Assembly (NCBI RefSeq): GCF_900403705.1 | Contig: NZ_OUNR01000001.1 | Coordinates: forward strand, 434,001-498,000 | Direction: 5' to 3' | DNA length: 64,000 nt | From: Nitrospira lenta | GTDB taxonomy: Bacteria; Nitrospirota; Nitrospiria; Nitrospirales; Nitrospiraceae | Shown here: positions 1 to 64,000 of the stretch, one piece after another | How the letters are laid out: every line of letters begins with the position of its first letter | Numbering within the stretch: the first letter of the stretch is position 1 | Made by a program: the position numbers and the translations under genes | The notes under the pieces: model-generated | What the model was told of the DNA's origin: nothing | Databases searched by the model: none | Seen by the model: only the letters and a program-made list of their open reading frames with translations

Positions 1-384
1 TTTACCCTGACGGCAGGCAATCTGGGCAGCGGAACGTCTAACGTGTTTCTGCGGGTCGCCACCGTGGGCGCGTTCGATACCACGCTCAACCAGAGTCTCA
101 CCGGGTTCACGCTGAACGGCGTCTCCGGCGCCTACTCGCAGTTGTTCAACGAAACCATCACCGGCGGATTCGGCGGGAACGAAGTCGAAGGCCTTGTGAG
201 CTGGCTGGGTGTGACGCACACCGGATCGTTGAATATCGCGTTCCACGCCATCGGCAGCAGCGTGAGCCTGGACCAGCTTTCCCTTGATGTGGCCCCGGTG
301 CCATTACCCGCCGCAGTGTACCTGATGGGTTCTGGACTTGCGGGAATCGCGGCCATGGCTCGGCGCAGACAGCGAGCCGTCTAA
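1..384 (+). CDS. VPLPA/PEP-CTERM-like surface protein, 3' part only
   Basis: The frame is open from the first base of the window, so this is the C-terminal 127 residues of a gene that starts outside. The visible part is Gly/Thr/Ser/Asn-rich with beta-type composition. It ends with a C-terminal sorting signal: the short motif VPLPAA, a hydrophobic stretch of about 17 residues, and a basic tail (ARRRQR). Proteins with this tripartite end are exported and are thought to be processed by exosortase-type membrane enzymes, so an extracellular or cell-surface location is inferred. No catalytic domain is visible in this fragment. The gene lies 49 bp upstream of the TonB receptor on the same strand, but nothing shows a functional link. 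The function is unknown. Confidence 0.75.
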   Translation, partial: FTLTAGNLGSGTSNVFLRVATVGAFDTTLNQSLTGFTLNGVSGAYSQLFNETITGGFGGNEVEGLVSWLGVTHTGSLNIAFHAIGSSVSLDQLSLDVAPVPLPAAVYLMGSGLAGIAAMARRRQRAV

Positions 385-433
385 GGATCCTGGTCTATTC
401 CGCATAGGAGTGGCCGCCTGCCGAAGGGCGGCC

Positions 434-2857
434 ATGCGAATGCGTATATGCAGCATGAATTGCGCACACTGGGGAATTGTCATGACGGTCGTGGCACTGC
501 TGCATGCATGGCCTGTTCAGGGGGGGGCGGCGGATATTCGTCCGTTGCCCAACCCGCTGCCCGCAGATCAGGAACGCCGGAGTATCGCCGCGAGCAGCCC
601 AGCGCCAGCGGCGCTGAGCCAAGCCACGACCGCGGAACAGAACCGTGGGGAGAGCCGATCGCACATGACAGAGCGCAATGACACTGCGGCTGCGCGGCCA
701 TCGATGGAGACGCCGAGTCTTGAGCAAGGAGACACGCTGATGATCGCGGAAGTGGAAGTGACAGGGAGACGCGAGGCCGTCGAATTCGATCCGACGCGCT
801 CGCGCACGACCCTGACCGCCAAGGAACTAGAACGCCGGCAGTCGGACAATGTCTTCACGGTGCTCCAGGATACCCCCGGCGTCTCGGTCAACGGCGGACC
901 GCTCGCCAGCGGCATGAAATTCAACATTCGCGGTTTCAGTGACTCAGAAGACGTGCTGATCAAGCTCGACGGCGCCATGCGCAATTTCGAGAAGTACCGC
1001 TTCGGCAGCGGCGTCTTCATCGAGCCTGAATTATTGAAAGCCATCGAGGTGACACGCGGGCCGGCGGGCGCGCTGCAAGGCTCCGGCGCGATCGGCGGAG
1101 TGGTGGAGATGCGGACCAAGGACGCCGCCGACCTCCTGGCGCCCGGGGATCGCGCAGGCGCGCGCATCAAGAGCGGGTGGTCCAGCAACAATGACGAAAA
1201 GCTTGGATCGGCGAGTGTCTATGGCGTCGTGCTCGATTCGATCGATCTCCTCGCCAATTTCACCCGGCGCTGGTCTGGCGACATCACCACGGCGAGCGGC
1301 GACCCATTAAAAAACACGAAGTCGAACCGCTTGAGCGGATTGGCAAAGGCGACGTACCGCCCGCGGCCCGGCGCATCGATCACCTTCGCAGAGACGTACT
1401 CCCAGGAAAGCACCTTGCAGCCCTTTGACGCCACGATCGGTATTCCCGGGGTGTTTGGATTTGTGCGGCGAGCCGTGACCGACAGCACTCCCACCGCCAA
1501 TTTCGAATACACGCCGGCCTCGCACACGCTTGCGCCCTGGATCAATCTCAGAGGCACGCTCGGTCATACGAGCACCAGCGTCACCGATTCCGATAGACAA
1601 AATGCCAAAGGCGTGTTGATCCCGAACTCGCCTACAAATTTCTTCGACTACCGGATTCTGACGCTCGATCTGAGAAACACCTCTATGCTGCGCATCAACC
1701 CCGTGCGCAATGCGCTCACCTACGGCATCCAATACAACCACAACAGCCGCACGACCAAGACCGAGCAGGTCAGCCCCGTCGGACGACAGACCGTGGACAA
1801 CCTGAGTCAGCCGTCAGGTCTCAAGTCCAATCTGGCCTTCATGGTGGAGGATCGACTGGAGATCGGCGACATGACTTTCACCGCCGGCCTCCGCCACGAC
1901 CAGTATGCCGTCGAGGTCAACGCACAAGAGACTCGCACTCTGTTGCAAACCGAAGGCCGCAGCCCGCGCATTGAATTCGCGAAGACCGTGCCCAGCGCCG
2001 GCATTGCATGGAACATGCTGGGCGGCCCCCTGACCATTTTCTACAATTATGCGGAAGCGTTCCGGCCGCCGCTTGTCGACGAATTGTTCACGCAAGGCGG
2101 ATTCAGCCGTTGTCAGCCTTTATATTTCGGTGCGCTCGCGCCGGATTCCAGAGTCTGCGGCGATCGCTACAGGCCCGAGACATCGCGGAACCATGAAGTC
2201 GGCCTGTCGCTCAACTATCCCCGCCTATTCGCCGGCGTCGATGCGCTCACGGCGAAAGTGGTGGTGTACCGCAACCGCGTTCAACACATCCTCGAATCGC
2301 TCGCGGCGCGGACGTCGAGCGGAGTGCTCTGCGATCCGTTCAATAGTTTGGGACAGGGCAATACCGTCTGCACGCACCTCACGCAAGACGGGCAAGAGCA
2401 TCGGGAAGGGATTGAGTTCGAGCTTGGGTTTCGGACGGAACACTGGTTCAGCAACCTGAACCTCGCCGCCGTACGCGGCAAGCAAGTCTGCGAGGGCGAA
2501 CGCGCGATGTACGACATCCCCGGCAATACCTTGGTGTTCACCCTCGGGCGCAGCGATTTGGGAAACCGGCTCGAATACGGGTATCGCATCCGCGCCGTCG
2601 GTCCCCGCCGAGTGATCACCGGCTCCAGCGCCCAAATCGCCTCCCCCTGCAACACCGGCCTCACGATCGGGGACCAGGCCGGGTATCTCCTGCACAATCT
2701 GTTTGCGGCATACCGGCCCCATCAGATGCTCAGCCTGAACCTGACTCTCGATAATTTCACCAACACTCGGTACTTCCTCAACGATGGCTTTGGTGGAGGA
2801 ATCGGCCAGGAGGCACCGGGCTACAACCTGCGCGTCTTCGCGTCACTGTCGTTCTGA
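434..2857 (+). CDS. TonB-dependent outer-membrane receptor, heme/hemoglobin-receptor-like
   Basis: This is an 807-residue protein with a signal peptide (about residues 1-33, hydrophobic core around VVALLHAWP). A linker with a TonB-box-like EVEVTGRR follows. The plug domain (about 120-235) contains TPGVSV, FNIRGF, VTRGPAG and GSGAIGG, and a long 22-strand-type barrel runs to a C-terminal Phe (FASLSF), as outer-membrane proteins require. The plug wording matches the hemoglobin/transferrin/lactoferrin receptor group of TonB receptors. The substrate is inferred only by family; heme, a cobalamin precursor or a siderophore are all possible. The open frame extends upstream to 338, but the ATG at 434 directly precedes the signal peptide and has AAGGG six bases upstream. 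The downstream regulator, exported chelatase and PepSY protein lie on the same strand and suggest a metal or tetrapyrrole uptake locus. Confidence 0.85.
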   Translation: MRMRICSMNCAHWGIVMTVVALLHAWPVQGGAADIRPLPNPLPADQERRSIAASSPAPAALSQATTAEQNRGESRSHMTERNDTAAARPSMETPSLEQGDTLMIAEVEVTGRREAVEFDPTRSRTTLTAKELERRQSDNVFTVLQDTPGVSVNGGPLASGMKFNIRGFSDSEDVLIKLDGAMRNFEKYRFGSGVFIEPELLKAIEVTRGPAGALQGSGAIGGVVEMRTKDAADLLAPGDRAGARIKSGWSSNNDEKLGSASVYGVVLDSIDLLANFTRRWSGDITTASGDPLKNTKSNRLSGLAKATYRPRPGASITFAETYSQESTLQPFDATIGIPGVFGFVRRAVTDSTPTANFEYTPASHTLAPWINLRGTLGHTSTSVTDSDRQNAKGVLIPNSPTNFFDYRILTLDLRNTSMLRINPVRNALTYGIQYNHNSRTTKTEQVSPVGRQTVDNLSQPSGLKSNLAFMVEDRLEIGDMTFTAGLRHDQYAVEVNAQETRTLLQTEGRSPRIEFAKTVPSAGIAWNMLGGPLTIFYNYAEAFRPPLVDELFTQGGFSRCQPLYFGALAPDSRVCGDRYRPETSRNHEVGLSLNYPRLFAGVDALTAKVVVYRNRVQHILESLAARTSSGVLCDPFNSLGQGNTVCTHLTQDGQEHREGIEFELGFRTEHWFSNLNLAAVRGKQVCEGERAMYDIPGNTLVFTLGRSDLGNRLEYGYRIRAVGPRRVITGSSAQIASPCNTGLTIGDQAGYLLHNLFAAYRPHQMLSLNLTLDNFTNTRYFLNDGFGGGIGQEAPGYNLRVFASLSF

Positions 2858-3040
2858 TGATCTATGGCAACAGACACCACTATGCGTTCACACAAACCGC
2901 CGCGAAGCCAGGCCAGAAGCAAGGTCATGGACGGCGCACTCGCCCCCATGGACCCGGCCATACGTCCGACAACTGTCACCCTCCCATCGGTGACGAAATG
3001 CACACCATGCAAACGTTCTGAAACTGACACAAGGAACCGA

Positions 3041-4489
3041 ATGAAACACCCGCACGACTCTCTACGCCGGATCAACGCGCAGCCCAGGGTCAATTCGCTC
3101 TGTCTGGTTGGGGCGCTGCTCTTACTTAGCCTCACCAGTATTGAGACGCACGCTTCCGGGATATTGCCGGTCGACGAAGGGGCCGGATCCGTCGGCTTCG
3201 CGTCCGACACACAGCCCTGGCTTATCAGCCATCGCCTGCCCGAAAAGACCGAGACGCAGGATGCCGCGCTCGTGCTTCACGAGCGACCGGAGAACATGGC
3301 CCCCGTAGTGCCGGCGTCGCGCCAGAATCCCGCTGCGGATACCGGAAGACCGTCTCATTGGATCGATCAATGCTCCCCCCGGTTCACCTTCGATCGGTCT
3401 CTTCAAGATGTCGCGTATTCCAGTCCTGCACAGCCGCACGCTGGAGCGATCGACGCAGGAAGCAATGCACCGGCAGTGCCGATTTCTACGCCTCCGTCTT
3501 CAGGCCTTCTCTTCATGACAGCGTTGGTGGGGATGCTGGGGACCGTGACCGCGGTGCGGGGAGAGGCGCGCTTCAAGCGAGCCGTGCCTGCGTCCGACCT
3601 TGCCCCGCCTCGGCGAGGCGCGGCCGTGCCGATTGTCGTGCTCACATCCGACGGTGGGTTGGCCACCCAGCTGGAAGGGTATTTACATCGCGCGGGCTAT
3701 GAAGCCCGAGTGGCAGCCACACCCAGCGAGATCGTTGCCCTCACGGATCCGGCGTCGCTCTTGTTGGTGTTGGTGGATTGCCGGACCCACGATTGGGACA
3801 TGCTTCGGACAGATTCCTCACTGCGCCATGTCCTGCTGATGGCCGTCGTTCCTCCCGACTGCTTCTACACCGAGTGCCATGTGATCGCGGACCTAGAACG
3901 AGGGATGGACGGCATCTACGAGATGCACGACGGGCATCGCCTGTTCATCGCCAAGGTCGGCGCCTATCTCCGGCGGGCGCGATGCGCGAGCGCGCGGCGA
4001 GGCGTCCATCATGTGGGCGCCATTGAGCTGGACGGCGATGCGCACGAGGTGACCATTGCCGGACGGCCGGTGAAGCTCACCACCAAGCCTTTCGCCATTC
4101 TCAGCGTCCTCATGCGGGAACCATCCAAGGTATTCAGCCGAAGCAAATTGATCGATCTTGTATGGGGGCCAGACATTGCAGTCGGCGAACACACCGTAGA
4201 TGTCCATGTGCACGTGCTTCGGCAGCTGCTGGATCGTGAGCCACACTGCCGTTGCGAGCTGCTGACAATCAATCGGATCGGCTTCACCTTGAGACCGGTC
4301 GCCGCCGCCGGATCAATCCGAACGAACAGGCTCCGTCCCATATCCCACGCCAGCTCCGATTCACAAGCACACGCACGAACGACGCCGGGAACTATGTCGA
4401 AGCACGTGGCAGCGCGGGCGCATCGACTCTTGATGGGGCCGCCGCTCAATACCACGGCGAGCGCATGCATTGCGGCGCCCTGCGGATGA
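3041..4489 (+). CDS. Membrane-anchored regulator: extracytoplasmic N-terminus, pseudo-receiver, OmpR-type winged helix
   Basis: A 482-residue protein with an unusual order of parts. It begins with an N-terminal hydrophobic signal or anchor (about residues 17-38, ending THASG), followed by a Pro/Ser-rich stretch of about 115 residues that should lie outside the membrane. A second hydrophobic segment (about 153-173, LLFMTALVGMLGT) is followed by R/K-rich sequence, which places what follows in the cytoplasm. A CheY-like domain (about 195-315) keeps an Asp in LVDCRT but lacks the usual acidic pair and Lys, so it looks like a pseudo-receiver. Last comes an OmpR/PhoB winged helix (about 327-420: LTTKPFAIL, SRSKLIDLVWG, VDVHVHVLRQLL). 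The ATG at 3041 has AAGGAA four bases upstream; an upstream in-frame ATG at 2864 lacks this and gives no signal peptide. It probably controls the neighbouring uptake genes. That role is inferred. Confidence 0.75.
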   Translation: MKHPHDSLRRINAQPRVNSLCLVGALLLLSLTSIETHASGILPVDEGAGSVGFASDTQPWLISHRLPEKTETQDAALVLHERPENMAPVVPASRQNPAADTGRPSHWIDQCSPRFTFDRSLQDVAYSSPAQPHAGAIDAGSNAPAVPISTPPSSGLLFMTALVGMLGTVTAVRGEARFKRAVPASDLAPPRRGAAVPIVVLTSDGGLATQLEGYLHRAGYEARVAATPSEIVALTDPASLLLVLVDCRTHDWDMLRTDSSLRHVLLMAVVPPDCFYTECHVIADLERGMDGIYEMHDGHRLFIAKVGAYLRRARCASARRGVHHVGAIELDGDAHEVTIAGRPVKLTTKPFAILSVLMREPSKVFSRSKLIDLVWGPDIAVGEHTVDVHVHVLRQLLDREPHCRCELLTINRIGFTLRPVAAAGSIRTNRLRPISHASSDSQAHARTTPGTMSKHVAARAHRLLMGPPLNTTASACIAAPCG

Positions 4490-4526
4490 CGATTTGAACT
4501 CCCATTACTCACACAGGAGGTAGCAC

Positions 4527-5468
4527 ATGCCGGTCAAGATGATAGTCTTCTTCTCTGCGCTTCTGATGACAGTTGCTCCATGGGCAGCCCTGGCGGCGCC
4601 TACAACTCTTCCTTCATCTTCCAGCGCACCAAGGATCGGGGTCCTCCTGGTCAACCACGGGTCCAGATCCGTGACGTGGCGCCAATCCTTGCTCCAACTT
4701 GAAGCCCAGGTCGCTCCGACGATCATGCAGGGCCACGCAGTCCAGTCCGTTAAAACCGCGTTCATGGAATACACGGAGCCGTCCATCGCCACTCGCATGA
4801 AAGAATTCGATCACGAAGGATTCACCGACGTCATCATTGTGCCGGTCTTCTTGACCGTCAGCCCCCATACCTTTGACGACATTCCCACCATTGTGGGACT
4901 GAAGGAAGATCCGCATTCCATGCAGCAGCTCAAGATTGAAAATATCCAGCGGTACTCTCCGAAAGCCAAACCTCACATTACCCCGCCGCTCGACTTTACA
5001 GACATCCTTCAGAAGAACCTCCTCAGACGAGTGACGGCTCTCTCACACAATCCGGCTGATGAGGGTCTCGTGCTGATTGGATACGGCGATGAGACCTACG
5101 ACAAGGAATGGGTTGAGCTCTTCAACAAAGCGGCAGGCTACGTCAGAGAGCATACGGGCATTACGGGATATTCCTACGGCTGGTGCGGCCATATCGCGAA
5201 CTATAAACCTGAAGAGACGACTGCGGCCATCAACTCGGTCCTCAAAACGTCAGGCACAGCCCTCGTCATCCCTGTGCTGGTTGCGCACGACGAACAGTTT
5301 CAAATTAAGATTATCGGCGATGGGATCGCCAAAGTCCCCGACAGTAAAAAGCGTGTGCAATATAGACCGGATTCCATTCTGCCCGATCCGAACATCGAGC
5401 GATGGGTGGTCGCGGTCACCGACGAGTATGTGCGGAAGATTCAACCGCAAGTCTCCAGAGTGAACTGA
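4527..5468 (+). CDS. Exported CbiK/CbiX-type tetrapyrrole metal chelatase
   Basis: A 313-residue protein with a clear Sec signal peptide (residues 1-24, cleavage near AALAAP), so it acts in the periplasm or is membrane-associated. The mature part resembles the two-lobed class II chelatases CbiK/CbiX, which insert Co2+ or Fe2+ into sirohydrochlorin. It has LLVNHGSR (catalytic-type His near residue 43), VPVFLTVSPHTFDDIP, and in the second lobe VLIGYGDE and IPVLVAHDEQ. Cytoplasmic homologues make siroheme or cobalamin; exported forms are known in Desulfovibrio, where a role in metal or heme handling has been proposed. A perfect AGGAGG lies six bases before the start. The stop overlaps the start of the next gene (TGATG), so the two are translationally coupled. 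Position after a TonB receptor supports a role in handling an imported metal or tetrapyrrole. Confidence 0.75.
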   Translation: MPVKMIVFFSALLMTVAPWAALAAPTTLPSSSSAPRIGVLLVNHGSRSVTWRQSLLQLEAQVAPTIMQGHAVQSVKTAFMEYTEPSIATRMKEFDHEGFTDVIIVPVFLTVSPHTFDDIPTIVGLKEDPHSMQQLKIENIQRYSPKAKPHITPPLDFTDILQKNLLRRVTALSHNPADEGLVLIGYGDETYDKEWVELFNKAAGYVREHTGITGYSYGWCGHIANYKPEETTAAINSVLKTSGTALVIPVLVAHDEQFQIKIIGDGIAKVPDSKKRVQYRPDSILPDPNIERWVVAVTDEYVRKIQPQVSRVN

Positions 5469-6064
5469 TGCTGAAATGGATGACAACCAGACTCCGCTGG
5501 CCGGGACCGGACGCCATCACGCGCTTCAACATGGCGGCGCACAGGGACATCGGATATGCCTGCGCCTCTCTGATTCTGGCCTATTGCCTGTCAGGCATTG
5601 CCCTCAATCATATCGGCGATTGGAATCCTGATTTCATCGTGTCGAGACAGTCGATCTCGTTGCCTCATCCCTTCGCGAAAGAAGACATTACACAAGAACG
5701 AATCGCGGAGTTTGGACAACTGGTCCAGGAAGAGAACTACAAGGTCTACGATTTCCCGACCTCCGACCAGGTCAAAATCTATTATGACAACGCGTCGCTT
5801 CATCTGCATTTCGCGGACGGACGCGGCACCTATGAGAAAGTCTCTCGGAGACCGGTTTTATATCAGGTCAACGCCTTGCACTTGAATCGCCTCAAAGGAT
5901 GGAAATGGGCGGCGGACGCGTTTGCACTGATCTTGATTATCCTCAGCTTTACAGGATTGTTCCTTTTGAAAGGCAAGTATGGAATGGCGCGCAGAGGGAA
6001 ATGGCTGGTTGCCGTCGGCATGCTGCCGCCGTTGCTGGCGCTGCTGCTGTTTGAGCTGAAGTGA
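5468..6064 (+). CDS. PepSY-like small membrane protein
   Basis: A 198-residue membrane protein whose ATG overlaps the stop of the chelatase gene by one base. Near the N-terminus RFNMAAHRDIGYACAS leads into a transmembrane helix (about residues 22-42, SLILAYCLSGIALNH). An extracytoplasmic loop of about 90 residues follows, including ITQERIAEFGQLVQEE and YYDNASLHLHFADG, a PepSY-like arrangement. The end has a second helix (LILIILSFTGLFLL), a short basic loop (KGKYGMARRGK) and a third hydrophobic helix ending in FELK. PepSY-TM proteins often accompany TonB receptors and are thought to act in iron-siderophore reduction or release. That role here is inferred from family and neighbours. This is a short form: the multi-domain PepSY-TM reductases are usually two or more times longer. 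Confidence 0.65.
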   Translation: MLKWMTTRLRWPGPDAITRFNMAAHRDIGYACASLILAYCLSGIALNHIGDWNPDFIVSRQSISLPHPFAKEDITQERIAEFGQLVQEENYKVYDFPTSDQVKIYYDNASLHLHFADGRGTYEKVSRRPVLYQVNALHLNRLKGWKWAADAFALILIILSFTGLFLLKGKYGMARRGKWLVAVGMLPPLLALLLFELK

Positions 6065-6118
6065 GGGATCTTGTCGAGATCGGTCGAGCATCCCCCTTCG
6101 AACATATCCTTCCCGAGC

Positions 6119-6151
6119 AAAGAGGCGCGATTCGTAGTATCCCGCCTCTTT
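6119..6151 (+). terminator. Hairpin downstream of the TonB/chelatase operon
   Basis: A perfect 9-bp stem (AAAGAGGCG at 6119-6127 with CGCCTCTTT at 6143-6151) and a 15-base loop, 55 bp after the PepSY gene stop. There is no long T tract, so it may be a transcript-stabilising hairpin or a weak terminator rather than the main stop. Confidence 0.5.
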
Positions 6152-6153
6152 GC

Positions 6154-6200
6154 GGCGGGGGGCCTCAGTCCTCCTGGGTCCCCCCGCCCTATTATTTCTT
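6154..6200 (+). terminator. GC-rich hairpin, candidate terminator of the 434-6064 operon
   Basis: Stem GGCGGGGGG (6154-6162) with CCCCCCGCC (6180-6188), followed by a T-rich but interrupted tract (CTATTATTTCTT). It comes directly after the previous hairpin, so the operon ends in stacked structures. Confidence 0.55.
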
Positions 6201-6240
6201 GGATTGGACCGCACAAGAATCTGTGAGCCGTTTCAGCGAT

Positions 6241-6280
6241 AACAAAAGGGCGGATGGGGTCACCCCACCCGCCCTTTGTT
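6241..6280. terminator. Bidirectional terminator between convergent genes
   Basis: An almost perfect inverted repeat of about 20 bp per arm (AACAAAAGGGCGGATGGGGT against ACCCCACCCGCCCTTTGTT), with A-rich and T-rich flanks on both sides. It sits between the rightward TonB operon and the leftward bacterioferritin genes and can serve both. Confidence 0.75.
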
Positions 6281-6349
6281 CACTACCGGTCGGCCTTGAG
6301 AGGCACGGACAACCGCTCCATCTCCAGGCGCTTCATACCGAGAAACGGT

Positions 6350-6820
6350 TTACGACTTAATCTGCTCGGCGAGATACCCCGTCAACCCCACCTGGGCGAT
6401 CGTGGTGAGTTGTCGCTCAAAGTAATCGACATGTTCTTCTGAATCCACCACCATCTCTTCCAACTTCTGGCGGGTAGTAAAGTCTCCGACTGCGGTCGCA
6501 TGAACGATCGCCTTCCGCAGCATCTCCACATCTTCCCGTTCAAACGCCAGGTTGGTCTCGAAAAGACCTTGCACCGACTGACTCCCCTTTACCTCGTCTA
6601 ACTTCCCAACATCCGGCTGGCCGCCCAGATACAGCATATGACGAACCAGCTGCGAGGAATGAGTGACTTCTTCCGTATACAAATGTTGAAACTTATCGGC
6701 CAATCGTTCATAGCCCCAGTGACGGCACAGCTCTGCGTGCAACAGATATTGATGCACCGCAGTTAACTCGGCGGTCAGGATGGTTCCAAGCTGATCGAGA
6801 ATCCCCTCTTTGGCTTTCAT
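6350..6820 (-). CDS. bfr: Bacterioferritin subunit with ferroxidase-type site but no heme Met
   Basis: A 156-residue protein, full length for bacterioferritin (E. coli Bfr 158), that aligns without gaps. Ferroxidase ligands E18, E51, H54, E94 and H130 are present; E127 is Ser, though D126 and E128/E129 flank it. The heme-ligating Met52 of classical Bfr is Val here (EVTH), so this subunit should not bind the inter-subunit heme by itself. It would oxidise Fe2+ and store iron as a 24-mer shell in the cytoplasm. It is the downstream gene of a two-gene unit, 45 bp after the second bfr, with AAAGGGAA before its ATG. The neighbour has the reverse residue pattern, so a mixed shell is likely. Confidence 0.93.
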   Translation of the reverse strand: MKAKEGILDQLGTILTAELTAVHQYLLHAELCRHWGYERLADKFQHLYTEEVTHSSQLVRHMLYLGGQPDVGKLDEVKGSQSVQGLFETNLAFEREDVEMLRKAIVHATAVGDFTTRQKLEEMVVDSEEHVDYFERQLTTIAQVGLTGYLAEQIKS

Positions 6821-6865
6821 AACATTCCCTTTGTTTTAGCGCACGGACTGTTGTCGTGGCCTGAA

Positions 6866-7342
6866 CTAGCCTTCCTTCGTGATCTGCTCGGCAAGATACA
6901 TCTCCAGGCCGACCTGCTTGATCGTTTCCATCTGCGTTTCGATCCAATCGATGTGCGCATCCACATCTTTCGCCATTTCTTCGAGCATATGGCGGGTCGT
7001 GAAGTCGGTCACCTTCATGCAATGCACGACGCCTTCATTCAGCAGCGTCAGCATTTCCTGCTCGGCCGCCAGATCCAGCTTGAACTGTTCCGGCACCGTC
7101 TCGCCGACATGCACCGTATTCATGCGCTGCACGTTCGGCACGCCTTCGAGATAGAGGATGTGCCCGATGAGTTCGTCGGCATCTTTCATTTCATCGATGC
7201 TGCGCTCGCGCACCTTATGCTGCAACCGTTCAAAGCCCCAGTTCTCGCACATCTTGGCATGCACAAAATACTGATTGATGGCCGTCAGGTCGGCCGTCAG
7301 CACCTTATTCAGAATATTGATGACGCCCTCTTTTGCTTTCAT
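6866..7342 (-). CDS. bfr: Bacterioferritin subunit with heme Met52 but degraded ferroxidase site
   Basis: A 158-residue protein, the same length as E. coli Bfr. The heme ligand Met52 is kept in the exact context SIDEMKDAD. Several ferroxidase positions are altered: E18 is Asp, H54 is Asp and E127 is Val, while E51, E94 and H130 remain. Such a subunit should bind heme b at the two-fold interface but oxidise iron poorly. Two-type shells with this division of labour are known from Magnetospirillum, Neisseria and Pseudomonas. It is the first gene of the pair; AAGGGGG precedes the ATG, and a sigma70-type promoter lies about 80 bp upstream. The heme could serve as the electron exit for releasing stored iron. 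Confidence 0.93.
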   Translation of the reverse strand: MKAKEGVINILNKVLTADLTAINQYFVHAKMCENWGFERLQHKVRERSIDEMKDADELIGHILYLEGVPNVQRMNTVHVGETVPEQFKLDLAAEQEMLTLLNEGVVHCMKVTDFTTRHMLEEMAKDVDAHIDWIETQMETIKQVGLEMYLAEQITKEG

Positions 7343-7393
7343 AGTGTGTTCCCCCTTTCAGAATGTGAGTGAGCCATCGGATCAGAAGCTCGC

Positions 7394-7420
7394 GCTATCA
7401 GATGACGTCATACGAATAGC
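7394..7420. promoter_or_regulatory. Candidate operator palindrome at the bacterioferritin transcription start
   Basis: The perfect 10-bp palindrome ATGACGTCAT (7402-7411) is nested in outer arms GCTAT (7394-7398) and ATAGC (7416-7420). It covers the predicted start site of bfr transcription, where a repressor would block initiation. It does not look like a Fur box. The bound factor is unknown. Confidence 0.4.
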
Positions 7421-7423
7421 TTC

Positions 7424-7452
7424 ATTATCGTCCGCAGCAAAGCGGTCGTCAA
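7424..7452 (-). promoter_or_regulatory. Sigma70-type promoter of the two-gene bacterioferritin unit
   Basis: On the minus strand TTGACG (7452-7447) and GATAAT (7429-7424) are separated by 17 bases. The spacer itself contains the inverted repeat CCGC-6-GCGG. Transcription should start near 7417, about 75 bases before the first bfr start codon. Confidence 0.6.
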
Positions 7453-7576
7453 CCAAGGAGATTCTGATTGAGAGAGAAAAAAGTTGAGCGTGATGAGTCT
7501 GCTTCTCAGTTTCGACGGAAGAAGAGTCGGTGCATGACGCGCATCGCCGCCACCAGATTACGGAAACTGTTTACCG

Positions 7577-9916
7577 CTATCCGGCCTCACGATAGCCACA
7601 TTCTTCATTGCGGCACTGCACGCTTCGCCCCGCCTGCTTGCTGACTTTTTCAATCAGGAACGGCGCGTGGCAGGTTGGACAGGTTTTATTGATCGGACGA
7701 TCCCACAGCGCATACTCGCACTTGGGATAGTTGCCGCACGCAAAAAATGATCGTCCTTTTTTCGTGCGCTTCTGGACCAAATCTCCGCCGCAGTCCGGCT
7801 GCGGACATTTCACGCCTAGCGCGAGCGGTTTAGTGGTTTTACATTCGGGATAGGCCGAGCAAGCAATGAACTTGCCGAACCGCCCGGTCTTCACCACCAT
7901 GCCACTCCCGCACTTGTCGCACTTCTGATCGGTCGTCAGTTCAATTTTCGGGACGATCTTAATCGTGCCGTCTTCGAGCTTCTGGAAATTTTGCGTGTTC
8001 TTGCAGGGAGGATCGGCTTTATAGGCCGGACAAGCCAGGAACTTTCCGTTTCGCCCCCACTTGATCTCCATCATCTTGCCGCATTTTTCACAGGGCACAT
8101 CCGTGGGCGGCTCCACAATATCCTTCGGACCGGGAATCGTCTTCGCCCGCTCAAGTTCCTTGGTGAATGGCGTGTAAAAATCCCGTACCGCCGTGACCCA
8201 GGGCTTCGTTCCCCCTTCCACTTCGTCAAGCTGCTCCTCAAGCTGCGAGGTGAAGTCCACATTGATCAGCTCGGGGAACCCCTTCATCAAGTAATCGTGA
8301 ACGGTCTTGCCGGTTTCCGTCGGCACTAACCGGCCCTCGGTTTTCTCCACGTACTTGCGGTCTTGAATCGTGGAAATGATGGCCGCATACGTGGAAGGGC
8401 GGCCGATTCCTTTTTCTTCCAATTCCTTGATCAACAGCGCTTCATTGTAGCGGGGAGGCGGCTGAGTGAAGTGTTGCTTTGACGTCAGTCCGATCGCCGA
8501 TTCCCCCTCCTGTTGAACCAACCGCAGTTGTTCCCCTTCGGACAGAGCCGGAAGCTGGCGATCATTGTCGTCCTCCGCTTCCTGATCGGCTTTCGGCTTT
8601 TCAGTCGGCAGCTCTTTATCGACGCCTTCCATATAGACGATGGTGTGGCCGGGGAACTTGACGACCGTTCCAGTGGAACGAAAACCATACTTCACCGGCG
8701 TCCCCACCGGGGTCGAATCGATCCGAGTCACATCGAGAATAGCCGGCACCATTTGCGACGCGATGAATCGATTCCAGATCAACTTATAGAGATTGTATTG
8801 ATCCTGGTCGAGATACTGGCGAATCGACTCCGGGTCGCGGGCCGCCGAGGTGGGCCGGACGGCTTCGTGCGCTTCCTGCGCGGCCTTCTGAGTCTTATAA
8901 ATATTCGGCGTCGCCGGCAGATAGTCTGCCCCGAATCTTGCCTGAATGACTTCCCGCGCTTCGGCCATCGCTTCATTGGAAATGCGCGGCGAGTCGGTTC
9001 TCATATAGGTAATCAAACCGGTGGCTCCCTCAGCCCCAATCTCCATACCTTCGTAGAGCTGCTGCGCGAGGGTCATGGTCTTCTTAGGCGAGAAGTGCAG
9101 CTTTCTGGAGGCTTCCTGCTGGAGACGGCTGGTGATGAACGGCGCAACCGGGTTCCGCTTCTTCTCACGACGTTCGATGGATTCGACAACAAAGGCTTTC
9201 CCTTGAATATGCTCGACCACACGCGCCGCTTGTTCGCCGTTCTCGATCGACGCGGCTTCACCATTGATACTATGGAGCTTGGCTTCGAATGAGGGTGGAT
9301 TGGTGCCGGACAACAACGCGACGATCGACCAATACTCTTCGGTCCTGAAGGCCTCCCGCTCCGCTTCGCGTTCGCAAATCAACCGCATGGCGACCGACTG
9401 CACGCGCCCCATACTGAGTCCGCGCCGAACCTTGGTCCACAAGAGCTGACTACCTTGATACCCGACGATGCGATCCAGAATACGGCGGGCCTGCTGCGCG
9501 TTGACCAGATTCATGTCGATTTCACCGGGCGACTCCAGCGCCCGCTTAACCGCCGTCTTGGTGATCTCGTTGAACAAGACGCGAAAGATCTTTCCGCCTT
9601 GTTTCTTTTTGGACTTGCCGAGCAACTCCTGCTCCAGATGCCAGGCAATCGCCTCCCCTTCGCGATCGGGGTCGGGCGCCAGATAAATCTTGTCGGCCTC
9701 TTCGGCTTTCTTTTTGATATCGGCCAACACTTTGGCCTTGCCCTTGATGGTGACGTACTGCGGCTCAAAATCATGTTCGAGATCGACGCCCAACTTACTC
9801 GTCGGAAGATCTTTGATATGGCCGACCGAGGCCATCACGGTGTATCCGCGGCCCAGATATTTCGTAATCGTTCTCGCCTTGGTCGGCGACTCAACGATGA
9901 TCAACGATTTCGCCAT
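7577..9916 (-). CDS. topA: DNA topoisomerase I
   Basis: A 779-residue type IA topoisomerase that relaxes negative supercoils. It starts with the Toprim domain (SLIIVESPTKARTI; acidic DPDREGEA near residue 120). The catalytic Tyr is at about residue 304 in GLITYMRTDSPRIS. The core ends near residue 590, and four C4-type zinc motifs follow (CEKCGK, CDKCGS, CPQPDCGG, CPTCHA, each closed by a second Cys pair), which help hold single-stranded DNA. The ATG has GGAG six bases upstream. It lies 85 bp downstream of dprA on the same strand, a common pairing (dprA-topA) in many bacteria. Confidence 0.97.
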   Translation of the reverse strand: MAKSLIIVESPTKARTITKYLGRGYTVMASVGHIKDLPTSKLGVDLEHDFEPQYVTIKGKAKVLADIKKKAEEADKIYLAPDPDREGEAIAWHLEQELLGKSKKKQGGKIFRVLFNEITKTAVKRALESPGEIDMNLVNAQQARRILDRIVGYQGSQLLWTKVRRGLSMGRVQSVAMRLICEREAEREAFRTEEYWSIVALLSGTNPPSFEAKLHSINGEAASIENGEQAARVVEHIQGKAFVVESIERREKKRNPVAPFITSRLQQEASRKLHFSPKKTMTLAQQLYEGMEIGAEGATGLITYMRTDSPRISNEAMAEAREVIQARFGADYLPATPNIYKTQKAAQEAHEAVRPTSAARDPESIRQYLDQDQYNLYKLIWNRFIASQMVPAILDVTRIDSTPVGTPVKYGFRSTGTVVKFPGHTIVYMEGVDKELPTEKPKADQEAEDDNDRQLPALSEGEQLRLVQQEGESAIGLTSKQHFTQPPPRYNEALLIKELEEKGIGRPSTYAAIISTIQDRKYVEKTEGRLVPTETGKTVHDYLMKGFPELINVDFTSQLEEQLDEVEGGTKPWVTAVRDFYTPFTKELERAKTIPGPKDIVEPPTDVPCEKCGKMMEIKWGRNGKFLACPAYKADPPCKNTQNFQKLEDGTIKIVPKIELTTDQKCDKCGSGMVVKTGRFGKFIACSAYPECKTTKPLALGVKCPQPDCGGDLVQKRTKKGRSFFACGNYPKCEYALWDRPINKTCPTCHAPFLIEKVSKQAGRSVQCRNEECGYREAG

Positions 9917-10001
9917 AACATCTCCGTATTCAGCGCACGCGTTGTCCCATCACGTACCAAACTTTTCGACATCCTGCAACTGGAATGCACTCGGCCACGG
10001 A

Positions 10002-11120
10002 TCAGCGACGCAGGTATTGCGGACCAGGCAGCTGCCGGACAAAGCCGCGGAGCTCCAGCGCCAGCATGGTCGCAGCGACCGTCGCGGCACTGAGTCCGGT
10101 CCGTTCAATCACGACGTCAACGGATTGCGCGACAGGAGAAAGAACCTCATAGATCCGCTGTTCCTCCGGCCCTAATTCGCCACGCACCGATGCACCCGTC
10201 ACTCCGCTCACCATACGGACACGGACAGCGGGCTCCACTTGCGGCAACAACTCCTCTATCATATCCGCCGCACACTCGATCAATCTGGCCCCTTGCTTGA
10301 TCAATCCATTCGACCCGCGGCACCGTGCTTCTTTGACAGACCCCGGAAGGGCAAACACTTCGCGCCCCTGCTCCAACGCCAATTTGGCAGTGATGAGCGA
10401 TCCGCTGTTCATCGCCGCCTCCGCCACGAGCACCCCGACGGATAACCCGCTGATGATCCGATTCCGTCTCGGGAAATGATGGCTCTGCGGCGGCGATCCT
10501 ACGGGAAGTTCCGCCAGCACCGCTCCCTGTGCCTCAATCTGTCTGCGCAACTGATCATGTTCAGGTGGATAAGTTTGATCCACTCCGCAGCCGAGGACGG
10601 CAATCGTGCGCCCCTGTCCGGCCAGCGCGCCACGATGAGCCGCAGCATCGATCCCCCGCGCCATCCCGCTGACAATAGTCCAGCCCCCTCGCGCTAACTC
10701 CTGAGCAATTTCTTCCGTAAGGGCCTTCCCGGCAGAGGTGGCCGATCGCCCACCGACGATCGCCAGCGCTGCCCCATCTTGTTCATGCAGCGCACCCGTG
10801 TAATACAACAAGGGCGGCGGATCGGGAATGGCCTTCAGGCGCTTCGGATACAAGGGATCGGTCAGCGTGACGACCTGAATAGCAAGCCGTTCGACCAGCG
10901 TCACTTGACGATCGATGAGATGACGAATCCTGAGATCCGCACCTCGCCTGATCGCCTCAGCGAGTTCCGCGCTGCACCCGATCCGCCTCAAGTCCCCCGA
11001 CGGAGCCGCCAACGCGCCGGCCGGAGTCCCGAAGGCCTGCACCAATTTCAGGGCGGTGCGGTCACCCACTCCATCGATCGATTGCAGAAGAAGCCAGGAT
11101 GTGAGCTGAGTGGAGTCCAT
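10002..11120 (-). CDS. dprA: DNA-processing protein DprA
   Basis: A 372-residue protein. Domains: an N-terminal helix-hairpin-helix/SAM-like region (LLLQSIDGVGDRTALKL), the Rossmann-like DprA core (AIVGGRSATSAG, IVSGMARGIDAAAH, AVLGCGVDQTYPPEH, FPRRNRIISGLS) and a C-terminal winged-helix domain (about 305-372). DprA binds incoming single-stranded DNA and loads RecA during natural transformation. In many non-competent lineages it is kept with a less clear role. The gene follows rng by 117 bp and precedes topA. That spacer contains the GC-rich hairpin GGCCTG-accg-CAGGCC (around 11170) without a T tract. Confidence 0.95.
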   Translation of the reverse strand: MDSTQLTSWLLLQSIDGVGDRTALKLVQAFGTPAGALAAPSGDLRRIGCSAELAEAIRRGADLRIRHLIDRQVTLVERLAIQVVTLTDPLYPKRLKAIPDPPPLLYYTGALHEQDGAALAIVGGRSATSAGKALTEEIAQELARGGWTIVSGMARGIDAAAHRGALAGQGRTIAVLGCGVDQTYPPEHDQLRRQIEAQGAVLAELPVGSPPQSHHFPRRNRIISGLSVGVLVAEAAMNSGSLITAKLALEQGREVFALPGSVKEARCRGSNGLIKQGARLIECAADMIEELLPQVEPAVRVRMVSGVTGASVRGELGPEEQRIYEVLSPVAQSVDVVIERTGLSAATVAATMLALELRGFVRQLPGPQYLRR

Positions 11121-11237
11121 GCGACAGACCTGCGCAGGAGGGCAATCTGTAACCGTGACATATACGCGGCCTGACCGCAGGCCTTCCTGGCCTCGCGATC
11201 AGGCAAGAAACACATGGGACACAGACGACCGTGCGAT

Positions 11238-12752
11238 CTACAGCGTCACGAGGTCATACTGCTCAAGATGTAACTGATGGTCCGGTGTCACGATGATCTT
11301 CGCCGAACACTCGCGCTCCAGCATTTCGAGACCTTGGCGTTCTTCATCCTGGAGCAGCCCCGCAACGCTGGGATGCGCCCCGATGACGATCCGCTGACTC
11401 TCCCCCGATTCGCCGATCTTTCGAATCTCCCTGAAAATTTCGTAGGCGACCGTCGTCGGAGACTTGGTGTACCCTCGGCCTTCGCAGTAGTGGCACGGCT
11501 CGGACAAAGACCGCAGCAGGTCTTCGCGGACACGCTCCCGGGAAATTTCAATCAGTCCGAGGTCCGAAATCCTTGAGATTCGAGTCCGCGCTTTATCCGA
11601 CGCCATGGCGTCCACCAGCGCGTGATAGACCTTGTCCCGATTTTTCTCCCGTTCCATGTCGATAAAGTCGACGATGATGATGCCGCCGATCCCGCGCAAC
11701 TTCATCTGGTACGCCACTTCCTTGGCCGCTTCAAGATTATTGCGGAGAATCGTTTCTTCCTGATCCCGCTTACCGACAAATCGCCCCGTATTGACGTCGA
11801 TGACCGTCATGGCTTCGGTGTGATCGATCACCAAGTGGCCGCCGGATTTCAGCCAGACCCTCCGGCTCGTCGCGCGGGTGATCTCTTGCTCGATACCAAG
11901 GTGATCGAAGAGGCTTTCATCTTTGTCATAGAAATGAATGCGGGAGGTCTGCTCCGGAGAGAACCGCTGCACGAAGTCCCGCACAGCCTCATACTCCTGG
12001 CGCGAATCGATCCATAGGCGATCCACCTTCTTCCCGAACAGATCGCGCACCACGCGAAAGCTGAGGCTCAAATCCGTATGCAGCAACGCCGGCGCGCTCA
12101 GCTTTTCCCGGTTGGTCAAAATGTCCTGCCACAGCACATGCAAGAAATCCACGTCGGATTTCAATTCGTCTTCCTTGACGCCTTCGCTCACCGTGCGCAC
12201 GATGTACCCGCACCCTGGGCGGCGCACCCGGCGCATAATGTCTTTCAAGCGGGCGCGCTCCTCGTCCTTCGCAATCCGGCGAGACACGCCGATGTGCTCG
12301 ACATTCGGCATAAAGACCAGATAGCGGCCGGGGAGCGACACATAAGTCGTCACGCGCGGCCCCTTCGTCCCGATGGGGCCTTTTGAGATCTGTACCATCA
12401 ACTCCTGCCCCTCGGTCAGCAGTTGCTCGATGGGCTTGGCACTCTGGCGTTTCGGCCGAAGCATGTCCGCATCTTTATCATCATCGTCGTCGGTCGCATC
12501 CACCAGCGTATCGCCCGGCTCCGCTTCTTCCGAGAGGTCGGACACGTGCATGAACGCCGCTTTCTCCAAACCAATATCCACAAACGCCGCTTGCATGCCC
12601 GGCAGCACCTTCGCGACCTTGCCCTTGTACACGTTCCCGACGAAATCCTTATGTTTGGCCCGGTCGCCGAATAAATCCGTGACCACACCGCCATCCAACA
12701 CCGCCACACGGGTTTCTTCCCGTGCGACCGAAATCGCAATCTCAATTCCCAT
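11238..12752 (-). CDS. rng: Ribonuclease G/E family endoribonuclease
   Basis: A 504-residue protein, close to RNase G length (489 in E. coli) and far shorter than RNase E. The N-terminal S1 domain (about 35-130) carries an acidic insert (TDDDDDKDAD). The catalytic core has the magnesium-binding Asp residues in VIDVNTGRFVGK and IIIVDFIDM, and a Zn-link CHYCEGRGY holds the dimer. It processes 5' ends of rRNA and degrades mRNA in the cytoplasm. Upstream in-frame codons exist (12773), but the ATG at 12752 has AAAGGAG at good distance and starts the conserved IEIAISVAREETR. It lies between rodA and dprA on the same strand. Confidence 0.93.
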   Translation of the reverse strand: MGIEIAISVAREETRVAVLDGGVVTDLFGDRAKHKDFVGNVYKGKVAKVLPGMQAAFVDIGLEKAAFMHVSDLSEEAEPGDTLVDATDDDDDKDADMLRPKRQSAKPIEQLLTEGQELMVQISKGPIGTKGPRVTTYVSLPGRYLVFMPNVEHIGVSRRIAKDEERARLKDIMRRVRRPGCGYIVRTVSEGVKEDELKSDVDFLHVLWQDILTNREKLSAPALLHTDLSLSFRVVRDLFGKKVDRLWIDSRQEYEAVRDFVQRFSPEQTSRIHFYDKDESLFDHLGIEQEITRATSRRVWLKSGGHLVIDHTEAMTVIDVNTGRFVGKRDQEETILRNNLEAAKEVAYQMKLRGIGGIIIVDFIDMEREKNRDKVYHALVDAMASDKARTRISRISDLGLIEISRERVREDLLRSLSEPCHYCEGRGYTKSPTTVAYEIFREIRKIGESGESQRIVIGAHPSVAGLLQDEERQGLEMLERECSAKIIVTPDHQLHLEQYDLVTL

Positions 12753-12916
12753 AACTACTCCTTTAGTCTGCAAGCCCTAGAACGACGCAATGGGCGACAG
12801 ACGCAGGCACAACGCCCAGGTCCGTCACATCCACCATCCGCGTCACATTCCAGCGACTCAATCCCACGCCTCACAACACTCCACTCATTCACACCGCTCA
12901 ACACTCGTGTCTCCGC

Positions 12917-14038
12917 TCAATAGAACAAACTCAGCCGTCTCCGTTTGACGTTCAGCAACAATCCCAACGACGCCATGGTCATGATCGTCGCGCTGCCTCC
13001 GTAGCTCATCAAGGGCAGCGGAATTCCGACGATCGGGAACATCCCGGCCGTCATCCCGATATTCACCACGACGCAAAAGCACAACATGGCGACAATACCG
13101 GCAGCCAGGAGCGCGCCCAATTGATCTTTCGCCTTCGATGCAATCTCCAGAGAGAGCCAGATCAGTGCGACAAACAGCACCAACAATAGCAACACTCCCA
13201 AGAATCCCCATTCTTCCGCATAGACGGCAAACACAAAGTCTGTATGGCCCTCCGGAAGGAACTTCAGCTGGCTTTGCGTCCCTCCGTAGAGGCCCTTGCC
13301 CATCAGCTCGCCGGATCCGATCGCAATTCTAGACTGTAGGGCATGATAACCCTTTCCTCCCGGATCGTATTCCGGGTCGACGAAGGCCATAATGCGCTGT
13401 CGTTGATAATCATGCAAGGACCCCCAGACCCCTTCCCAGGCAAATGGGAACAGCATGACGATCAGGAGGAGAATGACGCCCAAGGCCTTTGAGCGCACGC
13501 CGACCATTAACAGCATGGCGGCATACACGGCCACGAAACTCAATCCGCTGCCTAAGTCGGGCTGTTTCAGGATCAAGACCAGACCGGGAAACATCAGCAT
13601 GCCCGGCATAATCACCCGCTGCAACCACCCCACCCGAGGCGCCTTCGAATAGTAATGCGCCAACACGAGGATCAAGACCAGCTTGGCGAATTCGGAGGGC
13701 TGCACGCCAAACGGACCGAGCGAAATCCAGCGCTGCGCGCCTTTGCTGGTGCGCCCATCGACCAGCACAAATGCCAGCATGAGCAACACGACCCCGTAGA
13801 GCGGGTAGGCCAGCCGTGCGATGCGATGATAATCGGACACCAACATGAACACGAAAGCCGCACTGCCCATGAGAATCCAGGCCATCTGCTTGACGTAGTA
13901 GGGCGCAAGGCCCGCCTGCTGGCTGTGCGTCACGCTGTGGATCGACAGAACGCCGATCCCCAGGATAGAGAATACTAATGCCAAAAACCGATAGTCGAAA
14001 CTATCGAGCCCCCGGCTGTCGGTCAGACGATCAATCAT
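12917..14038 (-). CDS. rodA: Rod-shape SEDS peptidoglycan polymerase RodA
   Basis: A 373-residue integral membrane protein with about ten hydrophobic helices and SEDS-family motifs (SIHSVTHSQ, GPFGVQPSEFAKL, IALKQPDLGS-like LILKQPDLGSGLSF, GIPLPLMSYGGS near the end). RodA polymerises lipid II into glycan strands of the side wall together with PBP2. It is the last gene of the mre-mrd cluster, 33 bp after mrdA (PBP2). This pairing is the standard elongasome arrangement and implies a rod or helical cell shape, in line with Nitrospira morphology. Confidence 0.95.
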   Translation of the reverse strand: MIDRLTDSRGLDSFDYRFLALVFSILGIGVLSIHSVTHSQQAGLAPYYVKQMAWILMGSAAFVFMLVSDYHRIARLAYPLYGVVLLMLAFVLVDGRTSKGAQRWISLGPFGVQPSEFAKLVLILVLAHYYSKAPRVGWLQRVIMPGMLMFPGLVLILKQPDLGSGLSFVAVYAAMLLMVGVRSKALGVILLLIVMLFPFAWEGVWGSLHDYQRQRIMAFVDPEYDPGGKGYHALQSRIAIGSGELMGKGLYGGTQSQLKFLPEGHTDFVFAVYAEEWGFLGVLLLLVLFVALIWLSLEIASKAKDQLGALLAAGIVAMLCFCVVVNIGMTAGMFPIVGIPLPLMSYGGSATIMTMASLGLLLNVKRRRLSLFY

Positions 14039-14071
14039 AAAAACTCACACACACCACCCATGGCGCCACGG

Positions 14072-15913
14072 TCACTGCGCTGGCGGGACAACCGCCGGCT
14101 CCTGCGCACTCAGCTTCATATAGGTCTCAATCACTTCTTTGGCCAGCGGCGCCGCCGCCGACCCACCGTGTCCCATATGCTCGGCCAACACCGCCACGGC
14201 AATCTTCGGAGCCTCGACCGGCGCAAACGCCACGAACCACGCATGATCACGAAACTTTTTGGGAATGTCTTTCTCCGCCCTCTTCTCTTTTCCCAGCGCC
14301 GCGACTTGCGCCGTCCCGGTTTTCCCCCCGATCGTCACGATCGAAGATTTTGCGCGAGTCGCCGTCCCTTCCGTCACCACCGCGGCCAATGCTTCTTTGA
14401 TGATCCGAAACGTCTCCGGTTTGGCATGCGCCTTCCCCCGCGCAACCGCCGGCATCTCCTGTAAATTTCCAGTCGTGCGATCCATAATCGCCTGCACCAG
14501 ACGCGGACGATAGCTCACGCCATCGTTGGCCACCGTGCCGATCATGCTGGCCATCTGCAAGGGCGTCACCGTGACATACCCCTGTCCGATCGCGGCAGAA
14601 ATCGTTTCACCTGGCAGCCAGGCTTCTTTCTTCACCTTCAGTTTCCAAGCCGTGGAAGGAATCGACCCCACTCGCTCGGAAGGCAATTCAATGCCGGTCT
14701 CACGACCGAGGCCGAAGTCCTTGGCATACTCCGACATCGTATCGATCCCCATCCGCTGCCCGATGGTGTAAAAGTACACGTCGCAAGACTGGATAAGCGC
14801 CTTGTGAAGGTCGACATACCCATGACCGGTCGCTTTCCAATCGTGATAAATACGCTTGCCGAATTGGTACCCGCCCGTGCAGAGCACGGAACTCGACGGC
14901 GACATGGTATTGGATTCCAGGGCCGCGACGGCCATCGGCACTTTGAAGGTGGACCCGGGAGGATACTGTCCTTGCGACGCACGATTGTTGAGCGGGCGTC
15001 TCTCATCCTGGACGATCTCCACCCACTGCTTCGGCGTGAGCTCGCGCGACATAATATTCGGATCGAATCCCGGCCGGCTCGCCATAGCCAGGACGTCGCC
15101 GCTCGTAGGATCCAGGGCGACAATCGCACCGGATTCGTCCCCCAATAAATCCTCCGCCACCTTTTGTAGCTTAATATCAATCGTGAGATAGAGATCGTTT
15201 CCGGCGAGCGGCTTATCCACCAACACCGTCCGCTTCTCGTGGCCTAAGGCATCCACTTCGACGCTTTTTTGTCCGGCCTGGCCGCGCACGTGACGATCAA
15301 ACGACTTCTCCACTCCATATTGCCCGACCACGCTGCCCTGATGGAGATCCGCGAATTCCGGCTTCTCCAATTGCTCAGGAGAAATTTCTCCGACGTACCC
15401 AAGGAGATGCGCGGCGGCCATACCGCCGGGATAGTTCCGCTGCGACTCCACCTGAATCATGACACCCGGAAGATCAAGCCGGTGGGATTCGATTACGGTG
15501 GCATCGCGCAAGGTCAACCGGTCTTTTACTTTTTTCGGCAGCATCTTACTGCCCCGCACCGCCAGTTTTTTCCGGATCATGGCCGGATCGAGTCCCAGCA
15601 AGTCCGCCAGATTCTGAATCAACCCCTCCCGATCCTTGACGTCTTCCAACGTTACGTAGAGGCTAAAGCTCGGCACGTTATTCGCGAGTAAAACCCCGTG
15701 GCGATCGTAGATCAGCCCCCTGGCCGGCTCCAGCAGCACCGAGCGGGTACGATTATTCTCCGAGAGGTCGCGGTAGTATGGGCCTTCACGAATCTGCAAA
15801 TGCCACAACCGGACCGCCAGGAGCCCGACGACCAGGAGCAGTCCCACACGCAGCAGCATGAGCCGCCGCTGTAACTCTCCGAGTTCAGACTCATGGGTAC
15901 TACTGGTCGCCAC
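14072..15913 (-). CDS. mrdA: Penicillin-binding protein 2, elongasome transpeptidase
   Basis: A 613-residue class B PBP. One N-terminal transmembrane helix (about 22-40) is followed by the pedestal/dimerisation region (about 55-230) and the transpeptidase domain. Active-site motifs are STFK (Ser near residue 320, in PGSTFKVP), SCD in SCDVYFY, and KTG in GGKTGTAQV (about 531). It cross-links side-wall peptidoglycan in the periplasm and works with RodA, encoded immediately downstream. The gene starts 8 bp after mreD. A short C-terminal Pro/Ala tail follows the conserved domain. Confidence 0.95.
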   Translation of the reverse strand: MATSSTHESELGELQRRLMLLRVGLLLVVGLLAVRLWHLQIREGPYYRDLSENNRTRSVLLEPARGLIYDRHGVLLANNVPSFSLYVTLEDVKDREGLIQNLADLLGLDPAMIRKKLAVRGSKMLPKKVKDRLTLRDATVIESHRLDLPGVMIQVESQRNYPGGMAAAHLLGYVGEISPEQLEKPEFADLHQGSVVGQYGVEKSFDRHVRGQAGQKSVEVDALGHEKRTVLVDKPLAGNDLYLTIDIKLQKVAEDLLGDESGAIVALDPTSGDVLAMASRPGFDPNIMSRELTPKQWVEIVQDERRPLNNRASQGQYPPGSTFKVPMAVAALESNTMSPSSSVLCTGGYQFGKRIYHDWKATGHGYVDLHKALIQSCDVYFYTIGQRMGIDTMSEYAKDFGLGRETGIELPSERVGSIPSTAWKLKVKKEAWLPGETISAAIGQGYVTVTPLQMASMIGTVANDGVSYRPRLVQAIMDRTTGNLQEMPAVARGKAHAKPETFRIIKEALAAVVTEGTATRAKSSIVTIGGKTGTAQVAALGKEKRAEKDIPKKFRDHAWFVAFAPVEAPKIAVAVLAEHMGHGGSAAAPLAKEVIETYMKLSAQEPAVVPPAQ

Positions 15914-15921
15914 GATAACTC

Positions 15922-16422
15922 CTAGAACTCTCGCCCCTCTGCCAGCCGGTCAAGATTCAACCGGCTCCAGATCAGCCAATAACACAGTCCTCCGACCACC
16001 GCATCGAAACAGGCTTGCGGCATGAGGATCGTCCGAATCATCCACCAAACATCCTGCTGATCATTCGGTTTGAGCGACCAGATGATCATCAGACTCGACA
16101 AGGTAGACGCGACAACAAGGCCGCTGACCAACACCAACGGATTGATCTGGGCTACCTGGCGACCGACCAGTCCGGCAAGAAATCCCACCGTCCCCTTGGT
16201 CACCATACTTGTCGCAAGGTCGGTGGCGGAAAACAAACTCATGGCCCATCCTACGAAGAGCCCGACGATCAACCCTTCCAATTCACCAGACAGGAGACCG
16301 ATAAAGCAGACCGCCACAAGACCGAGATCCGGTTTGACACCCCACACACTGAGGTACGGAAGCACCGTGGCGTGCACCGCCACCAGGACAGCGACGGCAC
16401 AGGCATACACGACAATCTTCAC
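15922..16422 (-). CDS. mreD: Rod-shape determining protein MreD
   Basis: A 166-residue, very hydrophobic protein with about five transmembrane helices, the normal size for MreD. Recognisable pieces are LPYLSVWGVKPDLGLVAVCF and GLLSGELEGLIVGLFVGW, typical of the MreD/ECF-S-like fold. It links MreC and the cytoplasmic MreB filament to the RodA-PBP2 synthase in the inner membrane. Its start overlaps the mreC stop by four bases (ATGA), so translation is coupled. Identity rests on gene order as much as on sequence, since MreD is poorly conserved. Confidence 0.88.
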   Translation of the reverse strand: MKIVVYACAVAVLVAVHATVLPYLSVWGVKPDLGLVAVCFIGLLSGELEGLIVGLFVGWAMSLFSATDLATSMVTKGTVGFLAGLVGRQVAQINPLVLVSGLVVASTLSSLMIIWSLKPNDQQDVWWMIRTILMPQACFDAVVGGLCYWLIWSRLNLDRLAEGREF

Positions 16423-17297
16423 GGTTTGGCTTTCGGAAGAAGCGCATCGCTCTTTCCGTCCTCGCCGGGTATATAGGGAGACTGAATAACCAAAACTTCT
16501 TCGACTCGATTCACATCAACTTCAGGGCGCAATTCAGCGGATTGGAACAACGCGCCTTCCTCTTTGCCGATCGTGGTGATAGTGCCGATGGCAAGTCCGC
16601 GGGGAAAGCCCCCGACGAGTCCGGAGGTCACCACGCGATCACCGGCGCGAACATTCGAGAGCAGCGGAATATACTTGAGCCGAGCCAGACCGGGGGTCGT
16701 TCCTTCGACAATGCCTTCATCTCGCGTCCGCTGAATCAGCCCGGCAATGGCATTGTTGGGATCGGACACCAAGAGCACAACCGCGGTCGCCATCGTCGTC
16801 TTCACTACTCGTCCGACGACGCCGGCGGACGTGACCACACCCATGTCTGCCTGGATGCCGTCGGTGCTTCCCTTGTTCAGGAGAATGGTTCGATACCAAT
16901 TGCCCGTATCCCGGCCGATGACCTGCGCCGCAATCATCGTCGGGAGAGCTTGCGCCTTGAACTCAAGCAACGCCGTCAACCGGTCCGTCGCCGATGCGGC
17001 CTCGCGCAGTTGACTATTTTGCCCCTGCAACAGCTCGAGCTCTTTGCGCAGTTGCCGATTCTCTTCGTCTACGTCCTGCAGGGCCACGTAATGGCTCCAG
17101 GTCTCTCCGATCCCGCCTTCCACCGAGGCGACGAGACGGATCGGCCAGCTGAGCACCCACCCGACCGGACCGCCGATTTCCTGGAAGAGCGCCTGAAGCT
17201 GGTGCGGCAGCAGGAAAAACCCGAGAAGCACGGAGAGCAACACCCCGAGGGCAAGACGCCGGGCGCCGTATGATGAACGAAAGTTGGCCATCCGCAT
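16419..17297 (-). CDS. mreC: Rod-shape determining protein MreC
   Basis: A 292-residue bitopic protein. It has a short cytoplasmic N-terminus, a transmembrane helix (about 15-33, LALGVLLSVLLGFFLLP), a coiled coil (about 72-100, DVDEENRQLRKELELLQGQ) and a periplasmic beta-rich MreC domain (about 120-270; VIGRDTGNWYRTILLNKG, GVVGRVV, GDRVVTSGL). MreC dimers or filaments activate PBP2. The gene is 15 bp downstream of mreB and overlaps mreD. The C-terminal ~20 residues are charged and unlikely to be part of the fold. Confidence 0.95.
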   Translation of the reverse strand: MRMANFRSSYGARRLALGVLLSVLLGFFLLPHQLQALFQEIGGPVGWVLSWPIRLVASVEGGIGETWSHYVALQDVDEENRQLRKELELLQGQNSQLREAASATDRLTALLEFKAQALPTMIAAQVIGRDTGNWYRTILLNKGSTDGIQADMGVVTSAGVVGRVVKTTMATAVVLLVSDPNNAIAGLIQRTRDEGIVEGTTPGLARLKYIPLLSNVRAGDRVVTSGLVGGFPRGLAIGTITTIGKEEGALFQSAELRPEVDVNRVEEVLVIQSPYIPGEDGKSDALLPKAKP

Positions 17298-17312
17298 GGG
17301 GAGGAAGGAACC

Positions 17313-18377
<1,065 letters not shown>

Positions 18378-18423
18378 TCATGAACTCGCTACGCGCTGCG
18401 CGAGTCCCTCGCTATTCATAAAT

Positions 18424-18882
18424 TTAGTCGGGTACCGCTAACTGTTCTGCGTCCAACACCTGGGTCCGCGCAACCTCGTCGCCAAGGCGCCGTCCCTGCT
18501 CATTTCCTACGATCAAGACACTCTCAAAGGCCAGCACGGCCGCAGACCCGATCCACCCGACATACGGCACGGCAAACAGCAGTTGAGCCACTCCGAACGG
18601 CAAGTTCCGAATAATCGATTCCCGGAATCCGGCCGTCTCACGAACATCGAGACGCATGGTCTGCAAACCCACCAGCCGCTTCCCGATACTTCGCCCACCC
18701 GCAAACCCGTCCGCAATCAGAATGTAGACCAGTCCTGCCAGAAACCCGACCGGCGGTGCAACCTCATCGGCCGCCACGACAATGAATACATCAATGAGTT
18801 TCGCAATAAACCGATTGAGCACGTACGCTTTGGGATAGACCGCTCCATCGATGAGCTTCGCAACCGGCCCTGCCCCTATCAA
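18424..18882 (-). CDS. RDD-family membrane protein
   Basis: A 152-residue membrane protein with three to four hydrophobic segments. The family signature, an Arg followed six to seven residues later by Asp in the first helix, is seen in NRFIAKLIDVFIV, and a second conserved block is IADGFAGGRSIGKRLVGL. Some RDD proteins have been implicated in ion transport; the role here is unknown. The start codon is TTG, chosen because AAGGAG sits five bases upstream. It is the first gene after the predicted promoter of the cell-shape cluster, so it may be co-transcribed with mreB, but nothing else ties it to cell shape. Confidence 0.8.
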   Translation of the reverse strand: MIGAGPVAKLIDGAVYPKAYVLNRFIAKLIDVFIVVAADEVAPPVGFLAGLVYILIADGFAGGRSIGKRLVGLQTMRLDVRETAGFRESIIRNLPFGVAQLLFAVPYVGWIGSAAVLAFESVLIVGNEQGRRLGDEVARTQVLDAEQLAVPD

Positions 18883-18907
18883 GGAATCTCCTTCTAATTA
18901 ATGGCAA

Positions 18908-18936
18908 AGTATAACAAAATCAAACAACTTGCACAA
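18908..18936 (-). promoter_or_regulatory. Sigma70-type promoter of the RDD-mre-mrd cluster
   Basis: On the minus strand TTGTGC (18936-18931) and TATACT (18913-18908) are spaced 17 bases apart in an AT-rich stretch. Transcription would begin near 18901, about 20 bases before the TTG start of the RDD gene. Confidence 0.6.
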
Positions 18937-19166
18937 ACAAACAGCTTTCCTTCCTCTCACTTGTGCAATTGCTCTTTAAAACGACTCCGACGGGCGCCAC
19001 TAGGAGAACTACGTGGCCGGATACGGAACTGATTCGTCCATCACTCGACTCTCACGAACCCATCATCCTTCGCTAACCACCGACGGTCGATGGTCGCGCA
19101 TGATCTTGCCTTCAGCCCCAGCGCCAAGTACAATCCCCGAACCATTTTTCGACCGAGAGGATTTGC

Positions 19167-19865
19167 ATGATCAAGACAATGCGGGACGCATCGCACAACC
19201 ACCCCTGGCTGTTAAACTCAATCATGGGCATCCTGGCCATTGCCTTTGTGATTACCATGGGCTGGTGGGGATTCGGAGACCAACCGGGAAACACCGTCGC
19301 CACTGTCGGCGATTTGGCCGTCACGCGCGATGAGTTCCGGCGCGCCTACGAAAACATGTACCGCTTCTACAAAGAAAAAGTGCCGGGAGAGTTCAAGGAT
19401 GAAACGATCAAGCAATTTGTGATCGAACAACTCGTCGACAACCGTCTCTGGCTGATGGCCGCGAAAGATATGGGCATCACCGTCTCCGACGGAGACCTGC
19501 GCGAAATGATCGTGCAAGTCCCTGAGTTTCAGAAAAACGGGGCCTTCGATCCGGAGCTCTATCAACGGCTCCTGGCCGCGAATCATCTCACCCCGAAAGT
19601 CTTTGAAGAGGCGCAAGCCAAGGAAATTCTCGGCAATAAAGCGAGAATGTTTGTCCGGGACGCCATCGCCTTAACACCGTCGGAGATCTCCGAGGGACAG
19701 GCCCTGATGACCCGGCAGCCTGATGCCGATCCCACGAAAGCCACCGCGGCAAAGGATCGTGTCCTGCAAGATATGCTCTTCCAGAAACAACAACGCGCGT
19801 TAGTGGCGTTTCAGGAATCACTCAAAGGGAAAATCCCCGTCAAGGTTCATCGGGAACTACTGTAA
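19167..19865 (+). CDS. SurA-N/PpiD-like membrane protein without PPIase domain
   Basis: A 232-residue protein. An N-terminal transmembrane anchor (about 15-36, LLNSIMGILAIAFVITMGWW) is followed by a SurA/PpiD-type N-terminal chaperone domain: TVATVGDLAVTRDEFRRAYE, then FVIEQLVDNRLWLMAAKDMG, TVSDGDLREMIVQVPEFQ and FDPELYQRLLAANHLT. The usual PpiD or SurA protein continues into one or two parvulin PPIase domains; here the sequence ends about 70 residues after the SurA-N region with no parvulin motif. It should be a periplasm-facing membrane chaperone. GAGAGG precedes the ATG. It is a single rightward gene between two leftward operons. It could be a decayed PpiD or a stand-alone holdase; the first 200 residues look intact. 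Confidence 0.8.
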   Translation: MIKTMRDASHNHPWLLNSIMGILAIAFVITMGWWGFGDQPGNTVATVGDLAVTRDEFRRAYENMYRFYKEKVPGEFKDETIKQFVIEQLVDNRLWLMAAKDMGITVSDGDLREMIVQVPEFQKNGAFDPELYQRLLAANHLTPKVFEEAQAKEILGNKARMFVRDAIALTPSEISEGQALMTRQPDADPTKATAAKDRVLQDMLFQKQQRALVAFQESLKGKIPVKVHRELL

Positions 19866-19908
19866 CGCTGATCGCGTATAGGCCAGCCGCTCATTTCAAG
19901 CCGCCCGC

Positions 19909-20928
19909 TCAGAGGATCAGCATCGCATCGCCATAGCTATAAAAGCGGTAGCGCTGCTCCACTGCTTCGGCGTAGGCTTTCCGCATCATGTCCACTCCGG
20001 CGAGCGCAGAGACCAGCATCAGAAGCGTCGTCCGGGGCAGATGAAAATTTGTCATGAGCGCATCGACCACGTTGAAGCGAAATCCGGGCGAGATAAACAA
20101 CCGGCTCTCACCGACTGTCGGTTGAAGCCCCCCGGCCTGCTGCGCGGCTGATTCGAGCGCGCGGACCGCGGTGGTCCCAATCGCAATCACTCGTCCACCG
20201 GCTCGTTTTGTCTTGAGGATTGCCTCGACCGTCCGCTCACTCACGTCAAACCATTCCGTTCCCATCTGATGCTCTTCGATACGCTCGACGACCACTGGCT
20301 TAAAGGTCCCGGGCCCGACATGTAACGTGACCGCTGCTGTCTCAACGCCCCGATCCCGCAATCGGGCCATGAGTTCGGGCGTAAAATGCAGACCGGCCGT
20401 CGGAGCCGCGATCGCCCCCTCTCGATCTGCGAAACAGGTTTGATACCAGACGTGGTCCTCCGGCTGCGCGGAGCGCTTGATATAGGGAGGAAGCGGCATA
20501 CAGCCGTGAGTCCGCAGGAACTCGACAACCGGAACCGAGCTCGCAACTTTGATTTTCGTCCCGTGCTCATCGCGCTGCACGACCGTCGCACTGGCATCCC
20601 CTTCAAACAGGATCGCCTGCCCCACACGAAAATGCCCTTTGAGCATGACTTCCCAGACCGCATCACCACAATCTTTGACGAACAACACGTCCACAACCGT
20701 ACCCGTCGGCTGCTTACGTCCGGACAGACGAGCGGCCATAACCTTCGTATCGTTCACCACCAGCAAATCTCCGGGCGCCAACAACTCCGGCAGGTCAGCC
20801 ACGCGCCGATTCGATAAGTTCCCGGTCTGTGAGTCGAGACACAACAAGCGCGCAGCATGACGCGGCAGGACTGGCTCGGAGGCAATCAGAGTGGGATCGA
20901 ACGGAAAGTCGAACTCAGAGAGATTCAT
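19909..20928 (-). CDS. queA: S-adenosylmethionine:tRNA ribosyltransferase-isomerase
   Basis: A 339-residue protein, full length. It transfers the ribose part of SAM to preQ1 at position 34 of tRNAs with GUN anticodons, giving epoxyqueuosine. Family motifs include FDFPFDPTLIA, GDLLVVNDTKVMAARL, YQTCFADREGAIAAPTAGLHF, VTLHVGPGTFKPV, IAIGTTAVRALES and NFHLPRTTLLMLVSALAG. The gene abuts spoIID with no spacer, so the two are probably co-transcribed. No other queuosine genes lie in the window. Confidence 0.97.
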   Translation of the reverse strand: MNLSEFDFPFDPTLIASEPVLPRHAARLLCLDSQTGNLSNRRVADLPELLAPGDLLVVNDTKVMAARLSGRKQPTGTVVDVLFVKDCGDAVWEVMLKGHFRVGQAILFEGDASATVVQRDEHGTKIKVASSVPVVEFLRTHGCMPLPPYIKRSAQPEDHVWYQTCFADREGAIAAPTAGLHFTPELMARLRDRGVETAAVTLHVGPGTFKPVVVERIEEHQMGTEWFDVSERTVEAILKTKRAGGRVIAIGTTAVRALESAAQQAGGLQPTVGESRLFISPGFRFNVVDALMTNFHLPRTTLLMLVSALAGVDMMRKAYAEAVEQRYRFYSYGDAMLIL

Positions 20929-22155
20929 CTAGGACGTAGGCATCGGCGGCATTTTCGTCAACGCCACATTCTGCAACTCCGTACCGGGATAGTAGTACCG
21001 CAGGATAGAGGAGAAGGAATACCCGAGCTCGGCCAGCTCCTTCGCTCCCCACTGACAAAGCCCCACGGCATGACCGGCGCCGTATCCGGCCAACACGATG
21101 TCCTGGCCCATAGACTCGATTGTGAACTGCGTGCTCGGCACAACGGTGTACCCGATCGCCTTGCGCAGCTCCTCACCGCGCAAGATAAGCTCGCCCTTGG
21201 AGTGCAGAATACGTAACTTAGACACACGTCCGGCGCGACTGAATCCCACCGGCGTCATGGTGGCGATCGTCCCTACCGAGAAGCCCTGCTGCCGAAGATT
21301 CCGCTCCAGTGTCGCCACTCTGAAAGACGCCTTCCACTGATAATACGGAGACTCCACGTCGAAGGGACATTCCACGCCTTTCAGATACGGCAGATCCTTC
21401 GACCACACCACCATCGCATCCTCGGTAATCCCTGCCGCAGTCGAAGAAAACGCGGCGTAGATCGGCGCACCATCATGAGTCACCACGAGACCACGAGTGG
21501 ATTCCACCGCTTCCTGCACACGCGCGTCCACCCCCTGCCGCCCGCGATAGACCTGATCTTGGATGCTTGACGCCACATCATAGTCACGCGACGCACTCAG
21601 CATATGCTGATAGAGCGCATAGGTCCTGGCCGCGACGGCCTGCACTTTGAGCATTTCACGGTGCCAAGTCGAATTCACTTCAGCCGGCACCACCCCTTTG
21701 ACATACTCCTCAAGATCGACCTGGTTGATCACAAGCAGGCCTTTCCCACGTCGAACGATATGCACCATCCCACTCACATGCAGCGCACCCCGCTCATCGC
21801 CAGGCTGCAACGCCGCACCGTGGCTTCCGCTGGATACCCGGGGCAACCAGAGCTTGAGATCATGCTCGCCCGCGCGCAGCGTGAGCTGCTCCCCCGCCAC
21901 TCGCGTCCCGTTGACCAAGAGCGCCGCTCCGCGCAACTCGATATGCACAACCGTATTGTAAGATTGCGACCGGCTCTGCCCATCGGTGAGCCACACCACG
22001 CTCTCCGCGCGCACATCGAGTCGATGGACCTCGGATGCCATTAAGACGCGAATGGACTCGGCCGCCTGAACCGGCGCGCTGAGGGCAACGATACCCCCGA
22101 ATAGAACCCAGAGGACCGCCAGCCGTCGAACATATCCTAGCGTTTGAATAGCCAT
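20929..22155 (-). CDS. SpoIID/LytB-domain exported protein
   Basis: A 408-residue protein with a signal peptide (about 1-31, VLWVLFGGIVALSAPVQA). The SpoIID/LytB domain (about 130-390) contains VDLEEYVKGVVPAEVNSTWH, EMLKVQAVAARTYALYQ, STRGLVVTHDGAPIYAAFSS and the C-terminal GYGAGHAVGLCQWGAKELA. Characterised SpoIID is a lytic transglycosylase that cuts denuded glycan strands during sporulation; the domain is widespread in non-sporulating bacteria, where it is thought to act in cell-wall remodelling. It directly precedes queA. Its first 19 bases overlap the end of the DUF2905 gene. Confidence 0.9.
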   Translation of the reverse strand: MAIQTLGYVRRLAVLWVLFGGIVALSAPVQAAESIRVLMASEVHRLDVRAESVVWLTDGQSRSQSYNTVVHIELRGAALLVNGTRVAGEQLTLRAGEHDLKLWLPRVSSGSHGAALQPGDERGALHVSGMVHIVRRGKGLLVINQVDLEEYVKGVVPAEVNSTWHREMLKVQAVAARTYALYQHMLSASRDYDVASSIQDQVYRGRQGVDARVQEAVESTRGLVVTHDGAPIYAAFSSTAAGITEDAMVVWSKDLPYLKGVECPFDVESPYYQWKASFRVATLERNLRQQGFSVGTIATMTPVGFSRAGRVSKLRILHSKGELILRGEELRKAIGYTVVPSTQFTIESMGQDIVLAGYGAGHAVGLCQWGAKELAELGYSFSSILRYYYPGTELQNVALTKMPPMPTS

Positions 22156-22394
22156 GATAGAAGATAGAATAGCAGAGTTAGCCCGATACTGAGCACCAGG
22201 CTGGTGCCAAGAGGAGCGTAAAAGGAGAACTGCTCACGCTTAATTGAAATGTCGCCCGGCAGTTTTCCGAGCCAACCGCCAAACCATCCGCTCACGCCTG
22301 GGATCCGGTCGCTCAGGACAAACAACAAACCCACGACGACCAATCCGCACCCGGCTGCAATCAAGAGCTTCCCGAAGGCGCCCCATTCGCCCAT
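22137..22394 (-). CDS. DUF2905-family small membrane protein
   Basis: An 85-residue protein with two transmembrane helices (about 8-27 and 61-83) and the family core WLGKLPGDISIKRE between them. The function of the family is unknown. It overlaps the start of the SpoIID-domain gene by 19 bases and lies 88 bp downstream of asd, so it belongs to the same leftward transcript. Confidence 0.85.
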   Translation of the reverse strand: MGEWGAFGKLLIAAGCGLVVVGLLFVLSDRIPGVSGWFGGWLGKLPGDISIKREQFSFYAPLGTSLVLSIGLTLLFYLLSWLFKR

Positions 22395-22482
22395 CAGCTC
22401 AGCACCCGACAGGCCGCGCTCCAGACGACTGGCACCGCGGCGCGCTCACGAAATACATCGACGGCAACCCACAGACCACTCA

Positions 22483-23505
22483 TCAGCCCCGCACCAGGGA
22501 TTCGGCAATTTGAACGGCGTTCAAAGCCGCGCCTTTTCGAAGATTGTCGGACACGACCCACAGGTTGAGTCCGTTCGTCACCGAAGCATCTTCACGGATG
22601 CGACCGACATAGACTTCGTCTTTCCCCGTCGCATCCAGCGGCATAGGATAGAGTTTCTTCAACGGGTCATCGTAGACCAACACCCCCGGCATCGCCGCCA
22701 ACGCCGCACGAGCCTCATTAGGAGTCAACGGCTTCTCCAACTCCACATTGATGGACTCGGAATGACAGCGCAACACCGGCACTCGCACAGTGGTGGAAGT
22801 CACCCGCATCGTCGGCGCATCCAGAATCTTTCTCGTTTCCCTGACGATCTTGATCTCTTCAGAGCACTCGCCGCCCTCTGAAAATGAACCGATATGCGGC
22901 AACAGATTGAAGGCAATCTGGTAGGGATAGACTTCCGCCTTCACGTCACGAAAGGCCATCAACGCCCTCGTCTGGTCCAGCAATTCGTCCATCGCGGCGG
23001 CGCCGGTTCCTGATACCGATTGAAACGTCGTCACCACCACGCGCTTCACCCCTACCGCATCGTGGAGCGGCTTGAGCGCCATCACCAGAGGAGTCGTCGT
23101 ACAATTGGGAATAGACACAATTCCCCGGGGCAACGATCGCAACGCCGAAGCATTCACTTCCGGCACTACCAGCGGCACTTGGGGATCCATCCGAAAGACC
23201 CCGCTGTCGTCGATGACCACGACTCCGGCCGCACCCAACCGGGGACCATACTCCTTACTGATGGAGTCCGTCGCGGAGATGAAGGCGAAATCGACGCCGG
23301 CAAAAGAAGAGGACTCGGTCAATTCTTCGACCGTCCACTCCTTGCCCTGGCAGGTCATGACCTCACCGGCTGAGCGTTTCGACGCGAACAACCGGAGTCC
23401 GGCCAGCGGGAAGTTCCGCTCTTCGAGAATCTCCAGACTCTCTTTGCCGACCGCGCCGGTCGCCCCGAGAATGGCTATAGTATAGGCTGACTTTTTCTTA
23501 AGCAT
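22483..23505 (-). CDS. asd: Aspartate-semialdehyde dehydrogenase
   Basis: A 340-residue enzyme. It reduces aspartyl-4-phosphate to aspartate semialdehyde with NADPH, feeding lysine/diaminopimelate, threonine and methionine synthesis. It has the N-terminal Rossmann motif AILGATGAVGKE, the catalytic Cys in SIPNCTTTPLVMALKPLHD, and VTTFQSVSGTGAAAMDEL. The frame opens further upstream (23535), but the ATG at 23505 starts the conserved domain, has AGGA upstream and avoids overlap with the NHL gene. The leftward neighbours make wall-related proteins, which agrees with a role in diaminopimelate supply. Confidence 0.96.
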   Translation of the reverse strand: MLKKKSAYTIAILGATGAVGKESLEILEERNFPLAGLRLFASKRSAGEVMTCQGKEWTVEELTESSSFAGVDFAFISATDSISKEYGPRLGAAGVVVIDDSGVFRMDPQVPLVVPEVNASALRSLPRGIVSIPNCTTTPLVMALKPLHDAVGVKRVVVTTFQSVSGTGAAAMDELLDQTRALMAFRDVKAEVYPYQIAFNLLPHIGSFSEGGECSEEIKIVRETRKILDAPTMRVTSTTVRVPVLRCHSESINVELEKPLTPNEARAALAAMPGVLVYDDPLKKLYPMPLDATGKDEVYVGRIREDASVTNGLNLWVVSDNLRKGAALNAVQIAESLVRG

Positions 23506-23515
23506 GTGCAGGATC

Positions 23516-24718
23516 CTATTCCAGCGAGAGGGCACGAATACGGTGGTTAAAGGTGTCCGCGATCAAGAGTGTCCGCTCGCCATCCGTGACAATACCGAAG
23601 GGATAACACAGGCCTGCCTCCAATGCCGTCCCACCGTCACCGGCGGATGAAGCGGATCCGGTACCGGCCATGCGCGTCAAGAGACCCGTCGCACGCTCCC
23701 ATCGGCGAATCAAGTGGCTGTCCGAATCCGTCAGGAACAGATTACCATCTCGATCCAGCGCAATTCCTGACGGCCTGGAGACGCTTGAAGACGGCGGATC
23801 CTCGGGCGACTGATAGCGATAGCTTCCCCCGTCACCGACCGCCGTCGCAATCATACCGGTGGCAAGATCGACGGATCGGATACGACTATTGAACGTATCG
23901 GCAATATAGAGCGTCCCCGCTGCAACGGCTAACCCGCTGGGCCCGGCAAGGCTTGATTCTGCCGCCGGCTTGCCGTCTCCATCGTAGGCCGCCGATCCCA
24001 TTCCTGCAACGGTGCGGATCATCCCGGTCTTCAGGTCGACGGCCCGCACACGGTTATTACTCTGATCGGCGATATACAGCTGCCCCTGCGCATCGACGGC
24101 CAAGGCGGCCGGTTCGTTGAGCGCCGCATGATCGGCCGGCCCGCCGTCTCCGAAGAACCGTGCCTGCCCGGTGCCGGCAATGGTCGTGATGATCCCGGTC
24201 TGAGCATCCACCCGGCGCACCCGATGGTTCATGGTATCGGCAATGTAGAGGTGGCCCTGCGCATCGACGGCGACGGCTGTGGGAAAGTTCAGCAACGCCT
24301 CAGTGGCAGGCCCACCATCTCCCCCGTACCGTTTGGGCGCCGCTGCCCCGACGAGATACCGCACCGTCCCGCTTAGATCCGTCTGTTGGGTAAACTGCTC
24401 GGTCGTCTTCTGGCTCGCCTCGGCGAAGGGATCAACATCTTCCTCAGGGGCCACATCGCCACTGCTTGATTGAGAAGCCGGCGCGACTTCTTCAGATGCA
24501 CAGCCGACCACCGTAGAAATCAGACCGGTGACGCGATCCACCCGCCTCACGACGTGGTTTTCAGAGTCCGCGATAAAGAGATTCCCTTGGCTATCGATTG
24601 CCAGGCCCTTCGGCTCATTTAAGCACGCCTGCAACGCCAGCCTGCCGTCGCCGCTGAACCCAGGCTCGCCGATGCCGGCCCGTGTCGCAAGAGTCCCGGA
24701 TGTAAAGAGGGTCGCCAT
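23516..24718 (-). CDS. NHL-repeat beta-propeller protein
   Basis: A 400-residue protein made of at least five NHL repeats, each with a core like GLAIDSQGNLFIADSENHVV or AVDAQGHLYIADTMNHRVRR followed by VDxxTGxIxTIAGTG. It should fold as a beta-propeller. No signal peptide is visible: the N-terminus reads MATLFTSGTLATRAG. A low-complexity linker of about 40 residues (SEEVAPASQSSSGDVAPEED) interrupts the first two repeats. NHL propellers bind proteins, RNA or glycans; no catalytic residue can be assigned. GGAG lies five bases before the ATG at 24718. It sits between leuB (12 bp gap) and asd, but the sequence gives no reason to link it to amino-acid synthesis. Confidence 0.85.
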   Translation of the reverse strand: MATLFTSGTLATRAGIGEPGFSGDGRLALQACLNEPKGLAIDSQGNLFIADSENHVVRRVDRVTGLISTVVGCASEEVAPASQSSSGDVAPEEDVDPFAEASQKTTEQFTQQTDLSGTVRYLVGAAAPKRYGGDGGPATEALLNFPTAVAVDAQGHLYIADTMNHRVRRVDAQTGIITTIAGTGQARFFGDGGPADHAALNEPAALAVDAQGQLYIADQSNNRVRAVDLKTGMIRTVAGMGSAAYDGDGKPAAESSLAGPSGLAVAAGTLYIADTFNSRIRSVDLATGMIATAVGDGGSYRYQSPEDPPSSSVSRPSGIALDRDGNLFLTDSDSHLIRRWERATGLLTRMAGTGSASSAGDGGTALEAGLCYPFGIVTDGERTLLIADTFNHRIRALSLE

Positions 24719-24730
24719 GCGCACTCCGCC

Positions 24731-25804
24731 TCAGTTCAAATTGCGTAAAATGGCATCGCCCATTTCGGTCGTGCCGACGACTCTGGTGTCCGGACCCTGA
24801 ATGTCCTTGGTGCGGTACCCCATATCGAGCGTTTTGACGATGGCCTGCTCGATCGCCTCGGCTTCCTTCTCGAGTTTGAACGCGTAGGACAACATCATGC
24901 CCGCGGAGGCGATCGTCGCGATGGGATTCGCAATGTTCTTGCCTGCGATATCCGGAGCGCTGCCATGAATCGGCTCAAACAATCCGACCTTGGCGCCGAT
25001 ACTGGCCGACGGCAACATGCCGATCGATCCGGTCAGCATGGCCGCTTCATCGCTGAGAATGTCACCGAAAATATTGTTGCACACCATGACATCGAACTGG
25101 CGCGGATTGCGGACCAGCTGCATCGCGGCATTGTCGACATAGATATGATGCAATTCGACGTCCGGATAACTCTTCTGCACCTCGATCATCACTCGGCGCC
25201 ATAATTCGGACGACTCCAGCACATTCGCCTTATCGACCGACGTGACTTTTTTCCGCCGCTTGCGCGCCGCTTCGAAGGCCACCTTGCCGATCCGGCGAAT
25301 CTCTTCGGTCGTATAGACTTCCGTGTTCACCCCGCGCTCTTCACCGTTCGGCAGCTTTTCAATCCCCTTCGGTTTCCCGAAATAGATGCCACCGGTCAGT
25401 TCACGCACGACAAGAATATCGATCCCTTCAATCACTTCTCGCTTCAACGTCGAAGCATCCACCAGGTTGGGATACACCTTGGCCGGACGTAAATTGGCAT
25501 AGAGGCCCAAGGCTTCACGGATACCGAGTAGTGCCCGCTCGGGACGAAGGCTATACTCCAACCCTTCCCATTTGGGGCCACCGACGGCGCCCAGCAAGAC
25601 CGCGTCGCTTTGCTTGGCCAAGGCCAATGTCTCTTGCGGCAGCGGCACACCCACTTTGTCGATCGCCTGCCCGCCGATGTCGGCCGAGGTGAATTCAAAT
25701 GTGTGCTGATACTTTTCCCCGATGGCCTGCAATACCTTGACCGCTTCGGGAACGATCTCGCGCCCGACTCCATCACCCGCCAAGACTGCAATCTTCGCTT
25801 TCAC
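24731..25804 (-). CDS. leuB: 3-isopropylmalate dehydrogenase
   Basis: A 357-residue enzyme that oxidises and decarboxylates 3-isopropylmalate to 2-oxoisocaproate with NAD+, the third step of leucine synthesis. Conserved blocks are [82 protein letters not shown] and [17 protein letters not shown]. The start codon is GTG, with AAGGAG nine bases upstream. It lies two genes downstream of leuA. The isomerase genes leuCD are not in the window. Confidence 0.97.
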
Positions 25805-25840
25805 GTGACGCCACTCCTTCCTGAGAACAAACTGGATTCG

Positions 25841-26203
25841 CTACTCCGTGACCTGCTCATCTTCAATTCGCCAGGCCGGATCAACCAGACACAAAAATTC
25901 AATGTCCGTCATACCGATGTTTTCGAGCGACTGATTCTCTCCAGGCGGCACGTACACAATCGATCCGCCTTCGACGAGCTCCGTCTCGCTCCCGATACTG
26001 AACCGTCCCTGCCGTCCGATAAAGTAGTACACCTCTGACGACGTCAGCTTGTGCCACTTGGACCGCCGTCCGGGAGCCAACCGGCCATGCGCAAGACTAT
26101 AGCCCAGCTGCACCGGCTGTTTGGCCGGATGCAACAGTTCGCGAAGAGCCGTATGGTCTCCGGCAAGAAATTCCGGGCATTCCAAGAGAGTGCGCTTGAG
26201 CAT
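25841..26203 (-). CDS. Small cupin-domain protein
   Basis: A protein of about 120 residues with a single cupin barrel: motif 1-like region WHKLTSSEVYYFIGRQGRFSI and motif 2-like GSIVYVPPGENQSLENIG. Only one clear metal-type His is seen in motif 1 (WHK), so metal binding is uncertain. Small cupins serve as sugar isomerases, dioxygenases or ligand sensors; the substrate cannot be told. It lies between leuA and leuB, 36 bp before leuB, and so is probably expressed under the leuA T-box. The frame also opens at a GTG at 26245; the ATG at 26203 is preferred but not certain. Confidence 0.75.
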   Translation of the reverse strand: MLKRTLLECPEFLAGDHTALRELLHPAKQPVQLGYSLAHGRLAPGRRSKWHKLTSSEVYYFIGRQGRFSIGSETELVEGGSIVYVPPGENQSLENIGMTDIEFLCLVDPAWRIEDEQVTE

Positions 26204-26287
26204 GGGAGACCGCCCCAACCTGTCCGCAACTAGGCTAACCGCCACGTGCGGACACCAGGGGCCGTCACTCTAGCGTGGCGAGAACGG

Positions 26288-27835
26288 TCAAATCAAGCGG
26301 ACTTTCTGCTCCCCCTCTGCCTGTTTCGAGGCCATATACGCGAGCCGATTCAGCGCATTGAGGTACGCCCGGGCCGCGGCCATGATGATATCTGTATCCG
26401 CCCCATGCCCTGAGACCGTGCGGCCATCCTCTTCCACGCGCACGGAGACTTCACCCTGCGCGTCGGTCCCGCCCGTAATGGCATTGACGCCGAACATCAA
26501 CAGCTTACTCTTCGTCTTCGTGATCGCAGCAATCGTCCGATAGACCGCATCGACCGGCCCGTCGCCGGTGCCTGATTCCGTAATCACCTGACCGTCAATG
26601 TGCAGCTCCACCGTCGCCGTCGGCACGAGGTTCGTGCCGCTTTCGACATGGAATGACTTCAACACAATCCGCTCCGTCATCTTGGCCAGCTCTTCCGACA
26701 CGATCACTTCCAAATCTTCCTCGAAAATTTCCTTCTTCTGATCCGCCAGCTTTTTGAAACGCTCAAACGCATGGTTGAGCTCTTCATCGCTGAGCTTGTA
26801 CCCCAAATCTTCCAACCGCTGCCGGAATGCATGACGCCCGGACAACTTGCCCATGACCATCTTGCTCTCGATCAACCCGATCGATTCCGGCCGCATGATT
26901 TCGTAGGTGGTCTTATCCTTCAACAACCCATCCTGGTGAATACCGGACGTGTGCGCAAACGCATTCGCACCGACGATCGCCTTATTCGGCTGCACGACCA
27001 TCCCGGTAATCTTACTGACTAACCGGCTCGTCTTGGCGATCTCTTCCGTCCGGATGCCCGTATCGGCGCGATAAAAGTCCTTCCGGGTCCTGAGTCCCAT
27101 GACGATTTCTTCCAACGACGTGTTGCCGGCCCGTTCGCCGATCCCGTTGATCGTACACTCCACCTGACCAGCCCCGTTAACGATCGCCGCCAAACTGTTC
27201 GCAACGGCGACACCCAAATCGTTGTGGCAATGGACCGAAATCACCGCCTGCTTGGCATTGGGCACTTTGTCGAAAATCCCTTTGATCAACGCGCCGAACT
27301 CTTGTGGCACGGCATAGCCCACCGTATCGGGAATGTTGATTGTCCCTGCTCCGGCGGCAATCACCGCTTCAATCACCTCATAGACATAGGACTGGTCCGA
27401 GCGGCTTGCATCCATCAAGGAGAATTCCACGTCAGGCATATAGCTCCGCGCGCGCTGCACCATCTCGACCGCGCGCTTCTTGGCTTCCTCTCGCGTCATC
27501 CTGAACTGATGCTTCAGATGGATGTCGGACGTCGAGAGGAACGTGTGAATCCTGGCCTTCGGCGCGCCCTTGAGCGCTTCCCAGGCCCGGTCGATGTCTT
27601 CCGGACGAGCCCGCGCGAGACTACAGACCGTCGGCCCTTCGACCTCCAATGCAATTCTGCGGACCGCTTCAAAATCACCGGGTGAGCTGTAGGCGAACCC
27701 GGCCTCGATGATATCGACGCCGAGCCGCGCCAGCTGCTTCGCCACCATGACTTTCTCTTCCACGTTCATGCTGGCGCCGGGCGATTGCTCCCCGTCGCGC
27801 AACGTTGTATCGAAAATACGAATCATCCGTTCCAT
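26288..27835 (-). CDS. leuA: 2-isopropylmalate synthase
   Basis: A 515-residue enzyme that condenses acetyl-CoA with 2-oxoisovalerate, the committed step of leucine synthesis. The catalytic TIM barrel begins RIFDTTLRDGEQSPGASM and includes ISVHCHNDLGVAVANSLAA (metal-binding HxH) and GIGERAGNTSLEEIVM. The C-terminal regulatory domain for leucine feedback (about 385-510) contains ATVELHIDG, GTGDGPVDAVYRTI and ALNRLAY. GGAGGAG precedes the ATG. A leucine T-box riboswitch lies in its 5' leader, so it is controlled both by tRNA-Leu charging and, by family, by leucine. Confidence 0.97.
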   Translation of the reverse strand: MERMIRIFDTTLRDGEQSPGASMNVEEKVMVAKQLARLGVDIIEAGFAYSSPGDFEAVRRIALEVEGPTVCSLARARPEDIDRAWEALKGAPKARIHTFLSTSDIHLKHQFRMTREEAKKRAVEMVQRARSYMPDVEFSLMDASRSDQSYVYEVIEAVIAAGAGTINIPDTVGYAVPQEFGALIKGIFDKVPNAKQAVISVHCHNDLGVAVANSLAAIVNGAGQVECTINGIGERAGNTSLEEIVMGLRTRKDFYRADTGIRTEEIAKTSRLVSKITGMVVQPNKAIVGANAFAHTSGIHQDGLLKDKTTYEIMRPESIGLIESKMVMGKLSGRHAFRQRLEDLGYKLSDEELNHAFERFKKLADQKKEIFEEDLEVIVSEELAKMTERIVLKSFHVESGTNLVPTATVELHIDGQVITESGTGDGPVDAVYRTIAAITKTKSKLLMFGVNAITGGTDAQGEVSVRVEEDGRTVSGHGADTDIIMAAARAYLNALNRLAYMASKQAEGEQKVRLI

Positions 27836-28029
27836 GGTTTCTCCTCCTTCACGCCTCCATCAGGATGCTCAAACAGACCACCGGGCTCACCCGCCCAACC
27901 CCGGCGCGCCGTGACGCGCCGTTCCACGGACAAGGCCACATGGACGACAATCCCGGAGGCGTACTTCCGCAGTACACCGAAGGGGTCGACGATCGAGAAC
28001 GCTGCAGGGGAGCTTGTTCGTCAGCCTTA

Positions 28030-28288
28030 AATAGAAAAAGCCTTCGCCCCCCATTACGGTCAGGGACGAAGGCTTCGTGCGCTTCGTGGTACCACCCTGG
28101 TTCGGCAACGAATGACCTGTGGTCATCCATCACCCTTCATTGGCCCCTTACGAGGGCGAAGCGGAATCCATTACTCGAGGTTCACGGATTCGGCTCGGAG
28201 GCGAGTTCGGCGATACACAGACCGGCTTGCACCACCCGCCGGCTCTCTCGAATCTGTGAGGTTCGCGTACTACTCCTCGTCGTCGCCT
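28030..28288 (-). promoter_or_regulatory. T-box leader (tRNA-Leu sensing, specifier CUC) of leuA
   Basis: Read on the minus strand, the leader shows the standard T-box parts in order. The base of stem I with GAGGAGTAGTA starts near 28282. The AG-bulge AGAGAG and distal loop GGTGGTGCAAGCCGG follow (about 28247-28224). The specifier region GAACTCGCCTCCGAG has codon CTC (Leu) at 28205-28203. The T-box consensus AGGGTGGTACCACG is at 28098-28085. The terminator stem AAGCCTTCG/CGAAGGCTT with a T tract is at 28076-28034. Uncharged tRNA-Leu(GAG) would pair with both specifier and T-box and let transcription into leuA continue. The leader starts directly at the pssA stop, so RNA may come from the upstream operon or from a promoter inside pssA. 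Confidence 0.93.
28034..28076 (-). terminator. Regulated terminator of the leuA T-box
   Basis: The stem AAGCCTTCGTCCC/GGGGGGCGAAGGCTT is followed by TTTTTCTATTT on the minus strand. Part of its 5' side overlaps the T-box bulge (ACCACG side), giving the exclusive terminator/antiterminator choice. About 195 bases separate it from the leuA start. Confidence 0.88.
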
Positions 28289-29091
28289 TACGATTTGGTT
28301 TCTATCACAGGCTGATCGGACTTGGAAAGAGGTTTCTTCCCAACCGTTTTTGCCGCCAGCCAGAATAGTCGCTCCGTCGGCCCCATCAACGCATAGCCGG
28401 AAAACACCACAAACAACATCACTTCTGGCCAAGCCGCGATCATCATGAGCGCAAGAATGCCCCAGACGAGATAGGTAATCTGCTGACGGCCTTTGAACTT
28501 CAAATCCTTAAAGCTGCGGTACTTCACGGTACTGACCATGAGGAACGAGAGCGCGAGCGTAATGACCAGCACTAAAAGCGGTTTCACTTCCGTGCCCATT
28601 CGCACAATATGATGGTCGAGAATGACCAACGACGCGATCACCCCGGCAGCTGCGGGAATCGCCAACCCGGTGAAGTACTTGCTGTCAGCCAGCGCGACCG
28701 TTGAATTGAAACGCGCGAGCCGCACCGCTCCCATCGCCACATAGGCGAACATCACGGCCACGCCGAACATGCCTTGGCCACTCAGCGCCCAGGAATAAAT
28801 CAGCAGACCCGGAGCGACTCCGAACGACACCACGTCGGACAGAGAGTCGTACTCCAATCCAAAATGACTTGTGCTGTTGGTCAGACGAGCGGATTTTCCG
28901 TCAAGCACATCAAAAATCATCGCGACTAAAATGGCAATCGCGGCGGCGATATAATTGGCGTTGAAGACGGACAGGATCGCGTAGACACCGCAAAACAGAT
29001 TCCCCGTCGTGAAGAGATTGGGAATCAGATGCATGGCCTGGCGCTTCCGTGCTTCCTTCCCCAAGCTGTGTCGCAAGCCCTGTCCCTTCAT
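28288..29091 (-). CDS. pssA: CDP-diacylglycerol-serine O-phosphatidyltransferase
   Basis: A 267-residue membrane enzyme making phosphatidylserine from CDP-diacylglycerol and serine. It shows the CDP-alcohol phosphotransferase signature DG-x2-AR-x8-G-x3-D-x3-D in DGKSARL...GLEYDSLSD (near residue 65), preceded by IPNLFTTGNLFCG and with about six to eight hydrophobic helices. The open frame runs upstream to 29289, but the ATG at 29091 overlaps the psd stop (ATGA), so the two genes are translationally coupled. PS made here is the substrate of the Psd enzyme encoded just upstream. The stop is followed at once by the leuA T-box. Confidence 0.95.
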   Translation of the reverse strand: MKGQGLRHSLGKEARKRQAMHLIPNLFTTGNLFCGVYAILSVFNANYIAAAIAILVAMIFDVLDGKSARLTNSTSHFGLEYDSLSDVVSFGVAPGLLIYSWALSGQGMFGVAVMFAYVAMGAVRLARFNSTVALADSKYFTGLAIPAAAGVIASLVILDHHIVRMGTEVKPLLVLVITLALSFLMVSTVKYRSFKDLKFKGRQQITYLVWGILALMMIAAWPEVMLFVVFSGYALMGPTERLFWLAAKTVGKKPLSKSDQPVIETKS

Positions 29092-29738
29092 CGCAGGTCT
29101 CCCAAGATGGTGGATCCGCCTTTCACTCGATCTCCCACGGCCACTCTCAACTTCGTGCCGATGGGAAGAAACGTGTCCATCCGCGACCCAAACCGGATTA
29201 ACCCAAACCGCTCTCCCAGCGTTGCCCGCTCTTGGGGAGACACCCAGCAGACAATCCGCCTGGCAATGAGTCCCGCCACCTGCACACACAAGACCTTGGC
29301 ACCGCTGACGGTTTTGATCATCACGGCGTTCTGTTCGTTCTTGATCGTCGCCTCCGGCTTACTGGCGACCAGAAAAAGACCCGGCTGATACTGCACCTCT
29401 TCAATGACCCCTTCACAGGGAATCCGATTGATGTGCACATCGAATACGTTCAGGAAAATCGTGACCCGAAGACTGCGCTCCTTGAGATAGCGCGGCTCAA
29501 ACTCTTCTTCAATGGCGATGACTTTCCCATCGCCGGGTGCCACGATCAGCCCTGGTCCTTGCGGAATCACTCGCGCGGGATTGCGAAAAAACCACGCCAC
29601 GAACAGCGTGAGTCCGGCCGCCAGCACGGCAACCGGCGTCCACCCGAACCATCCAGTCAATAGTGTAGCGCCCGCTGCCGCTCCGATGAAGGGAAATCCC
29701 TCCTTGGCAAACGGGACACCGACGGCACGATCAGCCAC
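29088..29738 (-). CDS. psd: Phosphatidylserine decarboxylase proenzyme
   Basis: A 216-residue proenzyme of the short (PSD-A-like) class. It converts phosphatidylserine to phosphatidylethanolamine. Two N-terminal hydrophobic segments (about 15-50) anchor it; the core includes GLIVAPGDGKVIAIEE and VFDVHINRIPCEGVIEE. The self-cleavage Gly-Ser that yields the pyruvoyl group is in RFGSRMD, Ser near residue 184, so the alpha chain is only about 33 residues. It overlaps pssA by four bases and follows ilvC by 14 bp. Confidence 0.95.
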   Translation of the reverse strand: MADRAVGVPFAKEGFPFIGAAAGATLLTGWFGWTPVAVLAAGLTLFVAWFFRNPARVIPQGPGLIVAPGDGKVIAIEEEFEPRYLKERSLRVTIFLNVFDVHINRIPCEGVIEEVQYQPGLFLVASKPEATIKNEQNAVMIKTVSGAKVLCVQVAGLIARRIVCWVSPQERATLGERFGLIRFGSRMDTFLPIGTKLRVAVGDRVKGGSTILGDLR

Positions 29739-29752
29739 AGGGGTCGCCCCTT

Positions 29753-30805
<1,053 letters not shown>

Positions 30806-30825
30806 CTACCTGCGTGAACTCCAAA

Positions 30826-31344
30826 CTATTCGCGCGCCACCTTCTTGGGCTGCACTGCACTGGCTCGAATCGGCTCCCGCGCTACAGCCACTCGCCCGGT
30901 TCGAGTCAATTCCTTAATTCCGAGCGGCTGCAACAGATTGATGATCGCTTCGATCTTTTTCGGATCCCCGGTGACTTCGATCGTATAGGTCCCCGGCGTC
31001 GAGTCGATGACGTTGGCCCGAAAAATATCCGCGATTCTCAGCGCCTCTGCCCGATCTTCGGCCTTGGTATGCACCTTGATCAACGCCGTCTCGCGCGACA
31101 CGAACTCGCTCTCGTTCAAATCAACGACTTTGATCACATCGATGAGCTTATTGAGATGCTTCACGATCTGCTCGATGATGCGATCGTCGCCCGACGTCAC
31201 AATCGTCATCTGCGACATCGAAGGATCCAACGTCGGCGCCACCGACAAACTCTCGATATTGAACCCTCGGCCGCTAAACAGCCCGGCGACGCGGGACAAC
31301 ACCCCGAATTTATTTTCGACCGTAACGGAAATAATGTGTTCCAT
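30826..31344 (-). CDS. ilvN: Acetolactate synthase small regulatory subunit
   Basis: A 172-residue protein with an N-terminal ACT domain (MEHIISVTVENKFGVLSRVA, FSGRGFNIESLSVAPT) that binds valine for feedback control, and a C-terminal ALS_ss domain (ELALIKV-like ETALIKVHTKAEDR, and EVTGDPKKIEAIINLLQPLG). It activates and regulates the catalytic subunit encoded 11 bp upstream. The C-terminus is basic (ARE...VQPKKVARE). Confidence 0.96.
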   Translation of the reverse strand: MEHIISVTVENKFGVLSRVAGLFSGRGFNIESLSVAPTLDPSMSQMTIVTSGDDRIIEQIVKHLNKLIDVIKVVDLNESEFVSRETALIKVHTKAEDRAEALRIADIFRANVIDSTPGTYTIEVTGDPKKIEAIINLLQPLGIKELTRTGRVAVAREPIRASAVQPKKVARE

Positions 31345-31355
31345 ATTCGAATACC

Positions 31356-33131
31356 CTACGCGGTCAGAACGGTATCGTTACCGTCCGGCGTGACTTTGGA
31401 TGCGCCCGCCTGCTTTGTTTTCAACTCCGGCGGATCCTCCAAAATCATCTCGTGGTTACACCCGCCGGCCGGAATCATCGGATATACATTTTCAAACCGA
31501 TACGTCGGCACATCCACAATCACCGGCCCATTCACCGCAATGGCTTCCTTGAGCACCGCATCAAGATCCCCGACCTTGTTCGCCCGCAGACCGACGGCCC
31601 CATAGGCTTCCGCCAACTTCACAAAGTCCGGGGTATTCTCAAGATCGCTGGATGCATAGCGGCCCTGGTAGAACAAATCCTGCCACTGCCGCACCATGCC
31701 ATGGAACCGGTTGTTCAGGATAATGATCTTCACGGGCAGCTTATTCACCACCGCCGTGGCCATCTCCTGCATATTCATCTGAATGCTGCCGTCGCCCGCA
31801 ATACAGAGCACCAGCCGTCCAGGAAACGCCGCCTGCGCGCCCATTGCCGCGGGAAAACCAAAACCCATAGTTCCCAATCCACCGGACGTCAACCAGCGAT
31901 TCGGCTTGGCCAGCTTAAAATATTGCGCGGCCCACATCTGATGCTGCCCCACATCGGTTGAAACAATCGGATCACGGTCCTTGGTGAGTTCGTACAGACG
32001 CTTCACCACGTACTGCGGCTTGATTGGTCCCTCCGCATCCTGCTGATACGACAGCGGGTGGGCGGCTTCCCATTCACGAATTTGCTTCCACCAGGGTTTC
32101 CGGAGTTCCTTCTGTTCTCCGTTGACTGACGCGCGAAGAATCTGATTCAACTCGCGTAAGACGGTCTTGCAGTCACCGACGATCGGAATATCCACATGGA
32201 TGTTCTTCCGGATAGAGGTCGGATCGATATCGACATGAATGACCTTGGCATGGGGGCAGAACTCCGAGACCTTTCCCGTAACCCGGTCATCGAAACGCGC
32301 CCCGATCGCAATGACGAGATCGGAGTAATGCATCGCCATATTGGCCTGATAGGTGCCGTGCATGCCCAGCATCCCCAAGGACAACTGGTGCTCTCCCGGG
32401 AATGCTCCGAGACCCATGAGGGTCATATCGACCGGGATCTGCGTCAATTCCGCCAGCTCGATCAACTCGGCAGAGGCACCTGAAAACACGACGCCGCCGC
32501 CGACGTAGAGAATCGGCTTCTTGGCCTTCATGATGGCTTCGGCCGCCTGCTTGATCTGCCACTTGTTGCCGTCGTACGTGGGGTTATACCCGCGAATTGA
32601 GACGGAGGTGGGGTAGACAAATTCCGTTGTGGCCATCGACACGTCTTTGGGAATATCCACAAGGACGGGACCGGGGCGTCCGGTCGTCGCAATGTAGAAC
32701 GCCTCTTTGATGGTCATTGCGAGATCGTTGACGTCCTTCACGAGGAAGTTGTATTTCGTGCACGGACGGCTCAATCCGATATTGTCCGCCTCCTGAAACG
32801 CATCGTTGCCGATCAGGCTCGTGGGCACCTGGCCGCTGAAACAGACCAACGGAACGGAGTCCATATACGCATCCGCCAAGGCGGTAATGACATTGGTCAT
32901 ACCGGGACCGGACGTCACCAGACACACGCCCGCTTTCCCCGTCGCCTTGGCATAGCCCTCGGCCATGTGGCCGGCACCCTGTTCGTGCCGCGTCAAGATA
33001 ACATCTAGGTCTTTCTGCTGGTGCAGCATGTCGAAAATCTTGAGGACCACGCCACCGGGAAGCGCGAAGATCGTTTTGACCCCCTCCCGCTTGAGACACT
33101 CGATTAATATCTCAGACCCGTTGAGCTTCAT
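31356..33131 (-). CDS. ilvB: Acetolactate synthase large catalytic subunit
   Basis: A 591-residue thiamine-diphosphate enzyme that makes 2-acetolactate and 2-aceto-2-hydroxybutyrate. Domains in order are the pyrimidine-binding domain (FALPGGVVLKIFD, catalytic Glu region RHEQGAGHMAEGYA), the central FAD/TPP domain (GARFDDRVTG) and the PP-binding domain with the TPP motif GDGSIQMNMQEMATA (about residue 445). It is the first gene of the branched-chain run, with a promoter about 130 bp upstream. Confidence 0.97.
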   Translation of the reverse strand: MKLNGSEILIECLKREGVKTIFALPGGVVLKIFDMLHQQKDLDVILTRHEQGAGHMAEGYAKATGKAGVCLVTSGPGMTNVITALADAYMDSVPLVCFSGQVPTSLIGNDAFQEADNIGLSRPCTKYNFLVKDVNDLAMTIKEAFYIATTGRPGPVLVDIPKDVSMATTEFVYPTSVSIRGYNPTYDGNKWQIKQAAEAIMKAKKPILYVGGGVVFSGASAELIELAELTQIPVDMTLMGLGAFPGEHQLSLGMLGMHGTYQANMAMHYSDLVIAIGARFDDRVTGKVSEFCPHAKVIHVDIDPTSIRKNIHVDIPIVGDCKTVLRELNQILRASVNGEQKELRKPWWKQIREWEAAHPLSYQQDAEGPIKPQYVVKRLYELTKDRDPIVSTDVGQHQMWAAQYFKLAKPNRWLTSGGLGTMGFGFPAAMGAQAAFPGRLVLCIAGDGSIQMNMQEMATAVVNKLPVKIIILNNRFHGMVRQWQDLFYQGRYASSDLENTPDFVKLAEAYGAVGLRANKVGDLDAVLKEAIAVNGPVIVDVPTYRFENVYPMIPAGGCNHEMILEDPPELKTKQAGASKVTPDGNDTVLTA

Positions 33132-33261
33132 ATCGTTTCCCTCCCCCGGATGCCCGGAGTCCTGTTTTCAAGAACGTGCAACCCTTCACGAAATGGCCAT
33201 CCTGGAACCTCTGGCCAATCCACACGGAAATTTGTGCAATATCAATAGGAAAGAATGCGAG

Positions 33262-33290
33262 ATCCTAACACCACGCCAGATGAGGGTCAA
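33262..33290 (-). promoter_or_regulatory. Sigma70-type promoter of ilvBNC-psd-pssA
   Basis: Minus strand: TTGACC (33290-33285), a 17-base spacer, TAGGAT (33267-33262). The start site would be near 33255, giving a leader of about 125 bases before ilvB. No T-box or leader peptide was recognised in it. Confidence 0.6.
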
Positions 33291-33361
33291 GAGCCGCCAG
33301 GGCCATCGCCCCATCAGCACGACGGGGTAGAATCAGTGAAGCACCGCTCAGAATGAAAAAA

Positions 33362-33797
33362 GCGCGAGCGAGGAAACCTATAAGCCGGATTCTGTCCCGC
33401 ACGAACCGGAGTTCATGCCTAGGTGATCATTTCTCTGGGATTCGAGTTACCCCGAACCTCGAGCGACCTACCCGAAGACCTCGACCGGGCCAATCGTTGT
33501 GCCGCGTCCTTGCGAACGCCGCACGTGTCTTCCTATTTGGCCTTGCACCGGGCGACGCTTACCGTGCCGGCGATGTCACCATCCCCGCGGTGGGCTCTTA
33601 CCCCGCCGTTTCACCCTTACCTGATCCGTAGCGACTAGATGGGATCCCGTCGCCTTGGCCATCGGCGGTTTGTTTTCTGTGGTGCAGGTGTCGGATTGCT
33701 CCGCCTGGGAATTACCCAGCGCCCCGCCCATGGAGTCCGGACTTTCCTCCCGGCACACAAGGTGCCGAGCGATCACCCAGTCTCCTCTCTCGCGCCC
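33362..33797 (-). ncRNA. rnpB: RNase P RNA (type A)
   Basis: The minus strand shows the universal elements: GAGGAAAGTCCGGACTCC near the 5' side and ACAGAATCCGGCTTATAGG near the 3' end (P4 partners), with GGTAAGGGTGAAACGG and GGTAAACCCC-type connecting regions between. The ends pair as P1: GCGCGAG (33795-33789) with CTCGCGC (33368-33362), followed directly by TTTTTT, which serves as terminator. It forms the catalytic part of the ribozyme that trims tRNA 5' ends. The length of about 436 nt is normal for type A. Several open frames on both strands in this stretch are chance. Confidence 0.95.
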
Positions 33798-33801
33798 TTG
33801 T

Positions 33802-33830
33802 ACTATAGGGCTGGCGCCCCCGGCTTTCAA
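33802..33830 (-). promoter_or_regulatory. Sigma70 promoter of rnpB
   Basis: Minus strand: TTGAAA (33830-33825), a 17-base spacer, TATAGT (33807-33802). The predicted start is about 33797, which agrees with the 5' end given by the P1 helix. Confidence 0.75.
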
Positions 33831-33855
33831 GGGCGATACCTCAATAGCTTGTCCG

Positions 33856-34719
33856 CTATGGCGCCACGGGTAAGAGTACTGCTGGAACCGGCTGCCGCGT
33901 TTGGTAGATGGCCATGGCTTCTGGCATCCATTTTTTCAACTGTTCAATGCGCGTCTCGTGCCCAGGATGGGTAGACATAAATTCGGCCGGACCGCCGCCG
34001 CCGGACAACTGTGCCATCCGCTCCCACAAGTGAATAGACTCACGGGGATCGTAGCCCGCATCAGCCGCCAGAAGAATGCCGATATAGTCCGCCTCCGACT
34101 CATGTTTCCGGCTAAACGGCAACAACACCCCGACCTGCGCGCCGACCCCCAGCGCGGCCATCGCCGCCTGTGACATCACGCCTCCACCGCCATTGGCACT
34201 GGCTGCGGCTCCCGCTACCTGCAAAGCGGCGTTCGTCAATTGCCCTTGACTCATTCGCTCCGCCCCGTGGCGCGCCAATGCATGCACAACTTCATGGCCC
34301 ATGACCGCCGCAAGGCCGGCCTCCGTTTTGGCAACCGAAAAGATTCCGGTATAGACGGCAATTTTCCCACCAGGCAGTGCGAATGCGTTCAAGGTTTTAT
34401 CATCCTTAATCACCGTGACTTCCCATTGAAACTGCTGTGCCATCTCTCCATATTTCGACCGTTTCGCGGCTTCAATAATCCGCGCCGCCACACGCTTCAC
34501 CGGCTCGATCTCACGCGGATCTTGAGACTGGTGCATCTTCGGATCGCTCTTCACCTGGCTGTACGCCTGCGCGCCCATCTGCATTTCCTCGTCTACCGAA
34601 GACATGAGCAACTGATGCCGACCTGTATAAGGATTGGTTTCACACCCGCCGATCCCCAACAGCGTGCCCAGCAACACTCCCATCACAACCGATCGCATAT
34701 TCCATATCCTGGCTCTCAT
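33856..34719 (-). CDS. M48-family metalloprotease lipoprotein
   Basis: A 287-residue protein. It has a lipoprotein signal with lipobox GIGGC (Cys about residue 21), so it is anchored to a membrane on the periplasmic side. The peptidase M48 domain has the zinc motif HEVVH (about 143-147, in VMGHEVVHALARHGAER) and the downstream Glu of SEADYIGI as third ligand. Relatives such as LoiP and BepA handle outer-membrane protein quality control, and the envelope location here fits that. The ATG at 34719 has GAGGGAGA five bases upstream. The gene ends only about 25 bp before the rnpB promoter, with no terminator seen between. Confidence 0.9.
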   Translation of the reverse strand: MRARIWNMRSVVMGVLLGTLLGIGGCETNPYTGRHQLLMSSVDEEMQMGAQAYSQVKSDPKMHQSQDPREIEPVKRVAARIIEAAKRSKYGEMAQQFQWEVTVIKDDKTLNAFALPGGKIAVYTGIFSVAKTEAGLAAVMGHEVVHALARHGAERMSQGQLTNAALQVAGAAASANGGGGVMSQAAMAALGVGAQVGVLLPFSRKHESEADYIGILLAADAGYDPRESIHLWERMAQLSGGGGPAEFMSTHPGHETRIEQLKKWMPEAMAIYQTRQPVPAVLLPVAP

Positions 34720-34831
34720 AGGGTCTCCCTCAGGCATCACTCATCGATTGGGCAAGTGGTTCAATTGACCGCCCCTGCTTCAATTCGCTAGATTACCGCG
34801 CCCTAGATAATATTTCTACCGGGAGTATGCC

Positions 34832-35488
34832 GTGGCAGCTACCCATACATCAGTCGAGCGCATCGGCCTCGACGAATCGGGGAAAGGCGACTACTTCGGC
34901 CCGCTCGTTGTCGCCGCCGTCTTTGTGGATGCCGTCACCCAAAGCGAACTTGCCCTCATGCGGGTGCGGGACAGCAAAAAGATCTCGGACGGTCGGATCC
35001 TTGAGATGGCGCCGGACATCAAAACGATCTGTCCCCACAGCATCGTCGCGATCGGCCCGCAGAAATATAATGAGCTGTATGCGAAAATTAAGAACTTGAA
35101 TCGCTTGTTAGCCTGGGGCCATGCCCGCGCCCTGGAAAATCTGCTCGACAAGGTGCCGTGCGGTCGGGCGATTGCGGATCAATTCGGGGATGAACGGCTG
35201 ATCCTGGACGCGCTCCAAGCCAAAGGCCGCATGATCGTACTGGAACAGCGACCGAAAGCTGAGTCGGACATGGCCGTTGCTGCGGCTTCGATCCTCGCAC
35301 GCGCAGAGTTTTTGATCCGACTCACACGGCTGTCTGATGAGGTCGGCACAACGCTCCCGAAGGGGGCATCATCCACGGTGGAACTGGCCGCTCGAATGGT
35401 GATGAAGAAACACGGGCAGGAGCGACTGGAACACGTCGCAAAGCTACACTTCAAGACCACCCAAACCATCCTGGCAGGGCTTACCTAA
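34832..35488 (+). CDS. rnhC: Ribonuclease HIII, short form
   Basis: A 218-residue enzyme that cuts the RNA strand of RNA-DNA hybrids. The signature GLDESGKGDYFGPLVVAA is that of RNase HIII rather than HII, and other catalytic-region pieces are RDSKKISD and KAESDMAVAAASILAR. Bacillus-type RNase HIII proteins are about 310 residues because of an N-terminal TBP-like substrate-binding domain of roughly 80 residues. Here the catalytic domain starts at residue 11, so that domain is missing. The start is GTG with GGGAG six bases upstream; no suitable frame extends upstream. It is a single rightward gene between leftward units. Confidence 0.88.
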   Translation: MAATHTSVERIGLDESGKGDYFGPLVVAAVFVDAVTQSELALMRVRDSKKISDGRILEMAPDIKTICPHSIVAIGPQKYNELYAKIKNLNRLLAWGHARALENLLDKVPCGRAIADQFGDERLILDALQAKGRMIVLEQRPKAESDMAVAAASILARAEFLIRLTRLSDEVGTTLPKGASSTVELAARMVMKKHGQERLEHVAKLHFKTTQTILAGLT

Positions 35489-36261
35489 ACCGACTCGCCG
35501 ACTTCCAGATCGTTCTTCCTGGCCACACTCAATGCCGAAGCGGATTCGGTCGGAATCTCGCCTTCCCAGTAGAGCATTCGACGGCAATAGGGACACACGT
35601 GGAGATCGTCGGATCGCCGGACTTGCGCAATCAGCTGCGGTGGGATTTGGAGTCGGCACCCGGCGCACATCCCTTCACGCACGGCGGCGACCGCTCCATC
35701 TTTTCTAGATAGCTTGATGTGTGTGTAGCGCGCGAGCAAGTTTGGGTCGATCTGCTTCGCCGCCTCGCGCTGCCGAGCCTCCAGCTGCGCCAATTCCGCG
35801 GCGAGCTCTTTGTCCGCGGCATCAAGCACGGACTTTTCCTTGGCAAACACGGCCTGCGCCGCCGTCACTTTCTCCTGCAGCTCTTTGATCGTGCCTTGCA
35901 GCTGGTCGATCTTGTCCATGGAAACCAAGATCTTTTCTTCAAACTCCCCACGCTTCTTATTCGCCAATTCAATTTCGAACAAGTGCGCTTGATATTCCTT
36001 GTTGGTCTTCAAGCCGGACGCGTGCGACTTCATTTTCTCGGTCTGCGTTTCGTGCACTTCAAGATCTTTTTCGTGCGTCCGCCGTTCCTTCACCAGCGCG
36101 TCAACCCCCGTCTTCGCGTCGGCCAGCAACTGCGTATCCTCGCGAAGCGGCGCTTCGGCGATATTCAACCGCTCAGGGATTTTTCGGCGTTGTTCCGTAA
36201 TCTCCAGAATGCGGAGATCCAATTTTTGCAGGGCGAGCAGGGGAGAAAGTTTCTGGCTCAA
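35485..36261 (-). CDS. Coiled-coil protein with C4 zinc ribbon
   Basis: A protein of about 258 residues. A long charged coiled coil (about 10-180, rich in E/K/Q/L) is followed by a C-terminal zinc ribbon with CAGCRLQIP and HVCPYCRRMLYW, four Cys in two CxxC pairs. The family (often called zf-RING_7 or C4-type zinc ribbon proteins) is common; chlamydial relatives (CdsZ) act in type III secretion, but a general role is not known. The frame opens at a GTG at 36276 without ribosome binding site; AAGGAG is followed five bases later by a TTG at 36261, which is the better start. The last bases overlap the 3' end of rnhC on the opposite strand. Confidence 0.82.
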   Translation of the reverse strand: MSQKLSPLLALQKLDLRILEITEQRRKIPERLNIAEAPLREDTQLLADAKTGVDALVKERRTHEKDLEVHETQTEKMKSHASGLKTNKEYQAHLFEIELANKKRGEFEEKILVSMDKIDQLQGTIKELQEKVTAAQAVFAKEKSVLDAADKELAAELAQLEARQREAAKQIDPNLLARYTHIKLSRKDGAVAAVREGMCAGCRLQIPPQLIAQVRRSDDLHVCPYCRRMLYWEGEIPTESASALSVARKNDLEVGESV

Positions 36262-36325
36262 CGGACTCCTTAACACGACATTCGTAGTGACACACCTCGA
36301 GGCGCGATGGGGCCCATATCAGATG

Positions 36326-36402
36326 TGGTGGGCCCACTAGGACTTGAACCTAGGACCAGCTGATTATGAGTCAGCCGCTCTAACCACCTGAGCTATGGGC
36401 CC
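36326..36402 (-). tRNA. tRNA with anticodon CAU, probably tRNA-Ile2
   Basis: A 77-nt cloverleaf with encoded CCA. The acceptor pairs GGGCCCA with TGGGCCC, the anticodon stem GCTGA/TCAGC encloses loop CTCATAA (anticodon CAT), and the T-arm loop is TTCAAGT. A perfect first base pair rules out initiator tRNA. The variable and T-arm context (TGGTC...GGTTCAAGTCC) is closer to E. coli ileX, whose C34 is turned to lysidine by TilS, than to elongator tRNA-Met, so Ile2 is favoured. Met remains possible. Confidence 0.85.
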
Positions 36403-36510
36403 GATCGGGTGAACCGGCGATGCACTCACTTCTCTGCTCACCCGACACAGGTCGGATGATTCTAGGCTGCGCCTCCCAATAGAGTCAAATGGCCCACGAA
36501 CAGCCTTGCT

Positions 36511-38340
36511 TTATACGCTTTCGACAAAGCTCCGCAGCTTCTTGCTCCGACTTGGGTGTCGCAGCTTGCGCAACGCTTTGGCTTCGATTTGCCGAATACG
36601 CTCACGAGTCACTTCAAAATCCTGCCCGACTTCTTCCAGCGTGTGGTCGGTGGCTTCGCCGATCCCAAACCGCTTCCGCAAGACTTTTTCTTCTCGCGGG
36701 GTCAGGGTTTCCAGCGCACTATTAATCTGGCGTTGCAAATCATAGCGAATCGCGGCTTCCAGCGGGGAGACTGCCTTTTTATCTTCGATGAAGTCACCCA
36801 AATGACTATCTTCTTCTTCCCCGATCGGCGTCTCCAAAGAAATCGGCTCACGCGCGATCTTGAGGATCTTCCGGACCTTATCGAGCGGCAAGTCCATCCG
36901 CTCGGCGATCTCCTCCGGCAATGGCTCACGGCCCAGCTTCTGGACCAAATGGCGTGATGTCCGGATCAGCTTGTTGATCGTTTCGATCATATGCACCGGA
37001 ATACGGATCGTGCGCGCTTGATCGGCGATGGCCCGAGTGATGGCCTGCCGGATCCACCAGGTCGCGTAGGTGCTGAACTTGTACCCGCGCTGATACTCGA
37101 ACTTATCCACGGCCTTCATCAGACCGATATTGCCCTCCTGGATAAGATCCAGAAACTGCAATCCTCTGTTGGTATACTTCTTCGCGATGCTCACCACGAG
37201 ACGCAGATTGGCCTCGACCAGTTCCGCCTTCCCGCGCTTGACCTTGTCCTCGGCGACATCCAGATGCTTCACGGCATCTTTGATTTCATCCGCCGGCACC
37301 AAAGACTCTTCCGTTTCCAGTTGTTTGATCCGTGCCTTCGCCGCCTGATAGATTTTCTTGATGTCCGACAGGGTCTCCTCGGACACTCCGGCCTTTCGTC
37401 TGACGGCCAGAAAATCCGGTCTCGTCCGGCACATTTTCCTGAGCTGCTCGGCGCCGGCCTCGCCGCCGATTCCAATCCGCCGCTGACAGCTGGCGACTTC
37501 CCGCTCGGCCATGCGGAACTGTACGGCCAAATCGCGCACCCGCTGCACCATGCGATCCTTCAACACACCGTGCAGATTCACGGATTCAATTTTATCGACC
37601 ACCTGCTGGCGGGCCAGATCGAACTGTTTCTTATATTGCTTTTGTTTCGCCTGATCGCTCCCGATTGATTTTTCTTTCTCAACCAGGGCCTTCAGCGAGA
37701 GCGAAACCTTCCGGACCGTGTTCAATGCCTCCAGCGTCTTCACGCGCAGCTCTTCATAGTCCCGTTCGACCGGCTGCTGCTCTTCTTCAAGCTCTTCTTC
37801 GGTTTCCTTTACCGGCACGATCTCGCGGACATCGATCTTCGCATCCTTCAACTGATCGCGCAGAGCCAGCACGAACTCGATGGTCATCGGCAAGCCATAG
37901 ATCACCGACGCCACTTCTTTCTTTCCTTCTTCGATCCGCTTGGCGATCTCGATTTCCCCTTCGCGGCTCAACAAGGCCACGCTGCCCATTTCCTTCAGAT
38001 ACAGGCGAACCGGGTCATCTGTGCGGCTCAAGGCGCCTGGCGTGAGATCGATCGGCTTTTCGTTTTCTTCCTCTGACTCCGACTCAGCCTCGGTCTCCGC
38101 TTCCTCCGCATCGTCGGCGGCCTCGCCCCGCTCCGTGCGCTTCTGGGCCCGCTCGCCGTCCGGCGCATCCACAATCTCAATGTCCAATTCGCCGAACATC
38201 GTCATGATGCTGCCGAACTGGTCGGAGGAGACCACCTCCGCCGGCAGGGTGTTATTCAGCTCATCGTAGGTCAGGAAGCCTTTTTCCTTCCCCATCGTAA
38301 TGAGTTTCTTCACCTCGCCGAGCAACTCTTGCTTCGCCAT
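36511..38340 (-). CDS. rpoD: Primary sigma factor RpoD (sigma70)
   Basis: A 609-residue sigma factor. Region 1.1 covers about 1-80 ([17 protein letters not shown]). An acidic linker ([19 protein letters not shown]-like) leads to region 1.2 ([21 protein letters not shown]) and a non-conserved region. Region 2 has [20 protein letters not shown] and [19 protein letters not shown], and region 3 includes [11 protein letters not shown]. Region 4 has [20 protein letters not shown] for -35 recognition. This is the housekeeping promoter-recognition subunit. AAGGAG precedes the ATG and lies inside the end of dnaG, which stops 3 bases before. The dnaG-rpoD pair is the classical macromolecular synthesis arrangement. 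Confidence 0.98.
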
Positions 38341-38342
38341 AA

Positions 38343-40166
38343 CTACTCCTTCACCAATGAGACTGTGCCGGCGACTGGCGTGCCGGCTTTCCGCATTTGC
38401 AATTCATTCACCTGCAGATTGATCGCCTGCACATCTTCCCAACGTCCTTCACGCTCAGCCCCTTTGAGGCGCGAGATGAGCTCGCGCATGGCCGCCTCGG
38501 AACGTTTCCGATCCAGTTGATCGAGACACCCCTTGATATGTTCCGAGAGATCGTCGAAATGATCGTCCCGCAGCGAGAACTCGGTAGCCAACGATCCACA
38601 GTCGGGATCTTCCATCGCCGCATCCAGGAACGCGCGTACTTCAACACGACCGTCCGCCCCTAGATGCGCCAGGGCACATTCCACCAATTTTTGACAGGCG
38701 GGAATTGAAAACAGTTCCGGGTTCAACCGTCGAATATCCGCCGGAGATAATTTCCCCTGCAACAACAAAAACGCGAGATCCCGCTCCTCGGGAACGCCTT
38801 TGAAAACCGGTACGGGTTTCGGTGACGGGGCCGGTGAGCCGGCAGTTTTCCGCTGCTCCGCAATCAACGCCGGATATCGTTCAATCAATCGCTGCTGATT
38901 GATGCCCAAGCGCTCCGCAACCACGCGCAACCGTTCTTCCCGTTCAATTGGATGCTCGCTCTTCTGAAGAATGCGCAAGATTTCATCCACGCTGCGGATT
39001 CGACCTTCGAGCGATCCGGACTCGGCCTCTTTCACACTATGTTCCAACGCGTAATCTAACAGGCTCGGAGCCGCCGCTTCGAGCCGCGCAAATGCCTCTG
39101 CTCCGGCTTTCCGAACATAGGTGTCGGGATCGTCTCCATCCGGCAACGTCACCACCTTGACCCCGAGGCCGCTGTTTACAAACAAATCCAACCCCCGCAA
39201 CGCCGCTCGCACACCGGCGGCATCCGGATCGAACAACAACACCACATTCGTCGCGAACCGCCGGAGGGCTTGAATATGTTCCGCCGTCAGCGCCGTACCA
39301 AGAGTTGCCACCGTATGGGTGATCCCAGCCTGATGCAAGGCAATGGCATCGAAATAGCCTTCTACCACGATCACGGTCTTCGTTCGGGCGATCGCTTCGC
39401 GCGCCTGATCGAAGGCAAACAGCGTCTGCCCCTTCTTGAATAACGGCGTATCGGGGGAATTCAAATATTTGGGTGTGCCGTCTCCGAGCGTCCGTCCACC
39501 GAATCCCACCACGCGTTTGCGCAAATCGACGATTGGAAACATGACGCGAGCGCGGAATCGATCATAGAAACCTGTGGCCCCTTTCCCTGCTTGCTCACGC
39601 GCAATGGTCAACCCCGCCGCCGCCAAATCGCCGGCCGTAAACCCTTGATGCGTCAATGCCTTGATCAACCCTTCCCATTCTCCCAACGCCACACCGATGG
39701 CAAAACGCGTGATCGTGGCCGGCTCAATGCCCCGTTCCGCAAGATAGTTCCTCGCAGGCCCACCGGCTTGTGCAGCCTGAAGGTTCTTGTGAAACCACGA
39801 AGACGCGGCTTGATTTACCTGTTCAATGCGACCGAACTGAGCGGCCTGCGGATTGAACCCGGCCGACTCTTGCACCTCGATACCGACCTTACGGCCGAGA
39901 TCACGCACCGCTTCCGGGAAACTGACTCCCGTAATCCGCGTCAAAAATGAGAACACATTGCCGCCGGCCCCGCAGCCAAAACAATGAAAAATCTGCCGTG
40001 ACGGGCTCACCGTAAACGACGGACTTTTTTCCTGATGGAACGGACACAACCCCTTCAGATTCTGTCCCGCTCTGGTGAGCGAGACATGATGACCGACGAT
40101 ATCCGCGATATCGACCCGGTCCCGAATCTGGTTAATGATGTCGTCAGAAATCAGGCCTCGGCCCAC
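38343..40166 (-). CDS. dnaG: DNA primase
   Basis: A 607-residue primase. The N-terminal CHC2 zinc domain reads [11 protein letters not shown]...[11 protein letters not shown] (Cys-His-Cys-Cys). The RNA polymerase core holds the Toprim domain ([14 protein letters not shown], and [11 protein letters not shown] with metal-binding Asp). A C-terminal helicase-binding region (about 440-607) is less conserved. It makes the RNA primers for replication. The start is a GTG encoding [14 protein letters not shown], with AGGA upstream. It is the first gene of a dnaG-rpoD unit. Confidence 0.97.
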
Positions 40167-40243
40167 GAGAGTCCTGGCTCCTTTGCACCCGTCATGGTCG
40201 ACCGACGAGCTAGCCTGAAAATGATCAGAAAATTTGACTGGTC

Positions 40244-40273
40244 AGGGTATCAGACCGCTTGAAACCCTGTCAA
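40244..40273 (-). promoter_or_regulatory. Sigma70-type promoter of dnaG-rpoD
   Basis: Minus strand: TTGACA (40273-40268), an 18-base spacer, TACCCT (40249-40244) preceded by TGA, an extended -10. The start site is near 40237, about 70 bases before the dnaG GTG. Confidence 0.5.
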
Positions 40274-40289
40274 TTATGAGAGCGGCCGG

Positions 40290-40634
40290 CTAGCCTGGAG
40301 GCCAGCCGAGGTGGCGACCGCCAAGCACGTGAAAATGCAGATGAAAAACAGTTTGCCCTCCATCACGCCCCGTATTGGCCACAATACGATAGCCCGGCTC
40401 GGCCAACCCCTTGTCTGCAGCGACCTTTCGACAGGTCAGGAGCAATCGGCCCAGTAACGCTTGATCGGACTCGCCGAGATCTTGCACTGCTGCGACATGC
40501 CGCTTGGGAATCACCAGTGTATGGACAGGCGCTTGAGGGCTGACATCATCGAACGCCAATGTATGCTCGTCCTCATGCACCACCTTTGCGGGAATGCTGC
40601 CATCGACGATACGGCAAAAAATGCAGGTACTCAC
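40290..40634 (-). CDS. HIT-family (Hint-type) nucleotide hydrolase
   Basis: A 114-residue protein, a typical single-domain HIT protein. It begins CIFCRIVDGSIPAKVVHEDE and carries the histidine triad HLHFHVLGG near the end; a Cys pair in CIFC with upstream His can hold zinc. Hint proteins hydrolyse purine nucleoside phosphoramidates such as AMP-lysine; the physiological substrate is not settled. It follows hisIE by 14 bp and is the last gene of the hisH-to-HIT segment. A HIT gene next to hisI/hisE occurs in other genomes, perhaps only by operon history. Confidence 0.93.
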   Translation of the reverse strand: MSTCIFCRIVDGSIPAKVVHEDEHTLAFDDVSPQAPVHTLVIPKRHVAAVQDLGESDQALLGRLLLTCRKVAADKGLAEPGYRIVANTGRDGGQTVFHLHFHVLGGRHLGWPPG

Positions 40635-40648
40635 CGTGCCCTCCCTGG

Positions 40649-41320
40649 CTATTGTTCCGTCCTGAGACCGGACTTCCCGAAACGCGTCGCCAATTCTTGA
40701 TAAATCACGGACAGAGGAATGTCATGGTAGCCCAAGACCATGAGCGTATGAAAAAACAGATCGGCGATCTCGTAGACGATCTCCTCTTTCTTTCCGCCCT
40801 TGGACGCCAGCAGCACTTCACCAGCTTCTTCCGCCACCTTTTTGAGAATCTTGTCGTGCCCGCCCTCAAAAAGCTTCGTCGTGTAGGACCCCGGCTGGGG
40901 ATTGGCACGACGTGTCTCGATCGTCCGCAGCACCGCCTCGAGAATGCCGCCCGCGGCCTCGCCGGCTTTACCGACGCCCACTGCACCCGACTCGTCCATG
41001 GACGTAAAAAAGCAGGCCCGCGCTCCGGTGTGACAAGTCGGCCCGACCGGTTGGGCCTTCACCAGGATGGTATCGAGATCACAATCCACAAAAAGGGATT
41101 TCACATGAAGCTTGTTCCCGGATGTCTCACCCTTCTCCCAAAGCTTCTGGCGCGACCGGCTCCAGAAGTGAACCGTTTTAGTGGCCACGGTTTGATTCAG
41201 CGCCTCCTGGTTCATATAGCCGACCATCAAGACCGTTCCGTCCAGCCAGTCCTGCACAACGGCGGGAATCAATCCTTGCTCATCGAACTTTAACAACTGT
41301 GCACTGTCGCCTGGTCCCAT
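40649..41320 (-). CDS. hisIE: Bifunctional HisI/HisE (phosphoribosyl-AMP cyclohydrolase / phosphoribosyl-ATP diphosphatase)
   Basis: A 223-residue fused enzyme catalysing steps 2 and 3 of histidine synthesis. The N-terminal HisI domain (about 15-115) has VLMVGYMNQEAL, VHFWSRSRQKLWEKGETSGN and the metal-binding DCDLDTILVKAQPVGPTCHT. The C-terminal HisE domain (about 130-218) has GSYTTKLFEGGHDKILKKVAEEAGE. The frame is open 50 codons further up, within hisF, but that stretch is basic filler; the ATG at 41320 lies 4 bp after the hisF stop. Confidence 0.95.
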   Translation of the reverse strand: MGPGDSAQLLKFDEQGLIPAVVQDWLDGTVLMVGYMNQEALNQTVATKTVHFWSRSRQKLWEKGETSGNKLHVKSLFVDCDLDTILVKAQPVGPTCHTGARACFFTSMDESGAVGVGKAGEAAGGILEAVLRTIETRRANPQPGSYTTKLFEGGHDKILKKVAEEAGEVLLASKGGKKEEIVYEIADLFFHTLMVLGYHDIPLSVIYQELATRFGKSGLRTEQ

Positions 41321-41324
41321 GATG

Positions 41325-42107
41325 TCACGCAACTGAGGCAGCTTGATCAAGCCGCATCGGCACGCCTTTCTCACGCAAATATTCTTTAGCCTGCGGAATC
41401 GTATACGTCCGAAAGTGAAAAATCGAGGCCGCCAGTACCGCGTCAGCCTTCCCCTTCGTGAACCCGTCATAGAGATGATCCAGGGTTCCCACTCCGCCTG
41501 AAGCGATCACGGGAATCGAGACGGTTTCTGATACTGCCGCTGTCAGACCCAGATCATAGCCGCTTTGCTGGCCGTCTTGATCCATGCTCGTCAGCAAGAT
41601 TTCGCCTGCCCCGTAGGTTTCCATCCGCTTCGCCCACTCTACCGCATCGAGCCCAGTGGACTTGCGCCCGCCATGCGTAAAGACTTCCCAGCGACCGGGC
41701 AGGGCGCTCCGCTTTGCATCGATCGCAACGACGATACACTGAGTCCCAAATTTCTGCGCCGCCTCTCGCACAAATTCCGGCTGCTGGACCGCTGCCGTAT
41801 TAATGCTCACCTTATCGGCGCCGGCGTTGAGCAAGGCGCGGATATCCTCGAGTGTCCGAACTCCGCCGCCGACCGTGACGGGCATGAACACGCGCGCGGC
41901 GGTTTGCTCGACCACGTCGATAATGGTCTTTCGATTTTCATGCGACGCGGTGATATCAAGAAAACACAGCTCGTCTGCCCCTTCGCGATCATAGACCGTC
42001 GCCACTTCTACCGGATCGCCCGCATCTCGCAGATTGACGAAACTGACGCCCTTCACCACCCGGCCGTCTTTCACATCGAGGCAAGGAATGATGCGCTTCG
42101 TCAGCAT
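41325..42107 (-). CDS. hisF: Imidazole glycerol phosphate synthase, cyclase subunit
   Basis: A 260-residue (beta/alpha)8 barrel. Catalytic Asp residues are in [14 protein letters not shown] and [15 protein letters not shown]; phosphate-binding loops are VTVGGGVRT and [16 protein letters not shown]. With HisH it makes IGP and AICAR from PRFAR and glutamine-derived ammonia. It overlaps the end of hisA by seven bases and is followed by hisIE. Its partner gene hisH lies three genes upstream. Confidence 0.97.
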
Positions 42108-42829
42108 CGCGCGCTCACGGCTGCGACCGCTGCCGCATAATCCAGCTTCCCGTCATACAGCGCCTTGCCGACGATCGCGCCTTCGATTCGAGGGCCGAAC
42201 GCATGAACGGCTTGCAGATCCTCCACACGCGTGATGCCGCCCGAGGCAATGACGGGAAACGCTGAGTGAGCGACCACTTCTTGCAACGCGGGAATATTGG
42301 GCCCGCTCAGCATGCCATCGCGCGAAATGTCAGTATAGATCACCGCGCTAATCGCGAGCCCGGCAAGATCTTTAAGCAGATCGATCGCCTTCGTGTCCGA
42401 GACGGCCGTCCAGCCCTTCACCGCCACCTTGCCGTCACGCGCATCGAGTCCGAGCAGAATGCGCCGAGGAAATTCACGGCAGGCTTGTTCAAGAAACGCG
42501 CGATCCGTGAGCGCGGCGGTCCCGAGCACCACGCGCGACACGCCGGCATTGAGATAGCGCCGGACCGTCTCGATCGTGCGAATGCCTCCGCCGACTTGCA
42601 CCTTCACACTCACCGTCTTCATCACCGCTTCGATCTGCGGGAGATTCCGGGGCTCCCCATCGACCGCGCCGTTCAAATCAACGACATGAATAAGGCCGGC
42701 CCCGCCCTGTTGCCACTTCCGAGCGACCGCCGGCACATCCTCCGAATACACCGTCTCTGCGGCCATATCGCCCTGGCGCAAGCGCACGCAACGTCCGTCT
42801 TTCAAATCGATGGCTGGAATCACAAGCAC
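42101..42829 (-). CDS. hisA: ProFAR isomerase
   Basis: A 242-residue (beta/alpha)8 barrel with [16 protein letters not shown] (catalytic Asp), [25 protein letters not shown] (second Asp) and [13 protein letters not shown]. It opens the ribose ring of ProFAR to PRFAR, the substrate of HisF-HisH. It begins 1 bp after the lipoprotein gene stop and overlaps hisF at its end. Confidence 0.97.
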
Positions 42830-42830
42830 G

Positions 42831-43577
42831 TTACTTCTCTCCCCCTGCTCCGAATGGAAATTCTTTCAACACTTCATCCACACCATACACCGCCAACTCG
42901 TCCGCCGTGACAAATGCCCAGCGATGAATGAAACCCATGAAGTCTTCGATCATCGGCCGTTGGCGCTCATAGTAATTGCCGACCCATAACACTTGTCCAT
43001 CAGCCGCAATTACCTTCACCTCAAATCCGACAGCCGCAGCGGGACTGGCGCCCATCCGGCTGCCCACTCGCTCCTGATAGACCAGCACTTCCCCGATGAG
43101 AGCGGCGTCCTGTGTCAGTTTTCTGGCTACGGCCGCCGCCGCCAGTTCCGGCGTAGTCTTCAGCGGATCCCCACCAAGCGACGCCATCGCCTTTCTGGTG
43201 TCACTCGGCGACAAGACCGTGACTCCGGTACGATGCCGAAGTCGGGTCCAAAAGAGCTGCGCCACCTTCTCTGCCGCAACAGCCGGTACACGGACAGTCT
43301 GCCGGGGTACATGCTCCACGTTAGACGGGACCTCGATAGAAATATCCGACCGGCGGACGCTTTGCGGCGTCGACATGATCAGGTCTCCCTGATCACGGAC
43401 CTGCGGCGTGGCGATCGTCGTGAACGGAACGAAGGCCATGGTCTTCACCTGATACCTCGGCAACTCATTCGCCGCCTTCGTCGTGACCTTCGAGCCGCTG
43501 CACCCGACCACTGCCAGGGCAGTGCCGGCCAGGCACACCAAGCCTATCCGCAGCATATGAGGAGTCGCGACGCTCAC
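42831..43577 (-). CDS. Unknown lipoprotein inside the histidine cluster
   Basis: A 248-residue protein with a lipoprotein signal peptide (LVCLAGTALAVVGC, lipid-bearing Cys about residue 26). The mature part has a beta-alpha pattern beginning YQVKTMAFVPFTTIATPQ. Later come VTVLSPSDTRKAMASLGG, ALIGEVLVYQERVGS and VIAADGQVLWVGNYYERQRP, which resembles the nucleotide-free TolB-N/GNA1162-like folds of envelope lipoproteins; no enzyme motif is seen. The start is GTG overlapping the hisH stop (GTGA). It lies between hisH and hisA, with 1 bp to hisA, so it is certainly co-transcribed. Any link to histidine synthesis is unproven; it may share only expression. Confidence 0.72.
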   Translation of the reverse strand: MSVATPHMLRIGLVCLAGTALAVVGCSGSKVTTKAANELPRYQVKTMAFVPFTTIATPQVRDQGDLIMSTPQSVRRSDISIEVPSNVEHVPRQTVRVPAVAAEKVAQLFWTRLRHRTGVTVLSPSDTRKAMASLGGDPLKTTPELAAAAVARKLTQDAALIGEVLVYQERVGSRMGASPAAAVGFEVKVIAADGQVLWVGNYYERQRPMIEDFMGFIHRWAFVTADELAVYGVDEVLKEFPFGAGGEK

Positions 43578-44182
43578 ATCCAGGCCCCGAAATTTTTGAT
43601 CAGTTGCAGACCAACGGCCTGGCTCTTCTCAGGGTGAAACTGGCAGGCCACCACGTTGTCCTTCCAAATGCTCGAGACAAAAGGAACCCCATAGGTCGTC
43701 GTGGTCGATGCAATCTGCTTCTCGACCGGCTCGACGAAATACGAATGCACGAAATACCAATTAGACCCGTTCGGAATACCGGCAAACACCGGGCAAGCCT
43801 GCTGCACAGTGACTTGATTCCAACCCATATGAGGAACTTTCAACGAGGGATCCGCGGCAAACCTCCGCACCTTGCCAGGGATAATGCCCAAGCCCTTGTG
43901 CAGGCCAAACTCTTCACTTTCCGTGAATAACAGTTGAAGCCCCAGACAAATTCCCAGAAACGGTTTACCCGATTGAATCGCCGTGTGAACGGACTCGACC
44001 AGCCCATACTGTTCGAGATTGGCCATGCAGTCGCCGAAGGCCCCGACGCCGGGCAACACAACATGGCTGGCACTCTTGATCACGCCCGCATCGCGTGTCA
44101 CCACCGCGTGATGGCCGACAGCCTCAAACGCCTTGTGAACACTGCGCAAATTCCCCATGCCGTAGTCGATGATCGCAATCAT
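43574..44182 (-). CDS. hisH: Imidazole glycerol phosphate synthase, glutaminase subunit
   Basis: A 202-residue class I glutamine amidotransferase. It starts IAIIDYGMGNLRSVHKAFE; the nucleophile Cys is in FLGICLGLQLLF, and His and Glu of the triad are in CQFHPEKSQAVGL. It supplies ammonia to HisF. The open frame extends 17 codons upstream, but the ATG at 44182 starts the conserved domain. It begins after the terminator that follows hisB and overlaps the lipoprotein gene at its end. Confidence 0.96.
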   Translation of the reverse strand: MIAIIDYGMGNLRSVHKAFEAVGHHAVVTRDAGVIKSASHVVLPGVGAFGDCMANLEQYGLVESVHTAIQSGKPFLGICLGLQLLFTESEEFGLHKGLGIIPGKVRRFAADPSLKVPHMGWNQVTVQQACPVFAGIPNGSNWYFVHSYFVEPVEKQIASTTTTYGVPFVSSIWKDNVVACQFHPEKSQAVGLQLIKNFGAWM

Positions 44183-44251
44183 GAAATTCTGGCAGCTCCT
44201 GGAAAGTCGTAACAATACCGCAACCGGCGGCAACCTGCCACTCCTGTCTCC

Positions 44252-44293
44252 GGAAATAAAAAGGGGGCAAGCTCTACACAGCCTGCCCCCTTC
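44252..44293 (-). terminator. Intrinsic terminator after hisB, inside the his cluster
   Basis: On the minus strand the stem AAGGGGGCA (44293-44285) pairs with TGCCCCCTT (44269-44261) and is followed by TTTTATTT. It lies 30 bp after the hisB stop and 70 bp before hisH, so hisG-D-B and hisH-to-HIT should be at least partly separate transcripts. Confidence 0.8.
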
Positions 44294-44323
44294 ACGCCGT
44301 TCGGCCTACGGATTCGCGCGAGC

Positions 44324-44932
44324 CTACAGCATCCCCTTCGTCGACAGGACTTTCCCCGCCAACCGCTCTTCCGGCATGGTCGCTTGATCGAGGGCTTTGG
44401 CCAACCCTTTGAAAATGGCTTCCATGATGTGGTGCGGGTTGCGGCCATACATGAGATTCACGTGCAGATTCAATCCGCCATGCGTCACGAAGGCCTGAAA
44501 GAAATCTTCAAACAGGCCGAGGTCAAAGGCCTTGATCTTCCGATCCGGCAAGGCCACGTTGTAGACGAGATACGGCCGGCCGCTGAGATCCACCGTGATC
44601 TGCGCGAGCGTTTCGTCGAGTGGCGCAGAGGCAAACCCGAACCGCTTAATCCCCGCCTTCTCGCCCAACGCTTGATGCAACGCCTGGCCCATCACAATCC
44701 CGACATCTTCAACCGTGTGATGCTCGTCGATATCGATGTCGCCCTTGGCTTTCACCGCCAGGTCGAAGAAGCCGTGCTTTGCCAGCAGCTCCAGCATGTG
44801 ATCGAAAAAGCGGATACCGGTATCGATCTTGCCCTGTCCGCTGCCATCGATCGTCCATTCGACGGAAATATCGGTTTCTTTCGTGGCGCGATGAATCGAT
44901 GCCTGCCGCGCCGCCGATCCGCGCTTCTTCAT
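44324..44932 (-). CDS. hisB: Imidazoleglycerol-phosphate dehydratase
   Basis: A 202-residue monofunctional dehydratase (no histidinol-phosphatase fusion). Duplicated half-domains each carry metal-binding His clusters: [11 protein letters not shown] in the first and [15 protein letters not shown] in the second, with [14 protein letters not shown] and [11 protein letters not shown]. The N-terminus is Arg/Ala-rich. It overlaps hisD by four bases (ATGA). It makes imidazole-acetol phosphate in step 6 of the pathway. Confidence 0.97.
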
Positions 44933-46212
44933 GAGAACCTGCTTTCCGCCGATTTGGCATGCGCATCGAACCCTTCGATATGCGCGAGACGCACGAGATA
45001 GTCTCTCACCTTTCTCAGCTCCTCTTTCGTGTAATGCACGATATTGCTGGTCTTCACATAGTCATGGACGGATAAGGCCGAGAAAAACCGCGCGGAGCCG
45101 CCGGTCGGCAACACGTGATTCGGCCCGGCAATATAATCCGCTACCGACGGCGGGGTATGCCGCCCCAGAAAGAGCGCTCCCGCGTGGCGGATTTTCTCCA
45201 AGTAGTCGAAGGGATTGTCCACCGAGAGCGTCAAATGCTCGGCGGCAATCTCATTCGCCACTGCAATGGCCTCATCCATGGTCGTCACCACAAAGGCTAC
45301 CGCGTGCCGCGCGATCGACTTGGAGGCGATCTTTTCCCGCTGCAGCCCTTTCAGCTGACGCTCAATCTGCTTCGACACATCTTTAGCCAACCGCTCGGAC
45401 GTCGTCACCAGGAAGACTTGCGCATCTTCATCATGCTCGGCTTCACACAGCAGATCCGCCGCGACATGAGCGGGGTTCGTCTCCTCATCGGCGACGACCA
45501 GCAATTCACTTGGTCCGGCGATCATGTCGATCCCGACCGTCCCATAGAGCAAGCGCTTCGCCGTTGCCACGTAGATATTTCCCGGCCCGACAATCTTGTC
45601 GACCTTCGCAATCGTCTTGGTGCCATAGGCGAGCGCGGCAACCGCTTGCACGCCGCCGACGCGATAGATCTCCGTCACTCCGGCAATGTCCGCCGCCACC
45701 AGCAAGTACGGATTGATGGGCCCTTTCTGTGGGGGCGTGACCATCACGATCCGCTCGACACCCGCGACCTTGGCTGGAATGGCGCACATGAGCACGGACG
45801 AGGGATAGACCGCCTTCCCGCCTGGAACATAGACGCCCACCGCATCCACCGGCGTGACCACCTGCCCTAACGTGGCGGTCTCATCCTGATACATCCAAGT
45901 CTTCGTGCGCTGGCGCTCGTGAAACGCAGTGACCCGTTGCGCGGCAAACCGCAGGGCATCGCCTTCGTCTTTGCGGATATGGTGATAGGCTTCTTTCACT
46001 TCTTCGGGGGAGACTCTGAGCGCCTCGGCCTTGAGCGCGACCCGATCAAACTGTTTCGTATAGCGCAAGACGGCGCGATCTCCGCCGCGTTGGACCGCCT
46101 GGAGGATCGTCCTGACGGTTTTTTCAACCGCACTGCTCTGCACCGCTCCGCGCAAGGCAACCTTCTTCAGTGTCGCGGCAAACGACCGATCAGCCTGCGT
46201 GAGAATTTTCAT
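44929..46212 (-). CDS. hisD: Histidinol dehydrogenase
   Basis: A 427-residue NAD+- and zinc-dependent enzyme that carries out the last two oxidations of histidine synthesis. Motifs: [77 protein letters not shown] (zinc ligand His) and [16 protein letters not shown]. It overlaps hisG and hisB by four bases each, so three genes are translationally coupled. Confidence 0.97.
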
Positions 46213-46913
46213 GCGCGATCCTTCGCTGAGGTGGAGGCTCGTTTCGATCCTGACTTGCTGCTGGGCGCCGAAGGCGCTTTCTGAGTAGCCTCCACGGCCT
46301 TCCGCAGGCGGCGAATCATATCCATCAGTGGCGCATATTTGAGCTTGAGACTGGCCCGATTCGCGATGAAGCGCGCGGTCGACTGGGCAATCAGATCCAC
46401 TTCGACAAGATCGTGCGCCTTGAGCGTACTTCCGGTTTCGACGAGGTCGACGATCCGGTCTGCCAGTCCCACAACCGGCGCTAACTCAATGGAGCCGTAC
46501 AGCTTGATGATCTCGACCGGAACCCCGCGCTGATTGAAAAAGCGTTCGGTGATCCGGGGATATTTCGTCGCGACGCGAACCTTCGATGAAAGCCGATCGC
46601 ACGCGACCTCGGCCCGGAGCGCAGCGACCGAGATTCTACACGCTCCAAATAGTAAATCCAACGGTTCGTAGACGTCGCTATCCTGCTCCATCAGCACGTC
46701 TTTTCCGACGATTCCGGCGTCAGCTCCCCCGTATTCGACATAGGTCGGGACATCACTCGGACGCACGACCAGGAAGGTGGTGTCGATCTCAGGACAAGGA
46801 AAGATCAACCGCCGGCTCTCCCCCACCAACCCGGCACTTTCATAGCCGGCCCGGCGGAACAGCTCCAACGTCGGTTCGATCAGCTTTCCCTTCGATAGCG
46901 CAATCGTCAGCAT
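46209..46913 (-). CDS. hisG: ATP phosphoribosyltransferase, short form
   Basis: A 234-residue enzyme catalysing the first step of histidine synthesis (ATP plus PRPP). The core of about 210 residues has LTIALSKGKLIEPTLELF, GGADAGIVGKDVLMEQ and VVGLADRIVDLVETGSTLKA. It lacks the C-terminal ACT-like regulatory domain of long HisG, so it belongs to the short form that normally needs the HisRS-like subunit HisZ; no hisZ lies in the window. The last ~25 residues are a Ser/Lys/Ala tail ([17 protein letters not shown]) without recognisable fold. It follows murA by 8 bp. Confidence 0.95.
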   Translation of the reverse strand: MLTIALSKGKLIEPTLELFRRAGYESAGLVGESRRLIFPCPEIDTTFLVVRPSDVPTYVEYGGADAGIVGKDVLMEQDSDVYEPLDLLFGACRISVAALRAEVACDRLSSKVRVATKYPRITERFFNQRGVPVEIIKLYGSIELAPVVGLADRIVDLVETGSTLKAHDLVEVDLIAQSTARFIANRASLKLKYAPLMDMIRRLRKAVEATQKAPSAPSSKSGSKRASTSAKDRA

Positions 46914-46921
46914 AGATCCCT

Positions 46922-48196
46922 CTACCGAGCTCCGGTCACAGGGCTCGCCTTTCGGCGTTCGATATTCGCCCCGACCGCCCGCAGTTTTTCCTCAATGCGT
47001 TCATAGCCTCGATCGAGGTGATACACCCGCTGGATTTCCGTCGTGCCCTCGGCGGCCAAACCGGCCAGGATAAGTCCTGCGCTGGCGCGAAGGTCCGAGG
47101 CCATGACCGGCGCCCCTGTCAGCGTAGGACGCCCCGTGACGATCAAGCGATTCCCCTCGACTCGAATATCCGCACCCATCCGCCGCAACTCTTCCACATG
47201 CATAAAGCGGCTTTCAAAGACCGTTTCCGTCACGACGCTCGTGCCTTCCGTGAGCGCCATCAGCGCCACCATCTGCGCCTGCATATCCGTCGGAAACCCC
47301 GGGAACGGCAAGGTTCGGACGTCCGTTCCCTTGAGCCGGCCGGCCCGCCTGATTCGCACTGTCTGGGCCTCAACCTGAATATCCGCACCCGCTTCCCGCA
47401 ACTTCATCAGAACCGCTTCAAGATGCAGCGGACGGCAATGGGTAATCGTGACATCTCCATCCGTAATCGCCCCGGCGACGAGATGCGTCCCGGCTTCGAT
47501 GCGATCGGGAATAACCTCATGATCCGCACCGTGTAGTTCCCGCACGCCTTCAATCGTGAGCACGTCCGTTCCAGCCCCGGCAATACGGGCGCCGCGCTTG
47601 GTCAGGAACTCGGCCAGATCCACAATTTCAGGCTCTTTCGCCGCATTTTCGATGACGCTCGTCCCTTCGGCGAGGGAGGCCGCCATCATCAAATTCTCCG
47701 TACCGGTCACGGTCGTCGTATCGCAATAGATCCGCGCACCCTTCAGCCGCTTGGCCCTCGCGGTGATATACCCATGCTCGATCGAAATGTCAGCTCCTAA
47801 TTTCGCCAACCCGGCCAAATGGAGGTTCACCGGCCGCGACCCGATCGCGCAGCCACCCGGCAGCGAGACCTTCGCCTCACCCCAACGCGCAAGCAAAGGG
47901 CCCAACACCAGCACCGACGCGCGCATGGTTTTCACCAAATCATAGGGCGCCTCGGTGGAATGAATCACGTCCGCTTTAATGACGGCGCGGTTGGCCTCAT
48001 GGGAAACCTGCGCGCCGAGAATGCCGAGGAGCTTCCCCATCGTCAGCACATCGACCACGCGAGGGACATTCGTAATGACACATTCCCCGCCGCCTAAAAT
48101 GGTCGAGGCCAGAATAGGAAGAGCCGAGTTCTTCGCCCCGCTGATCCGGACGTCTCCCCGCAACCGATTTCCACCCGTAATGACAATCTCATCCAT
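46922..48196 (-). CDS. murA: UDP-N-acetylglucosamine 1-carboxyvinyltransferase
   Basis: A 424-residue enzyme for the first committed step of peptidoglycan synthesis. It starts [21 protein letters not shown]; the catalytic, fosfomycin-targeted Cys is kept at residue 115 in [12 protein letters not shown]; further blocks are [36 protein letters not shown] and [13 protein letters not shown]. It lies between prmC (14 bp) and hisG (8 bp). A murA-his gene neighbourhood occurs in several phyla. Confidence 0.97.
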
Positions 48197-48210
48197 CGAC
48201 GCCTTGCTTC

Positions 48211-49101
48211 CTATTCCATCCGCTGGGCGATGACCACCCGTTCAATCCCTGCCGCATCTTCGATGATACGAAGTGCCCTATACCCGCCCACCCGTTCTGC
48301 CAACTGCCGGACTATCGGAGCTTGGCCTGCTCCCATTTCCATCACGAGTACCCCGCCTGGGACAAGAAACTCCCGAGACTCACGCAACAACCGCTCGTGA
48401 AATTCCGTTCCCTGCTCTCCTCCGACCAAAGCCATGCGCGGCTCAAATACCCGCACCTCCGGCTCCAAACCAGCCCAATCAGATTCGGAAATGTAGGGAG
48501 GATTCGAGACGATCACGTCGATCATGCCAGCCGCCCGCCGCGCTTGCAGTGGCGACAACAGATCCCCCTCCAGCCATTCAATCCGATCACGCACGCCATG
48601 CTTCATCGCATTCACCTGCGCAACCTCCAGCGCCTCCGGAGATCGGTCGACTGCAAGAATACGCTGCCCCTTCAGACGAACGGCCAAGGTGATGGCGACG
48701 CAACCGGATCCCGTTCCCACATCGACAATGGCTGAGTTGGAAAGACGCTGCACATGCTCAATAGCATGGTGAATCAGCAACTCGGTCTCAGGTCGTGGAA
48801 TCAATACGGCAGGACTGACAGAAAACTCAAGCCCGCAAAACTCTTGCGTACCGAGCAAATATTGTAGCGGTTCACGAGCTACTCGCCGCGCGATCAAAGA
48901 CTCAATACAGGCCTGGACGGCGGGAGAGACCAACCGGTCCGCGTGACTGACCAACTGGTGACTTCGTACAGACAGCGCATGCTCCACTAGCCACGCAGCC
49001 TCCTGCGCCCCGTTGCTCACCCCGGCGCGGACCAAAGACTGCCGAGCCCACACAATGAGGGCACCCACCGTCTTCAGCTCTGGCATGACAAGGGCCACCA
49101 T
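48211..49101 (-). CDS. prmC: Peptide chain release factor N5-glutamine methyltransferase
   Basis: A 296-residue SAM-dependent methyltransferase. The N-terminal helical domain (about 1-90) contacts the release factor; the Rossmann domain has [16 protein letters not shown] (SAM site) and the active-site [11 protein letters not shown]. It methylates the Gln of the GGQ motif of RF1/RF2. The gene for RF1 (prfA) is directly upstream, 6 bp away, the usual pairing. Confidence 0.96.
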
Positions 49102-49107
49102 AGTCCC

Positions 49108-50190
49108 CTATACGTTGGCTGTATCGATCTGCTGCTGTTGCGCTTTCAACGCCTGGACAAATTCATCCAGATCGCCTTCCATCACCAATTCAAGCTTGTG
49201 CAAGGTCACGCCGACCCGATGGTCGGTGACACGATTCTGCGGAAAGTTATAGGTGCGGATCTTCTCGCTTCGCTCGCCGGTCCCGACCTGTGATTTCCTA
49301 TTCTGAGCGATCTCTGCGTCATGCTTTTCCCGCTCCGCCTCAACGATTCTCGCGCGCAAGGTCCGCATGGCTTTTGTGCGATTCTTCAGCTGCGACCGCT
49401 CATCCTGACAACTCACCACAACCCCGGTGGGGATATGGGTGATGCGCACCGCGGATTTGGTCGTATTCACGCTCTGCCCGCCGGCGCCGGAGGAGCAGAA
49501 GGTATCGATTCGAAGATCTCCCGGATCGATTTTGACGTCGATTTCGTCGACTTCCGGCATCACCGCCACCGTCACAGTAGAGGTGTGGATCCGGCCGGCT
49601 GCTTCCGTCACCGGCACGCGCTGCACGCGGTGCACACCGGCTTCGTACTTGAAGTGGCTATACGCCCCTTTGCCTTCGATCAATGCCGTGATGTTCTTGT
49701 ATCCTCCGACACCATTCTCCGCCGCCTCGACCGTATCGACCTTAAATCCCTTTTTCTCCGCATACCTGATATAGGAGCGAAATAATTCCCCGGCAAACAA
49801 CCCGGCTTCGTCCCCGCCGGTACCTGCCCGGATTTCCAAGAGCAGGCTCTTCTCATCCCGCGGATCTTTCGGGATCAGGAGCTCCTTGACCTGCTCTTCC
49901 ATGACCTCCTGCTGCCGCCGCAACTCAGCGGTTTCATCAGCGGCCATCTTGTGCATGTCACTCCCGGCTGATGGATCGGCTAGAATCTGCGCCGCTTCCT
50001 CCAGCTGCCGAATATTGCCGCGATAGATCTCGAAGAGCTGAGCCGCCGGCTCAAGATCGACACGTTCTTTACTGAGCTTGTGGAGCTGTGCCGGCTGACT
50101 CACGACAGAGGGATCCATGAGCTGATCGGTCAACTCTTGAAATCGCGAGGCCACGGATTCCCATTTCTTAAGTAAGGCCGCTTCAATCAT
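49108..50190 (-). CDS. prfA: Peptide chain release factor 1
   Basis: A 360-residue class I release factor for UAA and UAG stops. The GGQ motif is near residue 238 in SSGAGGQSVNTTKSAVRI; the N-terminal helical domain and the KVDTVEAAENGVGGYK region are normal. It precedes prmC, whose product modifies it. The intrinsic terminator of rpmE lies just upstream (50225-50267), so either readthrough or a promoter inside rpmE must drive prfA; no clear promoter fits in the 34 bp left. Confidence 0.97.
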   Translation of the reverse strand: MIEAALLKKWESVASRFQELTDQLMDPSVVSQPAQLHKLSKERVDLEPAAQLFEIYRGNIRQLEEAAQILADPSAGSDMHKMAADETAELRRQQEVMEEQVKELLIPKDPRDEKSLLLEIRAGTGGDEAGLFAGELFRSYIRYAEKKGFKVDTVEAAENGVGGYKNITALIEGKGAYSHFKYEAGVHRVQRVPVTEAAGRIHTSTVTVAVMPEVDEIDVKIDPGDLRIDTFCSSGAGGQSVNTTKSAVRITHIPTGVVVSCQDERSQLKNRTKAMRTLRARIVEAEREKHDAEIAQNRKSQVGTGERSEKIRTYNFPQNRVTDHRVGVTLHKLELVMEGDLDEFVQALKAQQQQIDTANV

Positions 50191-50224
50191 TCCAAGTCCT
50201 CAAACACCATCATCCATCCAGGCA

Positions 50225-50267
50225 CAAAAACAAAGAGACCCTGCTCCATAGCGAAGCAGGGTCTCTT
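50225..50267 (-). terminator. Intrinsic terminator of rpmE
   Basis: A perfect 13-bp stem on the minus strand (AAGAGACCCTGCT with AGCAGGGTCTCTT, nine-base loop) is followed by TGTTTTTG. It ends the rpmE transcript 18 bp after its stop codon. Confidence 0.88.
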
Positions 50268-50285
50268 CTATGACACGTAGAGTGG

Positions 50286-50492
50286 CTACTTGTCCTTCTT
50301 CGCGTACTTCTTCTTAAACCGTTCGACCCGCCCTTCGGTGTCGATGATTTTTTGTGTGCCGGTAAAGAACGGATGACAGGCACCGCAAATATCGACGCTG
50401 ATTTCCCCGACGGTCGTGCGCGTCTTGAATGAGTTGCCACAGGCGCAATGGACCGTGGCTTCCCGATACATTGGATGAATACCCTTTTGCAT
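50286..50492 (-). CDS. rpmE: Ribosomal protein bL31, zinc-binding (C+) form
   Basis: A 68-residue protein of normal size. The four zinc-type Cys are present (CACGN and [10 protein letters not shown]), so this is the zinc-carrying form rather than the C- form made under zinc limitation. It binds the 50S subunit near the 5S rRNA. AAGGAG lies nine bases before the ATG. A 7-bp GC hairpin (TCCTGGC/GCCAGGA, 50532-50550) without T tract sits in its leader between rho and rpmE. Confidence 0.97.
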
Positions 50493-50589
50493 GACCTACG
50501 ACTCCTTGCCAAACATTCACTCAGGCTCCTGGCCCCACGCCAGGAACGACACACTCTATCCGAACCTCAAGGGTAGAAACAAGCGTCTC

Positions 50590-51861
50590 TTACCGATTCA
50601 TGGATTGCAGGAATTCCTGGTTGGTTTTGGTCCCGCCAATTTTGTCCATCAGGAACTCCATCGCCTCCATCGTTCCCAACGGACTGAGCACCTTCCGCAA
50701 GATCCACATCTTGTTGAGCCGATCCTTATCCACCAACAACTCTTCTTTTCTGGTTCCGGACTTGCTGATATCAATCGCCGGGAAAAGGCGCTTGTCGGCC
50801 AGACGGCGATCCAGATGGACTTCCATGTTACCGGTTCCTTTGAACTCTTCGAAGATCACATCATCCATGCGGCTGCCGGTATCGACCAGTGCGGAGGCCA
50901 TGATCGTCAAACTCCCGCCATGTTCAATGTTACGGGCCGCGCCGAAGAAGCGCTTAGGCCGCTGCAGTGCGTTTGAATCGAGACCGCCGGAGAGCACCTT
51001 GCCGCTCGGCGGGGCGATGGTATTGTACGCACGTGCGAGGCGCGTGATGCTATCCAATAGAATCACCACGTCCTTCTTGTGCTCGACTAACCGCTTGGCC
51101 TTCTCCAGCACCATTTCGGCGACTTGAGCATGGCGCTGCGCCGGTTCATCGAAGGTCGAACTGATGACTTCGGCCTTGACCTGTCGTTGCCAGTCGGTGA
51201 CTTCTTCCGGGCGCTCGTCGATCAAGAGGACGATCAGAGTCACTTCCTTATGATTCTTGAGAATGGCCCGCGCCAGAGCCTGGAGCAGCATCGTCTTACC
51301 GGTACGGGGAGCGGCCACGATCAACCCGCGCTGGCCCTTGCCAATCGGAGTCGTCAAATCCATCACACGGGTACAGTACTCTTCGCGATCAAATTCCAGA
51401 TTGAGCCGCTCTTCTGGGTAAAGAGGCGTCAGGTTGTCGAAGAGGATCTTATCTCGTGAAACTTCCGGATCTTCGTAATTGACCTTCTCGACTTTCAGCA
51501 GGGCGAAGTAGCGCTCGCTCTCTTTGGGAGGCCTGATCTGCCCGGAGACGGTGTCACCGGTACGGAGGTTGAACCGGCGAATCTGTGAAGGGGAGATATA
51601 GATGTCGTCGGGGCCCGGGAGGTAATTGGAGTCGGGGGCGCGCAAAAAGCCAAACCCATCTGGAAGCGTTTCCAGCACACCTTCACCGTAGACGACGCCG
51701 TTCTTTTCCGTCTGACCTTGCAGAATGGCGAAGATGAGTTCCTGCTTCCGCAGGTTGGCCGAGCCTTCGATCTTGAGGTCGCGCGCCACCTCGTTCAGGT
51801 CGGCAATGGACTTCTGCTTCAACTCCGCCAAATACATGACCTCACCCTTAGCAGCTTGCAT
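50590..51861 (-). CDS. rho: Transcription termination factor Rho
   Basis: A 423-residue hexameric RNA helicase. The N-terminal helix bundle and cold-shock-like RNA-binding domain (about 10-130; [20 protein letters not shown]) are followed by the ATPase with Walker [17 protein letters not shown] (about 185-195), Walker B-type [15 protein letters not shown], the Q-loop region and the C-terminal GTRKEELL. Two starts are possible: 51861 (AGGAG four bases upstream) and 51837 (AAGGGTGAGG upstream). A strong promoter at 52203-52231 gives a leader of about 335 bases. Confidence 0.97.
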
Positions 51862-52196
51862 AGCACTCCTATCGAGCCATCGGCTCTGTTGTCATGAACA
51901 AGAACTCACGAGATTGATTGACCATTCGTCGGAACAGATGTGTGTTTGTGTTTGAATCAGTACTATCGTAGTTTTTGGAGAGGACGATTCGTACGATGCC
52001 TTGGCTACGCACGTTTCTTATATGAAGATTCGGCCCCGAGTCTCTGAAACATCTGAGAAATCGACCGTGATCAATGGACGTTATTGGCGTTCGCCTTCTG
52101 CTTCGATACTGACCAACTCAGTGTGGTTTCGATTCGAGAAAGGTTCCGGAGGTTGAACTTACGGTGGAGAGCGATTCGCATCAAATGTGAATGCTA
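51862..52196 (-). other. Long 5' leader of rho, no gene seen
   Basis: The stretch between the rho start and its predicted transcription start contains no credible gene on either strand. On the minus strand it includes C-rich, G-poor pieces (for example CAAACACAAACACACATC near 51945), the kind of RNA that Rho binds. In E. coli rho is controlled through attenuation in a leader of comparable length, so autoregulation is plausible here. Confidence 0.45.
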
Positions 52197-52202
52197 CGGC
52201 GG

Positions 52203-52231
52203 ATGATACGCATGGCCCTCTCCATTGTCAA
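52203..52231 (-). promoter_or_regulatory. Strong sigma70 promoter of rho
   Basis: Minus strand: TTGACA (52231-52226), a 17-base spacer, TATCAT (52208-52203). The -35 is perfect and the -10 matches four of six. The start site is near 52196. Confidence 0.7.
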
Positions 52232-52338
52232 CAGAACAAAACATTTTTCTCCCTCTTTCGGCAATCCCCCCAAACACCCTGCCCCCATTGAATCGGAAAA
52301 AGGGCTGTGATACACAGCCTCAAGGAGTACCGACCACC

Positions 52339-52752
52339 ATGGCTGATGATCGAGACGAAGAAAGCCCAGGACGAGTATTTTCGCTATTTGAAGCGAATCA
52401 ACTCATTCCACAACTCCAAACTCACCTGGAGACCGTCAAACAATTCAAATCCGTCCTTGTCCAAACCCGCGACGAGGTCAGAAAGGCCGCAGAGCAGGCG
52501 CTATATGGGGGCGGAACTCCTGTGGGACCGCAATACGTGGTCAGCCTCCAAACGATTAGTTCCAACCTTCACGCCATCCATGAATTGGGCGTCCATGTCA
52601 AAGATATCGATCTGGGCCTGTGCGACTTTCCCCATGCCCGTGACGGGCGAATAGTCTATCTCTGCTGGAAGCTTGGAGAAACTGAAGTCCGTTGGTGGCA
52701 TGAAGTGACACACGGATACAAAGACCGATGCCCCCTTGAAGGCTCTACCTAG
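52339..52752 (+). CDS. DUF2203-family protein
   Basis: A 137-residue protein. It begins with a helical region (RVFSLFEANQLIPQLQTHLE, LVQTRDEVRKAAEQA) and ends with the family core GVHVKDIDLGLCDFPHARDG and VYLCWKLGETEVRWWHE. The function is unknown; the conserved D, C, H and WxxxE residues suggest a small metal- or ligand-binding fold, but this is a guess. The frame is open to 52225, but that part is unlike the family; the ATG at 52339 has AAGGAG twelve bases upstream, rather far. Confidence 0.8.
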   Translation: MADDRDEESPGRVFSLFEANQLIPQLQTHLETVKQFKSVLVQTRDEVRKAAEQALYGGGTPVGPQYVVSLQTISSNLHAIHELGVHVKDIDLGLCDFPHARDGRIVYLCWKLGETEVRWWHEVTHGYKDRCPLEGST

Positions 52753-52806
52753 GCCGCGTTCATCCCAAAAATCAGTGAACCTTACCTACGCGAGGAAAGA
52801 TCTACG

Positions 52807-53079
52807 ATGAAATTTGTGATTCTTGGCTACGACGGTCCTGAGGGAGAAGCGAAACGGAAAATTCACCGTCCAGCCCATCTCGCCAATCTCGAGCCATTGA
52901 CTCAACAGGGCCGCGTCATTCTTGCCGGTCCACTCACGGATAAGACCGGCAGTTTAATGGTACTGGAATTCGACTCACTGGCTGAGGCTGAGCAATTCGC
53001 CAATCAGGATCCCTATATGGTGAATGGCGTTTTTGAGCGGATTGAGATTCACCCGTTCATGCAGGTATTGCCCAAATAA
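52807..53079 (+). CDS. YciI-like protein
   Basis: A 90-residue protein of the YciI/dimeric alpha-beta barrel type. Conserved features are KFVILGYDGP, the His of RPAHLANLEPL, GRVILAGPLTD, and the late Asp-Pro in NQDPYMVNGVFE. Family members have putative catalytic His-Asp pairs, and some act on chlorinated or acylated compounds; the substrate here is unknown. It is 54 bp downstream of the DUF2203 gene, with GAGGAAAGA before the ATG. Confidence 0.85.
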   Translation: MKFVILGYDGPEGEAKRKIHRPAHLANLEPLTQQGRVILAGPLTDKTGSLMVLEFDSLAEAEQFANQDPYMVNGVFERIEIHPFMQVLPK

Positions 53080-53209
53080 ATTCAACACTTCGACACATCT
53101 CTAGCTTCACAGCTACTCTTCTTTAGCGCTTACCAATACCAATATTCAAGGACCAGCCCATACTCTTGGGTACATTGTCCGGCCAGATATCGCGCGGTAT
53201 AGTTGCACT

Positions 53210-54484
53210 ATGAATCGCGCGACCTTGCTACCGCTCACACCTGCCGCTCTCTTGCTACCCATCATTTTTCTCGTTGCCTCTGAGGCCACCGCAACCGAAA
53301 CCACGGTTGTGACCGAAGGTCAATACGTCATGGCGGACGGCGACACATTGGCGATGGCAGAAGACAAGGTCCTGCAACGTGCCCAACGCAAGGCGGTTGA
53401 GGAAGCCGGCATCTATCTGGAATCAACTTTCCACGATTACGAATCGGTGCGAAACGGAAAGAGCACGCAAGTCAGCGCGCTGGAGATTCGAACACTCGCT
53501 GCGGCCATTACCAAGACAGACGTCCTGGAATCACGGCGCAGCTTTGAGCACGGCCGACCGGTTTTTACCATTCGCATTCGAGCCGTGGTGAATGTGGATC
53601 ACCTCCAAGAGGCGGTTCGGCGCTGGCGATCCGAAGAACAGTTAGCCGCACATTTCAGACAATTACAAAAGGAAAACGCCGAACTCAAGGCACAGCTCCG
53701 CGAGGCGCAAACGCCACCGTCAGGCGTACGCACACTTGCCATCGATCCACCAGGACGCACGGGGTCGCAGGGACAAGCACGCCACCTCCTTGAAACTGCC
53801 CTCCACTCGTATAACCTTCGCCAGAAAATCGATCTGACATCACAAGCCGCAGCACTGGATCCTCAATTCGTAGATCCGCTGATTGTCAGAGGACAGACCT
53901 ATCTAAAGATGGCTTCCTTGGCCTTTTCCAATAAATCTCTCCCAAGTGAATATTCTGAGTATATCGACTGCGCCCGAATGGACTTTGACCGCGCCCTCAT
54001 TTTAGACGCAAGAAATCCATGGGCACTCCTCGGACAGGGAGACGTACATACGTGGCTGAACCAGCCGGAAGTGGCCGAAAACGCTTACACACAGGCCCTG
54101 GAAATCGATCCCTTTTTCGACATTGCCCGCCAGCGACTCATTCGTGTGACGACTTCTCAAGCTCGCAAGCTGGTATCTACGAAGCAATGGGGGCCTGCGA
54201 TGACGACCCTCAATCGGATGCTCAACTCATCGGCCTCTGAAAGCTGGATCCCTTCTCAAAAAGAGGCCTACCTCCTCCGAGGCGAACTTCACCAAAGACT
54301 GAATCAGTCTGCTCAAGCTATTGATGATTTGAGCGTCGTCATCGACATAGACCCCACCCACGTCCAGGCACTTATGATGCGAGGCCAGCTCTACCAAGAA
54401 CAACAGCACGGACAACTCGCCAAAGAGGACTTCGAGCAAGCCTGCATCCTCGGCGCCCCAACCGCCTGTGAACAGCTCCCTTAG
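53210..54484 (+). CDS. Exported TPR protein with FlgT/LPP20-like N-terminal domain
   Basis: A 424-residue protein. It has a signal peptide (about 1-29, AALLLPIIFLVASEATATE). An N-terminal domain (about 30-130) resembles the LPP20/FlgT-N fold: VTEGQYVMADGDTLAMAED, RAQRKAVEEAGIYLES and VFTIRIRAVVNVDHLQE. A short coiled coil (about 145-170) is followed by TPR-type repeats (about 185-424), including DARNPWALLGQGDVHTWL, AYTQALEIDPFFDIA and VIDIDPTHVQALMMRGQLY. Such proteins act as periplasmic scaffolds. No flagellar gene is nearby, so a flagellar role is not claimed. It is a single gene; no ribosome binding site stands out. Confidence 0.78.
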   Translation: MNRATLLPLTPAALLLPIIFLVASEATATETTVVTEGQYVMADGDTLAMAEDKVLQRAQRKAVEEAGIYLESTFHDYESVRNGKSTQVSALEIRTLAAAITKTDVLESRRSFEHGRPVFTIRIRAVVNVDHLQEAVRRWRSEEQLAAHFRQLQKENAELKAQLREAQTPPSGVRTLAIDPPGRTGSQGQARHLLETALHSYNLRQKIDLTSQAAALDPQFVDPLIVRGQTYLKMASLAFSNKSLPSEYSEYIDCARMDFDRALILDARNPWALLGQGDVHTWLNQPEVAENAYTQALEIDPFFDIARQRLIRVTTSQARKLVSTKQWGPAMTTLNRMLNSSASESWIPSQKEAYLLRGELHQRLNQSAQAIDDLSVVIDIDPTHVQALMMRGQLYQEQQHGQLAKEDFEQACILGAPTACEQLP

Positions 54485-54820
54485 CACAGCAGATAGCGTA
54501 GTAGGAGAATATGGACGGCCAATGCATTTTAACAAAGGGCCATTCAGATCAAAATCGGCCAGATCGTGTTTGACAAGGAAAAAGTCAGCCCCCTATAATA
54601 TCGGCCAATTTGGAGTCAGAATCACACGTCCAAGCACACACCTGATAGCCCCTAAAGGCCTAATCTCACTCTGCCTGTATAGCCCAAAAGCTCCGGGAGG
54701 TGGGCCTTCTGTGAGGTTGCAGAAGGAGTGGAGAAAAGCTTAGAGTGTTGACAGGATTCAAGAGTCAGAACTGAGTCGTTGCTGAGGACCTTCACCCTTT
54801 TGCCCGGAGAGTAAGGCGTA
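54485..54820 (+). other. 336-bp intergenic region with promoter and leader of the oxidoreductase operon
   Basis: No credible gene on either strand. It contains the near-consensus promoter at 54570-54599 and then a leader of about 215 bases. A second TTGACA occurs at about 54746 but has no matching -10 at suitable distance. No riboswitch pattern was recognised. Confidence 0.5.
54570..54599 (+). promoter_or_regulatory. Near-perfect sigma70 promoter of the 2-oxoacid:ferredoxin oxidoreductase operon
   Basis: TTGACA (54570-54575), an 18-base spacer, TATAAT (54594-54599). Both hexamers are full consensus. The start is near 54606. It is the strongest promoter seen in the window, matching the large need for this CO2-fixing enzyme. 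Confidence 0.82.
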
Positions 54821-55456
54821 ATGAGTCAATACCGCGTGCTTCCAGGACCAGAACACTTTCTGCCCCCCGCTGCCGCCAGTATGGGCATTCGGTTACCGAA
54901 CCCGGGCGAAGCCCACATCAACGGCGTCATTGTCTCCGAAGAAAAGGCCTATGAAGAAGCTGCCAGGCAGTTCTTGATGGCCAAAGTGCCGACCCTCTTC
55001 CCTGGCCCCTTAGTGCTTTGGGCTTGGAATGAAAAAGCGGCCAAGAAGGCCACGGCAATCCGCCACCTGTACAACACCCTGAAGGAATGTGTGCAGCCTG
55101 GCCAAAAGCCCATGCTGATTCCCATGCCGGACTATCGCCCCAAGTACCCCAAGATCAATCCTGAAGTTGAAATCAATCCCAACCATCCGAATCTGACCAT
55201 TTGGCACAACAAGATTGATTGCTGCATGTTCATCGGTGTGCACTGCCACCAGGCAAACCTGTCGCTCAAGATTATTCGGGGCGGGACCTCCTGCTACACG
55301 ATTGCGATGTGCGCGCAGGCCGGGCATGAAGATGCGATGCTCTCATTCCGTGATGCATCCGTCGAAAAGATTATGACTCTGGCGGATTGGGTGAGAAAGT
55401 TGAAAGGGACAGTCCAACCACGGCTGACGTCAGCCAAGAGCGGGGCGTCAAACTAA
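54821..55456 (+). CDS. 2-oxoacid:ferredoxin oxidoreductase accessory (epsilon-type) subunit
   Basis: A 211-residue protein, first gene of the oxidoreductase operon. It has a mixed alpha-beta make-up with EEAARQFLMAKVPTLFPGPL and FIGVHCHQANLSLKIIRG, a Rossmann-like region resembling the CO dehydrogenase/acetyl-CoA synthase epsilon-type subunit. Cys residues occur in KIDCCMF and CYTIAMCAQAG but not in a ferredoxin pattern. In five-subunit POR/OGOR of Hydrogenobacter an extra subunit of about this size (PorE/ForE) is present, and the position here suggests the same role. Its biochemical function is not known. The ATG has GGAGAGTAAGG upstream; porA-like follows by 41 bp. Confidence 0.7.
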   Translation: MSQYRVLPGPEHFLPPAAASMGIRLPNPGEAHINGVIVSEEKAYEEAARQFLMAKVPTLFPGPLVLWAWNEKAAKKATAIRHLYNTLKECVQPGQKPMLIPMPDYRPKYPKINPEVEINPNHPNLTIWHNKIDCCMFIGVHCHQANLSLKIIRGGTSCYTIAMCAQAGHEDAMLSFRDASVEKIMTLADWVRKLKGTVQPRLTSAKSGASN

Positions 55457-55497
55457 CCCGTTTGAAACTCCCTGTGCAGTGAAAGGAGGCTAGGTCC

Positions 55498-56709
55498 ATG
55501 GCAGAGAATAAATCCCTCATCGGGACAAAAAATAAAAAAGGGCAGACCTTTACCGATACCTGGACGATGATGAACGACGCCCCGCGTACCCCGTCGTTCT
55601 ATACAGGTAGCGAAGTCATTAAGGAAGCATTGCGGCGCGCCAGTTGCGACGTCATGATTGCCTATCCGATCACCCCGCAGAGTGAAGCGGCGGCATTGAT
55701 CGGCGAATTGTTCGCAGAAGGCTACATCGGTGACTACTTCCGCGGTGAGAGTGAGTTTGCCGTCATGTCCCAGTGCGCCGGCGCCGCGTTCGGTGGCGCT
55801 CGCGTCTTTACGACGACCGCAGGCCCCGGCACGATGCGCGCCATGGAAAACTTCCCCATGTGGTCCGGCGCGCGGTTACCGATTCAGATGATCGTCACGT
55901 GCCGCGGCATCAACTCGCCGCTCTCCATTCAACCGGATACACTCGAAATCGCTTACCTCTTGAATACCGGCATGCTCGTCTGGCATGCGGAAACTGCCCA
56001 AGACTTCTTTGATTGGATCCTCAAGGGCTACATGGTATCGGAAGAGCCGGATGTGCACTTGCCTCTCGCGCTTTGCTGCGACGGGTTCTTTGTGACCCAT
56101 ACGAAGGACGTCGTGAATCTGACGCCGGCCGACATGTGCTTACCGCCCTACGACCCCTACCGCTCACCAGTTCCCTGCATGGACATGGAATGTCCGCCGG
56201 TCCGGATGATGCGCGATCCCTTTGTCATGAAGAGCAATTACATCAGCTACGCCACCCATGCCAGCTGGCAGCAAGAAATCTGGGCGGCGGTGGAACGCTC
56301 GAGAAAACATACCATCAAGTGGATCAACGGATTGGTCGACACCGAAAATACCGATGCCGACATCATGATCGTGGCCTCAGGGACAGCCGTCTCACAAGGA
56401 CGCGAAGCTATCCGATTGTTAGAGGATGAAGGCATCCGCTGCGGATTAGTGAAAGTAAAGTCCTTGCGCCCCTGGCCGGAAGAGGAAATTCGGGAAGCCA
56501 CAAAAAACGCCAAGCACATCTTCGTGCCAGAGTTCAATGTCACCGGATGGCTTGCAAAAGAAATCAAGGCAACAATTCCCAATCACCATCGGGTCCATTC
56601 CGGTCCGCGCGTATGCGGAGGCATGACGATGCCGCCGGAAATCATCGTTCAGGAAATCAAAACAGTCCTCGGGATGAAGACCGTCTCCCTGGCTGGTCGT
56701 GGAAGCTGA
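55498..56709 (+). CDS. porA: 2-oxoacid:ferredoxin oxidoreductase alpha subunit
   Basis: A 403-residue subunit. The N-terminal pyrimidine-binding domain I has CDVMIAYPITPQSEAAAL and YFRGESEFAVMSQCAGAAFGG (the Glu activates thiamine diphosphate), TTTAGPGTMRAMENFPMWSG and IQPDTLEIAYL. Domain II follows (about 255-400; ADIMIVASGTAVSQGREA, VKVKSLRPWPEEEI). With the beta and gamma subunits it reversibly links CO2 to acetyl-CoA or succinyl-CoA using reduced ferredoxin, an essential rTCA step. Whether pyruvate or 2-oxoglutarate is the substrate cannot be told from the motifs alone. GGAGG precedes the ATG. Confidence 0.9.
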   Translation: MAENKSLIGTKNKKGQTFTDTWTMMNDAPRTPSFYTGSEVIKEALRRASCDVMIAYPITPQSEAAALIGELFAEGYIGDYFRGESEFAVMSQCAGAAFGGARVFTTTAGPGTMRAMENFPMWSGARLPIQMIVTCRGINSPLSIQPDTLEIAYLLNTGMLVWHAETAQDFFDWILKGYMVSEEPDVHLPLALCCDGFFVTHTKDVVNLTPADMCLPPYDPYRSPVPCMDMECPPVRMMRDPFVMKSNYISYATHASWQQEIWAAVERSRKHTIKWINGLVDTENTDADIMIVASGTAVSQGREAIRLLEDEGIRCGLVKVKSLRPWPEEEIREATKNAKHIFVPEFNVTGWLAKEIKATIPNHHRVHSGPRVCGGMTMPPEIIVQEIKTVLGMKTVSLAGRGS

Positions 56710-56767
56710 GCAATCAACACACGGTTACGCTATCTAATTTTGAACGAGACCCTTTGAGGAGGCATAT

Positions 56768-57670
56768 ATGAGCAAAGAACGTATTCAAATTTCAGAAGCC
56801 CTCTATGACATCATGCCGTCCGACTATCAGGACCTGGTCAAGAGCGCGACCTACGGCAAGGAAGATCGCGGCTGGAAGGATATCGGTAACAGCAAAGAAC
56901 TCATCGAGCAGCACTCACTCTGCGCCGGCTGCCCGGAGTCTATGGCCTTCCGCTATATCCTGGCCTCACTCCCCAACCCCGAAGACACTGTGATGGTCGG
57001 TTCAACCGGTTGCACCAGCCTGGTGTTCCCGATGGTGGCCGTTCACAACATTCACTCTCTCTTCGGCAACCAGAATGCTATCGCGTCCGGGCTGAAGCGC
57101 GCTCTGAGCGTCCGTTTTCCAGGCCGGACAAAGGATGTCGTCGTCCTCGCCGGTGACGGTGCAACCGTTGACATCGGCCTCGACATGACCCTTCAAGCCT
57201 GGTTTCGCCAGGAAAAGTTTACGACCATTTGCTTCGACAACGAACTCTACGCCAACACCGGCGGCCAGGAGAGCGGATTGATGCAGAAGGGCTTCGTCGC
57301 CAAGATGGCTCCGGTCGGCAAGCTGTTCGACAAGGTCCGGTTGCCTGAGATTGCCCGCGAATCAGGCTGTCACTATGTCGTGAATTGCACGGTCAGCAAG
57401 CCCTCACTGGTTGAGAAAGTCATTCGTAACGCCGTGCACATCGCTCGCGAAATCGGCCCGACCTATCTCCAGCTCTATACGCCTTGCATTCTGGAAATCG
57501 GGAAGAACAGCATGGAAGGCCTCCAGGAGATGCGTGACTCCGAAAAGCCGACCGAGCGATTCGCGTACAAAGAATACGTCAGCGAGCCGGCCAAGCAATT
57601 GCTGGCCGAACTAGCGGCGAAGGATAAAGAACGGAAAGCGGCCGCCAAGCAATTGGCCGGGCAAGCCTAA
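56768..57670 (+). CDS. porB: 2-oxoacid:ferredoxin oxidoreductase beta subunit
   Basis: A 300-residue thiamine-diphosphate-binding subunit. Cluster-ligating Cys occur in LCAGCPESM and near YTPCILEIG; the TPP motif is VVLAGDGATVDIGLDM, followed by CFDNELYANTGGQ. It carries the proximal [4Fe-4S] cluster and the TPP diphosphate site. GGAGG lies six bases before the ATG. The C-terminus is an Ala/Lys-rich helix. It is the third gene of the five-gene operon, 58 bp after porA. Confidence 0.9.
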   Translation: MSKERIQISEALYDIMPSDYQDLVKSATYGKEDRGWKDIGNSKELIEQHSLCAGCPESMAFRYILASLPNPEDTVMVGSTGCTSLVFPMVAVHNIHSLFGNQNAIASGLKRALSVRFPGRTKDVVVLAGDGATVDIGLDMTLQAWFRQEKFTTICFDNELYANTGGQESGLMQKGFVAKMAPVGKLFDKVRLPEIARESGCHYVVNCTVSKPSLVEKVIRNAVHIAREIGPTYLQLYTPCILEIGKNSMEGLQEMRDSEKPTERFAYKEYVSEPAKQLLAELAAKDKERKAAAKQLAGQA

Positions 57671-57688
57671 CGAAACCGGAGGTTGTCC

Positions 57689-58396
57689 ATGATTAAGAAG
57701 AGACTCAATATCCGGATGTCGGGTTTAGGCGGACAGGGTGCGGTCACCGCAGCCCATGTCTTGGCCATGGCCGCCAACCGGGACGGAAAGTTTTCGATCT
57801 CCAACCCATTCTTTGGAGCGGAGAAGCGGATGGCTCCGGCGGAGAGCTATTGCCGCATCGGAATCGAACGGATCTATGACCGTGGCGAATTGGTATTCCC
57901 AGACGTGATCCAAGTATTTCACCCTCAGGTCATCACGATGGGCAAGAGCTATACGATGCCATTCTATTCCGGCGTGAAGGAAGGCGGCGTTGTGGTTATT
58001 AACTCCGCTCAGCCCCTTCTGTCGGAAGAAGATATTCAGCGGCTCAAAGACTTGAACGTCGCCCTGTTTTATATCGCCGGAACTGAGCTCGCCATCGAAG
58101 TCGCTGGCACTGAGCTATCCACGAACATGGCCATGATCGGGTCTGTGGCGGGTATTACCAAGTGCGTCTCCATGGAATCCCTAGATGGGGCGCTTCAGGA
58201 GCGGTTTGGAAAGAAATTCGTCGCCTCCGGTGGTACGGCTTCGTTGGATGAAGCGATCAAGAAGAAATTCGCCAAGAAAGAAATGCTGCTCGCCAAGAAT
58301 CTGGCCACTGTCAAGGCCGCGTATGAGATCGCGAGCGAATGGGCAGATAAGAACAAGATCGAGTTACGAGTCGGCAATCCTGCCGTAGCCGCGTAA
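57689..58396 (+). CDS. porG: 2-oxoacid:ferredoxin oxidoreductase gamma subunit
   Basis: A 235-residue subunit with the family start IRMSGLGGQGAVTAAHVLAM and the core FFGAEKRMAPAESYCRIG, ELVFPDVIQVFHPQ and TNMAMIGSVAGITK. It completes the heterodimeric active centre and may help bind CoA. The frame also opens at a TTG six bases earlier, but the ATG at 57689 has GGAGG seven bases upstream. It follows porB by 18 bp. Confidence 0.9.
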   Translation: MIKKRLNIRMSGLGGQGAVTAAHVLAMAANRDGKFSISNPFFGAEKRMAPAESYCRIGIERIYDRGELVFPDVIQVFHPQVITMGKSYTMPFYSGVKEGGVVVINSAQPLLSEEDIQRLKDLNVALFYIAGTELAIEVAGTELSTNMAMIGSVAGITKCVSMESLDGALQERFGKKFVASGGTASLDEAIKKKFAKKEMLLAKNLATVKAAYEIASEWADKNKIELRVGNPAVAA

Positions 58397-58414
58397 GAGA
58401 AGGAACTACGTCGC

Positions 58415-58693
58415 ATGTATAACGTAGCGCAAGTCATCGATGAGAAATGCACTGCCAAGAAGGGCTGCCGCCTCTGTATCATGTATTGCCCGGAAGCCAA
58501 CTGCCTGGATCTGAACTCCAGCAAGATGGTCGCCGAGGTCAATATTGATCGCTGCAAGGGGTGCGAGCTGTGCGTGGTCGTGTGCGACGCCGCAAAACAC
58601 AATGCGATTGAGATGCAGGCCGTAAGCGCCACCGGTCAACTGATGGCGAAAAAAGGCGAATCCGCAGCTCTTGGACAAGCCTACCAAGGCTAA
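58415..58693 (+). CDS. porD: 2-oxoacid:ferredoxin oxidoreductase delta (2[4Fe-4S] ferredoxin-like) subunit
   Basis: A 92-residue ferredoxin-like subunit that passes electrons between ferredoxin and the TPP centre. The second Cys motif is standard (CKGCELCVVVC). The first is unusual: C12-x5-C18-x2-C21-x3-C25-P, with Lys where the usual first Cys would be (position 15); C12 or C30 could substitute as ligand. The tail (about 60-92) has no Cys. GAAGGAA precedes the ATG. It is the last gene before the terminator. Confidence 0.88.
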   Translation: MYNVAQVIDEKCTAKKGCRLCIMYCPEANCLDLNSSKMVAEVNIDRCKGCELCVVVCDAAKHNAIEMQAVSATGQLMAKKGESAALGQAYQG

Positions 58694-58717
58694 TCCGTTA
58701 CGACGTGAATAACGGGA

Positions 58718-58749
58718 AACCCCATAGCGTCCGCGCTATGGGGTTTTTT
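58718..58749 (+). terminator. Intrinsic terminator of the oxidoreductase operon
   Basis: A stem of about 11 bp (AACCCCATAGCG with CGCTATGGGGTT) and a short loop, followed by TTTTTT. It lies 25 bp after the delta-subunit stop. Confidence 0.9.
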
Positions 58750-58768
58750 GTTGAGAAATGAGGGATCC

Positions 58769-59038
58769 ATGGATACAGAAGACAACGTCATCAATGAGCT
58801 CCTCGCGGAGATCTCCGGACTGATCACGCAATACCCCAAAGCAATCGAGCGGCGCGCGGCGCAAATCCAAGCCTCAGGAAAAGATCCTGAACTCGTCGAT
58901 AAGCTCGTGAAAGCGGCCGATACGATGCGAGATAGCGGAAATCTATATCTGACTTGGGCAAAGCACTATGCCGCACTGGCAGACGGCAATACGGATGCCT
59001 CTTCAGACGAAGATGAAACAGAGGACTTTGACGTCTAA
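58769..59038 (+). CDS. Small acidic protein of unknown function
   Basis: An 89-residue protein, helical and charged: DNVINELLAEISGLITQYPK, IERRAAQIQAS, and TMRDSGNLYLTWAKHYAALA. It ends in a very acidic tail (TDASSDEDETEDFDV). No signal peptide or known motif. The ATG at 58769 with AGGG upstream is preferred to the ATG at 58748, which falls right at the end of the terminator. It starts 20 bp after that terminator, so it depends on readthrough or on a promoter within the hairpin region. The family is not recognised. Confidence 0.65.
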   Translation: MDTEDNVINELLAEISGLITQYPKAIERRAAQIQASGKDPELVDKLVKAADTMRDSGNLYLTWAKHYAALADGNTDASSDEDETEDFDV

Positions 59039-59101
59039 AAAAGACTCCCGCTCCGCAAGAAGTTTTGCTAGAATGGGTCTCGCTTTCATTGCACCCTACG
59101 T

Positions 59102-59177
59102 TCCCCGGTAGCTCAGTTGGTAGAGCAGCCGGCTGTTAACCGGCTGGTCGCAGGTTCGAGTCCTGCCCGGGGAGCCA
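59102..59177 (+). tRNA. tRNA-Asn (anticodon GUU)
   Basis: A 76-nt cloverleaf with encoded CCA: acceptor TCCCCGG/CCGGGGA, D-arm AGCTCAGTTGGTAGAGC, anticodon loop CTGTTAA, T-arm CAGGTTCGAGTCCTG. All stems pair. Confidence 0.97.
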
Positions 59178-59183
59178 ACATAT

Positions 59184-59222
59184 AAAGAGGGCTGACGGCA
59201 TTGTGCCGTCAGCCCTCTTTTC
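59184..59222 (+). terminator. Terminator after tRNA-Asn
   Basis: A perfect 17-bp stem (AAAGAGGGCTGACGGCA with TGCCGTCAGCCCTCTTT), three-base loop, then T. The arms have A- and T-rich ends, so it may also stop leftward transcription of the aldolase-family gene, which ends 19 bp away. Confidence 0.88.
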
Positions 59223-59240
59223 ATTTCAGCTGTCATTCGT

Positions 59241-59888
59241 CTATGCCGCTAAATTCGATGTTCGTTGATTGGACGTCCGTGCGGCGACACCGCTCTTCAG
59301 GACAATCTCACAGATATGATCCAACCGTTCGATATGCTCATAGGCGGCCCATGGGTCTGCGGCCACGGCGCACACGCCATGGTTCGCCTGCCCAACGATG
59401 TCGAATTCGAGCGCCCCATCCTTCTGCAGCCCAAAACAATCGGCCGTGGCATCAGCCAGATCTCGAGACAGCGCCGGTAGGGCAGGAACCGTCCGACCAA
59501 CCCTGGTATAGCGCGAGATCTCAGGAAACTCAGCGCTCATGGCCTGCAAGTCCACTCCTGCATAGATCGCCGCGACAATGTGGGTCGCATGCACATGAAC
59601 TACCGTCCGTGTCTTTTTGGAGTCCCGTTGTAAATTCCAATGCATCCAGAGTTCGCCGGACGGCTGCTGGCCATCCCGAATTTTTGGAATCAGTTGATGC
59701 GTCACCGGATCACTCACAATCTCTAATCGAACCACATGCTCCGGATGCACGATCGTCTTTCGCCACCCAGACGGCGTGATATACAGATACCTCCCGTCCC
59801 GTTTCCGCATACTGATATTACCGTCTCTGGTCGTAATCCACCCACGCTCATACACCCGCCGCATCACGTCGCCGATTGCTGTTAACAT
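59241..59888 (-). CDS. Class II aldolase/adducin-family protein
   Basis: A 215-residue protein of the family that includes fuculose-1-phosphate aldolase, ribulose-5-phosphate 4-epimerase and methylthioribulose-1-phosphate dehydratase. Visible elements are RGWITTRDGNISMR, LYITPSGWRK, the zinc-type His pair in VVHVHATHIVAAIYA and the third His in GQANHGVCAVAADP. The usual catalytic Glu position reads PSGELWMHW. Without relatives nearby (no mtnA, mtnC, mtnD) the substrate is open. AAGGAGG precedes the ATG. It converges with tRNA-Asn. Confidence 0.83.
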   Translation of the reverse strand: MLTAIGDVMRRVYERGWITTRDGNISMRKRDGRYLYITPSGWRKTIVHPEHVVRLEIVSDPVTHQLIPKIRDGQQPSGELWMHWNLQRDSKKTRTVVHVHATHIVAAIYAGVDLQAMSAEFPEISRYTRVGRTVPALPALSRDLADATADCFGLQKDGALEFDIVGQANHGVCAVAADPWAAYEHIERLDHICEIVLKSGVAARTSNQRTSNLAA

Positions 59889-60023
59889 GCCGCCCTCCTT
59901 CTACAAACTCCCAGGTCCCGTTATCGGTCGATGCGCGTCCTCGCTTGAGGACTTGCACGCAAGTCATCTCTGTTGAACTTTCGGTATACGATCACGGCCG
60001 GATATTGTTTATGATGGGGCACG

Positions 60024-61007
60024 ATGATCCGCACATACCCCTTTGCTCCGCCCGCCATACTCCGGAACGCGCATCTCATGACCCTTGCGCCACGGTACTG
60101 GCCGCGAGATCTCTCACTGAGACAGATTCCTCAGCACGAACGTCTCTTTACGACTGAGCCTGGCACGCAGCTCCTCGGACTCTGCCACTGGCAGCCGCGC
60201 CCCGCTGAGTCTCCCACGCTCGTTCTTGTTCACGGACTAGAAGGCAGCGCGGACTCGCATTACATGCGTGGCATTACGGCAAAAGCGTACCGGCGTGGTT
60301 TCAATGTCGTGAGGATGAACCAGCGCACCTGCGGCGGCACCGAGCACCTTACGCCGACTCTCTATAACAGCGGGCTGAGCGGCGATTGCCGGAAGATTGT
60401 CAGAGAACTGGCGTCGGTAGACCACCTGACGCATATCTGGCTGGTAGGCTATTCAATGGGCGGCAATCTGGTACTGAAAGCAGCCGGTGAACTCGCAGGG
60501 ACGGTACCGGCCCTCGCGGGGACCGTCGCGGTATGCCCGAATATCGATCCGACTCAATGCGTGGCGGCCTTGGAGCAGCCGCGAAACTGGATCTATCACT
60601 ACCACTTCCTCTCACGGCTCAAAGCGCGCATGAAACGGAAAGCCGGGCTCTTTCCAGGCAAATGGGACTTGCGTGCGATGGGTTCGATGAAAACCATCAG
60701 CCAGTTCGACGACTACTATACCGCCCGAGACGGAGGCTATCGGGATGGCGCAGACTACTACGATCGCGCAGGAGCCCGGCACGTGCTGCATCAAATCGCC
60801 GTCCCGACCTTGATCGTCACCGCCCAGGACGACCCATTCATTCCCTACTCGCTATTCACCCGTCCTGAACTCATGGAGAACCAAAGCATCACCCTACTGG
60901 CGCCTCGCCATGGCGGACATTGCGGATTCTTCAGCGTGAGCCAAACCGGTGAAGACGCGTACTGGGCAGAGAACAGAATTATTGAGTTTGTAAGTCGCAC
61001 GCGGTAA
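60024..61007 (+). CDS. YheT-type alpha/beta hydrolase
   Basis: A 327-residue alpha/beta hydrolase. An oxyanion-hole region LVLVHGLEGSADSHYMRG and NVVRMNQRTCGGTE precede the nucleophile Ser near residue 144 in WLVGYSMGGNLVLK. The acid is in VTAQDDPFIPY and the His in APRHGGHCGF. The HLMTLAPRYWPR start and overall length match the YheT/ABHD1-3 group, esterases or acyltransferases of lipids of uncertain substrate. It stands alone between divergent and convergent leftward genes. Confidence 0.9.
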   Translation: MIRTYPFAPPAILRNAHLMTLAPRYWPRDLSLRQIPQHERLFTTEPGTQLLGLCHWQPRPAESPTLVLVHGLEGSADSHYMRGITAKAYRRGFNVVRMNQRTCGGTEHLTPTLYNSGLSGDCRKIVRELASVDHLTHIWLVGYSMGGNLVLKAAGELAGTVPALAGTVAVCPNIDPTQCVAALEQPRNWIYHYHFLSRLKARMKRKAGLFPGKWDLRAMGSMKTISQFDDYYTARDGGYRDGADYYDRAGARHVLHQIAVPTLIVTAQDDPFIPYSLFTRPELMENQSITLLAPRHGGHCGFFSVSQTGEDAYWAENRIIEFVSRTR

Positions 61008-61055
61008 CTGATGTGGCGGCCTCAACCAAGAGGGCCGCCACCGGGGACGTATCGG

Positions 61056-61514
61056 CTAAGCGGCTTTCTTCAATCGACGGGGAATAGTCGCAGCGACCAG
61101 CGGAGCACAGGTTCTGACCCAGGTCACAATGAGCCACGCAATAGCTGCCACAATGCCCACGATAAACATCCAGTTATAGATTCCCTTGGCGAATTTATTC
61201 AGAAACGGGCCACCCACCAGCAACAGGACTCCGTAGGCCAAAATCACCGTGGCCAGCGTCGTCACCGGAAGAATCAACGCCCGATAGGGCGACAGCCATT
61301 TCCAGTCCTCAGAAGGATCTCCCGCTAACTGGCGCGCGCCGAGCCAGGCGAGTGCGATCGTGCAACCATAACCAAGAAACTGGACCAGATCTGAAGCGGC
61401 TAACTTCCCCACCGCCGTCTCGCGAAAGAGCGGAACTTGTCCGAGGATCAGGGCGAACGCGCACGAGAGTATCATCGCCACACCGTACTGCATCAGCCAC
61501 GCCCGTGCTTTCAT
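61056..61514 (-). CDS. Unknown four-helix membrane protein
   Basis: A protein of about 152 residues with four hydrophobic segments: MILSCAFALILGQVPLF, LVQFLGYGCTIALAWLG, LPVTTLATVILAYGVLLLVG and WMFIVGIVAAIAWLIVTWV. The end is basic (RRLKKAA), as for a cytoplasmic C-terminus. No family is recognised. AGGAGG lies six bases before the ATG at 61514; the adjacent ATG at 61517 is also possible. It lies between yheT (convergent) and pafA (same strand, 121 bp gap). Confidence 0.7.
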   Translation of the reverse strand: MKARAWLMQYGVAMILSCAFALILGQVPLFRETAVGKLAASDLVQFLGYGCTIALAWLGARQLAGDPSEDWKWLSPYRALILPVTTLATVILAYGVLLLVGGPFLNKFAKGIYNWMFIVGIVAAIAWLIVTWVRTCAPLVAATIPRRLKKAA

Positions 61515-61635
61515 CATGCACCTCCTGCCGGTATCGGGAAGAATCGCCCGACCCCTGACAAGCATACCACCACACCGATGGTTTCATAGAATCAACGTGA
61601 TATGCGACAGAGCCGCCGAATGAGGAAGTGCCCAA

Positions 61636-63120
61636 TCAAGCAGATTGAAGGTAGGTGCGGACATCCTGAACATACGTTTTGAATGGATCCGGCATGGGGA
61701 ACGGTGTACGCCCGTCGACCTGAACGATCGACCAATTGATGACATAGGCCGGAAAAAACGGCTGGCCCTGCGCTTGCTCGCCAAGCACTTCAGCCGGACC
61801 GGCCGCTAATAAATGACGAATCAACTCTCCCCGCCCGAATGCACGCGTGTTACGTGGAGGATGTTCCATCGCGAGGGCAATCGCTTTGTCCGTCGTCATG
61901 CGAGGCACCCGCCCCTCTTCAAGCAGCCCGAAATAGAGGCCGCGATCCACACGCAAATTATGATATTCGAGATCGAGACTCTTGAGCGCCGGATCCTGCC
62001 ACTCCAACTGTTCGGCTTCACGAAAGGATTCGAGCAGCCACAATTTGGAGGCCCAGTCGACACGCCCGACCAGCTTGGCATAGTCGCCGCGCAAGTCCGT
62101 CAGGACAGACTCCCACTGGTCGAGCACCCAGTCCGTCTCCTCGTCCTGCCCGGCGTAGGCCTCGCGTGCCGCCGCAAGAAATTGTTCCTGAATATCGATC
62201 GCCGAAATCGTCTTGCCCGATTGCAGCCGCACGATCCATTGGCGCTCTTGATCTTGGGAGATCTCTTGCAGGGTTTCGACCGGCTCATCGAGCTCCACAC
62301 CGGCCGGCGCCTTCCCCTCTTCGATCAACTGCAACACCAATCCAGTCGTGCCCATTTTGAGCGCCGTGGCGACCTCGGCCATGTTGGAGTCACCGAGGAG
62401 TAGATGGATCCGGCGGTATTGATTGGGATCCGCCAGCGGCTCGTCCCGCGTGTTCACGATCGCGCGGTTCTGCTGCACCCACTCGAAGAAATCGTTGACG
62501 ATATGATCGGCCCGCTGTGAAATCTGATAAGGGATCATCGTCTGGGGGCCGTGCGAACGCAGCGCCCCGCGCGGCACAATCAGGCGATCCATCTGAATCC
62601 AGGCATCCTGCGGATTCGCCGCCCCGATGCGGCCCGAGCCGGTGAAAATCTGTCTGGTGACTAAGAAAGTGACGAGAGGACTCAACCCTCTCCGGCTGAA
62701 GGGAAACCGGCGAGTGACCAGATAGTTCTCGTGCGATCCAAACGTCGCGTCGGTCTCATGGTCAATATTGTTTTTGATGAGCGAAATGGTCTCGCCAAAA
62801 CCCAACGCTTCAATCGCCTCCTGTAGCAGTTGATCCCCGGCCCGATCGACTGCAACGAGATCGGCGAGCGACTGACATTCGGGCGAAGCATATTCAAGGT
62901 GCCCCATATCGAGATACATCCGCCCGGCATTCGTGAGAAAGCCTCCGTTCCCCGGAGGTTCATCGTGCCCGCGATGGTGCAGATCGAGCACTCCACGGCG
63001 CTGAACCTGGAACAGATAATTGCGGATCTGGTGAGCAAACCATGTCGGTGAGTGATCGGGACGATCCTCATTGACGAGGAGTCCGTACTCCGTTTCAAGG
63101 CCGAATATACGGTTCAGCAT
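61636..63120 (-). CDS. pafA: Pup-protein ligase (PafA/Dop family)
   Basis: A 494-residue carboxylate-amine ligase fold protein. It starts MLNRIFGLETEYGLLV (ATP-binding Glu residues in the ETEYG block). Further blocks are NAGRMYLDMGHLEYASPEC, LIKNNIDHETDATFGSHENY, VNTRDEPLADPNQYRRIH and LLGDSNMAEVATALKMGT. The loop after the first strand is short (about 15 residues, LDLHHRGHDEPPGNG), not the long Dop loop, and the C-terminus DPFKTYVQDVRTYLQSA resembles PafA, so ligase is favoured over deamidase/depupylase. It attaches Pup to target lysines for the proteasome. The frame opens at 63189, but the ATG at 63120 starts the fold. The proteasome alpha gene lies 147 bp upstream. Confidence 0.87.
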   Translation of the reverse strand: MLNRIFGLETEYGLLVNEDRPDHSPTWFAHQIRNYLFQVQRRGVLDLHHRGHDEPPGNGGFLTNAGRMYLDMGHLEYASPECQSLADLVAVDRAGDQLLQEAIEALGFGETISLIKNNIDHETDATFGSHENYLVTRRFPFSRRGLSPLVTFLVTRQIFTGSGRIGAANPQDAWIQMDRLIVPRGALRSHGPQTMIPYQISQRADHIVNDFFEWVQQNRAIVNTRDEPLADPNQYRRIHLLLGDSNMAEVATALKMGTTGLVLQLIEEGKAPAGVELDEPVETLQEISQDQERQWIVRLQSGKTISAIDIQEQFLAAAREAYAGQDEETDWVLDQWESVLTDLRGDYAKLVGRVDWASKLWLLESFREAEQLEWQDPALKSLDLEYHNLRVDRGLYFGLLEEGRVPRMTTDKAIALAMEHPPRNTRAFGRGELIRHLLAAGPAEVLGEQAQGQPFFPAYVINWSIVQVDGRTPFPMPDPFKTYVQDVRTYLQSA

Positions 63121-63216
63121 GAATACGCACCCCGATGGCCCACATAAAATGGATGATCGTGACTCTGCGTGCCTCTGATGGACTACCAAATCGGCAAGTG
63201 CTCGAGGCAGTCCCGA

Positions 63217-63266
63217 TGCACCAGTAGTCCCTACTCCGTCTCAAGCCCGACTATACGGTTCAGCAG
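63217..63266 (-). pseudogene. Relic of a duplicated pafA 5' end
   Basis: 47 bases (63266-63220) match the first bases of pafA (63120-63074) at 40 of 47 positions (about 85%). The start ATG is CTG here and the Tyr codon TAC of ETEYG is TAG, so the copy reads LLNRIVGLETE-stop-GLLV. After LLV the similarity ends. It looks like what remains of a second pafA/dop-type gene between prcA and pafA. Confidence 0.75.
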
Positions 63267-63267
63267 A

Positions 63268-64000
63268 TTAGCGATTCACAACAGACTGAAAGTCGCCTGG
63301 AAGCAATCGCGCGAGTTCGGCGGACTTCAGTGCACGATACTTCGATGAACCGGCCTGCTGCCGCTCCAGGACCGCGCACTCCAGCGTCTTATCCGCCAGC
63401 ACCTCACGAAGATGCGCGAGCAATGCAGTCTGATCGGGAATCGCTGCAACCGTCTCACCACTAGTCTCATGTCCGCTATCAGCCGACGCCTCTGACGAAT
63501 CCTGCTGCTGATGCGCCAGCGATCCGATCGCCCAGGTGCGCAGAGCCAACTGCAAGCCCTGCTCAAGCGTGCAGGGAGACGGTTTCTGTGCCTTCAGATA
63601 CTCTTGCATGCGCGCCTGCACCTGCTTCGTCGCGGCCAGCACGGCATACTCCTTGAGTTCTTCGAACGTTCCGTCATAGTTGATCGTGAGTAGCGTATCC
63701 TTCTCCGGTTTCTGACCCAACTCGGCCAGAAGAATCCTGACGATAAACGGCGCCTTATACACTTCTTCGAAAGCCTGCTTGATGACCGGAGCAATTCCGT
63801 ATTTCACCAGGCGCGAACCGGTCACGTCGGACGGAGATCGGTTGAACCCTTCCGTATGCGCCATCTCTAACAGGCTGAATCGGAGCTTTTCCAGATCCGC
63901 CGGATGCCCCATGCCTCCGAGCGCAATCCGGTCGTAAATCTCATAGAGCTTCGACGTGCCTTTGCTGACGGTCGTCAGGAGAAGACCTCCGTCGTAGCCC
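63268..64000 (-). CDS. prcA: Proteasome alpha subunit, 5' end outside window
   Basis: The frame is open through the window end, so only the C-terminal 243 or so residues are seen. It reads GYDGGLLLTTVSKGTSKLYE, IALGGMGHPADLEKLRFSL, SRLVKYGIAPVIKQAFEEVY and ILLAELGQKPEKDTLLTINY, the alpha-type proteasome fold as in actinobacterial PrcA. Alpha rings gate the 20S core and dock the ATPase ring. The C-terminal ~60 residues (after QDSSEASADSGHE) are an extended, low-complexity and then helical tail. The matching beta subunit and Pup genes would lie beyond 64000. The Pup ligase gene follows downstream on the same strand. Confidence 0.9.
   Translation of the reverse strand, partial: GYDGGLLLTTVSKGTSKLYEIYDRIALGGMGHPADLEKLRFSLLEMAHTEGFNRSPSDVTGSRLVKYGIAPVIKQAFEEVYKAPFIVRILLAELGQKPEKDTLLTINYDGTFEELKEYAVLAATKQVQARMQEYLKAQKPSPCTLEQGLQLALRTWAIGSLAHQQQDSSEASADSGHETSGETVAAIPDQTALLAHLREVLADKTLECAVLERQQAGSSKYRALKSAELARLLPGDFQSVVNR

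Follow-up and report, generated by a model that had tools for sequence, protein, structure and literature searches.

We propose that a gene of Nitrospira lenta (positions 3041 to 4489, + strand; all positions refer to the window, the whole 64,000-nucleotide stretch of DNA analysed here) encodes a transcription regulator that acts on PEP-CTERM/exosortase-linked genes and is anchored in the membrane by a tether co-opted from a sorting signal, a reading to which, working from sequence, we assign a probability of about 0.6. PEP-CTERM is the tag by which exosortases sort surface proteins, and many environmental bacteria make surface proteins and flocs by means of PEP-CTERM/exosortase systems. An initial annotation of this DNA had the coordinates, frame and domain order right, as the open reading frame, Pfam and AlphaFold2 agree, and it took the topology to be the uncommon feature. 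It missed both the relation of the membrane segment to PEP-CTERM and the place of the gene among PEP-CTERM/exosortase genes. By itself the topology has precedent: a survey of transmembrane transcription regulators (TTRs) lists 50,302 of them, 9.2% with a response-regulator domain, and Rsp of Neisseria likewise has an N-terminal membrane part and a C-terminal DNA-binding domain (PMC10269533). What sets the protein apart is its sorting-signal tether rather than the inverted topology.

The regulator (482 amino acids) opens at an ATG at 3041, preceded on the same strand by a Shine-Dalgarno-like AAGGA (3031 to 3035) that ends five bases 5' of it. Hydropathy peaks at about aa 17-35 and aa 153-171, and AlphaFold2, run with 22 sequences, places helices at 14-32 and 154-171, disorder from 33 to 152 and in the C-terminal tail, and, as initially claimed, two folded domains, the receiver between 196 and 316 and the winged helix between 322 and 420, for the most part with a pLDDT of about 90-97. 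The first of the two hydrophobic stretches resembles a cleavable signal peptide (aa 1-39, 3041 to 3157, +) with a basic start, a hydrophobic core at 17-35 and a predicted THA/SG-type cleavage region; AxA-like sites stand at the matching position in the N-termini of relatives, and in hydropathy, charge and these sites the protein has the N-terminal signal peptide of a PEP-CTERM substrate. There follow, all on the + strand, a Ser/Pro/Ala-rich periplasmic stretch (aa 40-145, 3158 to 3475), the degenerate PEP-CTERM-like membrane segment VPISTPPSSGLLFMTALVGMLGTVTAV (aa 146-172, 3476 to 3556), identified by tag score, alignment and the AlphaFold2 helix, a degenerate receiver domain (aa 196-316, 3626 to 3988), an OmpR/PhoB-type winged helix (aa 322-420, 4004 to 4300) and a weakly constrained disordered tail (aa 421-482, 4301 to 4486; dN/dS). 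Some relatives end in ..AALAG, which raised the idea of an ssrA-like degron; the window protein has no such end. The net charge is +3 before the first stretch, −6 in the ectodomain and +4 after the second stretch, which by the positive-inside rule indicates a signal peptide and an N-out, C-in orientation, and with a DNA-binding domain and at least one membrane segment the protein is by prediction a TTR. Charges, AlphaFold2 and the PF00486 match thus support the single N-out/C-in span, degenerate receiver and C-terminal OmpR-type winged helix first described. Two hydrophobic stretches had been read as membrane segments, of which the second holds while the first is more probably cleaved. The outer part had also been called a sensor, a label that does not suit a region predicted to be disordered and among the fastest-evolving of the protein (dN/dS mostly 0.37-0.72, 0.08 in one close pair, against 0.05-0.46 in 10/10 pairs for the membrane segment), and the idea of an inverted ToxR with a folded periplasmic sensor was discarded on the predicted disorder.

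The relation of the membrane segment to sorting signals is clearest in the relatives. A textbook VPLPA/PEP-CTERM signal stands before the receiver in L047/L111, L048/L112, L049, L080, L081, L084, L109 and L110, with segments such as APVPLPAGIILFGSGLCGIVGIVIRRQ and TEQVPIPAAVVLFGSGLCGIVGIVVRRQ, and in scans of the N-terminal parts of these canonical members nearly all matches are to PEP-CTERM families, with E values of about 0.002-0.6 that lie under the whole-protein cut-offs. We built a position-specific tag score from 58 neighbouring PEP-CTERM tags, with 352 other transmembrane segments as background; the five top-scoring controls were PEP-CTERM proteins that the filter had missed and were set aside, which leaves −12.9 as the best genuine control. 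Canonical members (L080, L081, L084, L109-L112) score 25 to 41 and have the complete tripartite signal, and almost all degenerate members score −12 to +12, mostly above every genuine control, in a comparison mildly biased towards the family by its longer search span. L102 scores −13.5 and the window segment −17.1, the weakest in the family, within the top 2.6% of the controls. The window segment matches no PEP-CTERM profile in our scans and has neither GSG nor an arginine pair directly after the helix, where the basic stretch RGEARFKR stands; the P/S/S-LLF-G-G features of the tag are retained family-wide. Hence the kinship to PEP-CTERM tags is strong for the family, and as most other members outscore the controls while the window segment ranks within their top 2.6%, its own case rests on homology to that family. 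Having no arginine pair and no GSG, the window copy is more likely to be bound or simply anchored than cut.

The signal is not at the extreme C-terminus, as about 300 aa follow the segment, and the few PEP-CTERM regions with long tails are perhaps non-functional according to Haft and colleagues (PMC1569441). Purifying selection and recurrence argue that the internal tags of this family are not mere debris, and PMC11980579 describes sorting tags that function mid-protein.

When 84,980 species genomes were scanned, 23 close relatives came back, all from Nitrospira or Nitrospirae MAGs; 13 further hits matched ordinary regulators of other phyla only weakly. The family proper (matches better than about 1e-80) is present in 21/79 genus genomes, and on these genome sequences it is a Nitrospira-only family. 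When a tree is built from the cytoplasmic part, the family, with at least 29 distinct relatives, forms one clade (support 100/100), within which the canonical-tag clade is nested (support 100/100) and of which the basal state is a signal peptide plus membrane segment; the nearest outgroup regulators are soluble and OmpR-type, and for some of them an exosortase gene lies about 15 kb away. Two lineages (L108; L113-L117) lost the N-terminal half and are now soluble, so that an anchor-less form is viable in the family and the window form differs from it. A direct view of how a tag can join a regulator comes from L084, in which the N-terminal half is a complete PEP-CTERM protein fused in frame: alignment of its 205 aa over essentially full length gives 51% identity (E 4e-63) to a PEP-CTERM protein that stands alone at L101:8222-8896, directly upstream of the L101 regulator. 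Two adjacent genes in one genome are thus a single gene in another. The degenerate segments may be decayed canonical tags; alternatively, new fusions like that of L084 may have refreshed the tag in the canonical clade. In genome G019 the regulator (L042 6047-7369 / L099 8863-10185) has an N-terminal half without a signal peptide and no upstream PEP-CTERM gene, and is probably truncated.

The gene neighbourhood leads to the same protein class. The window begins with the 3' part of a canonical VPLPA-CTERM (PEP-CTERM) gene (1 to 384, +; TIGR03370 33.9 bits, above the cut-off of 25.35), which ends in ..APVPLPAAVYLMGSGLAGIAAMARRRQRAV and is complete at G000:C1:433740-434384 (214 aa). Between it and the regulator lies a TonB-dependent receptor matched by hemin/siderophore-type profiles (338 to 2857, +; PF00593 120.3 bits, PF07715 80.8, and TIGR01785 307 bits, just below its cut-off of 316.85). 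A CbiX-like chelatase-fold protein with a signal-peptide-like N-terminus (4527 to 5468, +; PF01903 58.2 bits) starts 38 bases after the regulator, and the final gene of the conserved cluster encodes a PepSY-like membrane protein (5402 to 6064, +; PF16357 64.8 bits; the true start is probably past 5402). The same PEP-CTERM / TonB receptor / regulator / CbiX-like / PepSY order recurs at L095, L113, L115 and L116, and clusters of this type have TonB and a further CbiX-like protein upstream; judged from family names, they look like systems for envelope metal or tetrapyrrole uptake. Another set of loci closes an XrtA exopolysaccharide cluster with an XrtA chain-length protein, a tyrosine autokinase and an ATPase. 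At nearly all sufficiently long loci a PEP-CTERM gene on the same strand is immediately upstream of the regulator or one TonB-receptor gene away, the exceptions being L099, with its truncated N-terminus, and L083, where there is 1.2 kb of sequence only, and the soluble outgroup regulators have no PEP-CTERM gene within about 1.4 kb.

Some further elements accompany these clusters. Two tandem bacterioferritin-like genes (MKAKEG..), assigned by eye, lie by the window cluster at 6350-6820 and 6866-7342 on the − strand. A conserved leader, GGCAGGCGGTGCGGGGCCGCTGC .. GGCCTCTGCGGGTGAGGCGGTGA, which might be a structured RNA, precedes the PEP-CTERM gene of TonB-type clusters, with copies just before the window (L050:13640-13762), at L095:4585-4702 and 5545-5655, and at L115 and L116; a comparison of leader and cluster with Rfam gave a chance-level match only. 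TonB-type clusters also encode a small conserved protein (..VKSRLSALYDELITHDGFAEMSVEIRLLKRGQKEVILHCGRQYRFV..), whose gene lies just before that of the PEP-CTERM protein (L050 about 13410-13610, L095, L115, L116).

The best-surviving alternative is that the protein is an ordinary one-component membrane regulator, in which the ectodomain or dimerisation of the membrane segments senses a periplasmic ligand or the state of the envelope, and the segment, captured by fusion with a PEP-CTERM gene, is an anchor with no exosortase role. This we consider possible, if doubtful: the window segment indeed differs from canonical tags in GSG and RR, degenerate signals prevail outside one clade, and receiver-bearing membrane regulators are common (PMC10269533). 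However, the tag features persist while the ectodomain, disordered by prediction, evolves fast, at least seven members keep a textbook tag, and PEP-CTERM genes adjoin the regulator throughout, all of which speaks against this alternative.

Genome-wide statistics were derived from family searches and pattern searches. The 21 regulator-bearing genomes have a median of 8 VPLPA-CTERM proteins, the other 58 a median of 0. Mapped on a topoisomerase I tree, the presence of the regulator takes 9 changes to explain, and the VPLPA-CTERM set goes with it in 8/8 independent pairs on supported branches (sign test p 0.008). Five genomes whose topoisomerase I is 98-99% identical to that of the window genome, G000:C1 (G032, G065, G029, G025 and G093), are without the regulator and nearly without VPLPA-CTERM proteins, hence the regulator and the VPLPA-CTERM gene set are gained or lost together quickly; some of this co-occurrence could be due to the transfer of a single linked cluster. 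An exosortase is found in nearly all genus genomes, so presence of the regulator does not track the exosortase, which is not the limiting partner.

A candidate DNA target was found for part of the family. The 27-bp box TTTTTTGTCACATCTGTWGCATCYGTTG, which reads as tandem 9-bp repeats, precedes PEP-CTERM genes adjoining XrtA-type regulators and also unlinked PEP-CTERM genes. Allowing up to 2 mismatches, we find it in 16/21 regulator-bearing genomes and in 4/58 of the others (Fisher 3e-9, uncorrected for kinship), or, for unlinked sites only, in 13 versus 4 genomes (1e-6, likewise uncorrected for kinship); on the tree about 6/8 independent pairs agree and almost none disagree, and the reversed pattern, used as a control, has 3 matches in total. 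At this threshold the box is absent from the window genome and from TonB-type loci. When up to 3 mismatches were allowed it was rejected as a target of the window regulator, as the window genome has two such sites, none near the cluster, and none precedes its PEP-CTERM genes. We regard the box as a candidate target for members at XrtA loci but not for the window protein. An ordinary sigma-54 promoter is another possible reading of the box, which its spacing fits, although the invariant GG reads GT and the box continues into the 9-bp repeats. Sites are spread across L161-L190 (e.g., position 1501 in each of L164, L167 and L183), and the box also precedes genes for small proteins that carry ..RAPP.. 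close to their C-terminus (L181, L184, L187).

An acidic pair, a Thr and a Lys are what Mg-dependent phosphorylation of receivers needs. In the window protein, by residue correspondence in the alignments, the acidic pair is replaced by T202/S203, the beta-4 Thr by a hydrophobic residue, and the beta-5 Lys is gone, but 22/22 relatives keep the Asp of the phospho-acceptor position D246 (codon 3776 to 3778, +), which sits in a DxRxxxWxxLRT signature. Hence, with D246 alone remaining of the catalytic residues, the domain is not a canonical response regulator, and nor is it one of the aspartate-less receivers, in which the phospho-Asp is replaced (PMC4395418). The absence of the acidic pair and Lys had been recognized initially, but the term 'receiver relic' fits poorly with an invariant D246. 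The sole Pfam match in the protein is Trans_reg_C (PF00486, aa 341-417, 63.7 bits against a cut-off of 26.2, 1.7e-17), with no match to Response_reg or to the sigma-54 interaction and Fis domains of the PrsR type; Foldseek finds a PhoB/KdpE/RpaA-like receiver fold, groups the cytoplasmic part with KdpE, RpaA, PrrA and PhoB, and agrees with the PF00486 score on an OmpR/PhoB-type winged helix. Phosphorylation of D246 in trans by an orphan kinase, with the tether merely fixing location, would account for the invariance of this residue and suits the soluble OmpR-type outgroup, some of whose members lie about 15 kb from an exosortase gene, but we regard it as improbable as the acidic pair, Thr and Lys are lost throughout the family and Pfam/NCBIfam scans of those neighbours covered revealed no kinase gene beside the regulators. 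It is least likely of all, to the point of being hardly credible, that translation mainly starts past the membrane segment to yield a soluble regulator, the case named initially as refuting the architecture, for although soluble orthologues hold the same gene position, 3041 has a good ribosome-binding site, the signal peptide and membrane segment persist down to about 35% identity among relatives, and the dN/dS of that segment is low.

On the reading of a tether co-opted from a sorting signal, the signal peptide and PEP-CTERM-derived segment would thread the regulator through the inner membrane and place it where PEP-CTERM substrates meet the exosortase, and the status of substrate or exosortase in the membrane would set its activity. 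It would most likely control PEP-CTERM surface-protein genes and their partners, for the window protein the PEP-CTERM / TonB receptor / CbiX-like / PepSY cluster. Computation shows the domain order, the kinship of the segment to PEP-CTERM signals, the gene linkage and the joint gain and loss with VPLPA-CTERM proteins; we infer these DNA targets, the box included, as well as the nature of the signal and whether the exosortase would cut the tether or merely bind it. Exosortase processing is a plausible input signal; the specific version in which cleavage or occupancy of the tether by XrtA switches the activity or release of the factor, canonical members being substrates and the window type pseudo-substrates, is put forward tentatively. 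The soluble members L113-L117 share the gene position of tethered ones, hence tethering must be dispensable somewhere.

ToxR, CadC and TcpP carry a cytoplasmic N-terminal winged helix and a sensor outside at the C-terminus. The Nitrospira protein falls outside that family, its winged helix (aa 322-420) following the membrane helix (154-171). With ToxR, CadC, TcpP, hybrid TTRs and Rsp (PMC10269533) it shares a DNA-binding domain and a span in one protein and an OmpR-type winged helix, but here the winged helix is C-terminal, the orientation N-out, the tether derived from a sorting signal and a degenerate receiver lies between. With the substrates of the PEP-CTERM/exosortase system (EpsH, XrtA; Haft 2006, PMC1569441) the family shares a signal peptide, a low-complexity ectodomain, in the canonical clade P-x-P followed by a membrane segment and Arg, and the XrtA-gene neighbourhood, and the L084 ectodomain is a true PEP-CTERM homologue; in contrast to them, its tag is internal, about 300 aa of cytoplasmic regulator follow, and the window tag is degenerate. 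Mid-protein tags also occur in the ArtA Tat substrate of Haloferax and in MXAN_5598 of Myxococcus (PMC11980579, PMC7157517); a beta-barrel/OmpA region follows the MXAN_5598 tag where the Nitrospira protein has a transcription factor. The PrsK/PrsR/PrsT system of Proteobacteria (PMC1569441) is likewise a regulator linked to PEP-CTERM genes with a common upstream DNA element, but PrsR works with a separate kinase and is a sigma-54 activator similar to NtrC, whereas the Nitrospira protein is OmpR-type and membrane-tethered. A parallel to the proposed logic, reading the sorting status of surface proteins in the membrane, is the S. gordonii SGO_1180 circuit, in which what sortase substrates leave behind in the membrane serves as a signal (Hall 2019, cited in PMC11502775 and PMC11326707); a histidine kinase there reads the sortase C-peptide remnant, whereas here the tag would sit within the transcription factor itself, and the proteins are unrelated. 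In the open-access texts searched we found no description of a tag-regulator fusion, or of PEP-CTERM/exosortase control outside Proteobacteria.

Such proteins may couple surface-protein sorting to gene expression, as close relatives still bear a textbook tag in this position. A transcription factor anchored by a sorting signal would, if true, be a direct feedback handle, and the canonical, degenerate and tagless members, together with the candidate DNA box, provide a natural comparison set. If the exosortase is the switch, the cell would measure its own surface-protein sorting and adjust the expression of PEP-CTERM genes.

Follow-up and report, generated by a model that had tools for sequence, protein, structure and literature searches.

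The gap between pssA and leuA in Nitrospira lenta raises the question of what kind of regulatory RNA occupies it and whether this RNA acts as a switch inside one operon or heads a separate leuA transcript. It lies in the window, i.e. the whole stretch of 64,000 nucleotides analysed here, where the genes follow the order ilvB-ilvN-ilvC-psd-pssA-leuA, with pssA at 28288–29091 and leuA at 26288–27835, both on the minus strand. A sequence-only reading had proposed a leucine T-box riboswitch in front of leuA in a Gram-negative lineage, and the host, belonging to the phylum Nitrospirota, agrees with the latter part. In the consulted part of Sun 2013 (PMC3766115), T-boxes are limited to Firmicutes, Actinobacteria, Chloroflexi and Thermus/Deinococcus, with Geobacter as an addition, and in that of Wels 2008 (PMC2494555) the proteobacterial leuA T-boxes are those of Geobacter and Pelobacter. 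No paper on a Nitrospira T-box was found in the literature searched, the surveys of Vitreschak 2008 and Gutierrez-Preciado 2009 lying outside it; since automatic annotation may, moreover, already list Nitrospira T-boxes, no first sighting is claimed.

The search of the 3.76 Mb genome with the Rfam covariance model of the T-box (RF00230) yielded a single match and no second one, positioned at 28059–28292 of the minus strand, scoring 95.8 bits against the gathering cut-off of 93 (E-value 9.2e-20) and covering the model end to end (1–219 of 219). The joint pattern of the specifier loop and the T-box core had one match in the window and none in 100 shuffles. All the elements listed in the sequence-only reading—the AG bulge, distal loop, CTC specifier, AGGGTGGTACCACG and terminator—are present on the minus strand. 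The leader also adjoins the pssA stop as had been stated, although with slightly different borders: Stem I starts at 28287, one base past the stop codon (28290–28288), and the T-run of the terminator ends at about 28035.

Concerning the architecture, all parts of which are given in minus-strand orientation, Stem I (28192–28287), delimited by the Rfam alignment, consists of the K-turn region, the specifier loop and the distal part binding the tRNA elbow; its helices 1–5 have 87.5–100% of their cells paired in an alignment of 42 Nitrospiraceae leaders, a hand-picked spread of the family without long insertions. The AG bulge (AGAGA, 28248–28244) and the distal loop (28237–28227), together spanning 28227–28248, were located from the sequence, the Rfam alignment and conserved columns, and the specifier codon CUC for leucine (28203–28205) is found in a GAA-CU context that is invariant in the 42 leaders. 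Stem II (28165–28191; helix 6), with an S-turn-like AGUA/GAA and two-sided changes in five of its six pairs, is followed by the Stem IIA/B pseudoknot (28143–28164; helices 7–8, 97.6–98.8% of cells paired), helices 6–8 taken together reaching 97.6–99.2% with compensatory changes. Stem III separates the pseudoknot from the antiterminator (28062–28098; helices 11–12, 99.6–100% paired), which carries the T-box bulge UGGU (28094–28091), and the leader is closed by an intrinsic terminator followed by the T-run (28035–28073; 97.8% of cells paired). The 5′ arm of the terminator is the 3′ arm of the antiterminator, the two hairpins being mutually exclusive. Standard pairs make up 94.1% of the proposed pair cells of the alignment, a value falling to 32–47% when the partners are slid by 1–3 columns, and two-sided changes were seen in 35 of the 58 pairs, compared with 25.8 in shuffles. 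The genome has one gene for the matching tRNA-Leu(GAG)—the tRNA named also for the Geobacter case in the consulted parts of PMC2700814 and PMC2494555—with the 3′ end ACCA, complementary to the UGGU bulge.

The long Stem I with the elbow-binding part, Stem II, IIA/B, Stem III, antiterminator and terminator are all shared with class I T-boxes of the B. subtilis tyrS type (classes according to the consulted part of PMC10482949), from which the element differs in no structural respect, but only in its placement between the genes of one cluster. It is a well-supported full-length leucine T-box riboswitch of an ordinary kind in an under-documented phylum. Between the terminator and the leuA start there is a repeat-like stretch (27854–28026), which has 10 matches in its own genome including itself; many other leaders of Nitrospira have a similar sequence after their terminator.

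The score, just 2.8 bits above the cut-off, might point to a T-box that has decayed and no longer functions, but most helices exhibit compensatory changes, the antiterminator pairs are invariant, and the element is retained in 108 of the 110 genomes of the Nitrospiraceae (family f1), which makes decay extremely improbable. The two genomes without a match are not losses, because in G388 leuA is cut by the contig start and in G336 the assembly contains no leuA match, so that loss was rejected for both. It is also very unlikely that the specifier frame is shifted and another tRNA is read: frame offsets have been considered for some T-boxes, but CUC is the specifier in 74% of leucine T-boxes (both from the consulted part of PMC7778990), the target is leuA, and GAA-CUC is kept in 124 of 127 related leaders, CUG, likewise a leucine codon, being the sole variant (3/127). 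The proposed leucine specificity is thus borne out by the specifier, the tRNA and the absence of any non-leucine codon in these relatives. The set of 127 was obtained from 128 leader entries (126 fetched loci and two further f9 leaders) by dropping the half-leader of G316. The three CUG leaders come from G163, G236 and G362 (L106, L117, L151); a changed tRNA repertoire behind them was rejected, as tRNA-Leu(GAG) is still encoded there, 98–99% alike.

In the phylum as a whole, a T-box match (E ≤0.001) was obtained in 125 of 395 genomes, 58 of them above the Rfam cut-off and 67 below, the latter having been identified by synteny and core motifs. Outside the Nitrospiraceae, 17 genomes from families f6, f9, f15, f16 and f19 possess it. 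Taken by family, the T-box is present in six of seven f9 genomes and in five of six f16 genomes. The target gene proposed at the outset, leuA, is found downstream in 122 of the 126 fetched loci, the remaining four ending at contig edges, and pssA is found upstream also in 122; three of the others have fewer than 300 bases upstream and G296 is the true exception. Both the near-universality in the Nitrospiraceae and the variation among the relatives had escaped the sequence-only reading.

With regard to named genomes, the nearest locus among the matches listed is that of Nitrospiraceae bacterium AM_1104, with 98–99% amino-acid identity for IlvB, IlvN, IlvC and LeuA. Among 80 such loci in the matches listed, 18 are of the delta type, with leuA downstream in 16 and pssA upstream in seven, whereas Chloroflexi-type loci in the same listing often have ilvB downstream instead. 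The comparison with Geobacter suggested earlier thus proved fruitful: the leuA T-box of Geobacter and Pelobacter (Desulfuromonadales) is, like that of the window, a CUC leucine T-box with a terminator before leuA, and the seven loci mentioned above have the same pssA/leuA junction. Since this junction is seen in both Nitrospirota and Desulfuromonadales, the operon and the junction are common to the two phyla. The Desulfuromonadales element differs from that of the Nitrospiraceae by a promoter-like site upstream, present in all 17 loci scored.

This difference bears directly on the question of where transcription of leuA starts. A separate leuA transcript headed by the T-box, with a promoter in the 3′ end of pssA and a normal 5′ leader, is favoured by the Desulfuromonadia, where at this junction a site scoring at least 9 of 12 in a scan for −35/−10 matches was found in 17 of 17 leaders scored (shuffles 20.9%), mostly 12–21 nt before Stem I. 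Only two of the 108 Nitrospiraceae leaders reached that score, however, which is at the chance level (shuffles 4.1%), and a separate scan of the window from 27800 to 29400 returned no promoter-like site. As a positive control, the scan detected sites in the same genome at 15 of 24 tRNA genes, at rnpB and upstream of ilvB; promoters of other types, or one inside pssA, would escape it. The distance from the pssA stop to Stem I in the Nitrospiraceae is 0–91 nt, being at most 6 nt in 58 of the 108 leaders. A separate leuA transcript is therefore considered unlikely, and with promoter-like sites at the chance level the Nitrospiraceae T-box is probably a switch inside one ilv-leu operon. The transcript probably starts at the promoter-like site upstream of ilvB (TTGACC-17-TAGGAT, 33262–33290, minus strand), a consensus match only. 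It should be mentioned that the RNase P RNA gene (33365–33788), which has its own promoter-like site, lies directly upstream of ilvB in the same direction, the site belonging to ilvB being located between these two genes.

Taken together, we put at roughly nine in ten the probability that the element is a tRNA-Leu(GAG)-responsive, transcription-terminating full-length T-box inside the ilvB-ilvN-ilvC-psd-pssA-leuA cluster, working as follows. RNA polymerase arriving from the ilv part would transcribe the leader right after the pssA stop codon, so that leuA would be expressed by read-through and the T-box would decide whether the polymerase continues. Uncharged tRNA-Leu would pair with the CUC specifier and, via ACCA, with UGGU, holding the antiterminator and letting transcription proceed into leuA and probably also into the next two genes; with charged tRNA the bulge would be unusable, the terminator would form and leuA would be turned off, the ilv genes and psd-pssA staying on. 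The operon had already been read as apparently split into an unregulated upstream part and a tRNA-regulated leuA-leuB part, and such a split fits the promoter scan. A putative cupin-like gene (25841–26245, minus strand; label read from the sequence), conserved in most relatives, intervenes between leuA and leuB (24731–25804, minus strand).

The leaders of the relatives are not uniform. According to a simple motif and length test applied to the 127 leaders, the elbow-binding part and Stem II occur together in 119; six—all from f9—are without the former, and two, from G003 and G031 of f16, are without the latter, none being without both. In the f9 leaders Stem II and the pseudoknot are still present, and a strong terminator is followed by a T-run, whereas G003 and G031 are also without IIA/B, yet carry the leucine-specific CUC. 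A T-run was present in 125 of the 127 leaders, G364 stopping at a contig end and the run of G129 being interrupted. With their short Stem I devoid of the elbow-binding part and Stem II kept, the six f9 leaders resemble class III/IV T-boxes (actinobacterial ileS), but have an intrinsic terminator and a leucine specifier, while classes III/IV are described in the consulted part of PMC10482949 as mostly translational in control. According to the consulted part of PMC7583486, transcriptional T-boxes cannot do without the elbow-binding part. Similarly, G003 and G031 share the absence of Stem II with class II T-boxes, but read leucine, class II being described as glycine-specific in the same part of PMC10482949. 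Provided that they work, the f9 leaders and those of G003 and G031 depart from both class rules.

Several leaders contain additional sequence. An extra hairpin-like insertion is seen within the Stem I distal loop of G304, G334 and G286 (L125, L130, L122), and long insertions occur in the Stem II region of G013, G022, G039 and G002 (L142, L144, L148, L138), those of G022 and G039 containing a GTCATTCCCGCG..GCGGGAATCCAG repeat. In nine genomes of the window's own genus (G274, G320, G097, G202, G027, G050, G288, G266 and G220) the 5′ strand of Stem I is longer by about 100 bases, and the end of pssA is therefore located some 160–180 nt ahead of the start of the Rfam match.

The sister family f2 presents yet another state of the junction. 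The order psd-pssA-leuA-leuB is retained there and no T-box match was obtained. In 14 of 20 genomes a terminator whose stem is GCCTTC...GAAGGC occupies the gap, and the genera g19 and g28 mostly retain GCCTTCGTCCC, the T-box arm. G000, G081 and G135 each contain a single copy of the pattern GCCTTC-N(6-30)-GAAGGCTTTT. The uniqueness of the terminator stem as a proof of descent had to be softened, as the stem is found elsewhere in four of the 20 f2 genomes. The f2 genomes were part of a 40-genome set that also covered 13 f1 genomes, where it was at the junction in seven and elsewhere in three, and four f9 genomes, in two of which it recurs as a dispersed repeat at places other than the junction. 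Two f9 genomes, G161 and G326, carry dispersed copies of a GCCTTCTTCTGAGC..GGAAGGCTTTT type palindrome at several places.

Ahead of the f2 terminator, eight of the 20 loci have a leucine-rich ORF with 5–8 leucines in 15 residues, exceeding all 300 shuffles, and two more have one at p = 0.013; the other 10 were not significant or yielded none. A leader-peptide signal throughout f2 is consequently unsupported: L205, L257, L210, L211, L220 and L202 were not significant, and no leader ORF was found at L209, L214, L206 and L207, the region of L209 and L214 having been covered only in part. In genus g16 the ORF follows AAAGGA and reads MDQWQGKGR..LLLGDA.LTLA.LL....TP, and seven ORFs of equal length show a synonymous fraction of 0.39, compared with 0.24 expected by chance, none of 500 random sets being as high. 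Competing hairpins in the f2 leaders were predicted from single-sequence folds. The leader ORFs of L248 and L205 have an inserted repeat and are still open to a stop before the terminator. With its leucine-rich short ORFs and predicted alternative hairpins, f2 resembles the leucine leader-peptide attenuator of S. aureus ilv-leu, from which it differs by a terminator resembling that of the T-box; the contrast between S. aureus ilv-leu and B. subtilis is known (consulted part of PMC5794164 for both), and replacement between T-box and leader peptide has been described in general (consulted part of PMC2965389).

On the LeuA tree, the support of which is SH-aLRT only and was obtained by a quick method, f2 is recovered as a single clade nested within the T-box group (98), located beside the genera with the CUG specifier (93), its nearest neighbours; the T-box label requires at least seven changes. 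The T-box would thus apparently have come first at the f2 locus and the leader peptide later, the reverse order or a transfer being conceivable as well. The LeuA survey comprised 176 of the 270 genomes of the phylum in which no T-box was matched; in many of them pssA abuts leuA and leaves no space for a leader. At L219, L222 and L236 (f3, f5 and f7) the gap between the two genes holds a bare terminator-like hairpin with no visible sensor.

The states of the Nitrospiraceae, f9, f16 and f2 can tentatively be brought together by regarding the pssA/leuA junction of the Nitrospirota as a single orthologous site at which a leucine T-box was remodelled in situ, a possibility that deserves serious consideration though we would not yet rely on it. 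The T-box would be a promoterless intra-operon switch in the Nitrospiraceae; it would have lost the elbow clamp and kept the terminator in f9, and lost Stem II while reading leucine in the two f16 species, never both; and in f2 it would have been replaced as a sensor by a leucine-rich leader peptide with the terminator kept, a new sensor then acting through the old output device.

The interest lies in the setting of the element and in the junction variants of its relatives. A whole Nitrospirota family sharing an operon with the Desulfuromonadales is relevant to the question of whether T-boxes were passed on laterally or predate these phyla. The natural variants of f9 make it testable whether the elbow clamp is dispensable for a transcriptional T-box, and those of G003 and G031 whether a T-box not reading glycine can function when Stem II is missing; at the f2 locus, one amino-acid sensor seems to have been exchanged for another upstream of a retained terminator. 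For the organism itself, ilvBNC is also required for valine and isoleucine, and an internal switch would leave these genes, together with the lipid genes psd-pssA, outside leucine control.
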